NCBI RefSeq assembly: GCF_032854445.1
Contig: NC_088298.1
Span: 1,537,474 to 1,601,473 of the forward strand
Direction of reading: 5' to 3'
DNA length: 64,000 nt
Source of the DNA: Liolophura sinensis
Lineage: Eukaryota; Mollusca; Polyplacophora; Chitonida; Chitonidae
This document shows, piece after piece, positions 1-64,000 of this stretch; positions within the stretch are counted from its first letter, which is position 1, and every line of letters begins with the position of its first letter. Both the position numbers and the translations under genes were made by a program. Under the pieces are notes generated by a model. The model ran no database searches and had not been told where the DNA came from. It was given only the letters and a program-made list of their open reading frames with translations.

Positions 1-1378
1 GTAAACAAACATACCAAGGTGGTCCGATTCACGTAGGATACAAGGTGACACAGATACGAGTAAACAAACATACCAGGTTGGTCCCATTCACGTAGGATAC
101 AACGGGGCACAGATACTAGTAAACAAACATACCAAGGTGGTCCGATTCACGTAGGATACAAGGGGACACAGATACGAGTAAACAAACATACCAGGTTGGT
201 CCCATTCACGTAGGATACAACGGGGCACAGATACGAGTAAACAAACATACCAAGGTGGTCCGATTCACGTAGGATACAAGGGGACACAGATATGGGTAAA
301 CAAACATACTAGGTTGGTCCCATTCACGTAGGATACAACGGGGCACAGATACGAGTAGACAAACATACCCAGGTGGTCCGATTCACGTAGGATACAAGGG
401 GACACAGATACGAGTAAACAAACATACCAGGTTGGTCCGATTCACGTAGGATACAACGGGGCACAGGTACGAGTAAACAAACATACCAAGGTGGTCCGAT
501 TCACGTAGGATACAAGGTGACACAGATACGAGTAAACAAACATACTAGGTTGGTCCCATTCACGTGGGATACAAGGGGACACTGATACACGTAAACAAAC
601 ATACCAGGTTGGTCCGATTCACGTAGGATACAAGGGGACACTGATACATGTAAACAAACATACCAGGTTGGTCCGATTCACGTAGGATACAACGTGACAC
701 AGACACATTTGAACAAGCGTACCAAGGCTGTCCGATTCACGTAGGATACAACTTAACACAGTAACATGTGAAAAAACATACCAGGGTGGTCCGATTCAAG
801 TAGGATACAAGGGGACACAGACACACGTAAACAAACATACCACGGTGGTCCTATTTACGTAGGATACAACTGAACATAGATACACGTAAACAGACATACC
901 AAGGTGGTCAGATTCACGTAGGATACAATGGGACACAGTCACACGTAAACAAACATATCGGGCTGGTCCGATTCACGTAGGATACAAATGAACACAGATA
1001 AAAGTAAGCAAACATACCACGGTGGTCCTATTTACGTAGGACACAACGTGACACAGATACACGTAAACAGACATACCACGGTTGTCCTATTTACGTAGGA
1101 TAGAACTGAACATAGATAAAAGTAAACAAACATACCAGGGTGGTCCGATTCACGTAGGATACAATGGGACACAGATACACGTAAACAAACATCAGAATTA
1201 CCTAGAATACAAAGGGACGCAGACAAACGTAAATAAACATATCAGGGTGGTCCGATTCACGTAGAATACAAAGGGACACAGTCACACGTAAGTAAACATA
1301 TCAGGGTGGTCCGATTCACGTAGGATATAACGGTACACAGATAAAAGTAAACAAACATACCCGAATGGACCCATTCAC
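1..1378. repeat. 59-bp minisatellite upstream of LACC1
   Basis: About 23 tandem copies of a 59-bp unit, each containing GTAAACAAACATACC and ATTCACGTAGGATACAA. The array starts at or before the window edge. In the first ~500 bases two subtypes alternate (ACCAAGGTGGTCCGATT versus ACCAGGTTGGTCCCATT), giving a 118-bp higher-order period; later copies are more divergent. It ends about 65 bases before the splice acceptor of the LACC1 coding exon. The short ORFs inside it are chance readings of the repeat. Confidence 0.95.
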
Positions 1379-1429
1379 GTAAGCAGTAATGAAATGAATT
1401 AATAAATAAATATTTAAAAAAATAAATAA

Positions 1430-1444
1430 ACCCTTATATTCCAG
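1430..1444 (+). promoter_or_regulatory. Splice acceptor before the LACC1 coding exon
   Basis: A pyrimidine-rich stretch ending TATATTCCAG precedes CTTCTGTGGAGG and the ATG. This implies an upstream non-coding first exon, which would have to lie in or beyond the minisatellite. Inference from the consensus only. Confidence 0.5.
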
Positions 1445-1456
1445 CTTCTGTGGAGG

Positions 1457-2677
1457 ATGAGTGAACAAGAGCATGTCGTCTTTCTGGATTTCTTCGGGTG
1501 CGTACCTTCTAAAGAAGACCTTCAGAATTCGTTAGCCAAGGTGGGCACTGCAATTCAAGGAGCCAGGCTTTTAGTTGCTCTACGCCATGACGTCAACACC
1601 GGTTTAGACTTGTCCGCACTGCTTCCTGGAAGTCCAACAGAGACCGTCAGCCACGCGGCGAAGATCAAGTCTGTCTTGATTGCGAAGGCGCGCCTGGATG
1701 ATTTGCAGGTGAAGCGTCTTCGCATTGTGACGGATCCCGATTGTGCCCAGTGGTGGAAGCGAGTCCAGGAAGTCTGCTTCACCCCGTGCTACAGCATAGA
1801 TCAAATCTACACTACCGTGCCAAAACGAACGGTGAAACCCGATGGGGATTCTGTCAGCTCGATCGGAAACCAGGTTAGGGATTTCTTTCGAAGCCTTCCC
1901 GCCGTTGGTCAAATCGGCTTTCTCCGGTCACCGAATATTCCGGCGGAGGTGTTCGTCCACGGTTTCAGTACTAGGTTCGGCGGTTTGAGCTCTTACCCGG
2001 GAATGAAGTCTCTAAATCTGACATACACTATGAAAAAACCGGACCCAGAAGCTCTGATCAAGGAAAACATCCGACGCCTGGCGGACTTTGCGGGCTTTGA
2101 CGGCGGAAACCTCCACGTAGCTGCGGCTACCCACGGCATCCAGGTTTGGACAGTTGGAGAGGAAAAGCCAGCGGGATACGACGCCGTCATTTCCAACATG
2201 CCCGGCGTTGTTGTTGCAGCGCCGTCGGCTGACTGCACGCTTGTGCTTTTCGCAGACCCGGTCAACAAATGCTGCGGCGCGGCGCATGCCGGCTGGCGTG
2301 GGACTATGACGTCAGAGGGCATTGCCATGGCAACTGTGAATGCTATGAAAAGCAAATTCGGCACGAATCCGAAAGATGTGTTGGTAGCCATCGGCCCTTC
2401 CATCGGTACATGCTGCTACGAATTCGGTGTAGAGGAGGCCAAACAATTCGAAGAATTTGACCCTAGCTGCATTGTACACAAGCCTGATCATCCTAAACCC
2501 TTCGTGGACGTCGCCAGGACGAATAAGCTTCAACTGCAGAGAGGAGGAGTCCCAGCATCCAATATCGATATGTCTAATACTCTCTGCACAAAATGTCACC
2601 CGGACAAGTTTTTCTCCTACAGACGGGATGGGACACCCTTTGGAAACCAAATTGGCTTTATTGGGATTAAGCTGTAA
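1457..2677 (+). CDS. LACC1: Laccase domain-containing protein 1 (LACC1/FAMIN family)
   Basis: A 406-residue protein of the Cu-oxidase_4 (YfiH/DUF152) fold. Mammalian LACC1/FAMIN is a multifunctional purine nucleoside enzyme (phosphorylase, deaminase and methylthioadenosine phosphorylase activities) that links purine metabolism to fatty-acid oxidation and macrophage function. The N-terminal ~150 residues are a less conserved extension, as in animal LACC1. The catalytic domain spans about 160-406. Its metal-binding triad is visible as His226 (ATHGIQVW), Cys260 (SADCTLV) and His277 (AAHAGWRGT), followed by IGPSIGTCCYEF and a terminal FFSYRRDGTPFGNQIGFI block. Length is close to the ~430 residues of the human protein. 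The ATG lies 12 bases after an acceptor (TATATTCCAG at about 1444), so a 5' non-coding exon probably lies upstream and the whole coding sequence is one exon. No frameshift is seen. Confidence 0.95.
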   Translation: MSEQEHVVFLDFFGCVPSKEDLQNSLAKVGTAIQGARLLVALRHDVNTGLDLSALLPGSPTETVSHAAKIKSVLIAKARLDDLQVKRLRIVTDPDCAQWWKRVQEVCFTPCYSIDQIYTTVPKRTVKPDGDSVSSIGNQVRDFFRSLPAVGQIGFLRSPNIPAEVFVHGFSTRFGGLSSYPGMKSLNLTYTMKKPDPEALIKENIRRLADFAGFDGGNLHVAAATHGIQVWTVGEEKPAGYDAVISNMPGVVVAAPSADCTLVLFADPVNKCCGAAHAGWRGTMTSEGIAMATVNAMKSKFGTNPKDVLVAIGPSIGTCCYEFGVEEAKQFEEFDPSCIVHKPDHPKPFVDVARTNKLQLQRGGVPASNIDMSNTLCTKCHPDKFFSYRRDGTPFGNQIGFIGIKL

Positions 2678-3195
2678 TTCATACAGATTGCCAGATTGTT
2701 TAAAATGAGCTTGCACGAAAACGAAATACTAGACGTTTAACAGTTCAAGCGTAACGTTGATTCCTGGAGACGTCGATCACAGCTTTGTTCAGATATCTTT
2801 TGAGTTGAATTCATCAAGTGGAAATCGAGCTATAGCTTATTACCTTTTCACAACGCTACATTTTCAGGCATTCCATGTTCCGCAAAGCCTTTGGAGAAAT
2901 TATCCGTGGTATTCTGCCACCAACTAAGAAAGCATTTCAGTTCTGTCACTGGTGTACCAAGTTTGTTTTCTTTTCATCTCGATATTTCTGTTTATATTTT
3001 TTGTTTTTTTTATATATATTTTTGAGATGGTACATACATTCATTAAATTGTCTATCCTTTTATAATTGGCCTAACGCTTGACCACTGTCTATAATCGCCA
3101 TTTGGCTTGATCATGGTGGATCATAGTTGATTTTCAACTGTATGTTGATTATTATTGATTTTTTTTGTCCTGATTTGTCGAGACTCCTGAATAAA
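2678..3195 (+). other. LACC1: LACC1 3' untranslated region with AATAAA signal
   Basis: Non-coding A+T-rich sequence after the LACC1 stop. A canonical AATAAA at 3190-3195 is the best polyadenylation signal, giving a 3' UTR of about 0.5 kb. The short ORF at 2875-3081 has no recognisable features. Confidence 0.55.
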
Positions 3196-3625
3196 TATCA
3201 ATCAAAATGGGAGGCCGACCATGCCTTGAGTGAGTACAGCAGAATTTTAAAATAATAGGCGCAAGAAGAATAAGTATATCAATGTATTACTTTGTTCAAC
3301 TGACACTCAGCACACCTTATAGAGCATGCGCCGCTCTCTATGATCGCTGCCATCATAAGCAAGTTTCGTACAAGAATGGTGTGCAAAGCCAAGATCACGT
3401 GGGCCATAGTGATGAGGCAGGAAATGTCAGAAAAAGCAAAAAGTCTGTACCAAACTTTTTCATGAAAATTAACACTTGTAATGTGTGTATTCTGCTCGGA
3501 CACCTAAGATTATTTTACTGATAAAGGTCTGCGCGAGGACATCGTTGATGAGGTTATAAACCTAAACAAGATGAAAAGGTCAGGTTGTATCCGAGGACGA
3601 TAATGGTTAGAGTGATATAGTTCAA
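3196..3625. other. Intergenic, nothing recognised
   Basis: A+T-rich sequence between the LACC1 3' end and a SINE remnant. Short overlapping ORFs on both strands show no family resemblance. I see no gene or repeat. Confidence 0.5.
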
Positions 3626-3776
3626 CACGTGACCCAGGAGCCTCTCCCCAATCGCTGTAAGTTCAAGTTCAGTTCATGCTGGCTGGTTTCCTCCTTGGTC
3701 GTGCCTAGCGGGGCTCAGCAACAAGCGGACGGTCGGGGGTACGGGGTAAAACGCCAGTGAAATAAATAAATAAATC
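3626..3776 (+). mobile_element. SINE family A remnant, divergent
   Basis: Carries the GACCCAGGAGCCTCTC and AAGTTCAAGTTCAG region of the tRNA-derived head, a shortened core, and an AAATAAATAAAT tail. It is internally deleted relative to the full copy at 45264-45520. Confidence 0.7.
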
Positions 3777-3927
3777 CTAGGACACAAGGCGGAGGAATAG
3801 GAATCCCTTGAACCAGATAACCGGATGAGATGCATTTTATGTTATGTCTGTGGTATAAAATGAAAAATTGTTTAACAAACCAACATATAATAAGGGTAGA
3901 CAAGAATAGAAAGACACTGTAAAAGAA

Positions 3928-5062
3928 TACAGCACAGAGACTAACACCAGAGCAGTGACGACCGTGATCACACGTAACCGATGACATACGGCTACAGCAC
4001 AGAGACTAACACCAGAGCAGTGACGACAGTGGTCACACCTAACTGGTGACATTCGGCTACAGCACAGAGACTAACGCCAGAGTAAGTACGACAGTGGTCA
4101 CACCTAACCGGTGACAAACGGATACACCACAGAGACTAACACCAGAGTAAGTACGACAGTGGTCAGACGTAACCGGTGACATTCGGCTACAGCACAGAGA
4201 CTAACACCTGAGCAGTGACGACAGTGGTCACTCCTAACTGGTGACATTCGGGTACAGCACAGAGACTAACACCAGAGCAGTGACGACAGTGGTCACACGT
4301 AACCGGTGACATACGGCTACAGCACAGAGACTAACAACATAGCAATGAGGACAGTGGTCACTCCTAATTGGTGACATTCGGGTACAGCACAGAGGCTAAC
4401 ACCAGGGCAGTGACGACAGTGGTCACACGTAACCGGTGACATACGGTTACAGCACAGAGACTAACACCAGAGCAGTGACGACAGTGGTCACACCTAACTG
4501 GTGACATTCGGCTACAGCACAGAGACTAACGCCAGAGTAAGTACGACAGTGGTCACACCTAACCGGTGACAAACGGATACACCACAGAGACTAACACCAG
4601 AGTAAGTACGACAGTGGTCAGACGTAACCGGTGACATTCGGCTACAGCACAGAGACTAACACCAGAGCAGTGACGACAGTGGTCACACGTAACTGGTGAC
4701 ATACGGATACAGCACAGAGATTAACACCAGAGCAGTGACGACAGTGGTCACACGTAACAGGTGACATACGGATACAGCACAGAGACTAACACTAGAGCAG
4801 TGACGACAGTGGTCACACGTAACCGGTGACATACGGCTACAGCACAGAGACTAACACCAGAGCAGTGACGACAGTGGTCACACGTAACCGGTGACATACG
4901 GCTACAGCACAGAGACTAACACCAGAACAGTGACGATAGTGATCACACCTAAACGGTGACATACGGCTACAGCACAGAGACTAACACCAGAGCAATGACG
5001 ACAGTGGTCACACCTAACTGGTGACATTCGGTTACAGCACAGAGACTAACACCAGAGCAATG
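3928..5062. repeat. 65-bp minisatellite, about 17 copies
   Basis: Tandem units of 65 bp containing ACAGCACAGAGACTAACACC and GACGACAGTGGTCACAC. Subtypes differ at CACGTAACCGGTGACATACGG versus CACCTAACTGGTGACATTCGG and recur in blocks, as expected from multi-unit duplication. Confidence 0.95.
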
Positions 5063-5111
5063 ACGGCAGGATTATAGACAGCAAATGGTCTTTCGTAACT
5101 CGAGAAATACG

Positions 5112-5338
5112 GGATTATGACGGGAACTCTGACTGGTAACCACGGCACACTACTGTAAGACGGGAACTCTGACTGGTAACCACGGCACACTACTGTAAGA
5201 CGCGAACTCTGACTGGTAACCATGGCGCACTACTGTAAGACGGGAACTCTTACTGGTAGCCACGACACACTACTGTAAGACGAGAACTCTTACTGGTAAC
5301 CACGACACACTACTATAAGACGAGAACTCTTACTGGTC
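5112..5338. repeat. 40-bp minisatellite, 5-6 copies
   Basis: Tandem units of 40 bp containing GGGAACTCTGACTGGTAACC and ACTACTGTAAGAC, lying directly after the 65-bp array. The copies diverge towards the right-hand end. Confidence 0.93.
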
Positions 5339-5784
5339 GTTTCATTTTGTCACATTTGTAGCCTCCCGAGGGGCTAGTAGTAACCTGAGGAAAAAAGTTT
5401 TCAACTCTGTTCAAACCAGAAAGCGGAATTGGAGACATAATTTAACTAGTTGCAAAATAACAGTGCAAAAATTTATACCGTATCAACAACCTATAAAGTC
5501 GTTGTGGCCGAATTACCCAATCAATTCCCCAGAACTCTTCAGTTAGGAGGTTAATCTTGAACCCACCAATTGCGCATGTGTAAGCTACATTTGCCATCTT
5601 TTTTGAGATTTTCCACACGTTTTTGGTTGTAGAAATTTGAAAAGCCATTAAACTCACTTATATAGATGGATGTCTTTTGTAGGCCACGAAGTCATAAATG
5701 AGCATGATGCGAAACGCGGTAAATCTATAACAGAAGATACAGTGAGATCGAGTATTTTTTCAGGATGACTAGTTTCCCCTGTAA
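5339..5784. other. Spacer between minisatellites, nothing recognised
   Basis: About 445 bases between two minisatellites. The ORF at 5442-5657 on the minus strand resembles nothing I know. No splice-flanked coding segment is evident. Confidence 0.45.
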
Positions 5785-7355
5785 TCACAGGGCTTGTACA
5801 CAGCGTCCGTTGAGGTCATGGTTTATCCGTATCTCGCCTTCCGCATTCATGGCTTGTACACAGCGTCCATTTAGATGATAGCTTATCCATATTTCCACGG
5901 ACGTATTCATGGCTTGTACACAGCGTCCATTTAGATGATGGCTTATCCGTATCTCGCCTTCCACGGACGTATTCATGGCTTGTACACAGCGTCCATTTAG
6001 ATGATGGCTTATCCGTATCTCGCCTTCCACGGACGTATTCATGGCTTGTACACAGCGTCCGTTTAGATGATGGCTTATCCGTATCTCGCCTTCCACGGAC
6101 GTATTCATGGCTTGTACACAGCATCCGTTTAGATGATGGCTTATCCGTATTTCGCCTTCCACGGTTGTATTCATGGCTTGTACACAGCGCCCGTTTAGAT
6201 GATAGCTTATCCATATTTCCACGGACGTATTCATGGCTTGTACACAGCATCCGTTTAGATGATGGCTTATCCGTATTTCGCCTTCCACGGACGTATTCAT
6301 GGCTTTTACACAGCGTCCGTTTAGATGATGGCTTATCCGTATTTCGCCTTCCACGGACGTATTCATGGCTTTTACACAGCGTCCATTTAGATGATGGCTT
6401 ATCCGTATCTCGCCTTCCACGGACGTATTCATGGCTTGTACACAGCATCCATTTAGATGATGGCTTATCCGTATCTCGCCTTCCACGGACGTATTCATGG
6501 CTTTTACACAGCGTCCGTTTAGATGATGGCTTATCCGTATTTCGCCTTCCACGCTTGTATTCATGGCTTGTACACAGCGTCCGTTTAGATGATAGCTTAT
6601 CCGTATTTCGCCTTCCACGCTTGTATTCATGGCTTGTACACAGCGTCCGTTTAGATGATGGCTTATCCATATTTCCACGGACGTATTCATGGCTTGTACA
6701 CAGCGTCCGTTTAGATGATAGCTTATCCGTATTTCGCCTTCCACGCTTGTATTCATGGCTTGTACACAGCATCCGTTCAGATGATGGCTTATCCGTATTT
6801 CGCCTTCCACGGTTGTATTCGTGGCTTGTACACAGCGCCCGGTTAGATGATAGCTTATCCATATTTCCACGGACGTATTCATGGCTTGTACACCGCGTCC
6901 GTTCAGATGATGGCTTATCCGTATTTCACCTTCCACGGCTGTATTCATGGCTTGTACACAGCGTCCGTTTAGATGATGGCTTATCCGTATTTCCACGGAC
7001 GTATTCATGGCTTGTACACAGCGTCCGTTTAGATGATAGCTTATCCGTATTTCGCCTTCCACGCTTGCATTCATGGCTTGTACACCGCGTCCGTTCAGAT
7101 GATGGCTTATCAGTATTTCGCCTTCCACGCTTGTATTCATGGCTTGTACACAGCGTCCGTTCAGATGATAGCTTATCCGTATTTCGCCTTCCACGCTTGT
7201 ATTCATGGCTTGTACACAGCATCCGTTCAGATGATGGCTTATCCGTATTTCGCCTTCCACGGACGTATTCGTGGCTTGTACACAGCGCCCGGTTAGATGA
7301 TAGCTTATCCATATTTCCACGGATGTATTCATGGCTTGTACACAGCGTCCGTTTG
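5785..7355. repeat. 66/60-bp minisatellite, about 24 copies
   Basis: Tandem units of 66 bp, with 60-bp variants lacking six bases around TTTCGCCTTCCACGG. Each contains GTATTCATGGCTTGTACACAG and GATGATGGCTTATCC. Both unit lengths are multiples of three, so ORFs run through the array on both strands (526 and 348 codons on the minus strand, 414 on the plus). These look like by-products of repeat length; flanking sequence shows no start context or family resemblance. Confidence 0.95.
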
Positions 7356-8379
7356 CCAGTGGCAAAAAGCAGAGGCCTTCTGAATGGAGTTCAATATTCA
7401 GTTACTTAAACTGCTGTCGACTTCTAAACCCTGTTTCACACACTGCCATATTTGACATTGTTCGCACGGTTTATTATAATTCCCATAAATGAATTCTTGT
7501 ACTATAATAAATCTCTTGTAGTATATGATCTCATAGCAGCATGATTTTACAGTTGGATGTTTTCGTACAGTGGGACCGAGTATAGTTCATAATGAGTGGA
7601 GTTTCCCCAGTAATCACTAACTGAGTGCTGACAGTAAGAAAGCGTGGATCATACAACATGCTATTCTCCCCTCCAGGGTTGTTTGCCACATGCACGCACA
7701 TGGATTTCTTGTTACCACCTATGCTTCTTTCGCTAATCACACGTCGGCCGCTGTAAATTCATTCACGGAGAGCACGTGCGCATTATTTGGCGCCGTCATG
7801 AAGTAATATAACTGAGCGTCCGTAGTTGGCCTATTTTTTTCCCCATTTCATAGTCACATTTTAAAGGCTACTCAAATCGGACTTTGATTTCTCTGATTTC
7901 TCTTTTCGATGTAACATTTTTTCCGCCAATGAAACATACAGACTGATATTTCTCATGCTCCAGGCGATTTGGGACATTCATGCTATGAAGTTAATACAGA
8001 GGCGGAAGTGAAAATAACTCGCTTTCCAGACGTAAAATGTGTTTTCTTCTCTCTAAACTGCAATAAATGTAATATACAGGAAGATAAAATATGCAGCCAA
8101 ATATTTTCCTTTATTTTGGAGTCAGAAGAATTTTGTTTTAACTTCAGCTTGTGTCGTCGAAAAATGTCAAGGGGTGGTCAAGTTTTTCGACAAGTTTGTT
8201 GCACATTCGTCAGTGATGCGTATTTGTCTTTTATGGAACCGATCCATGTTGTGTACTCACCTTACCCTTCATCAGCGACTGTCCTAGTCCTTGAGCAGGC
8301 TTATATGCATCTTGTAAGATACGATGTGTCGCTTCTGCAAAGGTCAAGCTTTTCTGGGTGTGGGGTGGGGTGGGGTGGG
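7356..8379. other. Intergenic, nothing recognised
   Basis: About 1 kb without a gene I can support. The 141-codon ORF at 7969-8394 (+) has no recognisable domain and ends in a GGGGTGGGG low-complexity run at about 8355-8390. Confidence 0.45.
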
Positions 8380-8386
8380 GGTGGGG

Positions 8387-8441
8387 GGCAGTAATGTAAA
8401 GCGAGTGTATAGCAGCGACGCATGCGCGATAAGAGTATGCA
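8387..8441. mobile_element. Foldback (TIR) element fragment
   Basis: Contains GCAGTAATGTAAAGCGA followed by GCGACGCATGCGCG, matching the terminal inverted repeat of the element at 23525-23931. Only one end is present. Confidence 0.6.
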
Positions 8442-8596
8442 TGGTACTCGGCCCGTTCCAAAGCGGAGATATTTACAGTGCTGCCTAACTGAAACACCAT
8501 GCCCTTCTCGGAGTTGAACCGCGACTCTCCCATGGTGGAAACTCACACGTTAAAACTTTTGCTGAATTATGTGCGTGCTGCATCTTTAATTCTTTG

Positions 8597-8816
8597 ATTT
8601 ATTGCTTTATTTATTTGTTGATTCTGATTGGCGTTTTATTTCAAACATGTTTCATTTATACAACGGGGACTATGTAGCATTATGGCTGGAGGAACCGAGA
8701 AGAGCCCGGGAGAACCCACGACCATTCGCAGTTTGCTGGTGGACCTTCCAACGTACAATCTGAGAGGAAGCCGGCATGAGCTTGACTGGAACTCCCTGCG
8801 ACTGCACTTTTGAGAA
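8597..8816 (-). mobile_element. SINE family A copy
   Basis: On the minus strand it reads from the head region (GGGAGTTCCAGTCAAGC, a B-box remnant) through the core to an AAATAAATAAAG-like tail. The left end is diverged. Confidence 0.8.
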
Positions 8817-8849
8817 GCCATTTATCTGCACTAACATGTTAACGGCTCG

Positions 8850-8993
8850 GTCGCGGATCTCCCCCCTCCTCCGCCATGACCGCGAAGGTGCGATTGTACG
8901 TAATTTTCTGCTACCTCCCGCGATAATGGTGGCCGCCGTCGTTTAAGTGAAATTCTTGATTAAGGCTTTAAGCACCATCAAATAAATAAATAA
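8850..8993 (+). mobile_element. SINE family A copy, 3' part
   Basis: Contains GGTGGCCGCCGTCGTTTAAGTGA and an AAATAAATAAATAAA tail; the tRNA head is not recognisable. It lies back to back with the minus-strand copy at 8597-8816. Confidence 0.75.
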
Positions 8994-9042
8994 AAATATA
9001 TATATATATATATAAAAATATACATATATATAATAATAAAAA
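8994..9042. repeat. TA-rich microsatellite
   Basis: A (TA)n tract with interruptions, immediately following a SINE tail from which it probably grew. Confidence 0.85.
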
Positions 9043-9130
9043 ATATATTTCCTGGTGCTGAATGTTACGTTTAGCGATATAATCTCTGTTTACATGGAAG
9101 AGACATCCTAACTGAGATGTAAATGGTGGA

Positions 9131-9436
9131 GTTAGTGAGTGCTTGGGGTTTAACGTCGTACTGAACAATTTTTGAGTCATATGACAACGAAGGAATCCTT
9201 AGGATGTATGCAATGTGCCTCCTTGTTGCAGTGCTGCTTCACTTAGATGACTTACCGAAGGTAAGTAAGCAGCCCCGCCCGAGCCGATACGGGTCAACCA
9301 GTACTGCACTACCCCTTCATGCTGAACACCAAACTTTCTCTTTTAATGTCTTAGGTGTGAATCGATCCAGGACTGATCCTGGATTTACCGCTCCCGAAAT
9401 GGACGCTCTACCAACTGTGCTATCCGGGCCGGTCTG
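9131..9436 (-). mobile_element. SINE family B with tRNA-like head
   Basis: On the minus strand it begins with a tRNA-like head: GGATAGCACAGTTGGTAGAG fits a pol III A box and GGATCGATTCAC fits a B box. It ends in a tail domain containing AAAAATTGTTCAGTACGACG and TTAAACCCC. The same tail domain recurs at 28503, 44806 and 55449, showing a dispersed family. Confidence 0.85.
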
Positions 9437-10377
9437 TAATAGTTGGACGATTTACTCATACCCGGAAGTGATATCAGATCTCATGATCTGCAATTTGCCA
9501 AAGGAGCTAAAGGAAACCTCCCATTACCCTTCATGCTGTCAGCATTAACGCTGGATAGCTATTCTCGCGTTTCTACACCTGGTCACGTGGCATATGTCCT
9601 GTAAAGGATACATATGAAGGACCTCTAAAAGAAAGATTATGGTTTTAATGAAAATGAAGAAAATTTTGCCAAAATATTTTTTTCGAAAAGTTCTCATTTT
9701 TGACTTATACCCCAAGAAGAAAGCTAAGAATTATTTTTTGCACCTGTGCATGATAAGACATATCCTTAACCGCATATTAGGAAATAAAAACCAAACGTTT
9801 TATGTATCCGTTAATATCCCTTAATATTGCAACTCAAGTGTGTAGCGTTAATATGCGATCGTGAGCTAGCAACTCCCACATGCTAACAGCCTTGATTCCC
9901 ATTGACCTTAATTAGCGTGGAGCACCCACGCGTCAATCTTTTCATCAGTGGGCGACATGCGGTCTTCGTGCAGAGTCTTTTATTTTCCGGAATCACAGCA
10001 CTCGTGTATCACCCTCACCCCCCCGCCCCCCCTGCCCACCGACACCCAGCCACCAAGGCCAGCCTCTAAGTGTGACAAATTACACGTACAAGTCGTACAG
10101 AATCTCGAGGGAGAATCGCGCCAAAATATTGATGCCAACGGTACATTTTCATCTTCCCCACTGGTGAGTATCAAAGGTTACAGATCGGAGTGTAACTCTT
10201 TCCAAATAAATGCTATATTTAGAATCAAGTGCAAAACACTATTTTCAAACAAAAATGAACCTATCTTGTCAAGTTTTGTGCCAGGGTGTTTGACTTTGGC
10301 AGGATCGAGGTTTATAATTCTTTAATACGCGGATCTGTAATCAGCATCAGCATCTGTAATCTCAATAAAATTATTTC
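9437..10377. other. Intergenic, nothing recognised
   Basis: No gene supported. The 125-codon ORF at 9948-10325 (+) has a CCCCCCGCCCCCCC run and no domain resemblance. Confidence 0.45.
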
Positions 10378-10530
10378 AAATGTCCGTTGGAGTTTCTGAG
10401 ATCACTTCCTGTCTCATTACCATGTTCCCAGTAACCTGTTGTTGTTCAAGATTTCTACTAAAAATATTCTAGTGGTGTTAGAGCTGTAAAGTGAGCGTTA
10501 GAGGGCGGCGCATGCGCATTTAAAAGTTGC
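10378..10530. mobile_element. Foldback (TIR) element fragment
   Basis: Shares GATCACTTCCTG, TTCAAGATTTCT and a terminal GGCGGCGCATGCGC with the right half of the element at 23525-23931. The left end is missing. Confidence 0.6.
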
Positions 10531-10769
10531 AATATCCTTCAGGTGATTTTACATGTTTCCATTGTCCTTGCCGTTGTCAATACCGTTGTGGTGGCAAGAG
10601 TCCAAATTATATTCGTGGAATGACTTGCAAAGGTGTGATTGTAGTTTCCTTTAAAGGGAAGCTAACAAAATCGTGAAGTTGAAAGATCGATCGGTAATCT
10701 CAGGCCACTGGGATCATCAGATCTCGACTCCGGAACTGACAGTGACTGACACCTATAAGGGTGTCCGTG

Positions 10770-10998
10770 TCCGAGTGCCTGGCGTGTTAGAGGAGATGAA
10801 TTAGTTGGGCGCCCTCTCACTAATATTGTCGCTAAGAGTTCAAGTCCAGCTAATGTTGCATCCTATCCGGTCGTACCGGGTCTGTCAGCAAATGCGCGGA
10901 TGGTCGTGCGTTTCCCCATCCCACCATAATGCTGCATGACCTCCACCATATAAGTGAAATATTTTTGAGTTCGACGTAAAACACTAATTAAATAAATT
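10770..10998 (+). mobile_element. SINE family A copy
   Basis: Contains the B box GAGTTCAAGTCCAGC, the core GCGGATGGTCGTGCGTTTCC, the tail junction TATAAGTGAAATATTTTTGAG and an AATTAAATAAAT end. The head is mildly diverged. Confidence 0.85.
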
Positions 10999-11296
10999 CA
11001 ACAGTTATAAGGCCGTTATATAACAGATATCTAGCTACACATAACTGCTGAAAGCTTTCTCTCTCCATAGTGCATTACGGAATATAGTAGCCTAATAAGC
11101 GGGTCAGATCATCTCAATTCAAACGAAACAATACGCTCTCCTGAGGGGATTAACGGATTGAGGATTATCGACCAAGCGGATTAACCAACAGTGCACTGAC
11201 ATTCGGTACAGAACGTGTTCTGCCTTGCCATGCATATTTTATCCAACGCTAAGGAAACGAAGCCAAACACGACCAATACCTAACAACCACCGCACA

Positions 11297-11302
11297 TATA
11301 AG
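11297..11302 (+). promoter_or_regulatory. Possible TATA box of the two-domain arginine kinase
   Basis: TATAAG within CACATATAAGCC lies 87 bases before the ATG. That fits a start site near 11327 and a 5' leader of about 55-60 bases. Highly expressed muscle-type kinases often have TATA promoters. Position and motif only; no transcript evidence. Confidence 0.4.
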
Positions 11303-11383
11303 CCACACACCTGAAACAACCGTTAGAAACATTGACTGACAGCATACGGTCGACTACCTGTGTTATCACAATCACACAGCAAA

Positions 11384-13579
11384 ATGGCAGACTTGGGACA
11401 GCTATGGGAAAAACTAAGCGGTGCGGAAAGTAAGTCGCTTCTCAAGAAGCACTGCACTCCCGAAGTTTACGAAACTTTGAAAGAGAAGACCACGAAATTT
11501 GGCGGCACGCTTGCCGAGTGTATCCGATCGGGAGCGGAAAATCCCGAGAGCGGAGTAGGCGTTTATGCAAGTGACCCAGAAGGCTACACTGTGTTCGCCG
11601 ATCTTTTAAACCCGGTCATCATGGACTACCACAAAGTGGACGAGTTGAACCATCCAGGATGTGACTATGGATCTGAGGCTGATCTCAATTTCGGCGACCT
11701 TGACCCTTCAGGGGAGCTAATCGTGTCCACAAGGGTCAGAGTTGGCAGGAGTCATGACAGTTACGGGTTTCCCCCAACCCTCAACAAGGAACAGAGAGAG
11801 GAAATGGAAAAAGTCACCCGTGAGGTATTAGAGGGACTAACTGGGGAGCTTAAAGGTACATACTATCCTCTAGATGGAATGACCGAGGAGACACAAAAAC
11901 AGCTCACCGAAGATCATTTCCTTTTCAAAGACGATGACCGATTCCTCAAAGCCGCCGGAGGGTACGACGACTGGCCCGCCGGTAGAGGCATCTTCTTCAA
12001 CGACAACAAAACTTTTCTGGTCTGGGTGAACGAAGAGGACCACATCCGAATCATCTCCATGCAGAAGGGAGGAGACTTGGCCGCTGTGTACAAGCGATTG
12101 GTGAGTGGCATTCAAGAACTGGAAAAGAAACTGCAATTTGCCCGTCTGCCCAATTTGGGTTACCTCACGTTTTGTCCCAGTAATTTAGGCACAGCCCTAC
12201 GGGCCAGCGTGCACGTGAAGATACCCAAAGTGGCGGCCATGCCGGAGTTCAAAGAGATCTGTGACAAATATCACATCCAGGCGAGAGGCATCCACGGCGA
12301 GCACACGGAGAGCGTGGGCGGTGTGTACGATATCTCTAACAAGAGACGACTGGGTCTGACAGAGATTCAAGCGATAGAGGAGATGAGACGAGGGGTCGAG
12401 GAACTGATCAGGTTAGAGAAGGGACATCCGGACACAGGGGCTGCCAAGCCTGAGTCAGACCTTCCAATACTATGGGAGAAACTGGAATCTGCTAAGGACA
12501 GCAAGTCCCTACTGAAGAAGCACTGTACTAAGAAAGTCTACGAAAAACTCAAGGATAAGAAGACGAAGTTTGGCGGAACTCTGGCCGAGTGTATTCGATC
12601 GGGGGCGGAAAATCCCGAGAGCGGAGTCGGTGTCTACGCATCCGATCCCGAGGGCTACACTGTGTTCGCCGATCTTTTGAACCCGGTCATCATGGACTAC
12701 CATAAAGTGAACAAACTTAAACACCCAGAATGTAATTTCGGTTCTGAAGCCGATCTAAGCTTCGGTGATCTTGACCCCGAAGGGGAGCTAATCGTGTCCA
12801 CAAGGGTCAGAGTTGGCAGGAGTCATGACAGTTACGGGTTTCCCCCAACCCTCAACAAGGAACAGAGAGAGGAAATGGAAAAAGTCACCCGTGAGGTATT
12901 AGAGGGACTAACTGGGGAGCTTAAAGGTACATACTATCCTCTAGATGGAATGACCGAGGAGACACAAAAACAGCTCACCGAAGATCATTTCCTTTTCAAA
13001 GACGATGACCGATTCCTCAAAGCCGCCGGAGGGTACGACGACTGGCCCGCCGGTAGAGGCATCTTCTTCAACGACAACAAAACTTTTCTGGTCTGGGTGA
13101 ACGAAGAGGACCACATCCGAATCATCTCCATGCAGAAGGGAGGAGACTTGGCCGCTGTGTACAAGCGATTGGTGAGTGGCATTCAAGAACTGGAAAAGAA
13201 ACTGCAATTTGCCCGTCTGCCCAATTTGGGTTACCTCACGTTTTGTCCCAGTAATTTAGGCACAGCCCTACGGGCCAGCGTGCACGTGAAGATACCCAAA
13301 GTGGCGGCCATGCCGGAGTTCAAAGAGATCTGTGACAAATATCACATCCAGGCGAGAGGCATCCACGGCGAGCACACGGAGAGCGTGGGCGGTGTGTACG
13401 ATATCTCTAACAAGAGACGACTGGGTCTGACAGAGATTCAAGCGATAGAGGAGATGAGACGAGGGGTCGAGGAACTGATCAGGTTAGAGAAAGGAGGAGA
13501 ACTTAAAGATGACAAGCAATCAGAAACGAAAAAGCATTCAGATAAACCTACAACTACACGATCCTGTTCCATTCTTTAA
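11384..13579 (+). CDS. Two-domain arginine kinase with C-terminal CaaX-like tail
   Basis: A 731-residue contiguous dimer of arginine kinase (ATP:L-arginine phosphotransferase), which buffers ATP in muscle and motile cells. Domain 1 is about 1-345, a linker [13 protein letters not shown] follows, domain 2 is about 358-703, and a 28-residue tail ends the protein. Both domains keep the guanidino-specificity segment SGVGVYASD, the NEEDH active-site motif, the reactive cysteine in CPSNLGT (Cys264 and Cys621) and the flexible loop GIHGEHTES, so both look catalytically competent. The residue before SGVGVY is Glu in both domains where Limulus kinase has Asp62. The ATG at 11384 (AAAATGGCAGAC) is preferred; the frame upstream has only a GTG. 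No introns. The last four residues, CSIL, follow a Lys-rich tail and fit a CaaX box ending in Leu (geranylgeranyl type). From 11710 the two domains are identical in DNA for 711 bases. Two-domain arginine kinases are known from some clams and sea anemones. Confidence 0.96.
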
Positions 13580-14369
13580 ATATCATGGACAATGAAGACT
13601 TTTAGTCATGTAGAATCCCAGAGGCGTTGTTTGATTGACATGGTTATTACATATGTTATTCACCGGTAAACACTAAGTACGTCTGTCCCTGGATCGACCA
13701 GAGAATTTGCTGAACGCCCTATATCCACTGAAGAGGTATTATTTCAGCTTTACAAGAACAAAAAACAGATATTTAGGGCAATTTTCTCTACTGTTCCTCA
13801 AGCCTTCAAAATGAAAAAGCAGATTTCTTTATTTTATGGGTACATATTTAAGTTAAGATTGCTGAACACACATATATATGTATAGATGCATTGATAATGC
13901 CGTCATTACACTGGTCATTTCGATTCTTCTAGCTATATGTGTCATATATAAAGATCAATAATGGTTTCCAAAAGTTTATTTAACGCGCTATTAAACTTTT
14001 CTGTTGATATATACTAGTAGATGGTGCTTTAGTTTATATATGAAAACTCATAAATACAGAAGCAATCTCATGTACAAATATCATGCCTTGATAATTTATT
14101 CTATAACTTGTTCTGTTTTCTCCTGTATTATATCTTTGATGTATTTATTATATATTTATGTACATGCAGAACTTTGAGGTACAATATGTTTGTTTGAAAT
14201 TAAAATCGGCATTCTGAAAATACCCTGTGACTTTAATGATATTTCATTGTTGTTTATTTTTGTACGAAATTATCTCTCTAGAGGTAGGCCGCTATTTAAT
14301 ATGGCTGTTTCCTTTATTTTGGACGATGTCTAGGACCAAGTTTTTTTTCGAAATTCTACCCCGCTGTTA
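13580..14369 (+). other. Two-domain arginine kinase 3' untranslated region
   Basis: A+T-rich sequence after the stop codon with no coding potential. ATTAAA at 14199-14204, followed by T/G-rich sequence, is a plausible polyadenylation signal; an AATAAA at 14398-14403 lies in a repeated segment and is a weaker candidate. Confidence 0.5.
14199..14204 (+). terminator. Candidate polyadenylation signal ATTAAA
   Basis: The common ATTAAA variant, about 620 bases after the two-domain kinase stop, followed by GTGACTTTAATG and GTTGTTTATTTTTG, which would serve as the downstream element. Confidence 0.4.
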
Positions 14370-15340
14370 GTTGTGGGAGTGTGCAAATATACGTATTAAT
14401 AAAGATGACCTTTCAAACAACATCGAGTGTGTCACGCAACACGCTGGCCGGTACGTTTACCTCCCCGGTATGATTTCCTACTGCTTATGTCTACAAATAA
14501 AAGAATATATTTTCTGGTGAACTATCGGAATTCCCTTCAGTGATAAAAGTGTTATTTCCCCCACAGTTATTTCGCACAGTTTATAGATATTGCTTCTGTT
14601 TTTACATTTTTGATAGTTTACTCCCAGACGCTATGACGTGAAAAATAAACATTTGTTTCATGACGTTCCAATCTGACCTGTGCGGTATGACGTCACAATG
14701 AGACACGACGTCATACATACGCAGCTTTGAAATATCTAGGCCAACTGCAATGGAATAAGCTTGCCGTTGATTGGCCCAATATGTATGAACTCTGTGGAGG
14801 GAAGGACAGAGAACTGAAGCAAATACTGCATGAAATGTCACATTTTTGCCAAATTTTCTTTATTTTTTTGGGTGACATAGACTTTAACACCTTCGTCTTG
14901 GCGTTTGTTGTGTAACCCGAGATTGTGCACATCGAGATTTGACTCGGTACGAAACAAAGTTCAGCGGTATCGGGTTACACAACAAACACCGCTAAGGTGG
15001 TGTTATACCTGCTAGTTGCGGACCGTGTGCAAATATACATATTAAATGGAAAAGACCTTTCAAACAACATCGAGTGTGGGACGCAACACACCAGCCGGTA
15101 CGTTGCCTAGATTTGAAATATCTAGGTTAACTGCCATGGAATAAGCTTGCCGTTGATTGGTCTAAAATGTATGAACTCTGTGGAGGGAGGGAAAGAGAAC
15201 GGCAGCAAAAAGTTACACGAAATATGCCGTTTTTGTCTGATTTTCGTCAGTTTTTGGAGTAGAATAGACTTTAACACATTTGGTATGGAACGAGGTTCAG
15301 CGGTGACGGGCTACACCCTTAAATGTATCAGGTAATACTG
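14370..15340. repeat. Duplicated non-coding segments with internal inverted repeat
   Basis: Two modules each occur twice. GTGTGCAAATATACRTATTAA through AACATCGAGTGTG...CCGGTACGTT is at about 14370-14450 and 15027-15106. TTGAAATATCTAGG...GGAATAAGCTTGCCGTTGATTGG through ATAGACTTTAACAC is at about 14727-14893 and 15112-15283. Between them GCGTTTGTTGTGTAACCCGA (14901 on) is matched by an inverted TCGGGTTACACAACAAAC (14969 on). The pattern suggests an unrecognised non-autonomous element or nested tandem duplication. Confidence 0.75.
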
Positions 15341-16605
15341 GTACTAGGTCATATTTTATATTTAAAAATTTGGCCAAACTCAGTTACGAATACAGTTGCC
15401 CAAAGTCAAAGTATTACATCATCAGCTTTAGTTGCTATGTTATGCACTGTTTTTAAGGTTAAGTACAAAACTGAACACTTGGTATAAAGTTAAATCCGGT
15501 ATTAAGTATTTTAGAGAGCTTTGAACAGCCGGACACAAAACAGTTAGTCTCGATGACACCATTTTTATTTACTTTATTGGAACTCATCGTCATGTTCAAG
15601 ACTATTTCACTCACACAAAAGCAATGGCCAGGTTTATGGGCGAAAGAAACTAAACAGGGGGCTGTTTCTCAAAGCGGTCATAACGTTACCTCCGGTCCCA
15701 AATACCGGGCGACGTACGCCATCATTATGCGACGACATAGTGATCATAGGCCAGCGTACGTTACAACCCCATTGAGAAACCGGGCCCGGAATCCAGTTTC
15801 ACAAAGTGACGTACAACAATTTTTATTATATATTTGTCGTATGATACGAGTCTAATCAAATTAAATCTTCTGAATTTATCAATAATACAGCTTAAATTAT
15901 TGCCTTTCGGTAAATGCCAGACTCATACCTATATTATTTATAGTGTTAAAATCGATCTGAAGTTTGAAAGAGTTATAATCAGCTTTACAAATTTTGGGTA
16001 TTTCTCAGTATTTATTTATTATCTTGCATGTTTTCATTCTATGGGCTTTAGACGGCAATAAAACATAATAATAATAATAATCATAAATAATGTACACCTA
16101 TAGTTGTAAACAATGTAGAAATATGACAGAGACTGTTTGTTACTGCCCGTTCTGTATGACAGCAAAAGTCCTCCGTAGAATTTCATTGTTTTTTTTCGCC
16201 CTTTATTCACTGTAGAAAATCAGGAGAACCACATTTGGAATTGTGAATATGTTGGTGCATTTTGCCATCGTTTTGTACGGTCTTAGAGAGAATAGCAATC
16301 AAATAAAACCCTGACGTTAGTCCCCGAGGTAACAGATCAACGGTTTACTTGTCGCAAGCTCTTGAATTTTTGCCGAAGGACGCCTTTTCATTTCTTTGCC
16401 AAAATGTATGACAGGTGAAACAATGTCATATCACAGGTATTACAGGTGAAAAAAAAAATTTGTTTTAAATTACGTAATACCGTAACCAGCGCTACAACCT
16501 ATAATTTCTTCTCCGGGCATTCACGTGCCTAATATTATTTCCGATGAACAATATCTTTTTGTGATTCAAGACTATTTGAAGTTTTTAACACCATCAGCAT
16601 CAACC
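15341..16605. other. Intergenic, nothing recognised
   Basis: No gene supported. A (TAA)n-like run lies at about 16066-16085. The ORFs at 15553-15855 and 15834-16061 have no recognisable features. Confidence 0.45.
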
Positions 16606-16609
16606 TACA

Positions 16610-16846
16610 CTTTATTTATTTATTTGATTGGTTCTTTACGCCGTACTCAAGAATATTTCACATATACGACGGCGGCCAGTATTATGGTGGGTGGAAACCG
16701 GGCATAGCTCGGGGGAAACCCATGACCATCCGCAGGTTTCTGGCAGACCTTCCCACGGAGAGGAAGCCAGCATGAGCTGGACTTGAACTCACAGCGACTG
16801 CATTGGTGAGAGACTCCTGGGTCATTACGCTGCACCTACACTTTAA
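16610..16846 (-). mobile_element. SINE family A copy
   Basis: On the minus strand it runs from CCCAGGAGTCTCTCACC and the B-box GAGTTCAAGTCCAGC through the core to a TATAAGTGAAATATTCTTG-like junction and AAATAAATAAAT tail. It lacks the first bases of the tRNA head. Confidence 0.88.
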
Positions 16847-16949
16847 CTGCAAGATAAAAATATATGTAAAAATGAATTGGGGCGATGCAAAAATGGATCA
16901 TGTCTTAACTGTAGTTAGTAGACGCCATAGACTATGTTTTATATAATGC

Positions 16950-17690
16950 TACATTTTATAATGCTCTGCCGTGTACTGCCAGATGTTGTTTAATGCCCTG
17001 CCGTGTACTGCCAAATATTGTTTAATACTTTGCTGTGCACTGCCAAATATTGTTTAACGCTGTGTTGTGCACTGCCAAATGTTGCTTAATGCTCTGTTAC
17101 ATACTGTCAACTAGTATTTTATGCTCTGTTGTGTGCTGCCAAATATTGTTGAGTGCACTGCCAAATAGTGTTTAATGCTCTGCTGTGTACTGGCAAATAG
17201 TGTTTAATGCTCTGCTGTGTACTGCCAAATATTGTTTAGCACTCTGTTGTTTACTGCAGTATTGCATAGCATTCTACTGTATATTATAGTATTGTTTAGC
17301 GTTCTGCTGTGTACTGCCGTATTGTTTAGCGCTCTACTGTGTTTTGCAAATTATTGCTTAACGCTCTACGATGTGCCGCAAAACATTGCTTAGCGCTCCA
17401 TTGTGTGCCGCTAAATATTGCTTAGCGTTCCACTGTGTGCAGCAAAATGTTGCTTAGCGCTCCACTGTCTGCCGCAAAATATTGCTTAGCGCTCCACTGT
17501 GTGCATCAAAAATGTTGCTTAGTGCTCCACTGTTTGCCGCAAAATATTGCTTAGCTCTCCACTATCTGGCGCAAAATATTGCTTAGCACTTGTGCTCTAG
17601 TGGTACTGCAAAATATTGTTTAATGCTCTACTGGGTAATGCATTGCTGTTTACTGCTCTATTGTGTAATGCCTATTGTAGAATGCTACAT
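16950..17690. repeat. Degenerate ~32-bp minisatellite
   Basis: About 20 diverged copies built around GTGTACTGCCAAATATTGTTTAATGCTCTG, with later copies reading TGCCGCAAAATATTGCTTAGCGCTCC. Divergence is much higher than in the other arrays, so it is probably older. Confidence 0.85.
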
Positions 17691-17887
17691 TGTTTAATGT
17701 TCTATTGGGTGAGAACTGAGTTAACCACATCGATGTTGTACAAGATCTTGTTGAACAAAGTACATTGCTGAAACAGTAGGGGACATTCTTCATCAGTGGA
17801 GCCCCATATATTGTTCAATATCTTATTAAATAGACATTTTTTTAATAACATTGTCTGACTTATTTATTTTATTTCATTTAATTTCTT

Positions 17888-18400
17888 TAATTCACGCTTA
17901 GCGACATGCCCAAGAATGTTTCACTTATAACACGGTGGTCAGGTTTATGTGTGGAAGAAACCGGAATGACGAGAGGAAACCCCCGACCTTCGCCAGGCAC
18001 CTGACGAGAGAAAACCACCGACCTTCTCCAGGTACCTGACGAGAGGAAACCCTCGACCTTCGCCAGGTACCTGACGAGAGAAAACCACCGACCTTCGCCA
18101 GGTACCTGACGGGGGTAACCACCGACCTTCGCCAGGTACCTGACGAGAGGAAACCCCCGACCTTCGCCAGGTACCTGACGAGAGGAAACCACCGACCTTC
18201 GCCAGGCAGCTGACGAGAGAAAACCACCGACCTTCGCCAGGTACCTGACGAGAGAAAACCACCGACCTTCGCCAGGTACCTGACGAGAGGTAACCACCGA
18301 CCTTCGTCAGGTACCTGACAAACCTCTTGACTTAGAAGCAGCAGTAGTTGCGGCAAGAGCTGGGTTCGAACACGCGACCTCGTAACGCATTCATCCTGGA
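17888..18400 (-). mobile_element. SINE family C copy with internal 35-bp VNTR
   Basis: Both flanks resemble a dispersed element: CCCAAGAATGTTTCACTTATAAC on the left and GCTGGGTTCGAACACGCGACC (a B-box-like segment on the minus strand) on the right. Its middle has been expanded to about ten copies of a 35-bp unit containing CTGACGAGAGGAAACCCCCG and CCTTCGCCAGGTAC (17960-18325). Related unexpanded copies are at 41340, 42405, 50645 and 60765. Confidence 0.7.
17960..18325. repeat. 35-bp minisatellite inside a SINE
   Basis: About ten tandem units of 35 bp around ACCTTCGCCAGGTACCTGAC, with small variants (GAGAAAACCACC versus GAGGAAACCCCC). The minus-strand ORFs of 105-143 codons here are repeat readings. 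Confidence 0.93.
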
Positions 18401-19070
18401 GAATTAGGTTTAGTGGATTACTCGGTTCACACTTGGCTAAATCTTACATACATACATACATGTGTGCATAGACAAATAACAGTCAGCGGAAAATTCCAGA
18501 ACAGGTATCAACACGGAATATAATGATACGTGGATTCTACCTGATTGGATTATGTAAGGTATGACGCATGTAATCTAGTCACCTAGCAGGTTTAATACCC
18601 GGCACGCAAGTTACATAAATGGCTGATATCTGAACAATACGGCTCAAGATAGAGAGCAGTCGAGACAAACAAATATGCGCATAAAAAGTGAAGTGCTATT
18701 TTTGTTTACCGTAGTCTCGGAACATTAGTAAACATTGCATGTTTGAACACGAGTCATCTTTAACCGGCTTCCTCACTATACGAGCATAAACGGTATACGA
18801 GTCACAAACGGTAGCCATTTTTGACAATGGCTGAGCGCGCTGGCAATACCTGGTCAAGAGTGACGTCCCTTCATCACCTCGAGTGCGGTTGACTGTTGTA
18901 CACTTATATAACACTGTACAGTTACTAAGCCTGCATATATGATAAGAAAAATGTCCATCTTTTCAACACATTTTGCAAGAACAGCTGCATGATGTAGTGG
19001 TTCGACCCTAGCCAGCTTCAGACAGGGAATCCTAAAAATTGGGCGTTGTTTTCTCGGCTTTGGTGGTTTT
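18401..19070. other. Intergenic, nothing recognised
   Basis: No gene or repeat I can support beyond a short CATACATACATACATG run at about 18448. Confidence 0.45.
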
Positions 19071-19337
19071 TTTGTTTGTTTGTTTGATTGGTGCTTTACG
19101 CCGTACTCAAGAATATTTCACTTGTACGACGGCGACCAGCATTATGGTGGGTGGAAACCGGGCAGAGCCCTGGGGAAACCCAAGACCATCCGCAGGTTGC
19201 TGACAGACCTTCCCACGTACGGCTGGAGAGGAAGCCAGCATGAGCTGGACTTGAACTCACAGCGACCGCATTGATGAGAGACTCCTGGATCATTGCGCTG
19301 CGCTAGCGCGCTAACCAACTGAGCCACGGAAGTCCCC
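19071..19337 (-). mobile_element. SINE family A, near full length
   Basis: On the minus strand it starts with the tRNA-like head (CCGTGGCTCAGTTGGTTAGC, A box) and B box (GAGTTCAAGTCCAGC), then the core and GTACTT-type junction, and ends in an AAACAAACAAACAAA tail. One of the two most complete copies in the window. Confidence 0.93.
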
Positions 19338-20050
19338 CGGCTTTGGTGGTAAGAAATGGGGTTGACAGCGCCAATTAGATGGCCCCTCACATACCTTCTA
19401 TCAATAATAAAGCGGGTAAAAAAATAGAGTGGGGTGGGTCCCACGCGTGGGAAAGAGCTCCAGGTTCTTGTAAAAACGTCAGTGGCTTTAGATTGTTGTG
19501 AGGGGAACGAGTTCTTGCTAAATTTGGTGAATTACTTCAGGTATTCCTGTTTCTCCCACTAGTAATACTGTACAAGTAAAAAGTTCTTGAGTATTTCCTT
19601 AAACAATAAAATAAATAAATAGCGGGCGATTCTACCACCCCTGTTGATTATTCAGCCTAGAAAGAATAAATAAAACAGACAATAAACATGTTGTTTAGTA
19701 CCTGTTGACATCTTTCCAAGAATTGGTCTCGTGGCAGTGAAGGATGGAGACATGCGAGCTACGGTCATTACTGTCGTCGGTTTCAATCAAATTATAAACA
19801 CCTCTCACGCAGTTGTCAAAATGGATTCCGTATTAATAATGGGAAGATGTCAAGTGTAATGAAAATGTACAGTTAAGATATTTAGAAAATGCATTCTTGC
19901 TTTTTATGTTATGTTCACATTGGAAATGTCCGCTTGCACTCTACGTACTAGTTGTGGTATCATTATGTTTAGGCAAAAGGTTGGTCGTTTTGGAAAGGGC
20001 TTAATTAAAAAAAAGCAACAAGAACAAAACCTTAATTTCTTAACTGGAAA
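19338..20050. other. Intergenic, nothing recognised
   Basis: No gene supported. It contains AATAAATAAAT at about 19607-19620 with no adjacent SINE core. Confidence 0.4.
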
Positions 20051-20089
20051 GTGATGAAAAAAACCCTTAAAATATTTCAGGAGAAACAC

Positions 20090-20440
20090 GGCATGACAGG
20101 AGAGAAACAGGACATAATATGGAAGAAACAGGACATAATATGGAAGAAACTCGATATATCACGGAAGGAACTTGATATATCACGGAAGAAACTCGATATA
20201 TCACGGAAGGAACTTGATATATCACGGAAGAAACTTGATATATCACGGAAGGAAATTGATATATCACGGAAGAAATTCGATATATCACGGAAGGAACTTG
20301 ATATATCACGGAAGGAACTTGATATATCACGGGAGAAATTCGATATATCACGGAAGAAATTCGATATATCACGGAAGAAACCTGACATAACGCGCAAGAA
20401 ACTTGACATATCTTGGAAGAAACCGACCGGACATAGCATG
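20090..20440. repeat. 21-bp minisatellite
   Basis: About 14 tandem units of 21 bp (GATATATCACGGAAGAAACTT and variants). Read on the plus strand (20051-20467, 138 codons from ATG) it encodes a heptad repeat LDISRKK/E; the minus strand is also open. With no domain, splice context or flanking coding signal I treat the ORF as a repeat artefact, though a short coiled-coil-like protein is not excluded. Confidence 0.9.
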
Positions 20441-20789
20441 GAGGAAACAATAAATATACACTCATAATAGGAGCCACGAGGAAACAGAAATGAACACAGA
20501 CCAAAAGAGAACAGAGACAATAGGAAATATTTTATACTTATGGAGGAAACACGACTGAGACACGGAGAAACACGACCGAGACACGGCTGAGAAATGAGGG
20601 AATACTACTGAGATACGAGGAAACACACCTGAGACCCGAGGATTCACAACGAGTTTACAACAGGTCATAAGACAACAAAAAAAATTTAAAAAGGTAATCC
20701 ATTACCATACCTGTTTTAAGACTATATATCCGTGATTTTCTTAAATAAATTGACACTGGGCGCAGAGAAAAAGACAAGAAATCAGAGAG

Positions 20790-21037
20790 GATCATCAAAC
20801 TGAGCTACCATGCGTTTATTAATACATGGAGATTAACAAAACAAAGTACGGTGAATTTACTCTCACAGGATTTGAAACCAGATTATTTTCCGTTCCAGAA
20901 CAACGAAATGAAATAGCACAAGTCAAGGTGAACAATACAGGTCTTATAATAAACACCCGTGGGAAGTCTGTGTTAATTTTATTCTCGTTCGGCAAAGCAT
21001 GGCAGCCATGTTGTATGCTAATGGTTTCATTAAATTA
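20790..21037 (-). other. Single-domain arginine kinase 3' untranslated region
   Basis: Downstream of the minus-strand kinase stop. The plus strand reads TTTATT at 20815-20820, an AATAAA signal on the gene strand about 220 bases after the stop. Confidence 0.5.
20815..20820 (-). terminator. Candidate polyadenylation signal AATAAA
   Basis: Canonical hexamer on the minus strand, suitably placed for the single-domain arginine kinase. Confidence 0.5.
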
Positions 21038-22096
21038 TTATTTAAGTTCTCCTCCCTTCTCTAACCTGATCAGTTCTTCGACCCCTCGTCTCATCTCCTC
21101 TATCGCTTGAATCTCTGTCAAACCCAGTCGTCTCTTGTTAGAGATATCGTACACACCGCCCAAGCTCTCTGTGTGCTCGCCGTGGATGCCTCTCGCCTGG
21201 ATGCTATACTCGTCACAGATCGTTTTGAACTCCGGCATGGCCGCCACTTTGGGTATCTTCACGTGCACGCTGGCCCGTAGGGCTGTGCCCAAATTACTGG
21301 GACAAAACGTGAGGTAACCCAAATTGGGCAGACGGGCAAATTGCAGTTTCTTTTCCAGTTCTTGAATGCCACTCACAAGTCGCTTGTACACAGCGGCCAA
21401 GTCCCCTCCCTTCTGCATGGAGATGATTCTCAGATGGTCTTCTTCGTTCACCCAGACCAGAAAGGTTTTGTTGTCGTTGAAGAATATACCCCTACCCACG
21501 GGCCAGTCGTTGTACCCACCAGCAGCCTTAAGGAATCTGTCACTGTCGTTAAAGAGGAAATGGTCATCCATCAACTTTTTCTGAGTTTCGGGGGTCATAC
21601 CATCTAGGGGATAGTAAGTACCTTTAAGCTCCCCAGTCAACTTCTCCAAGACATCACGAGTATTTCTCTCCATGTTAACACGCTGCTCCTTGTTGAGGGT
21701 TGGGGGAAACCCGTAACTGTCATGACTCCTGCCAACTCTGACCCTAGTGGACACAATTAGCTCACCGGAAGGGTCAAGATCACCGAAGTTTAACTGTTCG
21801 ACATTTCCAAAATCGGTGGGAGGGTGGTAGAGGGCTTCTACTTTGTGATAGTCCTTAATGATCGGATCAAACAGCTCGCTAAACTCTTGGTAGGCTGCAG
21901 GATCAGATGCGTAGATTCCCACTCCACTGTCCAGGTTTTCCACACCAGATCGAATGCAGTCCGTTAACGTACCGCCCAACTTCGTCTTTTTGTCTTTCAG
22001 TTTTTCATAAATCTCTGGCGTCAGGTATTTGCTCATCAGAGACTTGCTTTCCTTTGTTGCCCTCAGTTTTTTCCATAGCTGTGGTAGATCCGACAT
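21038..22096 (-). CDS. Arginine kinase, single domain
   Basis: A 352-residue arginine kinase with no coding introns. It shows the N-terminal all-alpha domain, the specificity segment DSGVGIYASD (Asp kept at the position of Limulus Asp62), [40 protein letters not shown] with the reactive Cys265, and GIHGEHTES. It ends in GELK, where the two-domain gene on the other strand continues into its extra tail, so this protein lacks the CaaX-like end. Its start ATG (AGCAAGATGTCGG) aligns with the usual kinase N terminus. A CTCAGTCTTTTTTCAG acceptor on the minus strand near 22236 suggests a 5' non-coding exon. The last ~350 bases are almost identical to the two-domain gene (one difference in about 165 bases around the Cys motif), while the 5' half is clearly diverged, consistent with gene conversion. 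Confidence 0.97.
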   Translation of the reverse strand: MSDLPQLWKKLRATKESKSLMSKYLTPEIYEKLKDKKTKLGGTLTDCIRSGVENLDSGVGIYASDPAAYQEFSELFDPIIKDYHKVEALYHPPTDFGNVEQLNFGDLDPSGELIVSTRVRVGRSHDSYGFPPTLNKEQRVNMERNTRDVLEKLTGELKGTYYPLDGMTPETQKKLMDDHFLFNDSDRFLKAAGGYNDWPVGRGIFFNDNKTFLVWVNEEDHLRIISMQKGGDLAAVYKRLVSGIQELEKKLQFARLPNLGYLTFCPSNLGTALRASVHVKIPKVAAMPEFKTICDEYSIQARGIHGEHTESLGGVYDISNKRRLGLTEIQAIEEMRRGVEELIRLEKGGELK

Positions 22097-23378
22097 CTTG
22101 CTTATCTGTTGTAGATGTCGACTTCGACGTGGACTGTAAAGAGCAGATAGTTTTACCCGTGTCGTGTCGACGAGGTGTACGTCTCTTCTGAATTACGTAT
22201 CGCGTCTTTTCTATCTGTTCCAATTCTCTGTGATCTGAAAAAAGACTGAGGTGTGTTCATGCGCTAGAGGGCATATCGACCTGCAAGTGCAGCATTCATC
22301 ACGTGACGTCTGACCTCGCACAGCGCCTTCAGCTTCATAACGCTTCATGCAGTTCTCACAGAATCCAATATCTGTGTTGAACTCACCATCAGAGATTCCG
22401 TTGGCTGTGTATGCAAAGTGGATTAAATTGGCTCAATGTAGTCGCTTATCTGAAAGAAAGAGACAGGCAAACAGAAATATATATGCATAGAAGTTTGAAA
22501 AATAAAATAAAATTCTTTACTAGATCAAGTTTATAAGGATGGATTAGCTGAAACAGGTGCCTCCTGACCGGAAGGAATTTTCGCCTGTTTGCTCATACCT
22601 GCTGCGTATCTTGAAGACCATCGCATGCGTCTTGTCGCACACTCATCCAATATGGGGTTTCGGTAAACATGGTCGATAAAACATAAAATCAAATTGAAAT
22701 CAAATTGAAATCAAATGTGACATGAAAATTATTTTCTCACCCAAAAGCAGTATAGACTTTAGATAGTATAGTATAGTTATTCGTTTTACATTATATAGCA
22801 AAAAAACTCGTCACTTAACGTGTTGTAAAGCATACATGAATAACCTGATGGGTACAGCAGTATTTTAATCAAGTTGCGAATGTTAAGGCAGTCTCTTTTT
22901 TCCAGGCTTTTTTTCAGTTCATTATTTCTTTCTTCCTTTTGAGGCTTTAAATCGAATGATGAAATGTTTTGTAACGCATATAAATTTACATCGAGGATCC
23001 ACTATTGCCTAAATATCCATGAAGAAAAGAAATCTGACCAGCCAGGAAAGTTCACAATAAGTTCATGAATATCCCGGCTTAAGTTTTCTCAGGTCAGTGA
23101 ACACATAAATGGGCGTTTGACCTCAGCCAGGATATTGTTTTAATGCCAAAGTTGTGCCCCTTGAATGACAATGTAACCGATTTACACACAAAGACAGACT
23201 GCAACTATCGCCTTGCGAGGTTCTCGTTGTGTGGATGGCCTTCTGTGTCCGGGTCAGGTCAGGTAGCCCCCGTTGTGGTCAGGTGCGATCAGCCATTTTG
23301 GACACGGGTCAGTGGTTTGTAAGGACAGAGGTTTTGTCTGCGCAGTTAACCGCATCGGAAAACAACGCTAACTTTGAT
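22097..23378. other. Region upstream of the single-domain arginine kinase
   Basis: Probable 5' leader and promoter of the minus-strand kinase, then non-coding A+T-rich sequence. A minus-strand acceptor-like CTTTTTTCAG lies near 22236. No further gene is recognised. Confidence 0.4.
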
Positions 23379-23464
23379 CCGGTTTATTTATTCATTTATT
23401 TATTTATTTATTTGATTAATGCTTTACTAGCTAGCGCGCTACTCAACTGAGCCACGGAGGCCCC
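23379..23464 (-). mobile_element. SINE family A, internally deleted
   Basis: A tRNA-like head (GGCTCAGTTGAGTAGCGCGC on the minus strand) is joined almost directly to the 3' tail (AAATAAATAAATAAATAAAT). The core is missing. Confidence 0.8.
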
Positions 23465-23524
23465 TGATCCGGTTAGTTACGAAGTTAAACTTCCTTTAAT
23501 TACCTGCCTAATGTATTTGTACAT

Positions 23525-23931
23525 GCATACTCTTACAGCGCATGCGTCGCTCTCCATCTTTCGCTTTACATCACTGCCACCAATAGGCACGCTTGACCTT
23601 TAGAGTCTGTGAGACGCACATAGGTTTGTTTAGGCTTAGCCTCATCACCTGTGTCCTCCCGCGGAACTATTTTATGAGCACTCATCAATAAAATTTTGTT
23701 AGGTTTTCGGTTAGAATCATGTTGTACATACTGTAGATAAAGCGAATGCATGTGTATAAAGTATTATTAGAAATGAAGTGTGCGTGGTTTCTGACATTAC
23801 CTGCCTCATAACCGTGACCCCAGTGACTTTGGCGTCGTTCAAGATTTCTGTACAAATTATGCTACTGGTGGCAGTGATGTAAAGCGAAAAGTAGGAAGCG
23901 ACGCATCCGCTGTAAGGAGTATGTTTTATAT
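23525..23931. mobile_element. Foldback/MITE-like element with ~55-bp terminal inverted repeats
   Basis: The left end CATACTCTTACAGCGCATGCG...TTTCGCTTTACATCACTGCCACC is mirrored at the right end by GGTGGCAGTGATGTAAAGCG...CGCTGTAAGGAGTATG. The interior is non-coding. A second copy is at 28985-29324 and fragments at 8387, 10378 and 24838, so this is a dispersed non-autonomous family. Confidence 0.88.
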
Positions 23932-24837
23932 ATAGATCAAGCATCAGACTGAAATATAACGAGATTCCTAACCTAAGGGACATGAGTTCAACCCCGGCCT
24001 TGGACAACAAGTGATCGACGGTGCTCGTGTGGCCTTTTGCACAATCTAACGTTCAAGACCACTCAATTGTCTTCCACAAATATGGCGTGCAAGCCTGTGC
24101 GCCTCACGTGGAAAAATTCACAATAGCTTGCCAAAGGTCAGTGGTTTATCAAGGCATTCTGGATTCCTCTACGCATAATTCTGACCGCCACCATACAAAC
24201 CAATGAATGAATGATTATGTGTGCGTGTGTGAATGTATTTTGGGGGTTTTACGTCGCACACCCAACAAAAAATGTAAACCTTTGTTTAATAAATTTTATA
24301 CTAGAAGGTCACGAGTTGGAGATACTCTGTATATCCAACGTGGTGATTCTGTTCAACACGATGAGTGTACAGCCCCTAGCCCCTTCTCCATGCACAGTTT
24401 ATAACCGGAAAAATAACATTTGCGTCTTCTTCGTGTTGTTTTTAGAAGGCACCAGCCTTTCGCATCGTTACTGCTCAACTCACTGTTTACAAATCACAGG
24501 ATTTCCTGAATACAGCTCATGCTAAACTGCGGCTCTCACGCTACATGGTGGGTAGATAAATAAATACCTGTTCAAGCAGAGCTACGTCAAATTTCTCAGA
24601 TAATAGCTAGGGGGTTCCGAACATCGACCCTCCGCCGGAGCCATGGCCATGTGACAAGCACGGGGACAGATGGAGATGGCACGTTCCATGTATTTTTCGA
24701 GGTTGAACTAAGAGTGCGAGGTGTAAGAGTGAAGACTGACAGTTTTAATAGAACTGTGAACGTTCACGAGCTCCTACATGTAAGACGACTTTAATAAAAG
24801 CCTCCACACTAAATGTTGAAAAGAGCACGTCCCATGT
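23932..24837. other. Intergenic, nothing recognised
   Basis: No gene supported. The 104-codon ORF at 24211-24525 has no recognisable features. Confidence 0.4.
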
Positions 24838-24900
24838 CATTCTTCTTACAGCACATGTTCTGCTCTCCACGCTAAATATTTACATCGGGCGCATTCGAGT
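24838..24900. mobile_element. Foldback element, solo terminus (weak)
   Basis: TTCTTACAGCACATGTTCTGCTCTCC resembles the left terminus of the 23525 element; the opposite end is absent. Confidence 0.4.
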
Positions 24901-25231
24901 CCCTGAAATCGTGTTGATCCCCACACGAGAACGAGGTTTCGAATGCCAAAGTGTAACACGGGATCACTGTTTGCGAACAAGATTTTCACTCATCAATTCT
25001 CCAAGGTCAGAGCCGAGTGCAACAGGAACGATATTAAAATAAAGCGCCCTCTGTGTCCGTTTTGTACTTACACATTCGTATCAGCTGACACGAGAATATT
25101 ATATTTGTATTCACCCTTAATGCAACAACTAGACAAAGTTGGCCTTTGGAAACCGCGAAAGAAACGTGGACTACAAATCAGAATTTCACTAACAACAACT
25201 CAGAAATGGTGGCCATACTAAAAATATTTAA

Positions 25232-25436
25232 CTGTCACGACGTCTGCCAGCATTATGGTGGGAGAAACCGGGTAGTGTCCGGGGGAAACCTACGATCATC
25301 CGCTGGTTGCTGCAGACCTTCTCACACGTTCAACTGGAGAGGAAGCCAGTATGAGCTGTACTCGAACTCTGGGCGACTGCATTGGTGAGAGGCTCCTGGG
25401 TCATTCCGCTCGTGTAGGACGGTAACACTCGGTCAA
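25232..25436 (-). mobile_element. SINE family A copy
   Basis: Core and head are recognisable on the minus strand (GAGCCTCTCACCAATGCAGTC, CAGAGTTCGAGTACAGC). The 3' tail is truncated at the GCCAGCATTATGGTGGG point. Confidence 0.82.
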
Positions 25437-25589
25437 GCCCCAGATATGTACACAGACACACTACTGTCAAGTGACCACATTTTACAGGGTGTATGTGACC
25501 AGATGTCAGTCCATTACGTTTTCAAGTGAGCGCATTTTTACAGGTTATGTGTGAGCAGATGCCAGTCACCATACTGTTAAATGGTCGCA

Positions 25590-26130
25590 CCAAGGTCTTG
25601 GGGATGGTTAGTCCACCAGCAGGGGACTAGGTCATGGATGATGGTTAGTCCACCAGCAGGACCAGGCCTCAGGGATGGTTAGTCCGCAAGCAGGGACCAG
25701 GTCTTGGGGATGGTTAGTCCACCAGCAGGGACCAGGCCCTCAGGGATGCTTTGTCAACCAGCAGGGATCAGGTCTCGGGGACACTTAGTCCACCAACAGG
25801 GACCAGGCCTCAGGGATTCTGTCCACCAGCAGGGACCAGACCTCGGGGATTCTGTCCACCAGCAGGGACCAGGCCTCAGGGACACTTAGTCCACCAGCAG
25901 GGACCAGACCTCGGGGATTCTGTCCACCAGCAGGGACCAGACCTCGGGGATTCTGTCCACCAGCAGGGACCAGACCTCGGGGATTCTGTCCAACAGCAGG
26001 GACCAGACCTCGGGGATTCTGTCCACCAGCAGGGACCAGTCCTCGGGGATGCTTTGTCAACCAGCAGGAATCAGGTTTCGGGGACACTTAGTCCACCAGC
26101 AGGGACCAGACCTCGGGCATGCTTAGTCCA
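25590..26130. repeat. 33-36-bp GC-rich minisatellite
   Basis: About 16 units containing CCACCAGCAGGGACCAG and a CTCGGGGATTCTGT or CTCAGGGACACTTAGT spacer. ORFs on both strands encode Pro/Gly-rich repeats and are not credible genes. Confidence 0.93.
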
Positions 26131-26178
26131 CCAACAGAATCATGGTTTATGCGGAATACCATATACATCTGTATATCG

Positions 26179-26304
26179 GGTTTCATCAATCTGCGAATGG
26201 TTGTGGGTTTCCCCACAGCCCGTTTTTCCCTCCACCATAATGCTGGCCGCCGTCGTATAAGTGAAATATTCTTAAAAATGGCGTAAACCATCAAGCAAAT
26301 AAAT
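26179..26304 (+). mobile_element. SINE family A, 3' half
   Basis: Contains TGCGAATGGTTGTGGGTTTCC, AATGCTGGCCGCCGTCGTATAAGTGA and a tail ending CAAATAAATA. The 5' half is replaced by the adjoining minisatellite. Confidence 0.85.
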
Positions 26305-26525
26305 ATTATAAATATACCAGACCTTTCACCAGACTATGCGATTAAGCATTAATCCTTCTCTTCGCAGAGGTCTTTTTTTTTCAAAATCGGGCCATTTTCT
26401 CAAAACATCACAATTATTCTTGATTTTCGGATACTTCTATATTTCTGGTTGTACTCATAAACATTGGCTATAACAGAGTGTTCCGAAAAATTTTTTTAAA
26501 CAATCACATTAAAAGTCATTTTTGG

Positions 26526-26655
26526 GGTATTGGTGTTCTACGCCGTACTCAAGAACATTTCACTTATACGATGGCGGCCAGCAGTGTGGTGGGACTAAAC
26601 CGGGCAGAGTCCGCGGAGGAAATCCGCGACCATCCATTGAATGTTGACAGCCCCT
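26526..26655 (-). mobile_element. SINE family A, 3' part
   Basis: The plus strand reads CGCCGTACTCAAGAACATTTCACTTATACGATGGCGGCCAGC followed by the core. It is a minus-strand copy truncated before the tRNA head. Confidence 0.82.
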
Positions 26656-26659
26656 CCAT

Positions 26660-27264
26660 CTGACTACCGAAAAGAAGGCTAGCTGTATACAGCTGTTTTC
26701 ACTGTATACAAGGACTATTCGTACGCAGCTCACCCCAAGTACGGCCTTTGTTATTTCTACATGTATATGTAGCATGTAAAATATGACGTATGTAACCGGT
26801 GCAGCTGCTCTCTTCACAAAACTCGCGTGCGGATCTGATAAAACCACAGAAAAATCTTAACAAAAGGTCAACGCGGATTCTGGGCAGTACACGAAAGATG
26901 TTTGCATATTACTCTTGGAGATCCATGCAAAAATGAAATTATTAACTGAACACAAGGACAGATTGGCACACCTTCAAGCATCTATGTAAATAAATATACG
27001 CTTGAAATAATTAGTCACGATATCTCAGGCACCGTCTGACCGCATACAGGTTTCATATCTGTACATCCTCTTAAACTACACTCAACAAAATAATCTGTTA
27101 ATTTTAACAGAAAGTCTGTTGTCTGAGTGATGTTAGAATCTATTCTTTCATTTTGACTCATATTCAACATCATATCTTGGTACTTTAATAAAAGCTTTAT
27201 GTTGAATTAATAGAATATGTGTACGCGCTGTGTTTATCATAGCAGCCTACTGCAATGCGAGAAG
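26660..27264. other. Intergenic, nothing recognised
   Basis: No gene supported. Short ORFs only. Confidence 0.4.
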
Positions 27265-27525
27265 ATTTATTTATTTGTTTGATACGTGTTTTACGCCATA
27301 CTCAAGAATATTTCACTTCTACCACGGCGGCCAACATTATGGTGGATGGAAACCGGGCGGAGCCCGTGGGAAACCCACAGCCATCCGCAAGTTGCTGTCA
27401 GACCTTCCAGCATACAGCCGGAAAGGAAGTCAGCATGAACTGGACTTGAGCTCACAGTATGAGGCCAACCCTGGGGTCATTTCGCCACGCTGGCACGCTA
27501 ACCACCTCGGCCAGGGAGGCCCCCG
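27265..27525 (-). mobile_element. SINE family A, near full length
   Basis: A minus-strand copy from a diverged head (GCCGAGGTGGTTAGCGTGCC, A-box position) to the tail AAATAAATAAAT. The B box is degenerate. Confidence 0.88.
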
Positions 27526-27529
27526 CAAT

Positions 27530-28076
27530 GGCAGAATAACTTGCCTTAATAACAAAATACATTATAACATCACTCAGACAACAGATTTTACGATCCCATT
27601 ACCATAGCCTCTAATGTAGAAATTTCGCACTGAAGGAGTATTTCGACGTAACCTATGACAGAAAAACTTCACCAAACATGCATGTTACACAGGCTCCGAT
27701 GATCATCAGAACTGCTTGTTGCACCAGAACAGCGCTACGTGTGATTGCCTGTTGATGTAAAAAAGTCAGCAACAGTATGTGCGCGTGTCAACTGAGACTG
27801 CCCTTTCGTGCTGTCAAAATGTGGAACAGCAACGGGCGGACAACTCTATGTTGTATCGTTGATCGTTCAGATTTTCTCTGATATTAACAACCAACCAACC
27901 ACCATCACACACACACACAATCCGGAAGTTACTTTAAGATGTTGCTTTAAGTATATGTCGTATTCCTGTAGCTCAAGGCACTGGTTCTACCATCACTCAT
28001 AAACAACAAAAATCGACTTTCGTCTCAGCAGCAGATCATTCCACCATCGTCAGGTGTCAATGACGTCGACTCCAAG
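27530..28076. other. Intergenic, nothing recognised
   Basis: No gene supported; a short CA run at about 27907-27919. Confidence 0.4.
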
Positions 28077-28250
28077 CTTAGAATATTTCACTTGCACCAC
28101 AGCAAGCAGCATTATAGTGGGAGGAAACCGGGTACAATCCGAGGGAAACCCACGACCATCCCTAGGTTGCTGAAAGACCTTCCCACGTAGGACCGGAAAG
28201 GAAGCCAGCATGAAATGGAACTGAACTCCCAGCGACCGCGTAACATGTTG
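28077..28250 (-). mobile_element. SINE family A copy
   Basis: The minus-strand core and B-box region (GGGAGTTCAGTTCCATTTC) are recognisable. The tail is lost at the left edge. Confidence 0.8.
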
Positions 28251-28502
28251 TAATCCCGAGTTCACAACGGACAGTTAAGGGTTACTGATTAAAATATATT
28301 GTATATTAGATGAGCGTCATCTTCAGTTGCACCTTCTCTAGGGCTGGTATCTAGTGGCTTGTCCAGATGTGGTGTTCTTAAAACCACCTTTCGTTTTTGG
28401 TATTTTCCAGACCAGTATATAAGTATCAAGGTGATGACCAACGCGCTCTGCTACGGCTGTTAAAGACATACCGACATCTACTCTTTCTTCACGGTCGCGC
28501 TA

Positions 28503-28752
28503 TGCTGAAGGTAAAGAGTGTGTGCTTAGGGCTTAACGTCGTAATCAACAATTTTTCGGTCATATGACGACGAAGGAATCCTTAGAGTGCACGTACGTGT
28601 GTAATGTATCTCCTTGTTGCAGGACGGGTTTCAACCCCTCTTTTATCTAGCGCTGCTTCACTGAGACGACTCACCGAAGGCAAGACTGCCGTCGTATCAG
28701 TGAAATATTCTTGAGTACGGTGTAAAACACCAATCAAATAAATAAATAAACA
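28503..28752. mobile_element. Chimera of SINE family B tail and family A tail
   Basis: The left part (28503-28686) is the family B tail domain in minus orientation (GGCTTAACGTCGTAATCAAC, CATATGACGACGAAGGAATCC). It is fused at CCGAAGGCAAG to a family A 3' end in plus orientation (GCCGTCGTATCAGTGAAATATTC, tail AAATAAATAAATAAA). Nested insertion or template switching would both explain it. Confidence 0.75.
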
Positions 28753-28984
28753 TTGGGGCCGGTCTTAAAAGCAAACAAAACACTAAAATGAAGTATATAC
28801 CAGATGGAGGGCCATTAAACAATGTCCAAGAAAATAGTTCGATATACTTTTTAAGAATGTTTCCAGCTGAGTAAAATGGTCAAATGATCATACTGTAATG
28901 ATAAGTGTCCATTGAAACTCGAGTTTTTCTACATCAGATACATGTACACGCGCAGTTCCTGTGCATTTTAGTGTAGGGGTTTCT

Positions 28985-29324
28985 CCCATTCTCCTTACAG
29001 CGCCTCGCTCTCTATTTTTCGCTTTACATCACTGCCACCAATAGTCAAGTTTGACCTTTGGAGCCTGTGAGATGCACGTAAGTTTGTTTAGGCATAGCCT
29101 CATCACCTGTGTACTCACGCGGAACTATTTAATCAACACTCATCAATACAAGTGTACGAAGTATAATTAGTGACAAACGTTGAGACAGTTTGTTTCTGAC
29201 ATCACTTCCTGCCTTATCACCCCAGTGACCTCGGCGGTACTCAAGATTTCTGTACAAAATTTGCTATTGGTGGCAGTGATGTAAAGCGAAAGGTAGAGAG
29301 CGACCCATACGCTAAAAGGAGTGT
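28985..29324. mobile_element. Foldback/MITE-like element, second copy
   Basis: The left TIR CTCCTTACAGCGCCTCGCTC...CGCTTTACATCACTGCCACCAATAG mirrors the right end CTATTGGTGGCAGTGATGTAAAGCG...GCTAAAAGGAG. The interior shares GTGAGATGCACGTAAGTTTGTTTAGGC with the 23525 copy. Confidence 0.87.
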
Positions 29325-29470
29325 GGGGTTTCTCTCAGTCTTCTTGTGGCAGGGCGAATCCATGCTACCTAAGCGATGGCGCAACTGAACTATCATGCTG
29401 AAGACACCAGACAGGACACCCCAATCAGCCACATTATACGGACACCGGGCCAACCAGTCTGTGCTCTATT
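29325..29470 (-). mobile_element. SINE family B fragment
   Basis: Shares CTTCTTGTGGCAGGGCGA, ATGCTGAAGACACCAGACA and CACATTATACGGA with the fuller copy at 44806-45157. It is truncated at both ends. Confidence 0.75.
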
Positions 29471-31214
29471 CGAAACCGCGCAAATCCGCACACTTCACGC
29501 ATGTTTGTGCGAGTAAGGCGTCAAATGTCCGCATGTCTGCAGTCTCGCATAACCTCTAAAGTCATTTCGGGTAGTCAGTGCCTCTTTAAACAGCCATCAG
29601 AAATGCATACAAACGAATAAAAGTAGCTAGCCTTAATTGAACTGGAAAACACAAGTGTTAGTATTTTTTGTGGTCGTTTTTTTATGCCAAATCCGACCCC
29701 AAATATCAGACATATTCTTGTTGTGTCATTTGTACGCGTTATACATATGTTTAGAATGTGCGTGTCAGGACAAGTGCTCGGCTGTTCGAACATAACCAAT
29801 GTCAGCCTCAGCATAAAAGCCGGTCTCGGCTTTGACACTTCGGCAAAGAGCCAGGAATCAGAACCGCGATAAACCGACTGCTGTTGATCTTCTCCGTGGT
29901 GCAGAATTTGTCAAGATCGAAGCAGTTTTTACAGAGTCACAACAAAAAAGATCGAAGTCGAGAAAATGTGTTTAAGACAATGTTATATTTAATAGCGAGT
30001 ATGACTTAAAAGGTATAAAACAGTAGAATATTCCCAATGAATGAGAGTTGCTGCATCGAGACTTCTTTGACACTTTGGTTTACACATAACAAAAACACCT
30101 CCTTGCACGTTTTATAACGGTCATTTAAAACACGGCTAGATTAAACCAGCTGGCGTTGAACCCTTCCTCTCCCAATGGATGGCTTATCCCAAGGAAGTGT
30201 AGAGAGGGGGGATATTATACTCAGTTTCGGGGGACAGGAAGCAGGAGGAAAATGATATCAGTATTTTACTTTCTTCTTCTGACTGTCAGAATGGCTTTTC
30301 TCAGCATGGAAAATCATATTCCACGAGGACACAGTTCACCATTTCCATTCCAATCAATCAATCGATCAATCAAAACGTTTCCTGAAGAAGTGAACCTAAA
30401 AATCCATTTTTATTTTTGAAGGGAAATCTGTTCGATGTGCCATTTTTCTAAAATACAATGCATTTAGTCATTTCATATTCTACAGCACAGAAATAAATAA
30501 AACAGTTTCATTTTTTCCGGATCTTCTAAATTTCTTATGCCATTTATGGAATGAAATTAAAAGTACAAAAGGTTTTTTTACTTCAGTACAATTTTTTTTA
30601 CCAAATAATAAATTTCAATCATCAGAAAGATATGTAAGTAATACCAAAATTGTAAAAAAAAACATTTATCTGTGGAAAACAGTTTGTTTAAAACGTTTGC
30701 ATGTCTTATATGATGCAACAGACCCAAACCCTAAAAAAATGTAAACAAGGCTTTGTGACAGCACTGAAGTAAAAGAAAAGAAAAATTCCAACACATGATT
30801 TTGAAAACGTGAACAAATTTTTCACGGCATATATATCACATAGCGGACATTTTGGATACTTTGTGACCTGCAGGTCTAAGCCTTGTGAAACACTTCAGAG
30901 ATTCAGAGATGACACCGTATCCTTAGCAGCTGGGAAACCTGAACATTGGCAACAAAAGAACGGTACAGTTTCTATTGCACATTGTTCTTCAGGAAAGACA
31001 AGAGATAAAGAAAGATAGTCCTTGTCAACATCTGCAGTAATGTTTGTCAGTATGTAGAACGAAGGATCCGGTTTCACAGTTATCTGCTTCGGCCAAAGTG
31101 TTTTGCTGAACTAACTTCCTCACCATACTTATGTATTATGGCATTTGCATTGTTTCCTGAGAAACATTCCTTGTTTAACTTGAGCAAAAAAATACTGACC
31201 TGGCTGAACATTTC
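29471..31214. other. Intergenic, nothing recognised
   Basis: About 1.7 kb of A+T-rich non-coding sequence. A CAATCAATCGATCAATCAA run lies near 30352-30372. No ORF shows family resemblance. Confidence 0.45.
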
Positions 31215-31985
31215 TAGTGTTGTGTAAACATGGACAGTGCCATAGTCAACGTGAAGACTGCCCTTTCAACATGGACAGTGCCATAGTCAACGTGTAGACC
31301 GCGCTGTCAACATGGACAGTGCAATAGTCAACGTGTAGACCGCCCTGTCAACATGGACAGTGCCATAGTCAACGTGTAGACTGCCCTGTCAACATGGACA
31401 GTGCCATAGTCAACGTACAGACTGCATTGTCAACATGGACAGTGCAACAGTCAACGTGTAGACTGCCCTTTCAACATGGACAGTGCCATAGTCAACGTGT
31501 AGACCGCGCTGTCAACATGGACAGTGCAATAGTCAACGTGTAGACCGCCCTGTCAACATGGACAGTGCAATAGTCAACGTGTAGACTGCCCTGTCAACAT
31601 GGACAGTGCCATAGTCAACGTGTAGACTGCCCTGTCAACATGGACAGTGCCATAGTCAACGTACAGACTGCATTGTCAACATGGACAGTGCAACAGTCAA
31701 CGTGTAGACTGCCCTGTCAACATGGACAGTGCCATAGTCAACGTGTAGACTGCCCTGTCAACATGGACAGTGCCATAGTCAACGTACAGACTGCATTGTC
31801 AACATGGACAGTGCCACAGTCAACGTGCAGACTGCATTGTCAACATGAAGTGTGCCACTGTCAACGTGCAGACTGTATTGTCAACATGACGTGTGCCATT
31901 GTCAACGTGCAGACTGCATTGTCAACATGAAGTGTGCCACTGTCAACGTGCATACTGCACTGTCAACATGAAGTGTGCCATTGTC
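31215..31985. repeat. 41-bp minisatellite, about 18 copies
   Basis: Tandem units of 41 bp around CATGGACAGTGCCATAGTCAACGTGTAGACTGCCCTGTCAA. The rightmost six diverge (CATGAAGTGTGCCACTGTC). It lies about 1.3 kb beyond the supervillin stop on the gene strand. Confidence 0.95.
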
Positions 31986-33251
31986 AAAATGTATGTAGAG
32001 TGCTCTGTCAGCAACTTGTACAATGACCTCTCAGGTTTGTGTGAAACTACGACAGCAGAAGTAAACTGTGTACGTTCCTCAAGAAAAAATCCCCACAGAA
32101 CTTTGCAAAACGCGAGCCTTCTGAAGTTTAACACTGAGAAAACTGTGTTTTGAAAATAGTAAAAAACAGAACAAAAAAAAGAAACAAAACAAAACAAACC
32201 CCCAAACAATCTAAAGAATGAAATGCTCAGAACAAGACATTCCGTCAATGTGGAGCTAAAATTCCATGGATGATGTGATTTGGCCTTGTATAATGTACAC
32301 AGTAATTCACTTGTACCGTTTGTGGAACAGTGGTAAAAAAGCTTTTCAATAATCAGCATTTGTGACGTTTTGAATTGTTACCTGTCGGTGACCATGTCCG
32401 TATTTACAATCATGATCTAAAGCAATGAGGAGACATGAGCCAAGTGTTCTATTGCACATTTACTCTATACATATGTCTAAAATATACAAGCCACACTGTT
32501 AGCAAAACTGGAAGAACCATTGGCCAGCAAAGGATGCTAAATGTCACAAACTACTCAAGGCGATCAGACCAGCGCCGACACACGCTTGTTGTCTCTCTTA
32601 CCAACCAGGCAAGATTGTTTCGGTAATTTGCGTAGGGTTTTACTATTTTCAAACTTCTTCTCCTATTTTTTTTTCTTCTCCTTACACTGCTTTAGAAAGC
32701 CAATTGCATATGTACATGCATAGTCATTTTATACAAATAAAAATGAAAGAAGAAAAAAATGTTTATACAAAATTACTCAATTCAATTCTGAATCTGTCCT
32801 GTACAAAAAGAGACTTTATATACAAAATATACGCGGCAAGGTGAATTCAGTTTCCAATGGCACCACGTTTAACCAATCAAATTCCACAGCAGTAATTTTT
32901 GTTTTCTTAAAATCAGCCAATCACGATCACAGCTTGCTTGTGGTGGGAGTCCAACAAAGATTGGGAGCATATAAAATTGTTGGAGAAGACGGAACGATCC
33001 CCCGATATGGACATTCCCAATAGGGCCAAAATGTACTAACGCAGGGAAGGCTCTGCCTCGGATTTGTAACGCCAACGGCAAATTGCACAATCATAACACC
33101 TACAGTCCATTATATCTTCAGCAGGGGGGTCAGCTTGATCGATGGAAGGCACAAACCTTTATACTGTCAAAATATTTCTCATGTATCACAGACGTTGCGG
33201 AAAGGTCAATAATTCAACTATTTTGCTTATCATTTTTGGTTGTGGTTTTCA
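31986..33251 (-). other. SVIL: Supervillin downstream region / probable 3' untranslated sequence
   Basis: Non-coding sequence on the 3' side of the supervillin stop. I do not see one convincing AATAAA on the gene strand close to the stop, so the transcript end is uncertain. Confidence 0.4.
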
Positions 33252-33338
33252 TCAAAACAGTCCTACTTTTTGTTTTAACTTAGTCTGCTTCCAGCCAGGC
33301 AGCGCGTAAAAGTCATCTTTTGTCATGTTTAGGACCTC
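33252..33338 (-). CDS. SVIL: Supervillin exon 24 (end of headpiece, stop)
   Basis: 29 codons including TGA, after acceptor CTCTTTTCAG, phase 0. It encodes [18 protein letters not shown] and the terminal KVGLF. Trp, the lysines and the C-terminal GLF are the F-actin-binding hallmarks of villin headpieces; the KKEK patch of villin is replaced by KLKQK. Confidence 0.93.
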   Translation of the reverse strand, partial: EVLNMTKDDFYALPGWKQTKLKQKVGLF

Positions 33339-36300
33339 CTGAAAAGAGAGAAGAAAACCAGGTCATTTTAAACACTCAATTTACTTATTTATTTGACTGA
33401 TGAGTATCACACATTGCAGAATTTGCATTTATCTGAGCCGACAGAAATGTTCAAGATTCTTTTCATACATGTTGGTAATCGACAAGTAGTCTTTAACAAA
33501 CGTCAGGCTGCGCAAATCGTTATCTGAAACTTCACACTATTCCTGAAAAAAAACATTTGGAAGTGGGAAATCCGAGTGCTTTGGAGTATACCACCAACCT
33601 TTGCCACCCGACTGACAAACTTCCCCACATGTTACCTTCAGTTGTGCACACCATGTTGGTGGATGAAAAAGTGGTCTTCAACAAATGTTAGAATGCATAA
33701 ATGGTCTGGTAAGCTCCGTTGACCATCAAATCTACGGACAATGAGAGCAAGGCAATCTACAAAATCCCTGCCCAAGACCTAGACTTAACCCATGATGCTT
33801 CATTCAATATGGCTGCCGTTACCTCAAATTCCTCCTCCCGCAGATATGTCTCAAGCTTCAGTGGATCAACGCCTTCAGGTAAGGGACGCTCTTTCAACTC
33901 GTCTAATGTGTACTGGGACTGTGTCAACTTGGCTAGGAGCTCCTCCACAATGATTGTCTCCCCTGGTTTGCGGCCATCCTGATAAAAAAAAAAAGCACAG
34001 TCAAGGTCACAGCCTGTTACAATGTCAGAATAATGATAAATGAATAAATGAGCTGACTCGCAGACTTCGACACCTGACAAGAAGTTGTTACGGTTCAAAC
34101 CAAATTTGATCATATTCAGCCCAGAGCTGGTTTACTTTCCGGCTGTACGAGAGAAGGTCTGCCAGCAACAAGCGGATGGCTGTGGGTTCCCCCCCAGGCT
34201 TTGCCCGGTTTTCTCCCACCATAAAGCTGACCACCGTCGTAAAAGTGAAATATTCTTGATTACGGTGCAAAAACATTCAATCAAATAAATAAATAAATAT
34301 TCAGCCTAGAAGCTCTGTCGGTATCCCATGGACAAGTAGTTTACTCCTGCTGCTATCCCATGATACTGATAATGGATATACAAACAATACCCTAAAACAA
34401 CAATCATAAGACCCATGACAAAACTTCAAACCAAATGTAATTAATTTTAGCTAAGCAGTTCAGGAGATAAAATATGGACACGATTTATAAGGTGGAAAAT
34501 TTATTTATTTCCTTTGTGTTTGACCCCCAACGGAAGAATGTTCACCTATGCGAGCGTTATGATGGTAGGAAACTGAACAGAACCCTGGAAAACCCATGAC
34601 CATCAACAGGTTGCTGAAGACCTTCCCATGTACGACAGTACAGGAAGCCAGTATGGGCTCCAGAAACTCACAGTGATCCCACTGCTGAGAGATTTTTGAG
34701 GATTTCTACTACTGTAGCATGCTAAACACTCTGGCACTGAGGATCCAATATGGTGGACAACGGATAACAGACAGCACAAAGACAAGACATCTCCTCACAA
34801 CGTTTTTATGGGTGGGCGGACCAACCACTGGCCTTTTAACAAACAGCCATATGTGCCTCATTGAGCGCTTACAATCTCACAACGTAAGGCCCCACAAACA
34901 GTGACAGTGGGGAAATCAACTAGTATGTCCAACATGTTAATGACAACCATTAAACTGTAACCCTGACTCTTGTGCAAGTGTAAGACAAGCCTTTTAACCA
35001 CTCGACCTTAGTCAGCTTGCTCTGTAGGGATCACGCAGCACAATATTTGATAAATTCCATGACTTTCAAAGTCTTTTTCATATACAATTCCATGGTCTTT
35101 CCATGACTATCAGTTCAATGACACTCAGCACTTCAGGGTGCTTTATCCTTTATGCACATTTTTGTAAATTTCGCCATGTGAAAATATTTTGCTGTGTTAT
35201 TGTGTGTAAATGACAATTAGAACCTTGCTTCCCTTACATGTCAAGGATTTGTGACCTAAAACAAGTGGTCTATCAACAATCTGGAAAGTATTTTTATAAT
35301 CAATTTCTAGGACTTCTAAAAAAAAATTCAAGGACCTGCACACAAATTCCATAACTTTCCAAGGTTTCCCAGGGCTGTTTTAGCCCCGTCATACCTGAAT
35401 AATGACTTGCGTATTCATAAAACACCACACAATAACATCGACTCCTTACTGTTAGCTCGGTACTATATGAAATATTGCCGATGTGGTGTTAAGCCATACT
35501 CATTCGTTCCTTTACGGTATAGAGTATGAAGTAAACCATGGGCTCCTTACCCTTAGACTGGATTCCTTGGCTTCTTCGTCTAACGTCCACGCTGGGAAGA
35601 GGTTGGTAAATGCAAGAGGCTCCAGACCAGCAAACACCAGGTATGCTGTCGGTGGCTTGGACGGGCACTTCTCTATAACACATCAAACACCAAGGACATA
35701 ATGATAATGGCAAACAGTAGCATGTAGATAGGTATAGATGTCAATTAGAAAGGGATTAAGTAACAGTATTATCGTTAATAGGGATTACACTTTCTGAATA
35801 TTCAGAAAGTGTAATCCCTATTAACAATAATACTGTTAAACAGTAGCACGCTTTCTTAGAAGAACAGCCCTTTAGTTCTTCATGGACTATAAACAATGAT
35901 CTCTCTCGCCATATTACAGCGTTTCGATAACAATGCGAAACAGTAGTATGCGTTCTTTATAGAAGAGCACAGCAACCTGCGGATGGTCGTGGGTTTCCTC
36001 TGTGCTCTGCCTGGTTTCCTCCTACCATAATGCTGGCCGCCGTTGTATAAGTGAAATATTCTTGAGTTTGGCATAAAACACAAATCAAATAAATAAATAA
36101 AAGCACTTCAGCTCCTTATGGACCACCAAAAATGATCGCTCTTTTCACGAATAATTTGGGGGCTACTTGTTGATCTTTTGACATGCCAATATTCACGTTT
36201 AGATAAAACTATCCAAAACCCAATTCTGCTTCATTAGTTCTCTGTTTTCTATATACACCTCATATTAGAACTGGAACATTGACTCTATCATGATACTACA

Positions 36301-39300
36301 AAATCAAGTCACATTGCACATCAGTCTATTGGCGCAGTCTTACATGAAGTCTCTTCTCCTAAACTGTACATGACCAACTCTGGGACACTGCCCAGTCATG
36401 AGGAAAATTGTACACTATTAACACGAAATCTGAATTGTTACGACATGAGTATCTCAATCTATCATCGACATTGCCCATTTATTTCAAAGGCGTATTTTCA
36501 GGCCAGTTTGTTGTGGATAATAAATTTTTTGGAATACCATGTTCATCAAATAATTGATCCCATATATATATATATACATATATCTAATATTCAACTGGTT
36601 GTTATTTGCATCTTGTTTAAGTAATACACTGTAGCCTTTCATACATGTGCCTTATGTTCAGTTGAGCAATCTTTGCGCTCAAATTCATCCGACATTGCAC
36701 AAAAAATTGGTGCAGTCTTATATAAAGTCTATGCTTTTTTATACATGCAGTGCTGTATTTCAGCACAATCATGCTTTATACTCTCTTCCAGTAATAAAGT
36801 GCGGCATATAAACAAATACACAAGTATGACTCAAGTTCTGTGTCAGCCCAAGTTCGTGCAGTCCTACATGAAGACTATACTCACCCTGGCAGTACTGTAG
36901 CGTGGTTTGCATGGCACAGCGGCGGTCGGTGTTAAATCTTGCCTGTGCTGACCCAGTGTGGACATTCTCGCTGTCTTCACCACCCTCTGGCCACCAGCCC
37001 TGCCACAAGTACACCTCCTCATGGTTGTCCAATAAAAACAAACCTACAAATCACAAGACAAAATATTCTTGTTTTGTAATCTGATAAAGAATGAAAAGTT
37101 TACTTAAATGATTGTTATTAGACACTATAATACAAAATTTTCAACGACAAATACATTTTATACTAACATATATTTTGTATTTGTTAATACTACATCTAGT
37201 CCACTGCTTGATGAAAATAATTTTGTCAGTATGGTTGGCACAATCATCCTGCCTTCCAAATAAAACAAATCAACTTTCTAAAATCAGCGAAACTCTATGA
37301 CACACAAAATTTTAGCTCATACAACACAAACACAAACCATGAAATAAATACTAATAAAATATTCTAAGCATTTCTGAGAGTTTTAATAACATAACGAGTA
37401 TAAGGGCTTCTGAAACGTTCACCAGCACAAGGTGACAAAAAGGCCACATGTTCAAATCCATCTCACTCTGTTTCAGCTGAATCTTTTACGCCAATATTTG
37501 TGGGGTACCGGGTGAACTCACCTGGCTGTGAGACCTTGTAGAGATCGGACTGTAGGAATGGCATGGGGGTGACCAGGTCGTGGCAGCGGGTGGGGTTCAG
37601 GATCTCCACGGCCTCAAACACCCCAGCCACGCTGTTCATGTAGAACAGCCGAGGGGTGTGGCGGATTGGTTTTCCTGTACATGTACAAACCACAGTTAGT
37701 CTATTAGTTAAAATGTCACTAAATGATAGGATAAGCACACATACAAAGGGTAAATCATAATGGGCAAGGTTTTAGCAATCCTTTGTGATGTCTGTCTTAC
37801 AGCTGTATAACACTGTTACGGTGACTGTTTTGTTACAGGATATGGGAATATACACATCCTTCTTGTGACTGTTGCTGTCCAATGAAAAGACTATTTTGTC
37901 TGATGCCAGCTAAACTCATATATAATTTACCATACGTAAAAATGTTCACATATTATATAATGGTTCACCGACATTTGGCAAGCTAATGACAAACTTTTTG
38001 TCTGACATGCACATATTATGGAACAAAAGAGGTTTGTAGCTCAGTCTCAGCAGCCAGCGTTATTGCTGGCTGTGTAAACTATCTTTAATTGTTCTGTCGT
38101 TAAAGAGGCTATGTCAGAGATTTTGACAAAACACATTTTGTTCTTATTTTGGAATAATAGCCCAGTAGATGTACAAGCCGAGCTTTGTTGTACTTCTTCT
38201 AGATCTTTGTTTAAAAAGGCTACATCAATGATTTTACCCCCCAAAAAATCAAAATTTGCTATAAATAGAATCAAATTTTCTTTATTAACCAAGACTAGCT
38301 CCAAACTGTGAGACTCCAGTACATCTCTGACTTGTATCTGTACTATTATGTTTAGACTTCAAAAAATAGTTTGACAAGTCTGTAATGTGACTGACTTCCT
38401 AAATTCTAGGAACTTTATTACAGATTCTGAACAGTCACACGGCACAGATGAGGTTGGTATTTTGTGTAAGGTAAATATTTGTGCTATTCTAAAATAATAG
38501 CAACAATTTGACTAAATTTGCACTGATCAATTTTGTCCCGAAAGTCTCCAGTAAAGGCCCTTTATTTAATCTGTGCAGGTACACGTACCCTAATTCTTCC
38601 ACCTTTTCAACGACCAACATTCTGAAACATTCTGTATGAAGATTATAGTATATAACATTTTACCTGAGCTGCTTAATATCAACAGCAATAAATAAATGAA
38701 GAATCTGTTGGTGTACCTTTGAGAAGGGAGTGATACAGCTTCCTGTCCCTAGTCCTCATGGCGCTCCAGAACTCAGACTTCTCCGAGCCTTCCTCCAGTT
38801 CCGTGATCGTCACGCTGGCCTTGTTATGAAGCCCTACCTCCAGTGGGCATCTGCCAATACACAAGACAGCATTCAGAATTCATACATGCCATATTCATAA
38901 CTTTTATTTATTCATCTGAATGGTGTTTCACAACGTACCCAAGAATATTTCACTTATACGATGGCGGCCAGAAAAAAGGTCAAGGTCGCTGAAAATCAAT
39001 AGGTTTCTCCCTCATGCCAAGGTGTAAGTGTGGTGAAAGTGTGGTGTAAGTGTGGTGTAAGTGTTGTGTAAATTTGGTGAACTTGGGCTAAACTGTTCTA
39101 GAGGCAGAGCATTCACAAGGATATGGACAGATGGACAGCGCCCCTTACACAATACCCCCTTGGTCAATATTGGCCCAGGAGTAAAAAAATGATGATATAT
39201 TTGATTAGTATGCAAATGAATTTGAGTATAAATGTGAAAAGCCAAAACGCACATGGTAAAGTAATCATTTCCGCAAAAGTTTTTGAATTTCCTATGAATA

Positions 39301-42300
39301 GGTTCAGTGATATAATGGACACAGATTGGGGCAGACAGAGGAAAAGACAGGCGCAAACATGCCAATACCCCTTAAAAGATAGTACTAGACCAAATGTATA
39401 TATGCAGTGATAAACTATCTCACAGAAAGTTTAAAAAGCATAACGTTTCATTGTTGTAATGCTGCACATATGCTGGCATATCTCACTTCAAAGTAAGCCA
39501 AATCATCCACAAAAGAGACAATCAAAAGCACCGCCATGTTATCACATTTAATTAATCAGGCGCGAGTTACTTCAATAGTCTGAGGACACAGCTGTTTCTA
39601 CTTACATCACCCTAACCCTCTTTCACCTTGTTTGTTTGTTTTAACAAGTCACATTCAATGGCCTCGTAAGAATTCTTGATTTAAATCTCTGTGGATGTTC
39701 AGATCTGTTTCCCCCCTTCTTCCTAAACAACTTGAAGTTATATTGTTTGATGTGTTTTCTTTTAACTCAAAGAGATTGAGGAGTAAAAAACTCCAGTCAG
39801 GACTTACTTCTCCTTAAGCTTGTTGGCTGCTCCTATGGCCAGCTTCCTTGTGTACGATGGAGACTTGGCACCATGCCAGATGTACAGGAACCCTGTCTTA
39901 ACATTGAGCAATAAAAAGGACGTCCTACTGCGAAGATTCTCAGCCCCTAGAGGCACCTCCATCAGGCACATTTCGTTTTCGAGTTCGTTTCGCACCAGGT
40001 ACAATCGGTAAGCACCCTGAGTGTTCGTTTCGGCCTCTTCTCGTTTGCCAATGTGAACGATGGTTTGTCCCTCAAAGAGATTCAGAAAACATGGAGGTTC
40101 TTTTCCCTGAGAAACCCGCACCTGGAAAAATGCAAGAAAAAAAATTATGACATTTTACTGCCTTCAGGAATGGAATAACCTCAACTTAAGTTTAAATGAA
40201 GAGTTCAGGTGTAAAAGCAGATATACGCCATTCATGCCGAGACCTGAACTCTTCAATTATTGAACCTAAGTTTAAATGCTGAATTAAAGCACTGAAGTAT
40301 AGTTTACATGCTAACCATACATTTAGGCTGAATGGCTTACTTCATGCGTAGAGTTTAAATACTGAATTAAAGCACTGAAGTATAGTTCACATGCTAACCA
40401 TACATTTAGGCTGAATGGCTTACTTCATGCGTAGAGTTTAAATACTGAATTAAAGCACTGAAGTATAGTTTACATGCTAACCATACATTTAGGCTGAATG
40501 GCTTACTTCATGCGTAGAGTTTAAATACGGAAGTAGATCTCAACAGAGTTTATTTTCACTTCTCAATCATGTTTTTGTCCACAATCTTCTGTTTTTTTAA
40601 AATATAATCTTGTAAAAACGTGACAGATTTATCTCGCTGACCCACTGAACAGCTTAGTATAATAAATAAACAAAGTAACCCTGAAGAAATTCATTTTGAC
40701 GGTTTCAATATTTCGACTTTAATTAAGTCATCCTCAGGAGTATTGTGACAGTTTTTGTGACGATGAATTCACCATGACATTCCATAATCCAAATACTACA
40801 AGCCACAGCCTTTTGTACTCATTATAAACTGTCCAGATCAGCATGGCTCTTTCTGGCCAAACATACAACAACAGTTGCATATATGTATACAAAATAACAG
40901 AAAAACAGAAGACAATCATCGCTGTGTATTTACTAGGATGCCTTTCACTTTCAGATGAAAAACACTTTGTAGTTCACCCTTCATACATAAAGGTTTCTTT
41001 TCCTCATACCTGTGGGCCTCTTTCCTCATCCAACTCCACGGTCATCAATGCAGACGCACCTTTCTCGTTGACAGTAGAATTATGTCCCTGCCAGAAGAAG
41101 TAAGCACACCTTTCTCGTCCTGTCAGCGAGTGACGAGCAGCCTGACCCTTTAAAGTTTTCATACCTGTTGGGCAGCGCATAGGCATATCAGTGTACAGTT
41201 ACCATGGCAACAAGGCACAAAGGAAAATACACACATGGTAATGCGTAAATTATTGCCCTCATTACATATGCTTAACAAATATCTGCTGAGCGGTATCATT
41301 TATTTTCCTGTATTTTTGACCCTATTCTTCAAAATTTTTCAGCCATACAATGGGTGTCAGTTTTATGGATGGAAGAAACCAGAGTGCCTGTGGAAAACAA
41401 CCAACCTTTGACAAGTTACTGAAGAGCTTCTCCCCACTACTTATTGTCACCAAGGCCTCACGGCCTTGAGAACAAAGGAATCAACAAACCTCCTGTTGCA
41501 CAGTATAGCCAGAATGACATACAAGGCACGTACGTGTCCCCATCACTGAACTGCCTGTAGCTGTGTTTGGGCAGTTGGAGCGATTGTACTCCACGTCGGA
41601 CAATACAGACAGAATGCCATACAGGTCTGTGATCATGTACTTCCATGACACCCTGTACGTGTCCCCATCAATGAACTGCCTGTAGCTGTGTTTGGGCAGT
41701 TGGAGCGATTGTACTCCACGTCGGACAATACAGACAATCAGTGACAGGCAGTGTTTGGGCAGTTGGAGCAATTGTACTCCACGTTGGACAATACAGACAG
41801 AATGACATACAGGTCTGTGATCATGTACTTCCATGACACCCTGTACGTGTCCCCATCAATGAACTGCCTGTAGCTGTGTTTGGGCAGTTGGAGCGATTGT
41901 ACTCCACGTCGGACAATAAAGACAGAATGACATACCTGAGGCTGTGATCATGTACTGCCAGCGCACCACGTACGTGTCTCCATCATGGAACTGACCGTAG
42001 CTGTGTTTGGGAAGTTTGGAGTGGTCGTACTCCAGGACGTGCCAGACAATGACATCCAGGGTGAGGATGTCAAACTCTCGCCGCAGTCCGTCCATCTCCT
42101 CCACCCTGCCAAGCAAACAAACACGAATGTTTGCAAAGGCGTTTATTCAAGAATATTCTGAAGGCATTACTCAGACTGACTGATCAAATTAGACTTTCTG
42201 TGAGGCCCTGACACTGGCCAATCCAACCAATGTAGTTTTGTCTCCAGACTCAAATCAAAACTGTGCTTAAATTGTGCTGGAAGTCACTCTTTCACATGCA

Positions 42301-45300
42301 ATGAGGTTGAGTAATTAGGGTACTGTCATTTTAATTATTTATTGTATTTAAGAATTTACCAAACATAACCAGTCCTAATTAAATTTCTCTATTTCATTAT
42401 AGTTTAACATCATACTCAAGGAATTTTTTAGTTATGTGATGGCAATCAGTTTTTATGGGTGAAGAAACCAAAGTGCCAAGGGTAAACCACTGTCCAGTGG
42501 CAAGTAACTAATGAACTTTTCCAAGCAGGACGTACATAAACGCACAATCCACAAAATCCCTGAGCGCTGCCTGTTTTGAGCGTGATTGGTGTTCAATAGC
42601 TAAGCTAATACTACAGAAATGAATAAAACAGCCTTCTCAGAGGACTACTTGCTCTCCTGTAAATACGATGTATATATATATATACATACAAGTGAAAAAG
42701 CGTTATGCAAGAAGTACTTGATTGGTGGTGGGGGGGGGGGGGGGTGGGGTTGTAACATTGTAATTCCTGAACTGATTACCACATAAAATAAGACAAATTT
42801 AAGTAGCACAAAACTTCACAAGAATCCTTGAAGTACATTCACAGCAGTTGTAGTCTTGTCTGTAGATTCTAAAGTACATTAAGGAAGGTAACTTTATCAC
42901 TAAAAATGTAAATGGCACAAAAATTACTCACAGACAAGTCTGGATTGTGGAGAAGATGTGTGGAAATTTTCATAGCAATCAGTCCAGTACTTTAAGAGAA
43001 GATGCGCAGACAAAATCATGTCTGCAGACAGTCATAGACACAGACAAGGTGTTTTCAACATCCACCCCTCTCCCCTGCTTATACATACGGGAACAAATAT
43101 TGAGGAAAGCTATTTTACATGTACATACCACTTATCTCCTCGTCCAACATGGCTGCCTTCAAACAACATGGTGACCGGCGCTTTGTTCACAGGTATGAGG
43201 AGTTTGGCATCATAAGGTTTGAGATCACACTCCACCTGCTAAGGTCACAAAACACACATCTCATGTTTACCTCATCTTTTTTCGGTATTCAAGATTTTTA
43301 TGACTTATTTTTATATTTGTATTAAAATAAACTATTTTGTTAATGAACAAACAGCCGTACAAATACCTTCAGGGCAAAGCTTTCTGGCGTTTTACTGCGC
43401 ATTGTAAATCGCGATGATTCCGGCCAATCAAAAAACTTCTCCTTGAACAGCGTTGTTTCCATGTTCTGGTTGACTTTACCAAATACAGCCCAAGATGGCC
43501 GCTGAGAGGATTTCTTTGGCGGTGCACCTTCTTCTTCATCTGAAATACAGATAGGAATTTGTTTTGTTTCATAAGAAAAACAAAGAAATTTGTTTCTTTC
43601 ATTTTTGATTGATTTATTTATTTGTTTGATTTGTTTCCCCTCATAACGATGGCGACCAGCATTATGGTGGGAGGAAACCCACAACCATCCACAGGCTGTT
43701 GGCAGGCTTTCCCCTCGTACGGCCCTTTCATTTTTAAGGTATATTTTATATTTCTTAATATCCCATCTATTTTATGGTTATTTTCTATCTATGGTAAATT
43801 TCAGCAACGATGTCACTGATGGAACATGGGTCAAATTAGCACTCTCCATTCCGACTCTTCCACCTGCAGAATTGTTACAATAGCTATCAAGGTTGATATC
43901 ATGACAGTTGATAACTCACCCCTGAGGCCTGAGATAGGGTTGACGGGACACATGCTATAATCATAGCCCTTCTCCCAGAGCTGGGTGGCCAGCTTCATCC
44001 CCATTCGTCTCTGCTCCATGGACACCTGGTTACCCTGCCAGACGTACAACTCCGAGCCAAAGTCAAAAACCAAGACCTGAACAAGTAAATCCAGCTCATT
44101 ATGAATGCCTTAAACACCAATATGGGTACGTGTGAATCAGGTGAATCAAAGTGGTTTTTCTCCTAAACTCCAATACCTGAACAAGTACATCCAGCTCATT
44201 ATGAATGCCTTAAACACCAATATGGGTACGTGTGAATCAGGTGAATCAAAGTGGTTTTTCTCCTAAACTCCAATACCTGAACAAGTAAATCCAGCTCATT
44301 ATGAATGCCTTAAACACCAATATGGGTACATGAATGCCGTAAACACCAATCAAGTGTTAAAACCCCAATACCTGAACAGGTAAAATCAAGTCTTCAACAC
44401 TAACACCTGTAGAGGTGAGTCTGGGTCATTAATAAAGACTTCAAGATTAACAAATACACAAGACAGTCCTATCTGATAACTCTCAAGTAAAGAATAAAAA
44501 AAAGAACCAAATTTATTGCCCAAGTGAAGCACAGCTGTAGGTACAATAGTAACATGACAGTAGTAAAGTTTACAGGTGGGCAAACAACGTGATATCACGG
44601 GCGCATATAAAAATGGATGGGAGATGACGACACATACCTCCTCGGGTTTTAACATCTCCACCTTGGGGATCTTGCCCCAGTATTCCTCGTATGGGACTAA
44701 CGTGTTATTGCAGACTTTATAAACCATGTTGGTTTCCACGATGAAGGCTTCGTAAGCCTCGTCTTCATCAGGGGGGCCACACTCTGGAAATAAAGCATAT
44801 GTATGTATGAGTGGGGTTTAATATCACAATTTTTCAGGCATATGATGATGAGGAGTCATTGGATGCACGTACATATATTGTGTCTTCTTGTGGCAGGGCG
44901 AGTCCATGACTGCCAAACTGCAGCTACCACCTAAGTTTCATGCTGAAGACACCAGACATGACACCCCACCCTGTCACATTATACGGAAAACGGGTCAACC
45001 AGTGATGTCTCCTTGCTATAACTTCTCAGTGCTTAGCGCCAAGCAAGACAGCAGCCAACACCACATTTAAAGTCTGTAAAGTATGACCCGACCCGGGTTT
45101 GATCCCGAGATCTCCCTACTCTGAGGCAGACGCTCTAACCATTAGGCCACCGAAACGGTTGAAATAAAGAGTTTCGATATTTAAATATTTCCTCTGAGAT
45201 AATACTATTACAACCCCTTATTCTGTATTATTCAAACACAACTAGTAAAGGTCATCGTAGGGGAGTGGGGGCCTCGGTGGCTCAGTCGGTTAGCGCGCTA

Positions 45301-48300
45301 GTGCAGCGTCATGACCCAGGAGCCTCTCACCAATGCGGTCGCTGTGAGTTCAAGTCCAGCTCATGCTGGCTTCCTCTCATGGGAAGGTCTGCCAGCATCC
45401 TGCGGATGGTCGTGGGTTTGCCACGGGCGGTTTCCAACCACCATAATGCTGGCCGCCGTCATATAAGTGAAATGTTCTTGAGTACGGCGTAAAACACCAA
45501 TCAAATAAATAAATAAATAGTACGGGAGTGGAAACTGTACACTGATTTAAGTATCGGTACATGAAGGCAGGGGTTGAAATTAACTAGAAAATCTTGGTGT
45601 TTTAGGACTCAAGTTCATCTAAACGTTGGCCATCTAGTGAAAAGCTCCATTTCATTACATTATTGTATTACTGTATGAGTATAAATGTGGGTACAGTCAG
45701 TATAAATCATAGGCCAGTCAAATACGCTAGTGCTTCTCTTCAGCAAGACCAAAATTCCACCAGCCTCTGAATGGTGGATCACCGTTAATTTCCAGCCCAA
45801 ACAAGGAATAAAATGTTAAAGCAGACCAACATATTTCACTTGTCACGCAAATGATCTAGGAACCTCTCCCCATGCATTTACTGTGAGCTCAAGTCCAACT
45901 CACACTGGTTTCCTCTCCACCATGGGGAGGTCTGCCAGCAACCTGCAGATGGCACAGAGTTTACCCCAGGCACTACTTGGTTTCCTCCCACTATAATACT
46001 TACCACCATCGTATAAGTGAAATAGACTTGAGTATGGCTTAAAACACCAATCAAATAAATAAACACATAGACAATTCTTTCATTGGTCACCGACATTCTT
46101 CCATCCAAACACCCAATCAGAACAACCATATTTTATAATCATGTTCAAATTCAACCAATCAGAAGAATGAATGCTTATGACTTATCCAATCATAAGACGG
46201 GTACCACAGAAAGTCTGCCAATGACAACAGCTGTACCTTGGCACTCTTCATCGCCTTCCAACGCGGACCAGAAGTTTTTATTGGCTACGTGTCTCATCTT
46301 CTCGTCTTCCACGATAATAGGTGGCGATGATTCACGATAACCCAAATCCTTTTTCTGAGAGACGAATTGGGCAATGTCCGCTGCCTGAGAATGAGAAAAA
46401 AGACAAATTGGGCAATGTCCGCTGCCTGAGAATGAGAAAGAAGACAAATTGGGCAATGTCCGCTGCCTGAGATTGAGAAAAAAGACAAATTGGGCAATGT
46501 CCGCTGCCTGAGAATGAGAAAAAAGACAAATTGGGCAATGTCCGCTGCCTGAGAATGAGAAAGAAGACGAATTGGGCAATGTCCGCTGCCTGAGAATGAG
46601 AAAGAAGACAAATTGGGCAATGTCCGCTGCCTGAGAATGAGAAAGAAGACAAATTGGGCAATGTCCGCTGCCTGAGAATGAGAAAGAAGACGAATTGGGC
46701 AATGTCCGCTGCCTGAGAATGAGAAAGAAGACAAATTGGGCAATGTCCGCTGCCTGAGAATGAGAAAGAAGACAAATTGGGCAATGTCCGCTGCCTGAGA
46801 TTGAGAAAAAAGACAAATTGGGCAATGTCCGCTGCCTGAGAATGAGAAAGAAGACAAATTGGGCAATGTCCGCTGCCTGAGATTGAGAAAAAAGACAAAT
46901 TGGGCAATGTCCGCTGCCTGAGAATGAGAAAAAAGACAAATTGGGCAATGTCCGCTGCCTGAGAATGAGAAAAAAGACAAATTGGGCAATGTCCGCTGCC
47001 TGAGAATGAGAAAGAAGACAAATTGGGCAATGTCCGCTGCCTGAGAATGAGAAAGAAGACAAATTGGGCAATGTCCACTGCCTGAGAATGAGAAAGAAGA
47101 CAAATTGGGCAATGTCCGCTGCCTGAGAATGAGAAAGAAGACAAATTGGGCAATGTCCGCTGCCTGAGAATGAGAAAGAAGACAAATTGGGCAATGTCCG
47201 CTGCCTGAGAATGAGAAAGAAGACAAATTGGGCAATGTCCGCTGCCTGAGATTGAGAAATATAACCACCAAATTATGGGAATTTAGATCCTACGATAAAA
47301 GAATACATAGAGCAAGCTGGTTTTCCAAGCTGTGTTGATGGCGCACAAAGTGAAAGGAGTAAAAATAAAGCTGAAAATCCACCTTCTTATTTTTGTCACA
47401 TCCCAATATTTGTAGGATTTTCTTAATGTTTGAGGCTTTATCATGTAAATATTTTGTCAAAAGAAAAAAATTGCTGGTGCAAGTCCACATTTGCCACCGA
47501 GTAGATAATTTCTAAGTTTTATTTATGAAACATTTTCAAAACTTTATGTCACAAAATTTGTACTCACTCTGGCCTTTTCAATGACATTACTAAACTTCCC
47601 ATTCCAATTCACGACCCTGTCTGGTCTGATCAGAATGTATGAGTCGCCCCTGTTTACAGACGAGACGTGTGGTTCAACCAATCGTGTCTGGACATGGCGC
47701 CGACCTAAACCAACAACCATATTACACCGGAGTTAGGTAATGAAATGCAAGTATGGAATGAATGACATCTCACGCCCACACAACCCGATCAACAACACAT
47801 ACACAACATTCTCACTGCAGCTGACATATCCTGGATTCACTTTATCTATAAGACTGGTTTTCAATCATATAACAGTACTCTAATTTTTTTGGTCTGCATG
47901 TTTATGATAGTGGTTTCCCGAATGTGCATTAAAATGTCCATACAAAGGGGGCATAACTCCTGCATTGGTCACTCCAGCAAACAGGGGAGACAATCTGGTG
48001 TGCATGGACAAAGTTCTCCTCTTCAAAATCCTATAACCTGGTTGTTGTAATCTAAATTGCACTAAATATGCTGTAACTCAATGAGATACATCAGATTATT
48101 CATTCTAGTTTCTTTGCCATTAATTTTCACATTTCATATTAATTTTCATTTTTAGTCCGATTTCTTCATTAAAATTACCTTTTCCTCCCATGATAATGCT
48201 GGCTATATAGAAATATTCTTCAGCAGCACATAAAACCCCAATCATATAGGTAAATCTAACAAATAAAATTACCTTTAATATGCAACAACATGAGATCCTT

Positions 48301-51300
48301 ATATGGTAAAAATTTATCAGCACCCCCTGGTGTCTGTGCCTTGGAATCTTTGGTTTTGCGCAGTTCGATGTTGAAACTCTCCGTGGATTGGAGTCCCTTA
48401 ACCGCAGCCTCAGCCAACATCACCTGGGCTGACGAAGAATCCTTGGCAACTATGCACAAATGTTCAAACAAACACAAACATTCAGATGTCTGACACAGTT
48501 ACCTGATTTGTTTAATTTGATTTTTTTTTTTAAATTTGAGTTCTATTCATCTTTGAAAGGTGTTTTGACATTTGATTAAAAGTTATGATGAAATTTTATT
48601 ACATTTTTTACATTAAAAAGATAAAAAATATGTGAAATTTAGGGCAAACACAGCTGCTACTAATTTCAGTTTTATCAGTGATATTTATTGTGTTGTAACA
48701 TTCAAGAAACCAGGTTTTATCCAAATCAACCACACGTTATTTGTTGTCTGAAACTATTTTAAAATTTTCTGATTTAATTTAAAACTGATCCAACAGAATT
48801 CTTGAAGTATTGCTAAAGCAATGTGTATCCCCCACTCGCTTGAGGCATCAGAATAAAGGATATGTCACAACAGTCCACAACAGAACAAAAATGGCTGTAA
48901 ATTTGTGTGAAAAAGTGTATGAAACAGTCCAAAACTTAAACTTGCTCTGTAACCGGACTCTGTGAAGCCTTGTTCGAAGATTGAATTGAGATCAACAAAC
49001 TGTGTAAAAAACTAAAAAGACGTGAGAAAATCTTGGTCCAAGGGAACAGTTCTCCTTGATTCCACATTATCCTTCTCCACAGTTACTCACAGCCTTCCCG
49101 TTTGAGCCTCTTCAGTTCCAGCTCAGCCACACCCGTTCGGAACTCGGTGTATGTCTGCTCGATTTCCACGGACATTGTCTTCAGCGGGTTACGATTCTGA
49201 GCAAGATGGCGGCGTTTGGGACGAATCCTTCTAGCTGGAGTCAGTCTGTAAGGGGAGATAACAAGCATGACAAGATGTCAGTGACTAAATGGATCTTAAA
49301 TTATTTATTTGAATAGAATTTAACAGCACAAGCAAGAACTTTTCAGTTTTGAGCAGCGATCCAAGTTATGCAAGGGCCTCAGATATGGCACTTTTGAACA
49401 AATCAAAAGGGTCTGGGGGGGGGGGAGGGGGGGGAGTTGGGGTCCAACAATTTTCATGTCTTTTGCTTACATAAAAATGGCAAAACTGAAAGCTGTGTGA
49501 ATCACAAGGATGCTCTCACTATTCAACCCCTGCATGCATGAAAGAAAACTGTTTACCAAGAACTTCCAAAGACCTAATACTAAAAGTATTCTCACACTTT
49601 CAAGGGTCATTAAGTTTAAAGGAGAAGAAAAGATAAAACTGATGCCAAAATCAGATGAAACAACATCAAAATATGGTCTTTTACTATTTTTTTTTTGATT
49701 TTTCTTTCCAGAAGAATAAGTTATTTGAAAATATTTTTTGTACGGTGGGTATTTGGGACATCATTTCGGTATTTATTGTCGTTGCATAATAATGTTCTAA
49801 ATAAAATGAGGTGCTTGCATTCTACATTTATCTGAATGTAAATTTGTTTATATCCAAACATATGTATGCATTTAATCGGAATTATGATAATATTTATGAA
49901 TATATTAAAAAACAATTATTTTCTAGTGTCTTTTTCTTTTTACATAAAAATCGAAAAGATGAAGACCACATTTGCGACTAACTTTCCACACTATTTCATC
50001 TGAACTTCATGTCATTTTCATGTTTTCTCCACCTTTAAGTACAAACCTTCGTGTGTGGAGATTAATGGGTAGAATTTTGATGCGTGTGCAGATAATTTAT
50101 CGGTCCACTTTAAACATAATGCAATGTGTAATTAACATAGACAGATCAAGGATTTCAAGGTCAAGAGGGAACTGTGTATCTTCTGCAGCTGGCTACCTTC
50201 TGTATATCAGATTTGAGAATCAGGCAAATTCAGCAACATAGTCCTGGGAACAATTTTACGTTCTTTACGGTGATTTAGCATTTTTCTCCACCTCTACGTC
50301 TCAGTAACTTACACATCTTCTGCCTTGAGGAAGAGGTGATTAAAATCGTCAAGCGACACATCGATCTTCTCCTCCTCCAACCCTTGCACCTTCGAGAAAA
50401 ATGTGTTAAAACTATCCTCGCCAAGGTCGGGTAACTCTACCGTCATGGTTCGGAATGCATCCTCAACCTCACGGTCCTCCTCGCCACCGACCCTTGTGAT
50501 CACCGTCTTGGACGAGGAAGAGGTCGAGGATTTTGAGACAGAGACTATCGGAGGGCCTGGGAACAGAATCAGGAACACTGCTACTTACTTCACTAAGCAA
50601 ATACGTTTCTATTTTAATTCCTTTTTTTTTTTTAAAGATTATATTTGTTTCTTGTTTAATGCTTGTTCACTCATACAATGGCAGTCAATGTTCACTATGA
50701 AGTAAACTGGTGTAAACCACCTGACCTTTGACAAGTTACTGGCAATCTTTCCCACATGTGACTAACAGACCTGCCAGTTTATAGGATGAAAACCTCACAA
50801 TACGGACATTACAATTTAGTACGTATACAAGAATATGCATATGCTCATGACTGGGATGTTTATTCATTGATGCTGTTTATGACAGTGCCAATCATGACTT
50901 ACATCAAATAAACATTTTCACACCTGTACAGAGGTAATCTCACCTTCAGATATAAGCTCTTTGGGAATGGGGATTCTCTCTCTGGAGGGCGACTGTAGTG
51001 GGGAGCCATCCTCTGAGGGGGCAGAGTCTCCTTTCAATCAAACAAATAAGACACGGTGATGTTATTTGCTTATATATGCATAGGTATGAGGAGCCATCCT
51101 CTGAGGGAGCAGTCTCTCTTGTCAATCACGCAAATAGGACATGGTGATTGACATGGTGATACAGTATAATATACATTTATGATCAGGTATGAGGAGCCCT
51201 CCTCTGAGGGGGCTGACTCTCCTGTCAATCAATCACACAGCTCCGGACAAATGTACTCATCTAAGGCCGTCCTTAAAACTATGTTCTTTGTGCTCAAGCT

Positions 51301-54300
51301 GATACATGCATATGAATACAGGTAGGAAAAGCTATTCTCTGACTGACAGACAATGCATAAACAGGCAGGAGGGGCCATCCTTTGTGGGCACAGTCTTCTG
51401 TCAATCAAATACACACAACCCAGAATGACTGACAGATAATCTGCAAATACAAATACACATGTAGAGAGGGCAAACATATCCAAAACTTCAAGGCTGTCTG
51501 CAACATGTGTAACTCCTTTAAAAACGTCAGAAATCATTTTTAAACTCTGAATTCTTTCTTTGGTGTAAATGTGGGAGAGTCACCTATTTTCTTACCTTTC
51601 CCAAAGGACAGCTCTCTCTTTGGTAATCGCCTCTTTCTGGTGGATACAGGGCTATCCAAAACAATACCTGCAGCCACAAAACAGAATGTAAGTTCACAGT
51701 CCTAAAAAATACTTTCCAAAATAGCAAGAAACAATAAACAGTATTTATAGTATTCATAGCGATACACTGTTAATTCCTATTTGGAAAAGCATCGCTCTTG
51801 TAAATGAGACAGCAGATACTGCTACTTTTTTTGTATTTTTAGCAACTTTAAGTCAGGAAATTTGTATGATACACTCTGCAAAAGAAAAAGTGTAAAGAAT
51901 TCTGGCATTTGACTGCCTGTAATTCATCGAAAAAGAAATCAAATTGGAAAATAAAGACCCTACGTTTCAGCTATACGAGTGGCCCCGTCAGTCAGTCAAC
52001 TTCTCTAATACCGTATCATTCGACATAAACCATTCATGTGACTCACAGCGCAAGACAACACAAATCCCTATGCTGTCAACATTCTGTGGGACATCAAAGC
52101 TTTGCACATTTGCTTACAAGTCAAAACATGCTGAGCCTTACCATTTTTGCTCTGCTTGCCCTCAACTGTGAAGGCTTGAGCATCTTTCTCCTCCACCCTA
52201 CTTGTCCATCTCATCTGGGACTCGCCTAACTTGGACAGTCTGTCGGCAATGCTGTGCGGACGTTCCAGGAGAGGCCCCTTCTTCACTCTCATCTGGACAT
52301 CTTCAGGAAGACCCAACTCAGGACGTATTCTTCTTTTCCAGTCTTCTTCACCGCTCTTCTTAAGCAGGTTCAACCTACAGTACAAGGTAGAAGATATCAC
52401 TTGTTCACAAACATTCCTCATTGTCAGCTACTAAAGGCGACCAGATTGGGCTGATGGGGACAGAATGTCTGGCTCGCCCTAAATGAGGAGGGAATTATCC
52501 TTTCATGTAACTTGTTTTCGTTGTGAGATCTCCAGCCAAATCTAGTCTATCAGACCCACTTCAATGAATTCCCATACGCCTCCACAGTGAATTATTTACA
52601 ATTTTCAAGGGCAGATGGAATTCGTTTATACATACACAAACCGATTATATTTATGTCTGTGTATCTTAATAGGCATTTCAGTGAGTTCATTAAACACCGT
52701 AAAAAAGGTTAAATTAGGTGTATTTAAGTGATTTCATAACCACTGAAGGTATCATACTATACATCCGTGGTTGGAGTGGGTCTATAGTTGTAGTGATTGA
52801 CAGGTTCCTTGATTGTGATTTGCATACTGTACCAACTCTGCATTTGTTTATATTTGAACACTCGGACCCTTATATAGATTGATGCCCCAATCTTCACACA
52901 ATGAATGCTCTCATCAGCGATCATCAGAGCTTGCACTAGTAAGGTGTAATAATATTAGAGTGTACAAGTATACAATTTAACGGAGTGATTTTATTCCTAC
53001 CCAGCGCAAACGAATGGGGAGTCTTGCATATTTAATACAGAAAGCTATAGTGTGGCCAGAACCTACATTGTTTTGGTGTCTCTGAAAAATTCTATTGGCC
53101 CTTTTGTGTTGTATAAGAATTTTAAAATGATTAATAAACAGGATCATAAATTCACCATTTTACTTTGTGAAAAAAAATCACCAAATATATATGTACATGT
53201 ACAGTATACAGATCGAACAAAGAACTTCAACACTGCTTCAAATGCATAATCTTCACAGCAAATTTACCAGTTTTTACAAGCATGGTTCACTTCCTCAAGA
53301 GGTCAATATCACCCTGACAAGTGTATTTTTGTAGTTGACAAGCTGGTATATGATCACCCATTACGATGTATCATCTGTTTGAACGATATTAAAGACTTGC
53401 TTCGGGAAGCTGTAAAATATCCTCCATACCAAGAGCTTTTTTTTTTTTGTTTGTTATTTTCTTTTTAATTTAATCAGCGGTGAAATGCAACTTTAATACT
53501 CTGTACATGTTAGATTAGTATATGGATTTTACACGGTAAAGTGTTCAGCTAACAGTGAACAAACTGTAACAAAAATTGTTGTCCTCACAGCTGAGTTAAG
53601 CTCCCAGCTGTTAGGCAGCCAACCTTCAGACTGTAGCAGAGAGGCAGCTTGGCCAGGAACGAATAAGGAAGCAGTCTAGCTGATTGGACATACAAGACAG
53701 CAGGCATATCTTCTAACTCAAGGTATGTTAACGCACTGGACACTGTCTGTTGGCTGTCCGTTCTGACATTTCAGCTCTTGCCTGACATGTATTTATAATA
53801 CATTTCAATTCAATGCCGCCAGTGTCGCATCATTATCCCTGGGCAAATCCCTTATTTAACTTCTAAATTATTAGTTCTTTGTAATAATTTAAAATGTTTT
53901 AATGTAAATGATGAGATTACATGGTCCTGTAAATATAACTCTGTAACTGCCTTCAGTTAGAAGAGGACTTGTCCACATGAAAGAAGACATAGATTTGTAT
54001 TGTAGAGTTAGTTAAATACTATGTTCTCAGTTGTCACTAGAAATACTAAAATGTTAAGTGAAAGAAAATAAAAGTGACAGTAAAATGGAAAATCCGAATA
54101 TCGGATATAATTCATCGCTCTAGGACCACACCTAGACTGTTACCTTTCTGCGATAGACCCGCTGTTGGTCTTCGTTAGCTCCCCTGATCCTGTGGCCTCT
54201 GCCGCCTCTTTCTCCTCGGGAGTGATTGGCTGTGTGTGGTGGCGTGATGCCCCGTACTTCATCTTCCGCTGTTCTGGCGTTTTCTCTGGCGCCCCAGTGT

Positions 54301-57300
54301 CAGCTGGCTGGGTGTGGTACCTGAAGAGAAAATGGACAGGATGGTGTTGTTGAGCTACATGTATATATAGGGTCTACAATACCTGTAGATGTGAACATGT
54401 TTTTCTGTGCTGTACATCTTAAGTTCAAACTTACCTTGGAACACTAGGCCAAGCTGTTAGCCTGGTATTAAATTTAATCTGGACTTATGTCTCAAAATCA
54501 AAATCCAAATATACATGTAGCTATGATCAAAATGGTTGGCTCCAAAAACTTGAAAATTTGTACACTGATTCTTTACTGCGGAACACTGTACCGATGACAA
54601 TCTGAGCTCTTCAAGTTTGTCATTTCAAGTACTTGTAATTTGATGGTTGTGGGTTTCCCCCTGGGCTGTGCCCGGTTTCCTTCTGCCATAATGCTGGCCA
54701 CCATCGTATAAGTGAAATATTCTTAAGTACAGCGTAAAACACCAATCAAATAAATAAACAAATAATTGATGACCTGCGTCTTAATTTGGTTCGTAACTAC
54801 GAGCCTACTTTTGTACGATTCACCTGGATACTGTTTACACTGAGAGTACAAGGTCTGCTGGTGAAATGTTTTGCCACTAATCTTCGTAACTATTACCTAA
54901 TATCCTACCTCTTTCGTAACCGTCCACTTCTTACTTCACATTAACTTGACACGAAAACCTAACCATATGTTTTGTGTGTAGCTTCAACAGCTTACTTATA
55001 ATGTAATTGCCCAAGCTTGGAGAGATGACTAAAGGGCATGCTGGTAAACTAATACAGCTAATGCTGGTAAAACTAATACAACAATTATGTGTAACTCTAT
55101 TATGAACCAGTCTGACACAGCCGACACAACAACAACCCTAATTCAAGAGCGCACTACTAAAGGTATAGGCTTTCGTCATCATATCTGCAAACACGAGACG
55201 TGGTGTTGTTCACGGGCCTGGTAACATGTATATAATACCGCAATGCTACGTGCAGGCTAATGATAGGTTACACCCTGTCTGGTACGTGGTGTAGCACAAT
55301 AAAGATACTGGTACCAATCCCTCATTTGCCTGTAATGTGAATTTATAGGGGCAAATGAAGATACTACTTTTGATGCTACCCAGTAGGATATCATCCTGCC
55401 CTCCTAACAAATCTCACAGTATATGTACACACACCTGATCACTTCTTGTTGTCATATGACTGAAAAATGTTTAAGTACGACGTTCATCCTTAAGCATTCA
55501 TTCATTCATTCCTGACAAACCTGGAAAAATGTGTTACTATGACATAAATCAAACTTTATGACCAAATGTATTATATGCATCAATAAATTATCAGGATCAA
55601 AAAAGAGTTCCAAGTGTTATTTCTATAACTTGAGAATGCAGCTGTTTGATGTCACCCAAACCCTGTTTTTCCGTATAGCCATATTTAAATAGGGTATGGT
55701 ATGTGGGAAGGTCCGCCAGCAACCTGCAGATAATCGTGGGCTTCCCCTGGGATGTGCCTGGTTTCCTTCCACCATAATGCTAACCACCGTTGCATAAGTG
55801 AAATATTCTTGAGTACAGCATAAAACAACAATCAATCAAATAAATAAATCAATCAATCCCTCATGACAATACGATGTATATATAGTAATATGACCTTATG
55901 CATGTGACACACATGCCTACTGAATGCCCAATACTTGTACCTGAGTAGATGAACATCCTACAGCCCTGACATATCGCTTTATATCTCTCAGCATATATAC
56001 CCTCGTGAAAACAATCGGCCGCAAAACAAAGCCCTGCAATGTACATATGTACCTCCCAAATTTGGTTCATTACTAAGTTTCTTATGTTGTCTGATTCTGA
56101 TTTGTCCATACTGATCGCAGAGTTTTGGGTTTGTCTGGAAGGTAGTGGACAAATCTAAGTCACCACAAGGATCTTTTTTTTTTTTACTTTTAATCCGCTT
56201 TTTGGGGGGCAAATTTTTAGATACCCTAAGCAGGTTCAGCCTAATTCTTCCCCTCTTTGTGACATCTACATGTAGTCTGCTGTAACTGTTTTGCAGGAAT
56301 ACACAGTTTCTCTTTTCTCACAATGTTAACTCTAAAGAACATAAACAAAATGTTTACTTTTCTGATAAAAAAAAAAAAAAAAAAAAAATGGGAAGAAATG
56401 TAATTTTTGGCCTTCAATCAGCAAAAAATGTACTAATATCTATCCTAAAAGTAAAATACAGTAATTAAAGATTGGTATTAAACTAAACTAATAACACATG
56501 TACCAATATTGACATATGAACTCCCTGTGTATTAAAACTGTTTATTGATAATGGTTTATTCATTTAACTATTTAACTGGTGTTTGATTTCCCTTATATCA
56601 TGGGGACTAGCATTGTTGGGAGCATGCCAGGCTGAACCATGGGTGTGTACACCTTCCTACATGCGTACGATTTCACTTATATCATGGGGACTAGCATTGT
56701 TGGGAGCATGCCAGGCTGAACCATGGGTGTGTACACCTTCCTACATGCGTACGGTTTCACTTATATCACGGGGACTAGCATTATGTTGGGAGAATGGCAG
56801 GCTGAACCATGGGTGTGTACACCTTCCTACATGCGTACGATTTCACTTATATCATGGGGACTAGCATTGTTGGGAGCATGCCAGGCTGAACCATGGGTGT
56901 GTACACCTTCCTACATGCGTACGATTTCACTTATATCATGGGGACTAGCATTGTTGGGAGCATGCCAGGCTGAACCATGGGTGTGTACACCTTCCTACAC
57001 ACTTACAGATATAGGAACCATCTTTACACTGCTACACAGCATGTGGTTACTAGATATTAACAGGATTATAAAAACCACAGCAATTCTGATCTCTAAATCC
57101 AGTGTCTGCTGTTTTATCAAGGGTAACTTGCGCTGTTTTCTCTAACATGTTGTAAATCATGAGATATGGTCGGCCTTACGGGCAGAGGGGACAGGATCAT
57201 GACAGCCACAGCAATTCTGATCTCTAAATCCAAAGTTTGCTCCTTTATCAAGGGTAACTGGTGAAGTTTTCTCTAACATGTTGTAAATCATGAGGACAGG

Positions 57301-59820
57301 TTACACCATGTTTATGCGGGAGCCAGGAACATCATGATCTACCTGACGCTTCCATAAGTGCCCTATTACCAATGGGTGCTGCTGTATACTTTCTAATAAT
57401 ACCACGTCACAGAAGTTTAGTGCAGTTGTCCTTAGTTCATTTGTCCTTCCCCTCAATACCTATACTCAAGCATGAGTGTACTACTCGTGTAATGCTTCAG
57501 CATGAGTACATTACTCATGTAATGCTTCCGCATGAGTGTATTACTCATGTAATGCTCAAGCATGAGTACATTACTCATGTAATGCTTCAGCATGAGTATA
57601 TTACTCATGTAATGCTCAAGCATGACTATATTACTCATGTAATGCTTCAGCATGAGTATATTACTCGTGTAATGCTTCAGCATGAGTATATTACTCGTGT
57701 AATGCTTCAGCATGAGTACATTACTCATGTAATGGTTCAGCATGAGTATATTACTCGTGTAATGCTTCAGCATGAGTGTATTACTCATGTAATGCTTCAG
57801 CATGAGTGTATTACTCGTGTAATGCTTCAGCTTGAGTATATTACTCGTGTAATGCTCAAGCATGAGTACATTACTCATGTAATGGTTCAGCATGAGTGTA
57901 TTACTCATGTAATGCTCAAGCATGACTATATTACTCATGTAATGCTTCAGCATGAGTATATTACTCGTGTAATGCTTCAGCATGAGTATATTACTCGTGT
58001 AATGCTTCAGCATGAGTGTACTACTCGTGTAATGCTTCAGCATGAGTGTATTACTCGTGTAATACTCCAGCATGACTATATTACTCATGTAATGCTTCAG
58101 CATGAGTATATTACTCATGTAATGCTTCAGCTTGAGTATATTACTCGTGTAATGCTCAAGCATGAGTGTATTACTCATGTAATGCTCAAGCATGAGTATA
58201 TTACTCATGTAATGCTTCAGCATGAGTACATTACTCATGTAATGCTTCAGCATGAGTACATTACTCATGTAATGAGTATATTACTCATGTAATGCTTCAG
58301 CATGAGTGTATTACTTGTGTAATGCTTCAGCATGAGTAATGCTTCAGCATGAGTGTATTACTCATGTAATGCTTCAGCATGAGTGTATTACTCGTGTAAT
58401 GCTTCAGCATGAGTGTATTACTCGTGTAACGCTTCAGCATGAGTGTATTACTCGTGTAATGCTTCAGCATGAGTGTATTACTCATGTAATGCTTCAGCAT
58501 GAGTGTATTACTCGTGTAATGCTCCAGCATGACTATATTACTCATGTAATGCTTCAGCATGAGTATATTACTCATGTAATGCTTCAGCTTGAGTATATTA
58601 CTCGTGTAATGCTCAAGCATGAGTACATTACTCATGTAATGCTCAAGCATGAGTACATTACTCATGTAATGCTCAAGCATGAGTACATTACTCATGTAAT
58701 GCTTCAGCTTGAGTATATTACTCATGTAATGCTCAAGCATGAGTACATTACTCATGTAATGCTCAAGCATGAGTACATTACTCATGTAATGCTTCAGCAT
58801 GAGTATATTACTCATGTAATGCTTCAGCATGAGTGTATTACTCATGTAATGCTTCAGCTTGGGCCCCATGGCTACCATTGCACATGTCGTAAGGAAAATG
58901 GCAACTCATAAAACTTTTATCATCAGAAGACACCTCATTCTACATTATTGCATGTTCTTCATGTACGTCTCCATGAAAACAGTGCTGTGAACAATACATA
59001 GGGTAAACCATCAGCTTTCCACTGAAGCAGTTGGCTGAAGTACAAGATTAATGTTTAACCACAATTACTCACTTTTAACATGTGGAGAGATATATGTAGG
59101 ACAAACTATGAAACCTTGAGTTTCTCCTGAAACAAAATGAATTGCACAACCTATTTCATATTTCTAGTTACGCCCACGGATGGGTTCGTCTCAAAATGAT
59201 ATGTAATGCAGTTCAAACCATATGATATATATCATTATCTTACTTTCCGATAAGTTTAATAAAACAACTAATTTATGCTGGTGAAATGGATCAAGGCAGA
59301 AATCATTATGCTGTATATAAAAGCTCAGCGTTTGATTAGTCAACAAAACTTTGACACTTTGAAGCCTAGAAAAAAAGGTTACAACAGGTAGAGTTTTTAC
59401 GGTAAAATACCCACACCAGGAATTATATGGTCGAGGGAGGGGGGGGGGGGGGAGATCAATTTTCATCAATTTCTCCATTATCATTTAAATTATCACTACC
59501 ATAAAACCACCATATAACCACATAAAATTACTTCTGCTGTGGAGCAGGCAACATTACATGGGAACTGCCAGCATTGATATAATAAGGTTTAATAGGCCTC
59601 CATCCAGTCTGATTTATGACTGTCTGGCTTTTAAACCTCCGGTATTTCTAACCAACTATTCATCTCTCCCTTATTTAACATGCTTTAATACTAACATGGT
59701 CACACAAGTGTCCCCCGAATATTTTTTACGAAGTCATTGTTGTACACATCTGTAAATGCTGTATTTCACTTACATGTAAAGTTTATATACTGCTAGAAAC
59801 TCATACTTGAATTGGACTTC

Positions 59821-59852
<32 letters not shown>

Positions 59853-62800
59853 AGTTGAAGCATCACAACGTAAATGTAAAGCGCTTCACAAGCTCTGGAC
59901 CCACGTGCCAGGATCATTATCTTTTACATGTCTGTGGTGATGCCTCGACTTCATTATCATTATGTCAAGTTGAGTTTTTTCAATGCCAAATTTTGCTTCA
60001 TTTTAACTGATTCATTCACTTTAAAGGTCCATTTAAGAGGTTTTTTTTGGAAGGTTTCATTCATTTCTCATCAGAAAAACCTAGGTGTTGGCAACAAATG
60101 TATCATTTTATGGCCGTTACCCCAATTCCTCAAGTTTTTCGGATATTGAAAGAGCAACTTTCAATGCAATTTATGCAAATTCATAACAAAACTACATTGG
60201 TTTCAGTAATAATTGATTTACTATGTACATAAAGGCACATATCTGTCTGTTTCTATGTCATGCATGAAGAAGTCAGGGGAAACCTATCCGTGGCAACATA
60301 TTAGATCCCTTACAACACCCATCCCTAGCGCATAGTATCCTTTGGGATGGACAAATCCGTTCCCAAACAACAGCGTTGTGATGATGGAGTGGCTGGCTGC
60401 TGTACAATATTGTGAGTCTTCAGTTAATCCACTTTAATCACCAAATGTTGTACCATGTTATCACCATTGTACGGTTTGTCACTGGATACTACAGTGTACT
60501 ACAGTGTACTAGAGTGTACTACAATGTACATGTACTTATGAGGCCCACATTGCTGGTGCATGACAGTCAATAAAACACTGATCAATACATTATGGAACAA
60601 ACTGTTACAAGTATCATCACACATAAATAATAAATAAGTACCGGGATAATGTAATTCTATAAAGGTACCAGCAGGGGCACACAATTAGTATATTCCATGT
60701 TATTAGTTTCCTTGACATATCTTGTCTAAGCAACTATTCACTTTCTATTTGGTTGTGATCATGCAGTTTTATTCCTGGAGAACACATAAGAGCCAGGAAT
60801 AAACCACTGACCTTTGACAAATAACTGATAAACCTTTCCACATGTGATACAAAGATGTTCACACGCAAAGCTCTTGTGCAATACATACGTATGCAAGGGA
60901 TGAAAATCTTAGGCATTCATGAGATGAACTTTCAAATCAGAGAAACCTACCTTTCTGCTTCTGCTTTCCTCGGTTCTTTAAAGCGCCGCCGAGCCACAGC
61001 TTCATTTTTGATCTTGGACATTTTCCTTGTTTCCGCTGTCTCAGACTTTTCCACAGTGACAGAAGCAGCTGCTGTCTCCGTACCATTGGTCTGGTTACTC
61101 CGAGTCTCCACATGATGTGACTCTGTCTCCTCTCGCGTTACCACTGATATAGACTCCCTTGTCACGTCACTGTCTTCACTGGTCACTTCACACGACACTG
61201 ACCGGACCTCGCTGGACGCTGTCTTCTTCAGAATTCCTCGGATTTCGTGCGATTCCTTGAAGTCTTGTGAACGGGACTTCTTGAGAACACCTTTATCAGG
61301 TTCGACCTTGTTCTCTTCAAGGGAATCGCGCTTCAAAATGCTCCTCGGAAGATCGCCCTCCGATTTCCCTTTAGAGTCACGCCGCAATGCGCTCCTGTGA
61401 CCTTTTTGGGAATCATTCGAGTCTGTGTGTTTGAGGATCCCACGACATGGTTCATCGGGAGACTTCACAGATGAAGTTATCTCCCCTTCCGAGTCGCCAT
61501 GTTTTAGAATTCCCCGAGGTTCTGCACTGTCTTTTCCACCGTCTTTCAGTATCCCGCGGATTTCAGAATCGGACGACTTCCTCCCATCATGCTTCAGGAT
61601 ACTTTTAACTTCCTGTGGGTCCTTGCTTTCTGAGGTTTTCAAAATTCCTACAATGACACAAAAATATTATGACTTACAAAACTACACAACTCATACATAT
61701 ACACCTGTTTATAATACTATAGGAGCGTAACATATGAAGGATGGAATTCTCTAATACGGTGAATCAAATAGACTAATAAAAATCCCAGATTAAAATTTGA
61801 TTTAAAAATTGTGCTGACGTCAGCACAAATTAGCTGTGGCCATTTAGATCTGTTTCCATCCCTGCTGTGCTGCGCACGCACGCTAACCACTTAGTCATGG
61901 AGGCCCCTAATTGTTAAGTGAATGGCCGGCCTACATGAAAAGACATAATCATCCTGAATTTTAAAAATTTCACAAACCGATTAACTTATAGGATTGCTAC
62001 TGGAAGGTAAACGCTGGTATATATTATACGATTTATACATTTATGTGAACATGTAAGTCGGACTCCTGCTTTGGTCTGTGTTTGTACAAATATATTGTCA
62101 TACATTTATACACTGGCACACGAATACTCGACCCAGTTTTTACAATTCTGTACATCTATAAGCTTGACTAGAGTCAGTGACACTCAGTTCTATACAACAT
62201 CTACCTGCCATTTATAGATGACCCACATACCTTACCTGTACCAGGTAAGTGTGCAGGTGAATGAGGGAGGAATGTAACCCTCTCTCTCACCTGTAGGTGA
62301 GATGGGATGGGATAGGCAATTTACATCACAATATTAACATCCTGTCTCCTTAATAAACTACTAAGGTGAAGACATGTATACTTAATCAAAGTCTTTTCTT
62401 TTCTTTCACCTTTATGACATATGGTTAACCACAAACCATACTGCCAGGCAATTATATTTTAGCATGAATTACTTTTCTTCTGTCCTGCAAAATAATATAC
62501 ACTCTTTACCAATAAAGTAAACAAATGGCATCCGAGTTTCCTCCAGCTTCACTACAATTTTATTACATGGTGCATTCTTGGTTTTCGTGTCAGGCCAAAA
62601 ACTGTCTAAGTCTTCAACAGGTGGAGTTGCAATTTTTGCCCTGAACTGAAGAAGACAATCCTTACTATGCGGGAGGTTATAATGAACCTAAATGCAAATG
62701 CATTCAAATTATCTTCTTGTTATCAAAAAGCCATTATTTAATTATTATAGTTCTACATACAGACAGAACTGGATTTACTCTGGAAATCTGAATGAACCTG

Positions 62801-63898
62801 CGGATGGTTGTGGGTTTTCCCCGTGCTCTGCCCGGTTGCCACCCACCATAATGCCGGCCGCCGTTGCATAAGTGAAATATTCTTGAGTACGGCGTAAAAC
62901 AATAATCAAATAAATAAACAAATACAACTAGTACATGTATATGCAGGCCAGTTTTGCTGGTGTCCAGACCAATATGGGATCTTAAGAGTAAACCACAAAC
63001 ATTGGGCATGTTACTTGTGTACTTTCACAGTACTGATGAAATTAAGCCTCATCATGTATTTAAAAAATTTCAGACCATCAAAATACTTTTGCCACAGTTT
63101 GACTGAAACTGTCTAAATATGTCACAGGGTTATTCTGCACTCCATTCAGGATAGTCTGTCCAATTGCCTGAGGCACAGCAGATTCCTGACACAGATACAT
63201 CCAAATGTAGGCCAAAAAACACCAACACCTCCAGATTCATTCATGGTAGGTCTACGTGTCTTTATACACAGTTTACAGTCTAAAGTATTAAATAAATAAC
63301 AAATACCATCAATCTGTTATTCAACATGACAGGTGTTTTTCCAAACTCATGCGAGTTTTAATGAGGATATACACCTGTATCAAGTAACAATCTACTGTTA
63401 CCTAGACTCTCATTTACACCAACCTGGCAGGTATGTGGCCCGTCCAGGTCAAATGCTCACCTCAGGCTATAAATATACTACCACATAGTGAATGAGTTTA
63501 CCCTAATTCTTTCATCATATCCATTGTATAATATATAGGTCTACATGGAGAATAAATTTTAAAGGTGAGCCATCACATACTATCCAAGACACACACACAT
63601 TCTTATCTAGACATTTTCTCAGGCTAAAAACAAACTTTTAAAGTAGCCTATAAACTTGATACTTCACGATAAATGTAAAGACATTCACGATACGTAGGAA
63701 TGAGATGGATGATAGGGATTACAATATACCTCGACGGATCCTCGAAGATGACGAAGACTTTGTTGTGGTTGTAGCAGACCTTTCAAACCAACTGGCGCGA
63801 GACCTTGTCCGATTGGTCTGCTGACGGAATGTTTCCATGGGAACGATGTGTGACTTTGACAATGAAATCCAATCAAATCCACGATTAACTTTGCACAT
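33252..63898 (-). CDS. SVIL: Supervillin-like gene, 24 coding exons, 1443 residues
   Basis: Supervillin is a membrane-associated F-actin and myosin II binding protein of the villin/gelsolin superfamily, acting in focal adhesions, cytokinesis and cell spreading. I joined 24 minus-strand exons (4332 bases); every junction keeps phase and the product is 1443 residues from the 63898 ATG. Residues 1-~480 are low-complexity, with a [GS]ILK repeat tract (57-197). [10 protein letters not shown] and [20 protein letters not shown] mark the conserved middle. LTPARRIRP at about 560 leads into gelsolin-like repeats carrying YVWQG, FFWQG, YIWHG and YLWQGWW motifs. Residues ~1385-1443 are a villin headpiece ending in [13 protein letters not shown]. 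Human supervillin is longer at its N terminus, so further 5' exons may lie beyond the window. Four introns contain tandem copies of an adjacent exon boundary. Exons are listed separately. Confidence 0.93.
33339..33822 (-). other. Supervillin intron 23
   Basis: Intron between the two headpiece exons, a split position inside EEEFE/EVLNM. No repeat or ORF of note. Confidence 0.8.
33823..33978 (-). CDS. SVIL: Supervillin exon 23 (start of headpiece)
   Basis: 52 codons, phase 0 at both ends, acceptor TTTTTTATCAG, donor GAG/GTAACG. It contains [20 protein letters not shown], the conserved entry to the headpiece. Confidence 0.95.
34128..34300 (+). mobile_element. SINE family A, 3' two thirds
   Basis: In supervillin intron 22, antisense to the gene. 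Contains GGTCTGCCAGCAACAAGCGG, a GTAAAAGTGAAATATTCTTG junction and an AAATAAATAAATAAAT tail. Confidence 0.85.
34497..34700 (-). mobile_element. SINE family A, old copy
   Basis: A diverged minus-strand copy in intron 22; the core GGTTTTCCAGGGTTC and tail AAATAAAT are recognisable. Confidence 0.65.
34701..35550 (-). other. Remainder of supervillin intron 22
   Basis: Non-coding A+T-rich intron sequence with no further repeat or gene recognised. Confidence 0.6.
35551..35672 (-). CDS. SVIL: Supervillin exon 22
   Basis: Acceptor TGTTATAG, starts with AG completing a split Glu codon, 40 codons, donor AGG/GTAAGG. Encodes [19 protein letters not shown], a block highly characteristic of supervillins between the last gelsolin repeat and the headpiece. 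Confidence 0.94.
35761..35838. repeat. 78-bp near-perfect palindrome
   Basis: A 39-base arm is followed without spacer by its reverse complement, centred on AATATT at 35799/35800, with a single mismatched pair (35773/35826). It lies in supervillin intron 21. It would form a cruciform in DNA or a hairpin in pre-mRNA. No transposon core or coding sequence is visible. Confidence 0.93.
35966..36102 (+). mobile_element. SINE family A, 3' half
   Basis: In intron 21: AACCTGCGGATGGTCGTGGG, ATAATGCTGGCCGCCGTTGT and AAATAAATAAATAAA tail. Confidence 0.88.
36103..36884 (-). other. Remainder of supervillin intron 21
   Basis: Non-coding. Contains a short TATATATATA tract near 36563 and two diverged copies of a CAGTCTTACATGAAGTCT motif at about 36339 and 36713, of unknown meaning. 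Confidence 0.5.
36885..37043 (-). CDS. SVIL: Supervillin exon 21 (last gelsolin-like repeat)
   Basis: Acceptor TTTGTAG, begins GT completing a Gly codon; donor CAGG/GTGAGT, phase 1. Encodes [20 protein letters not shown], the strongest gelsolin-repeat signature in the gene, then [17 protein letters not shown]. Confidence 0.95.
37044..37521 (-). other. Supervillin intron 20
   Basis: A+T-rich intron without recognised elements. Confidence 0.75.
37522..37674 (-). CDS. SVIL: Supervillin exon 20
   Basis: Acceptor GTACATGTACAG, donor CAGCCAG/GTGAGT, phase 1 to phase 1. Encodes [18 protein letters not shown] followed by [19 protein letters not shown], matching the supervillin segment before the final gelsolin repeat. 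Confidence 0.94.
37675..38716 (-). other. Supervillin intron 19
   Basis: About 1 kb, A+T-rich, non-coding. Nothing else recognised. Confidence 0.7.
38717..38850 (-). CDS. SVIL: Supervillin exon 19
   Basis: Acceptor GTATTGGCAG, first base completes a Lys codon; donor CTCAAAG/GTACAC. Encodes [20 protein letters not shown] and [17 protein letters not shown], the conserved helix and linker after the FLYIWHG repeat. Confidence 0.94.
38903..38972 (-). mobile_element. SINE family A 3' fragment
   Basis: In intron 18; plus strand reads ACCCAAGAATATTTCACTTATACGATGGCGGCC. Only the tail end is present. Confidence 0.75.
38973..39807 (-). other. Supervillin intron 18
   Basis: Includes a short ~10-bp tandem run of GTAAGTGTGGT at 39023-39075. 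Otherwise nothing recognised. Confidence 0.55.
39808..40121 (-). CDS. SVIL: Supervillin exon 18 (gelsolin-like repeat)
   Basis: The second-largest exon, 104 codons, acceptor TTTTTCCAG, donor GAGAA/GTAAGT, phase 0 to 2. Encodes [20 protein letters not shown] and [26 protein letters not shown], a complete gelsolin-repeat core. Confidence 0.95.
40268..40535. repeat. 83-bp tandem repeat, three copies
   Basis: Three units in supervillin intron 17 containing GAATTAAAGCACTGAAGTATAG and GGCTGAATGGCTTACTTCATG. Nearly identical copies, so recent. Confidence 0.93.
40536..41009 (-). other. Remainder of supervillin intron 17
   Basis: Non-coding; nothing recognised. Confidence 0.6.
41010..41164 (-). CDS. 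SVIL: Supervillin exon 17 (gelsolin-like repeat)
   Basis: Acceptor CTGCCCAACAG, starts GT completing Gly; donor CCACAG/GTATGA, ends phase 0. Encodes [20 protein letters not shown] and [14 protein letters not shown], near-diagnostic for supervillin. Confidence 0.95.
41340..41440 (-). mobile_element. SINE family C fragment
   Basis: Shares GAAGAAACC, a CCAACCTTTGACAAGTTACTGAAG block and a following CTTCTCCCC with copies at 42405, 50645 and 60765. Confidence 0.55.
41498..41935 (-). repeat. Tandem copies of the exon 16 3' end inside intron 16
   Basis: On the gene strand the intron repeats, about three and a half times with a ~125-base period, CCCAAACACAGCTACAGGCA, GATGGGGACACGTAC and AAGTACATGATCACAGACCT/GTATGTCATTC. 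These correspond to the last ~65 bases of exon 16 plus its donor and first ~55 intron bases. The copies translate as LPKHSYRQF...[14 protein letters not shown] but have no obvious acceptor of their own. Confidence 0.9.
41936..42105 (-). CDS. SVIL: Supervillin exon 16
   Basis: Acceptor GCTTGGCAG, first base completes Trp; donor TCAG/GTATGT. Encodes [40 protein letters not shown] and QYMITAS, the conserved strand-helix of a gelsolin repeat. Its 3' end is the source of the copies in intron 16. Confidence 0.95.
42405..42535 (-). mobile_element. SINE family C fragment
   Basis: In intron 15: AACATCATACTCAAGGAATTTTTTAGTTATG, then GAAGAAACCAAAGTGCC and GGCAAGTAACTAATGAAC. Confidence 0.55.
42536..43128 (-). 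other. Remainder of supervillin intron 15
   Basis: Contains a (TA)n tract near 42672-42683 and a long G run at 42728-42744. No coding sequence recognised. Confidence 0.65.
43129..43238 (-). CDS. SVIL: Supervillin exon 15
   Basis: Acceptor GTGACCTTAG, donor AAGTG/GTATGT, phase 0 to 2. Encodes [20 protein letters not shown] and [13 protein letters not shown]; the VGRG motif precedes the next gelsolin segment as in known supervillins. Confidence 0.93.
43367..43539 (-). CDS. SVIL: Supervillin exon 14
   Basis: Acceptor GTATTTCAG, donor CTGAAG/GTATTT, phase 1 to 0. Encodes [20 protein letters not shown] and KEKFFDWPE, a conserved supervillin block. Confidence 0.95.
43607..43728 (-). mobile_element. 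SINE family A, rearranged
   Basis: Tail AAATAAATAAAT and GCGACCAGCATTATGGTGGGAGG on the plus strand; internal deletions. It lies in intron 13. Confidence 0.75.
43920..44076 (-). CDS. SVIL: Supervillin exon 13 (gelsolin-like repeat)
   Basis: Acceptor TACTTGTTCAG, donor AGGG/GTGAGT, phase 0 to 1. Encodes [18 protein letters not shown] and then [18 protein letters not shown], a canonical gelsolin-repeat core. Confidence 0.96.
44075..44360 (-). repeat. 100-bp tandem repeat carrying the exon 13 acceptor region
   Basis: About three units, spaced exactly 100 bases, each reading on the gene strand as GATGTACTTGTTCAGGTATTGG or close. The first unit is the genuine acceptor (TACTTGTTCAG/GTCTTGG); the upstream two copy the acceptor and the first few exon bases. 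Confidence 0.9.
44361..44637 (-). other. Remainder of supervillin intron 12
   Basis: Non-coding intron sequence. Confidence 0.6.
44638..44783 (-). CDS. SVIL: Supervillin exon 12
   Basis: Acceptor TTTATTTCCAG, starts AG completing Glu; donor GAGGAG/GTATGT, phase 0. Encodes [19 protein letters not shown] and [28 protein letters not shown] is a supervillin hallmark. Confidence 0.96.
44806..45157 (-). mobile_element. SINE family B, near full length
   Basis: In intron 11. On the minus strand the tRNA-like head GGTGGCCTAATGGTTAGAGCG (A box) and GGGATCAAACCCGGGTC (B box) is followed by a body and the tail domain with AAAAATTGTGATATTAAACC. It shares body and tail with 29325-29470 and tail with 9131-9436. 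Confidence 0.88.
45264..45520 (+). mobile_element. SINE family A, full-length reference copy
   Basis: The best copy: GGCCTCGGTGGCTCAGTCGG (A box), GTGAGTTCAAGTCCAGC (B box), core CTGCGGATGGTCGTGGG, AATGCTGGCCGCCGTC, junction AAGTGAAATGTTCTTGAGTACGGCG and tail AAATAAATAAATA. Such tRNA-derived SINEs with this 3' end are, from memory, typical of molluscs (RUDI-like); the family name is not checked. It is antisense in supervillin intron 11. Confidence 0.93.
45838..46068 (+). mobile_element. SINE family A copy
   Basis: Also in intron 11: diverged head, B-box GAGCTCAAGTCCAACTC, core and AAATAAATAAA tail. Confidence 0.85.
46237..46384 (-). CDS. SVIL: Supervillin exon 11
   Basis: Acceptor TCTCATTCTCAG, phase 0; donor TGCCAAG/GTACAG, phase 1. 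Encodes [40 protein letters not shown] and EGDEECQ. EKAR from exon 10 joins AADIAQFV, a villin-family helix. The acceptor and first ~25 exon bases are the unit of the adjacent 41-bp array. Confidence 0.95.
46361..47257 (-). repeat. 41-bp minisatellite of exon 11 acceptors, 22 copies
   Basis: Each unit reads on the gene strand as a TTTCTTTCTCATTCTCAG tract followed by GCAGCGGACATTGCCCAATT and TGTC. That is about 16 bases of intron 10 end and 25 bases of exon 11 start. Spacing is exactly 41 bases (from 46381 to 47242, 21 intervals). Variants are few (TTTTTT for TTCTTT, CAATCTCAG for CATTCTCAG). All three minus frames are open through the array, and one is continuous with exon 11. Confidence 0.97.
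47568..47704 (-). CDS. SVIL: Supervillin exon 10 (first gelsolin-like repeat)
   Basis: Acceptor GTTGGTTTAG, starts GT; donor GCCAGA/GTGAGT (a non-consensus A at -1), phase 0. Encodes [20 protein letters not shown] and [32 protein letters not shown] is a signature of supervillins. Confidence 0.96.
48172..48250 (+). mobile_element. SINE family A, degraded 3' end
   Basis: In intron 9: CCTCCCATGATAATGCTGGC, GAAATATTCTTCAG and CATAAAACCCCAATCA. Confidence 0.6.
48273..48449 (-). CDS. SVIL: Supervillin exon 9
   Basis: Acceptor GTGCATAG, starts TT; donor ATTAAAG/GTAATT, phase 1 to 1. Encodes [15 protein letters not shown] and [14 protein letters not shown], the conserved PYK.LMLLxIKG lead into the first gelsolin repeat. 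Confidence 0.93.
48450..49090 (-). other. Supervillin intron 8
   Basis: A+T-rich, no recognised elements. Confidence 0.7.
49091..49245 (-). CDS. SVIL: Supervillin exon 8
   Basis: Acceptor CCCTTACAG, donor GGCT/GTGAGT, phase 2 to 1. Encodes [20 protein letters not shown] and [20 protein letters not shown]. LTPxRRIRP followed by NPLK is conserved in supervillins just before the gelsolin repeats. Confidence 0.95.
49246..50312 (-). other. Supervillin intron 7
   Basis: About 1.1 kb. It has a G-rich run at 49414-49437. No ORF of note. Confidence 0.65.
50313..50556 (-). CDS. SVIL: Supervillin exon 7
   Basis: Acceptor CTGTTCCCAG, starts GC completing Gly; donor GATGT/GTAAGT, phase 2. 80 codons, Ser-rich and acidic ([33 protein letters not shown]). 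The second half is likely to contact the gelsolin region. Confidence 0.92.
50645..50765 (-). mobile_element. SINE family C fragment
   Basis: In intron 6: CACTCATACAATGGCAGTCA, then AACCACCTGACCTTTGACAAGTTACTGGCAATC, TTTCCCACATGTGA. Confidence 0.6.
50944..51030 (-). CDS. SVIL: Supervillin exon 6
   Basis: Small exon of 28 full codons, phase 1 to 1, donor CTGAAG/GTGAGA. It encodes [20 protein letters not shown] and IPKELISE. The acceptor (GATTGAAAG) has a weak pyrimidine tract, but phase, length and open frame agree with neighbours. Parts of this exon recur in the preceding intron. Confidence 0.82.
51085..51405 (-). repeat. Dispersed tandem copies of the exon 6 5' part in intron 5
   Basis: Three diverged copies of the exon 6 acceptor region, at about 51088-51132, 51188-51238 and 51363-51406. 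On the gene strand each runs TTGACARGAGAGWCTG... then CCCTCAGAGGATGGCTCC. Two copies end in TCATACCT where the exon has CCACTACAG. Confidence 0.82.
51596..51667 (-). CDS. SVIL: Supervillin exon 5
   Basis: Acceptor GTGGCTGCAG, donor GGGAAAG/GTAAGA, phase 1 to 1, 24 codons. Encodes [23 protein letters not shown], a basic segment resembling a nuclear-localisation cluster, a feature reported for supervillin. Confidence 0.87.
51668..52141 (-). other. Supervillin intron 4
   Basis: A+T-rich, no recognised elements. Confidence 0.7.
52142..52374 (-). CDS. SVIL: Supervillin exon 4
   Basis: Acceptor GTACTGTAG, donor AAATG/GTAAGG, phase 2 to 1. Encodes [40 protein letters not shown] and [10 protein letters not shown]. 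The paired SIADRL.L and EEDW.RR motifs are typical of the supervillin central region. Confidence 0.95.
52375..54143 (-). other. Supervillin intron 3
   Basis: About 1.8 kb of non-coding sequence with no recognised repeat. Confidence 0.65.
54144..54320 (-). CDS. SVIL: Supervillin exon 3
   Basis: Acceptor TTTTCTCTTCAG, donor GAAAG/GTAACA, phase 2 to 2. Encodes [20 protein letters not shown], then [20 protein letters not shown] and NSGSIAE. The repeated HTQP motif marks the supervillin middle segment. Confidence 0.93.
54641..54766 (+). mobile_element. SINE family A, 3' half
   Basis: In intron 2: GATGGTTGTGGGTTTCCCCC, AATGCTGGCCACCATCGTAT and AAATAAATAAACAAAT tail. Confidence 0.88.
55449..55520 (+). 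mobile_element. SINE family B tail fragment
   Basis: GTTGTCATATGACTGAAAAATGTTTAAGTACGACG is the reverse complement of the family B tail seen at 9131 and 28503; it ends in a CATTCATTCATTCATT run. Confidence 0.65.
55694..55858 (+). mobile_element. SINE family A, 3' two thirds
   Basis: In intron 2: GGTCCGCCAGCAACCTGCAG, the AAGTGAAATATTCTTGAGTACAGC junction and AATAAATAAATCAATC tail. Confidence 0.87.
55859..56582 (-). other. Part of supervillin intron 2
   Basis: Contains overlapping minus-strand ORFs (55861-56109, 55988-56212) of unknown origin, possibly a decayed mobile-element ORF, and an A run at 56367-56388. No gene is supported. Confidence 0.45.
56583..57003. repeat. 84-bp tandem repeat, five copies, probably SINE-derived
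   Basis: Five units of ~84 bp containing TTCACTTATATCATGGGGACTAGCATTGTTGGGAGCATGCC and TACACCTTCCTACATGCGTAC. The left edge TTTAACTGGTGTTTGATTTC and TCACTTATAY...GGACTAGCAT resemble the 3' end of a minus-strand family A SINE (GGTGTTT..., CACTTATACGACGGCGGCCAGCAT). A truncated SINE therefore appears to have been amplified in tandem. Confidence 0.85.
57004..57468 (-). other. Part of supervillin intron 2
   Basis: Contains a near-duplicate pair (GCAATTCTGATCTCTAAATCCA... with TTTTCTCTAACATGTTGTAAATCATGAG) at about 57080-57166 and 57209-57293. Otherwise nothing recognised. Confidence 0.6.
57469..58862. repeat. 30-bp minisatellite with palindromic units, ~46 copies
   Basis: Units of 30 bp (CATGAGTATATTACTCATGT plus AATGCTTCAG), with one imperfect joint at 58270-58340. 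Each unit contains the inverted repeat CATGAGTA/TACTCATG around three bases, so single strands can fold into a row of small hairpins. Because 30 is a multiple of three, ORFs of 183-306 codons run on both strands; no start context or conservation supports them. Confidence 0.96.
58863..60764 (-). other. Part of supervillin intron 2
   Basis: Non-coding. A G run at 59438-59452, an (AAT)n microsatellite at 59820-59850 and an imperfect TACAGTGTAC repeat at 60488-60525 are visible; no gene. Confidence 0.6.
60765..60850 (-). mobile_element. SINE family C fragment
   Basis: AATAAACCACTGACCTTTGACAAATAACTGATAAACC then TTTCCACATGTGA, as in the copy at 50645. Confidence 0.55.
60951..61647 (-). CDS. SVIL: Supervillin exon 2 with [GS]ILK repeat tract
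   Basis: The largest exon, 231 full codons, acceptor GTCATTGTAG, donor CAGAAAG/GTAGGT, phase 1 to 2. The first 140 residues carry nine spaced repeats: [GS]IL[KR] at residues 57, 72, 88, 102, 126, 159 and 194, plus SALR at 142 and GVLK at 176. Most are preceded by Arg or Lys and followed by charged, Ser-rich spacers ([24 protein letters not shown]). [GS]IL[KR] is the SILK docking motif for protein phosphatase 1. The rest is Ser/Thr/Glu-rich and ends in a basic cluster [15 protein letters not shown]. Expected to be disordered. Confidence 0.9.
61648..62509 (-). other. Supervillin intron 1, part nearest exon 2
   Basis: Non-coding A+T-rich sequence, including the SINE head fragment at 61871-61911. 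Confidence 0.55.
61871..61911 (-). mobile_element. SINE family A head fragment
   Basis: GGGGCCTCCATGACTAAGTG and GTTAGCGTGCGTGCG on the minus strand match the 5' end of the SINE; nothing beyond it. Confidence 0.5.
62510..62687 (-). CDS. Candidate exon of unknown family in supervillin intron 1
   Basis: 59 open codons between an acceptor (TTGCATTTAG) and a donor (TTTATTG/GTAAAG), phase 0 to 1. It reads [40 protein letters not shown] and [18 protein letters not shown]. Composition and splice flanks look like real coding sequence. Its donor phase fits exon 2 (joining as FI-G-ILK), but its acceptor phase does not fit exon 1, so it would need another 5' exon ending in phase 0. It could be an alternative supervillin exon, part of another gene, or an old mobile-element ORF. 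I do not recognise the domain. Confidence 0.4.
62788..62925 (+). mobile_element. SINE family A, 3' half
   Basis: In intron 1: ACCTGCGGATGGTTGTGGG, AATGCCGGCCGCCGTTGCAT and AAATAAATAAACAAAT tail. Confidence 0.88.
62926..63729 (-). other. Supervillin intron 1, part nearest exon 1
   Basis: Non-coding; nothing recognised. Confidence 0.5.
63730..63898 (-). CDS. SVIL: Supervillin exon 1 (provisional)
   Basis: Donor CGTCGAG/GTATAT in phase 1 joins exon 2 to give [12 protein letters not shown], so membership in the gene is likely. The frame opens at ATG 63898, directly after an in-frame TAA, giving 56 codons. A second ATG at 63838 (CCCATGGAA) has the better start context and would shorten the protein by 20 residues. 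Reading from it: [20 protein letters not shown], then a Thr/Ser run. The upstream frame is closed, so this is either the true first coding exon or an internal promoter's exon. An acceptor-like GTGTTTGACAG near 63940 hints at a 5' non-coding exon. Confidence 0.55.
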
Positions 63899-64000
63899 TT
63901 ATTTTTATCTTTCCGGTGGCTTTTTCAAAGTCTTGCTGTCAAACACAGCATATATGCAGCACAAAGCACAAAATGTGCTTCTTACAATCTCCATCCTTTA
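63899..64000 (-). other. SVIL: Sequence 5' of supervillin exon 1
   Basis: Probable 5' untranslated sequence or upstream intron end; too short to decide. Contains GCTGTGTTTGACAG, an acceptor-like site on the gene strand. Confidence 0.35.

Follow-up and report, generated by a model that had tools for sequence, protein, structure and literature searches.

How does the spliceosome treat an intron that ends in 22 near-identical acceptor sites, and how does such an intron come to exist? The question is raised by a gene on the minus strand of the stretch of Liolophura sinensis DNA analyzed here (64,000 nucleotides, referred to as the window). The animal of the published assembly, GCA_032854445.1 (PMC11068029), was first given as L. 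japonica, a name that its authors later corrected to Liolophura sinensis (PMC12441733).

A repeated acceptor in the supervillin gene

On homology, the minus-strand gene of the window is the supervillin gene of this chiton (Table 1). A tblastn search with a supervillin probe sequence orders its C-terminal exons from 47705 to 33255, and the exon pair that flanks the array, when joined, matches the Pfam gelsolin repeat above the curated cut-off (E 1.2e-06); the two results agree with the assignment to supervillin made in the first-pass annotation. From 48449 on, 16 exons can be joined in a single open frame, which includes the junction at 46384 and closes with a stop at 33252; by sequence, this marks 46384 as a productive acceptor. 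The frame does not join cleanly across the first three mapped exons, where the donor of exon d is weak and exon e joins out of frame, and the ends of these three exons are consequently uncertain. A second period-41 array with an unrelated unit (18.7 copies, 31223-31987) lies just past the mapped 3' end of the gene.

Table 1. Supervillin features (window positions) and arrays at exon edges in the window and at other loci (named by L number)
Feature	Position	Strand	Period x copies	Remarks
Supervillin, 19 mapped exons	33252..52374	minus		clean frame joins for 16 exons from 48449 on
Supervillin exon before array	47568..47704	minus		donor GTGAGT at 47567 (47568/47567)
Supervillin minisatellite	46360..47259	minus	41 bp x 22	TRF and direct count; pyrimidine tract, CAG and first 24 exon nt in each copy
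Supervillin exon after array	46237..46384	minus		148 nt, beginning with the exon part (24 nt) of the last repeat copy
Array copying the acceptor of exon 44076-43920	44070..44329	minus	100 bp x 2.6	2 extra in-register acceptors
Degenerate array at exon 42105-41936	41563..41924	minus	188 bp x 1.9	3' half of that exon copied in part
L024 acceptor array			59 bp x 12	extra in-register sites in 8/12 units
L024 donor array			138 bp x 11	extra in-register sites in 10/10 units
L024 donor array			50 bp x 44	extra in-register sites in 43/43 units
L024 donor array			45 bp x 16	extra in-register sites in 15/16 units
L010 acceptor array	830-1281		109 bp x 4	extra in-register sites 3/4
L034 donor-side array			about 30 bp x 12	gelsolin-family exon
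L048 donor-side array			22 x 10	Helicase_C exon; donor ambiguous among in-register GTs
L049 donor-side array			39 x 7	Helicase_C exon
L052 donor-side array			69 x 4	Helicase_C exon

The intron between the two exons that flank the array is 1183 nt long from its donor to the last acceptor and 322 nt from its donor to the first. TRF places the array at 46360-47259 (period 41, 22.0 copies, 97% matches), and a direct count finds 22 CTCAG/GCAG acceptors, intact in 22/22 units, with their last intron bases running from 47246 to 46385 at a spacing of 41 throughout. Each unit straddles the intron/exon border, with 24 nt of exon start and a 17-nt tract ending in CAG. These counts bear out the first-pass description of the repeat, with its exon share, put there at about 25 bases, now fixed at 24 nt. 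Direct reading also confirms that the acceptor at 46384 is the sole copy that continues into the exon body.

As a repeat the array is far beyond chance, with 13 of 861 positions off consensus in the 21 units that precede the exon body. These variants fall in four columns; 3 of the variants lie in the part of the unit that comes from the exon and 10 in the part that comes from the intron. The last copy carries TTC and the first copy has a deviating tract, and both variants are also found in the interior. Copies 14 and 17 also contain the TTC of the exon body, and the TTTCTCAATCTCAG of the upstream flank reappears after copies 9, 11, and 19. The seed of the array probably derives from this junction, an origin that fits the recurrence of variants of both edges inside it. 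When the 632 contigs of the genome were searched with the 181 bases that surround the last copies, the best candidates scored gave nine matches, all of them in the 41-bp array. An imported repeat is rejected as the origin on the best-candidate matches of this search and the variants inside the array.

Arrays at other exon edges

The supervillin array is no one-off. Two further arrays of the same gene touch or abut exon ends (Table 1). Besides the in-register acceptors of the 100-bp array, there is an additional acceptor-like site at 44371. The 188-bp array begins 11 nt past the donor of its exon, and an in-register donor is present in 0/2 of its units.

Tandem arrays are dense in this genome. 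Those with a period of at least 15 cover 37,287 of 180,000 bases in 18 stretches of 10 kb (L009-L026), which were placed at hand-chosen points, three of them on small contigs, and they make up 16.5% of the window. In the repeat table of the assembly report, the entries for simple repeat, microsatellite and RNA amount to 0.08% and unclassified repeats to 14.04% (PMC11068029), which suggests that a large minisatellite fraction of the chiton genome has been left unnamed there. At such a density, some arrays must land on exon edges. When the 14 arrays of the window are rotated, they cover a mean of 6.1 of the 37 mapped exon edges, against 2 observed (3 within 15 bases), so that there is no enrichment at edges in the supervillin gene. 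One of the window's arrays, a 30-bp array at 57469-58858, has a near-palindromic unit and is open for hundreds of codons on both strands.

In 86 arrays of the window and the 18 stretches, we looked for in-register sites that resemble splice signals and followed up the outcome by direct reading. A minus-strand WD40 gene at 2874-9711 of L024 has four exon-edge arrays, and the exact AACACTGAGGT is present 41 times in the 50-bp array among them. This gene is PAK1IP1-like by its best match (E 2e-15) to a probe sequence, with Pfam WD40 matches that lie below the cut-offs. The presumed exon in L010 has no Pfam match, and use of its upstream acceptors would lead to stops in all frames. Because the arrays in L024 and L010 were found by seeking repeated splice signals, they are uninformative on frequency. 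A long 39-bp array at 5976-8986 of L027 has a unit with the donor-like AATCAGGTAAG. In all, 12 exon-edge arrays are listed from several genes, 4 on the acceptor side and 8 on the donor side, two of the latter starting 8-11 nt past the donor. Extra in-register sites occur in 11 of the 12, the exception being the 188-bp array of supervillin.

An estimate of frequency comes from 31 exons chosen by Pfam match alone, which comprise all 11 gelsolin loci found and 20 Helicase_C exons. The latter are 20 of the first 29 of 76 matches, 8 of the 29 having been removed for an open frame longer than 170 aa and C6:33323592 having been missed by oversight, with the remaining 47 left aside. Exon ends are uncertain at some of the 11 gelsolin loci, and L043 and L046 encode one and the same stretch and so are not independent. 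Edge arrays are present in 4 of the 31 exons, all on the donor side. Flank arrays that stop short of any exon edge occur in L030, L031, L035, L038, L040, and L047, with a weak one in L050. Among 54,000 random 140-bp pseudo-exons, 3.5% have an edge array, or 4.5% of those that are not mostly covered by arrays. The expectation is thus 1.1-1.4 of 31 versus the 4 observed (P 0.023-0.048), an excess that is suggestive at most. The existence of the class in the chiton genome is not in doubt, and if the rate from these 31 exons holds, extrapolation gives thousands of edge arrays genome-wide.

Probable acceptor choice and growth of the array

By its boundary-spanning units, their intact splice signals, the terminal place of the productive junction, and the recurrence of such arrays in several genes at both kinds of boundary, the supervillin array is a mirage, the name given in lancelets to minisatellite-like duplications of intron-exon boundaries. 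We consider it probable that a border-straddling duplication expanded here, in a minisatellite-dense genome, and that splicing falls mostly on the copy that continues into the exon body. A tandem duplication, some 41 bp long, would first have straddled the intron/exon border, and the duplicated unit would then have expanded and been homogenized through slippage or unequal exchange, leaving extra copies that are all now intronic. Repeat number may vary among alleles. The spliceosome would mostly take the copy attached to the exon body, and the other 21 acceptors would leave with the intron. The body-joined copy is probably preferred because it alone pairs across an exon of normal size with the downstream donor; acceptor choice by exon definition of this kind is likely from what is generally known of splicing. 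The first-pass annotation had proposed repeat-length-dependent isoforms, a sink for splicing factors, or a neutral array with splicing fixed on the last copy. The neutral option is the best supported of these, and the isoforms and the factor sink are left with no positive support.

Reading frames at the other arrays bear on this choice. In 9 of the 11 arrays with extra in-register sites, no frame is open from the body-side site to the farthest one. At L049 one frame is open that far, and the coding frame hits a stop within the first unit. The 41-bp supervillin array, alone among the 11, has all three frames open over that distance. The argument from stops is strong for distal sites only, since 8 of the 11 arrays have one or more frames open as far as the nearest extra site.

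It is unlikely, in our judgment, that the extra acceptors act as decoys that divert some splicing, such that frame-shifted or inserted transcripts lower or tune supervillin by repeat number, whether directly or as a factor sink. The 22 strong acceptors in register speak for this reading. The extra copies score 6.5-11.6 versus 11.6 for the used copy in a small weight matrix with the scored site left out (matrices built from 17-19 acceptors and 18 donors, all of the supervillin gene alone), and being nearly as strong, they count against a silent array. Since all supervillin frames are open, nonsense-mediated decay at the array would not clear transcripts that use upstream acceptors. Human genes offer possible parallels: boundary repeats are reported to alter splicing in some of them (PMC2812944), and the title of Lievers 2001, as cited in PMC2630376, links the CBS 31-bp VNTR to reduced CBS activity. 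However, the lancelet arrays are reported without aberrant mRNA (PMC3087553, PMC3902484), and other genes of the chiton genome bear arrays that are similar or longer (50 bp x 44).

The array might instead be an expandable coding module in which acceptors that lie a multiple of three units upstream would each add blocks of 41 residues, to a maximum of 287, inside the gelsolin-like region. The first-pass annotation had noted an open frame through the array, and this holds for all three frames, with no stop in the 861 bases between the first and last acceptors. Because 861 = 3 x 287, the most upstream acceptor is also in frame. Such openness is nevertheless weak evidence, since 18.3% of 20,000 shuffled 41-bp units are likewise open in all three frames and only 12 of the 123 possible single changes in the unit create a stop. 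The 13 variants are too few to inform on coding selection in the array. An inserted block would also break into a gelsolin repeat, and none of the other 10 in-register arrays is shown to be open to its farthest site in the coding frame. We regard the module as very unlikely; if it were real, protein length would be set by allele length.

An assembly artefact is scarcely credible and is rejected: the assembly represents one haplotype from 14x HiFi coverage with haplotig purging (PMC11068029) and the array is a single locus in it, but a mean HiFi read of 8,347 bp (PMC11068029) spans the 0.9-kb array, its internal variants are ordered, and comparable arrays occur in several other genes.

Rows of many near-identical acceptors or donors, repeated across several genes of a single animal, amount to a natural experiment in spliceosomal choice among equal sites, and the arrays also bear on intron growth and on intron gain by duplication of junctions. 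More noteworthy than the single supervillin array is how abundant the class seems to be in this chiton. A bolder extension, in which splice junctions are preferred minisatellite seeds in chitons, thousands of duplicate sites are ignored by the spliceosome through exon definition, and, with the array open in all frames, a share of supervillin transcripts carries 41-residue blocks in an allele-dependent number, strikes us as distinctly improbable.

Relation to known boundary repeats

Mirages are described from the globin, Adh3, and other loci of the lancelet Branchiostoma (PMC3087553), and PGBD5 and TnC are additional lancelet examples (PMC3902484). The supervillin array shares with them boundary-spanning tandem units, many with AG or GT, and the terminal position of the authentic junction in the cluster. 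Lancelet mirages repeat acceptors or donors, with units of 10-72 bp at Adh3. According to the authors, their RT-PCR and the Adh3 data suggest that regular splicing is not disturbed; somatic instability has also been reported at Adh3, and the authors propose mirages as a route to new introns (PMC3087553). The chiton array differs in being from a mollusc, in having all frames open, and in its 22 copies, as compared to 6 and 3 units in the haplotypes of BflGb6 (PMC3087553). The lancelet cases come with RNA and length data; the chiton array is described from its sequence.

Two human CBS repeats are comparable. The VNTR c.1444_1467+7 has 16-21 copies of 31 bp (PMC2630376) and resembles the chiton array in its boundary-spanning unit, which by the name of the VNTR contains 24 exon nt, in its similar copy number, and in its single-base unit variants. 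However, it sits at a donor rather than an acceptor, and it varies between people. The 844ins68 duplication likewise repeats an intron/exon junction in tandem, here 68 bp at the intron 7/exon 8 junction, and includes some of the exon. It has one extra copy only, and its distal copy is strongly favoured (PMC2630376). Minisatellites with units of about 30 bp also occur at exon-intron boundaries in human segmental duplications, where they average about 4 copies and are reported to alter splicing and form new introns (PMC2812944), and thus provide a counter-example to strict neutrality. In Drosophila, tandem duplications that carry proto-splice sites have given rise to introns (PMC2891723). Those cases similarly involve tandem duplication with splice signals, but there exonic duplicates became introns, whereas here an existing intron grew.

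The literature searched on minisatellites, exon-intron boundaries, tandem repeats, and mirages yielded no molluscan mirage, and by term search a comparative genome paper on chitons mentions neither minisatellites nor tandem repeats (PMC12005716). Repeats of this kind are known from lancelets and humans, where splicing is normal according to most reports, and the chiton array adds to a class that is apparently frequent in the chiton genome.
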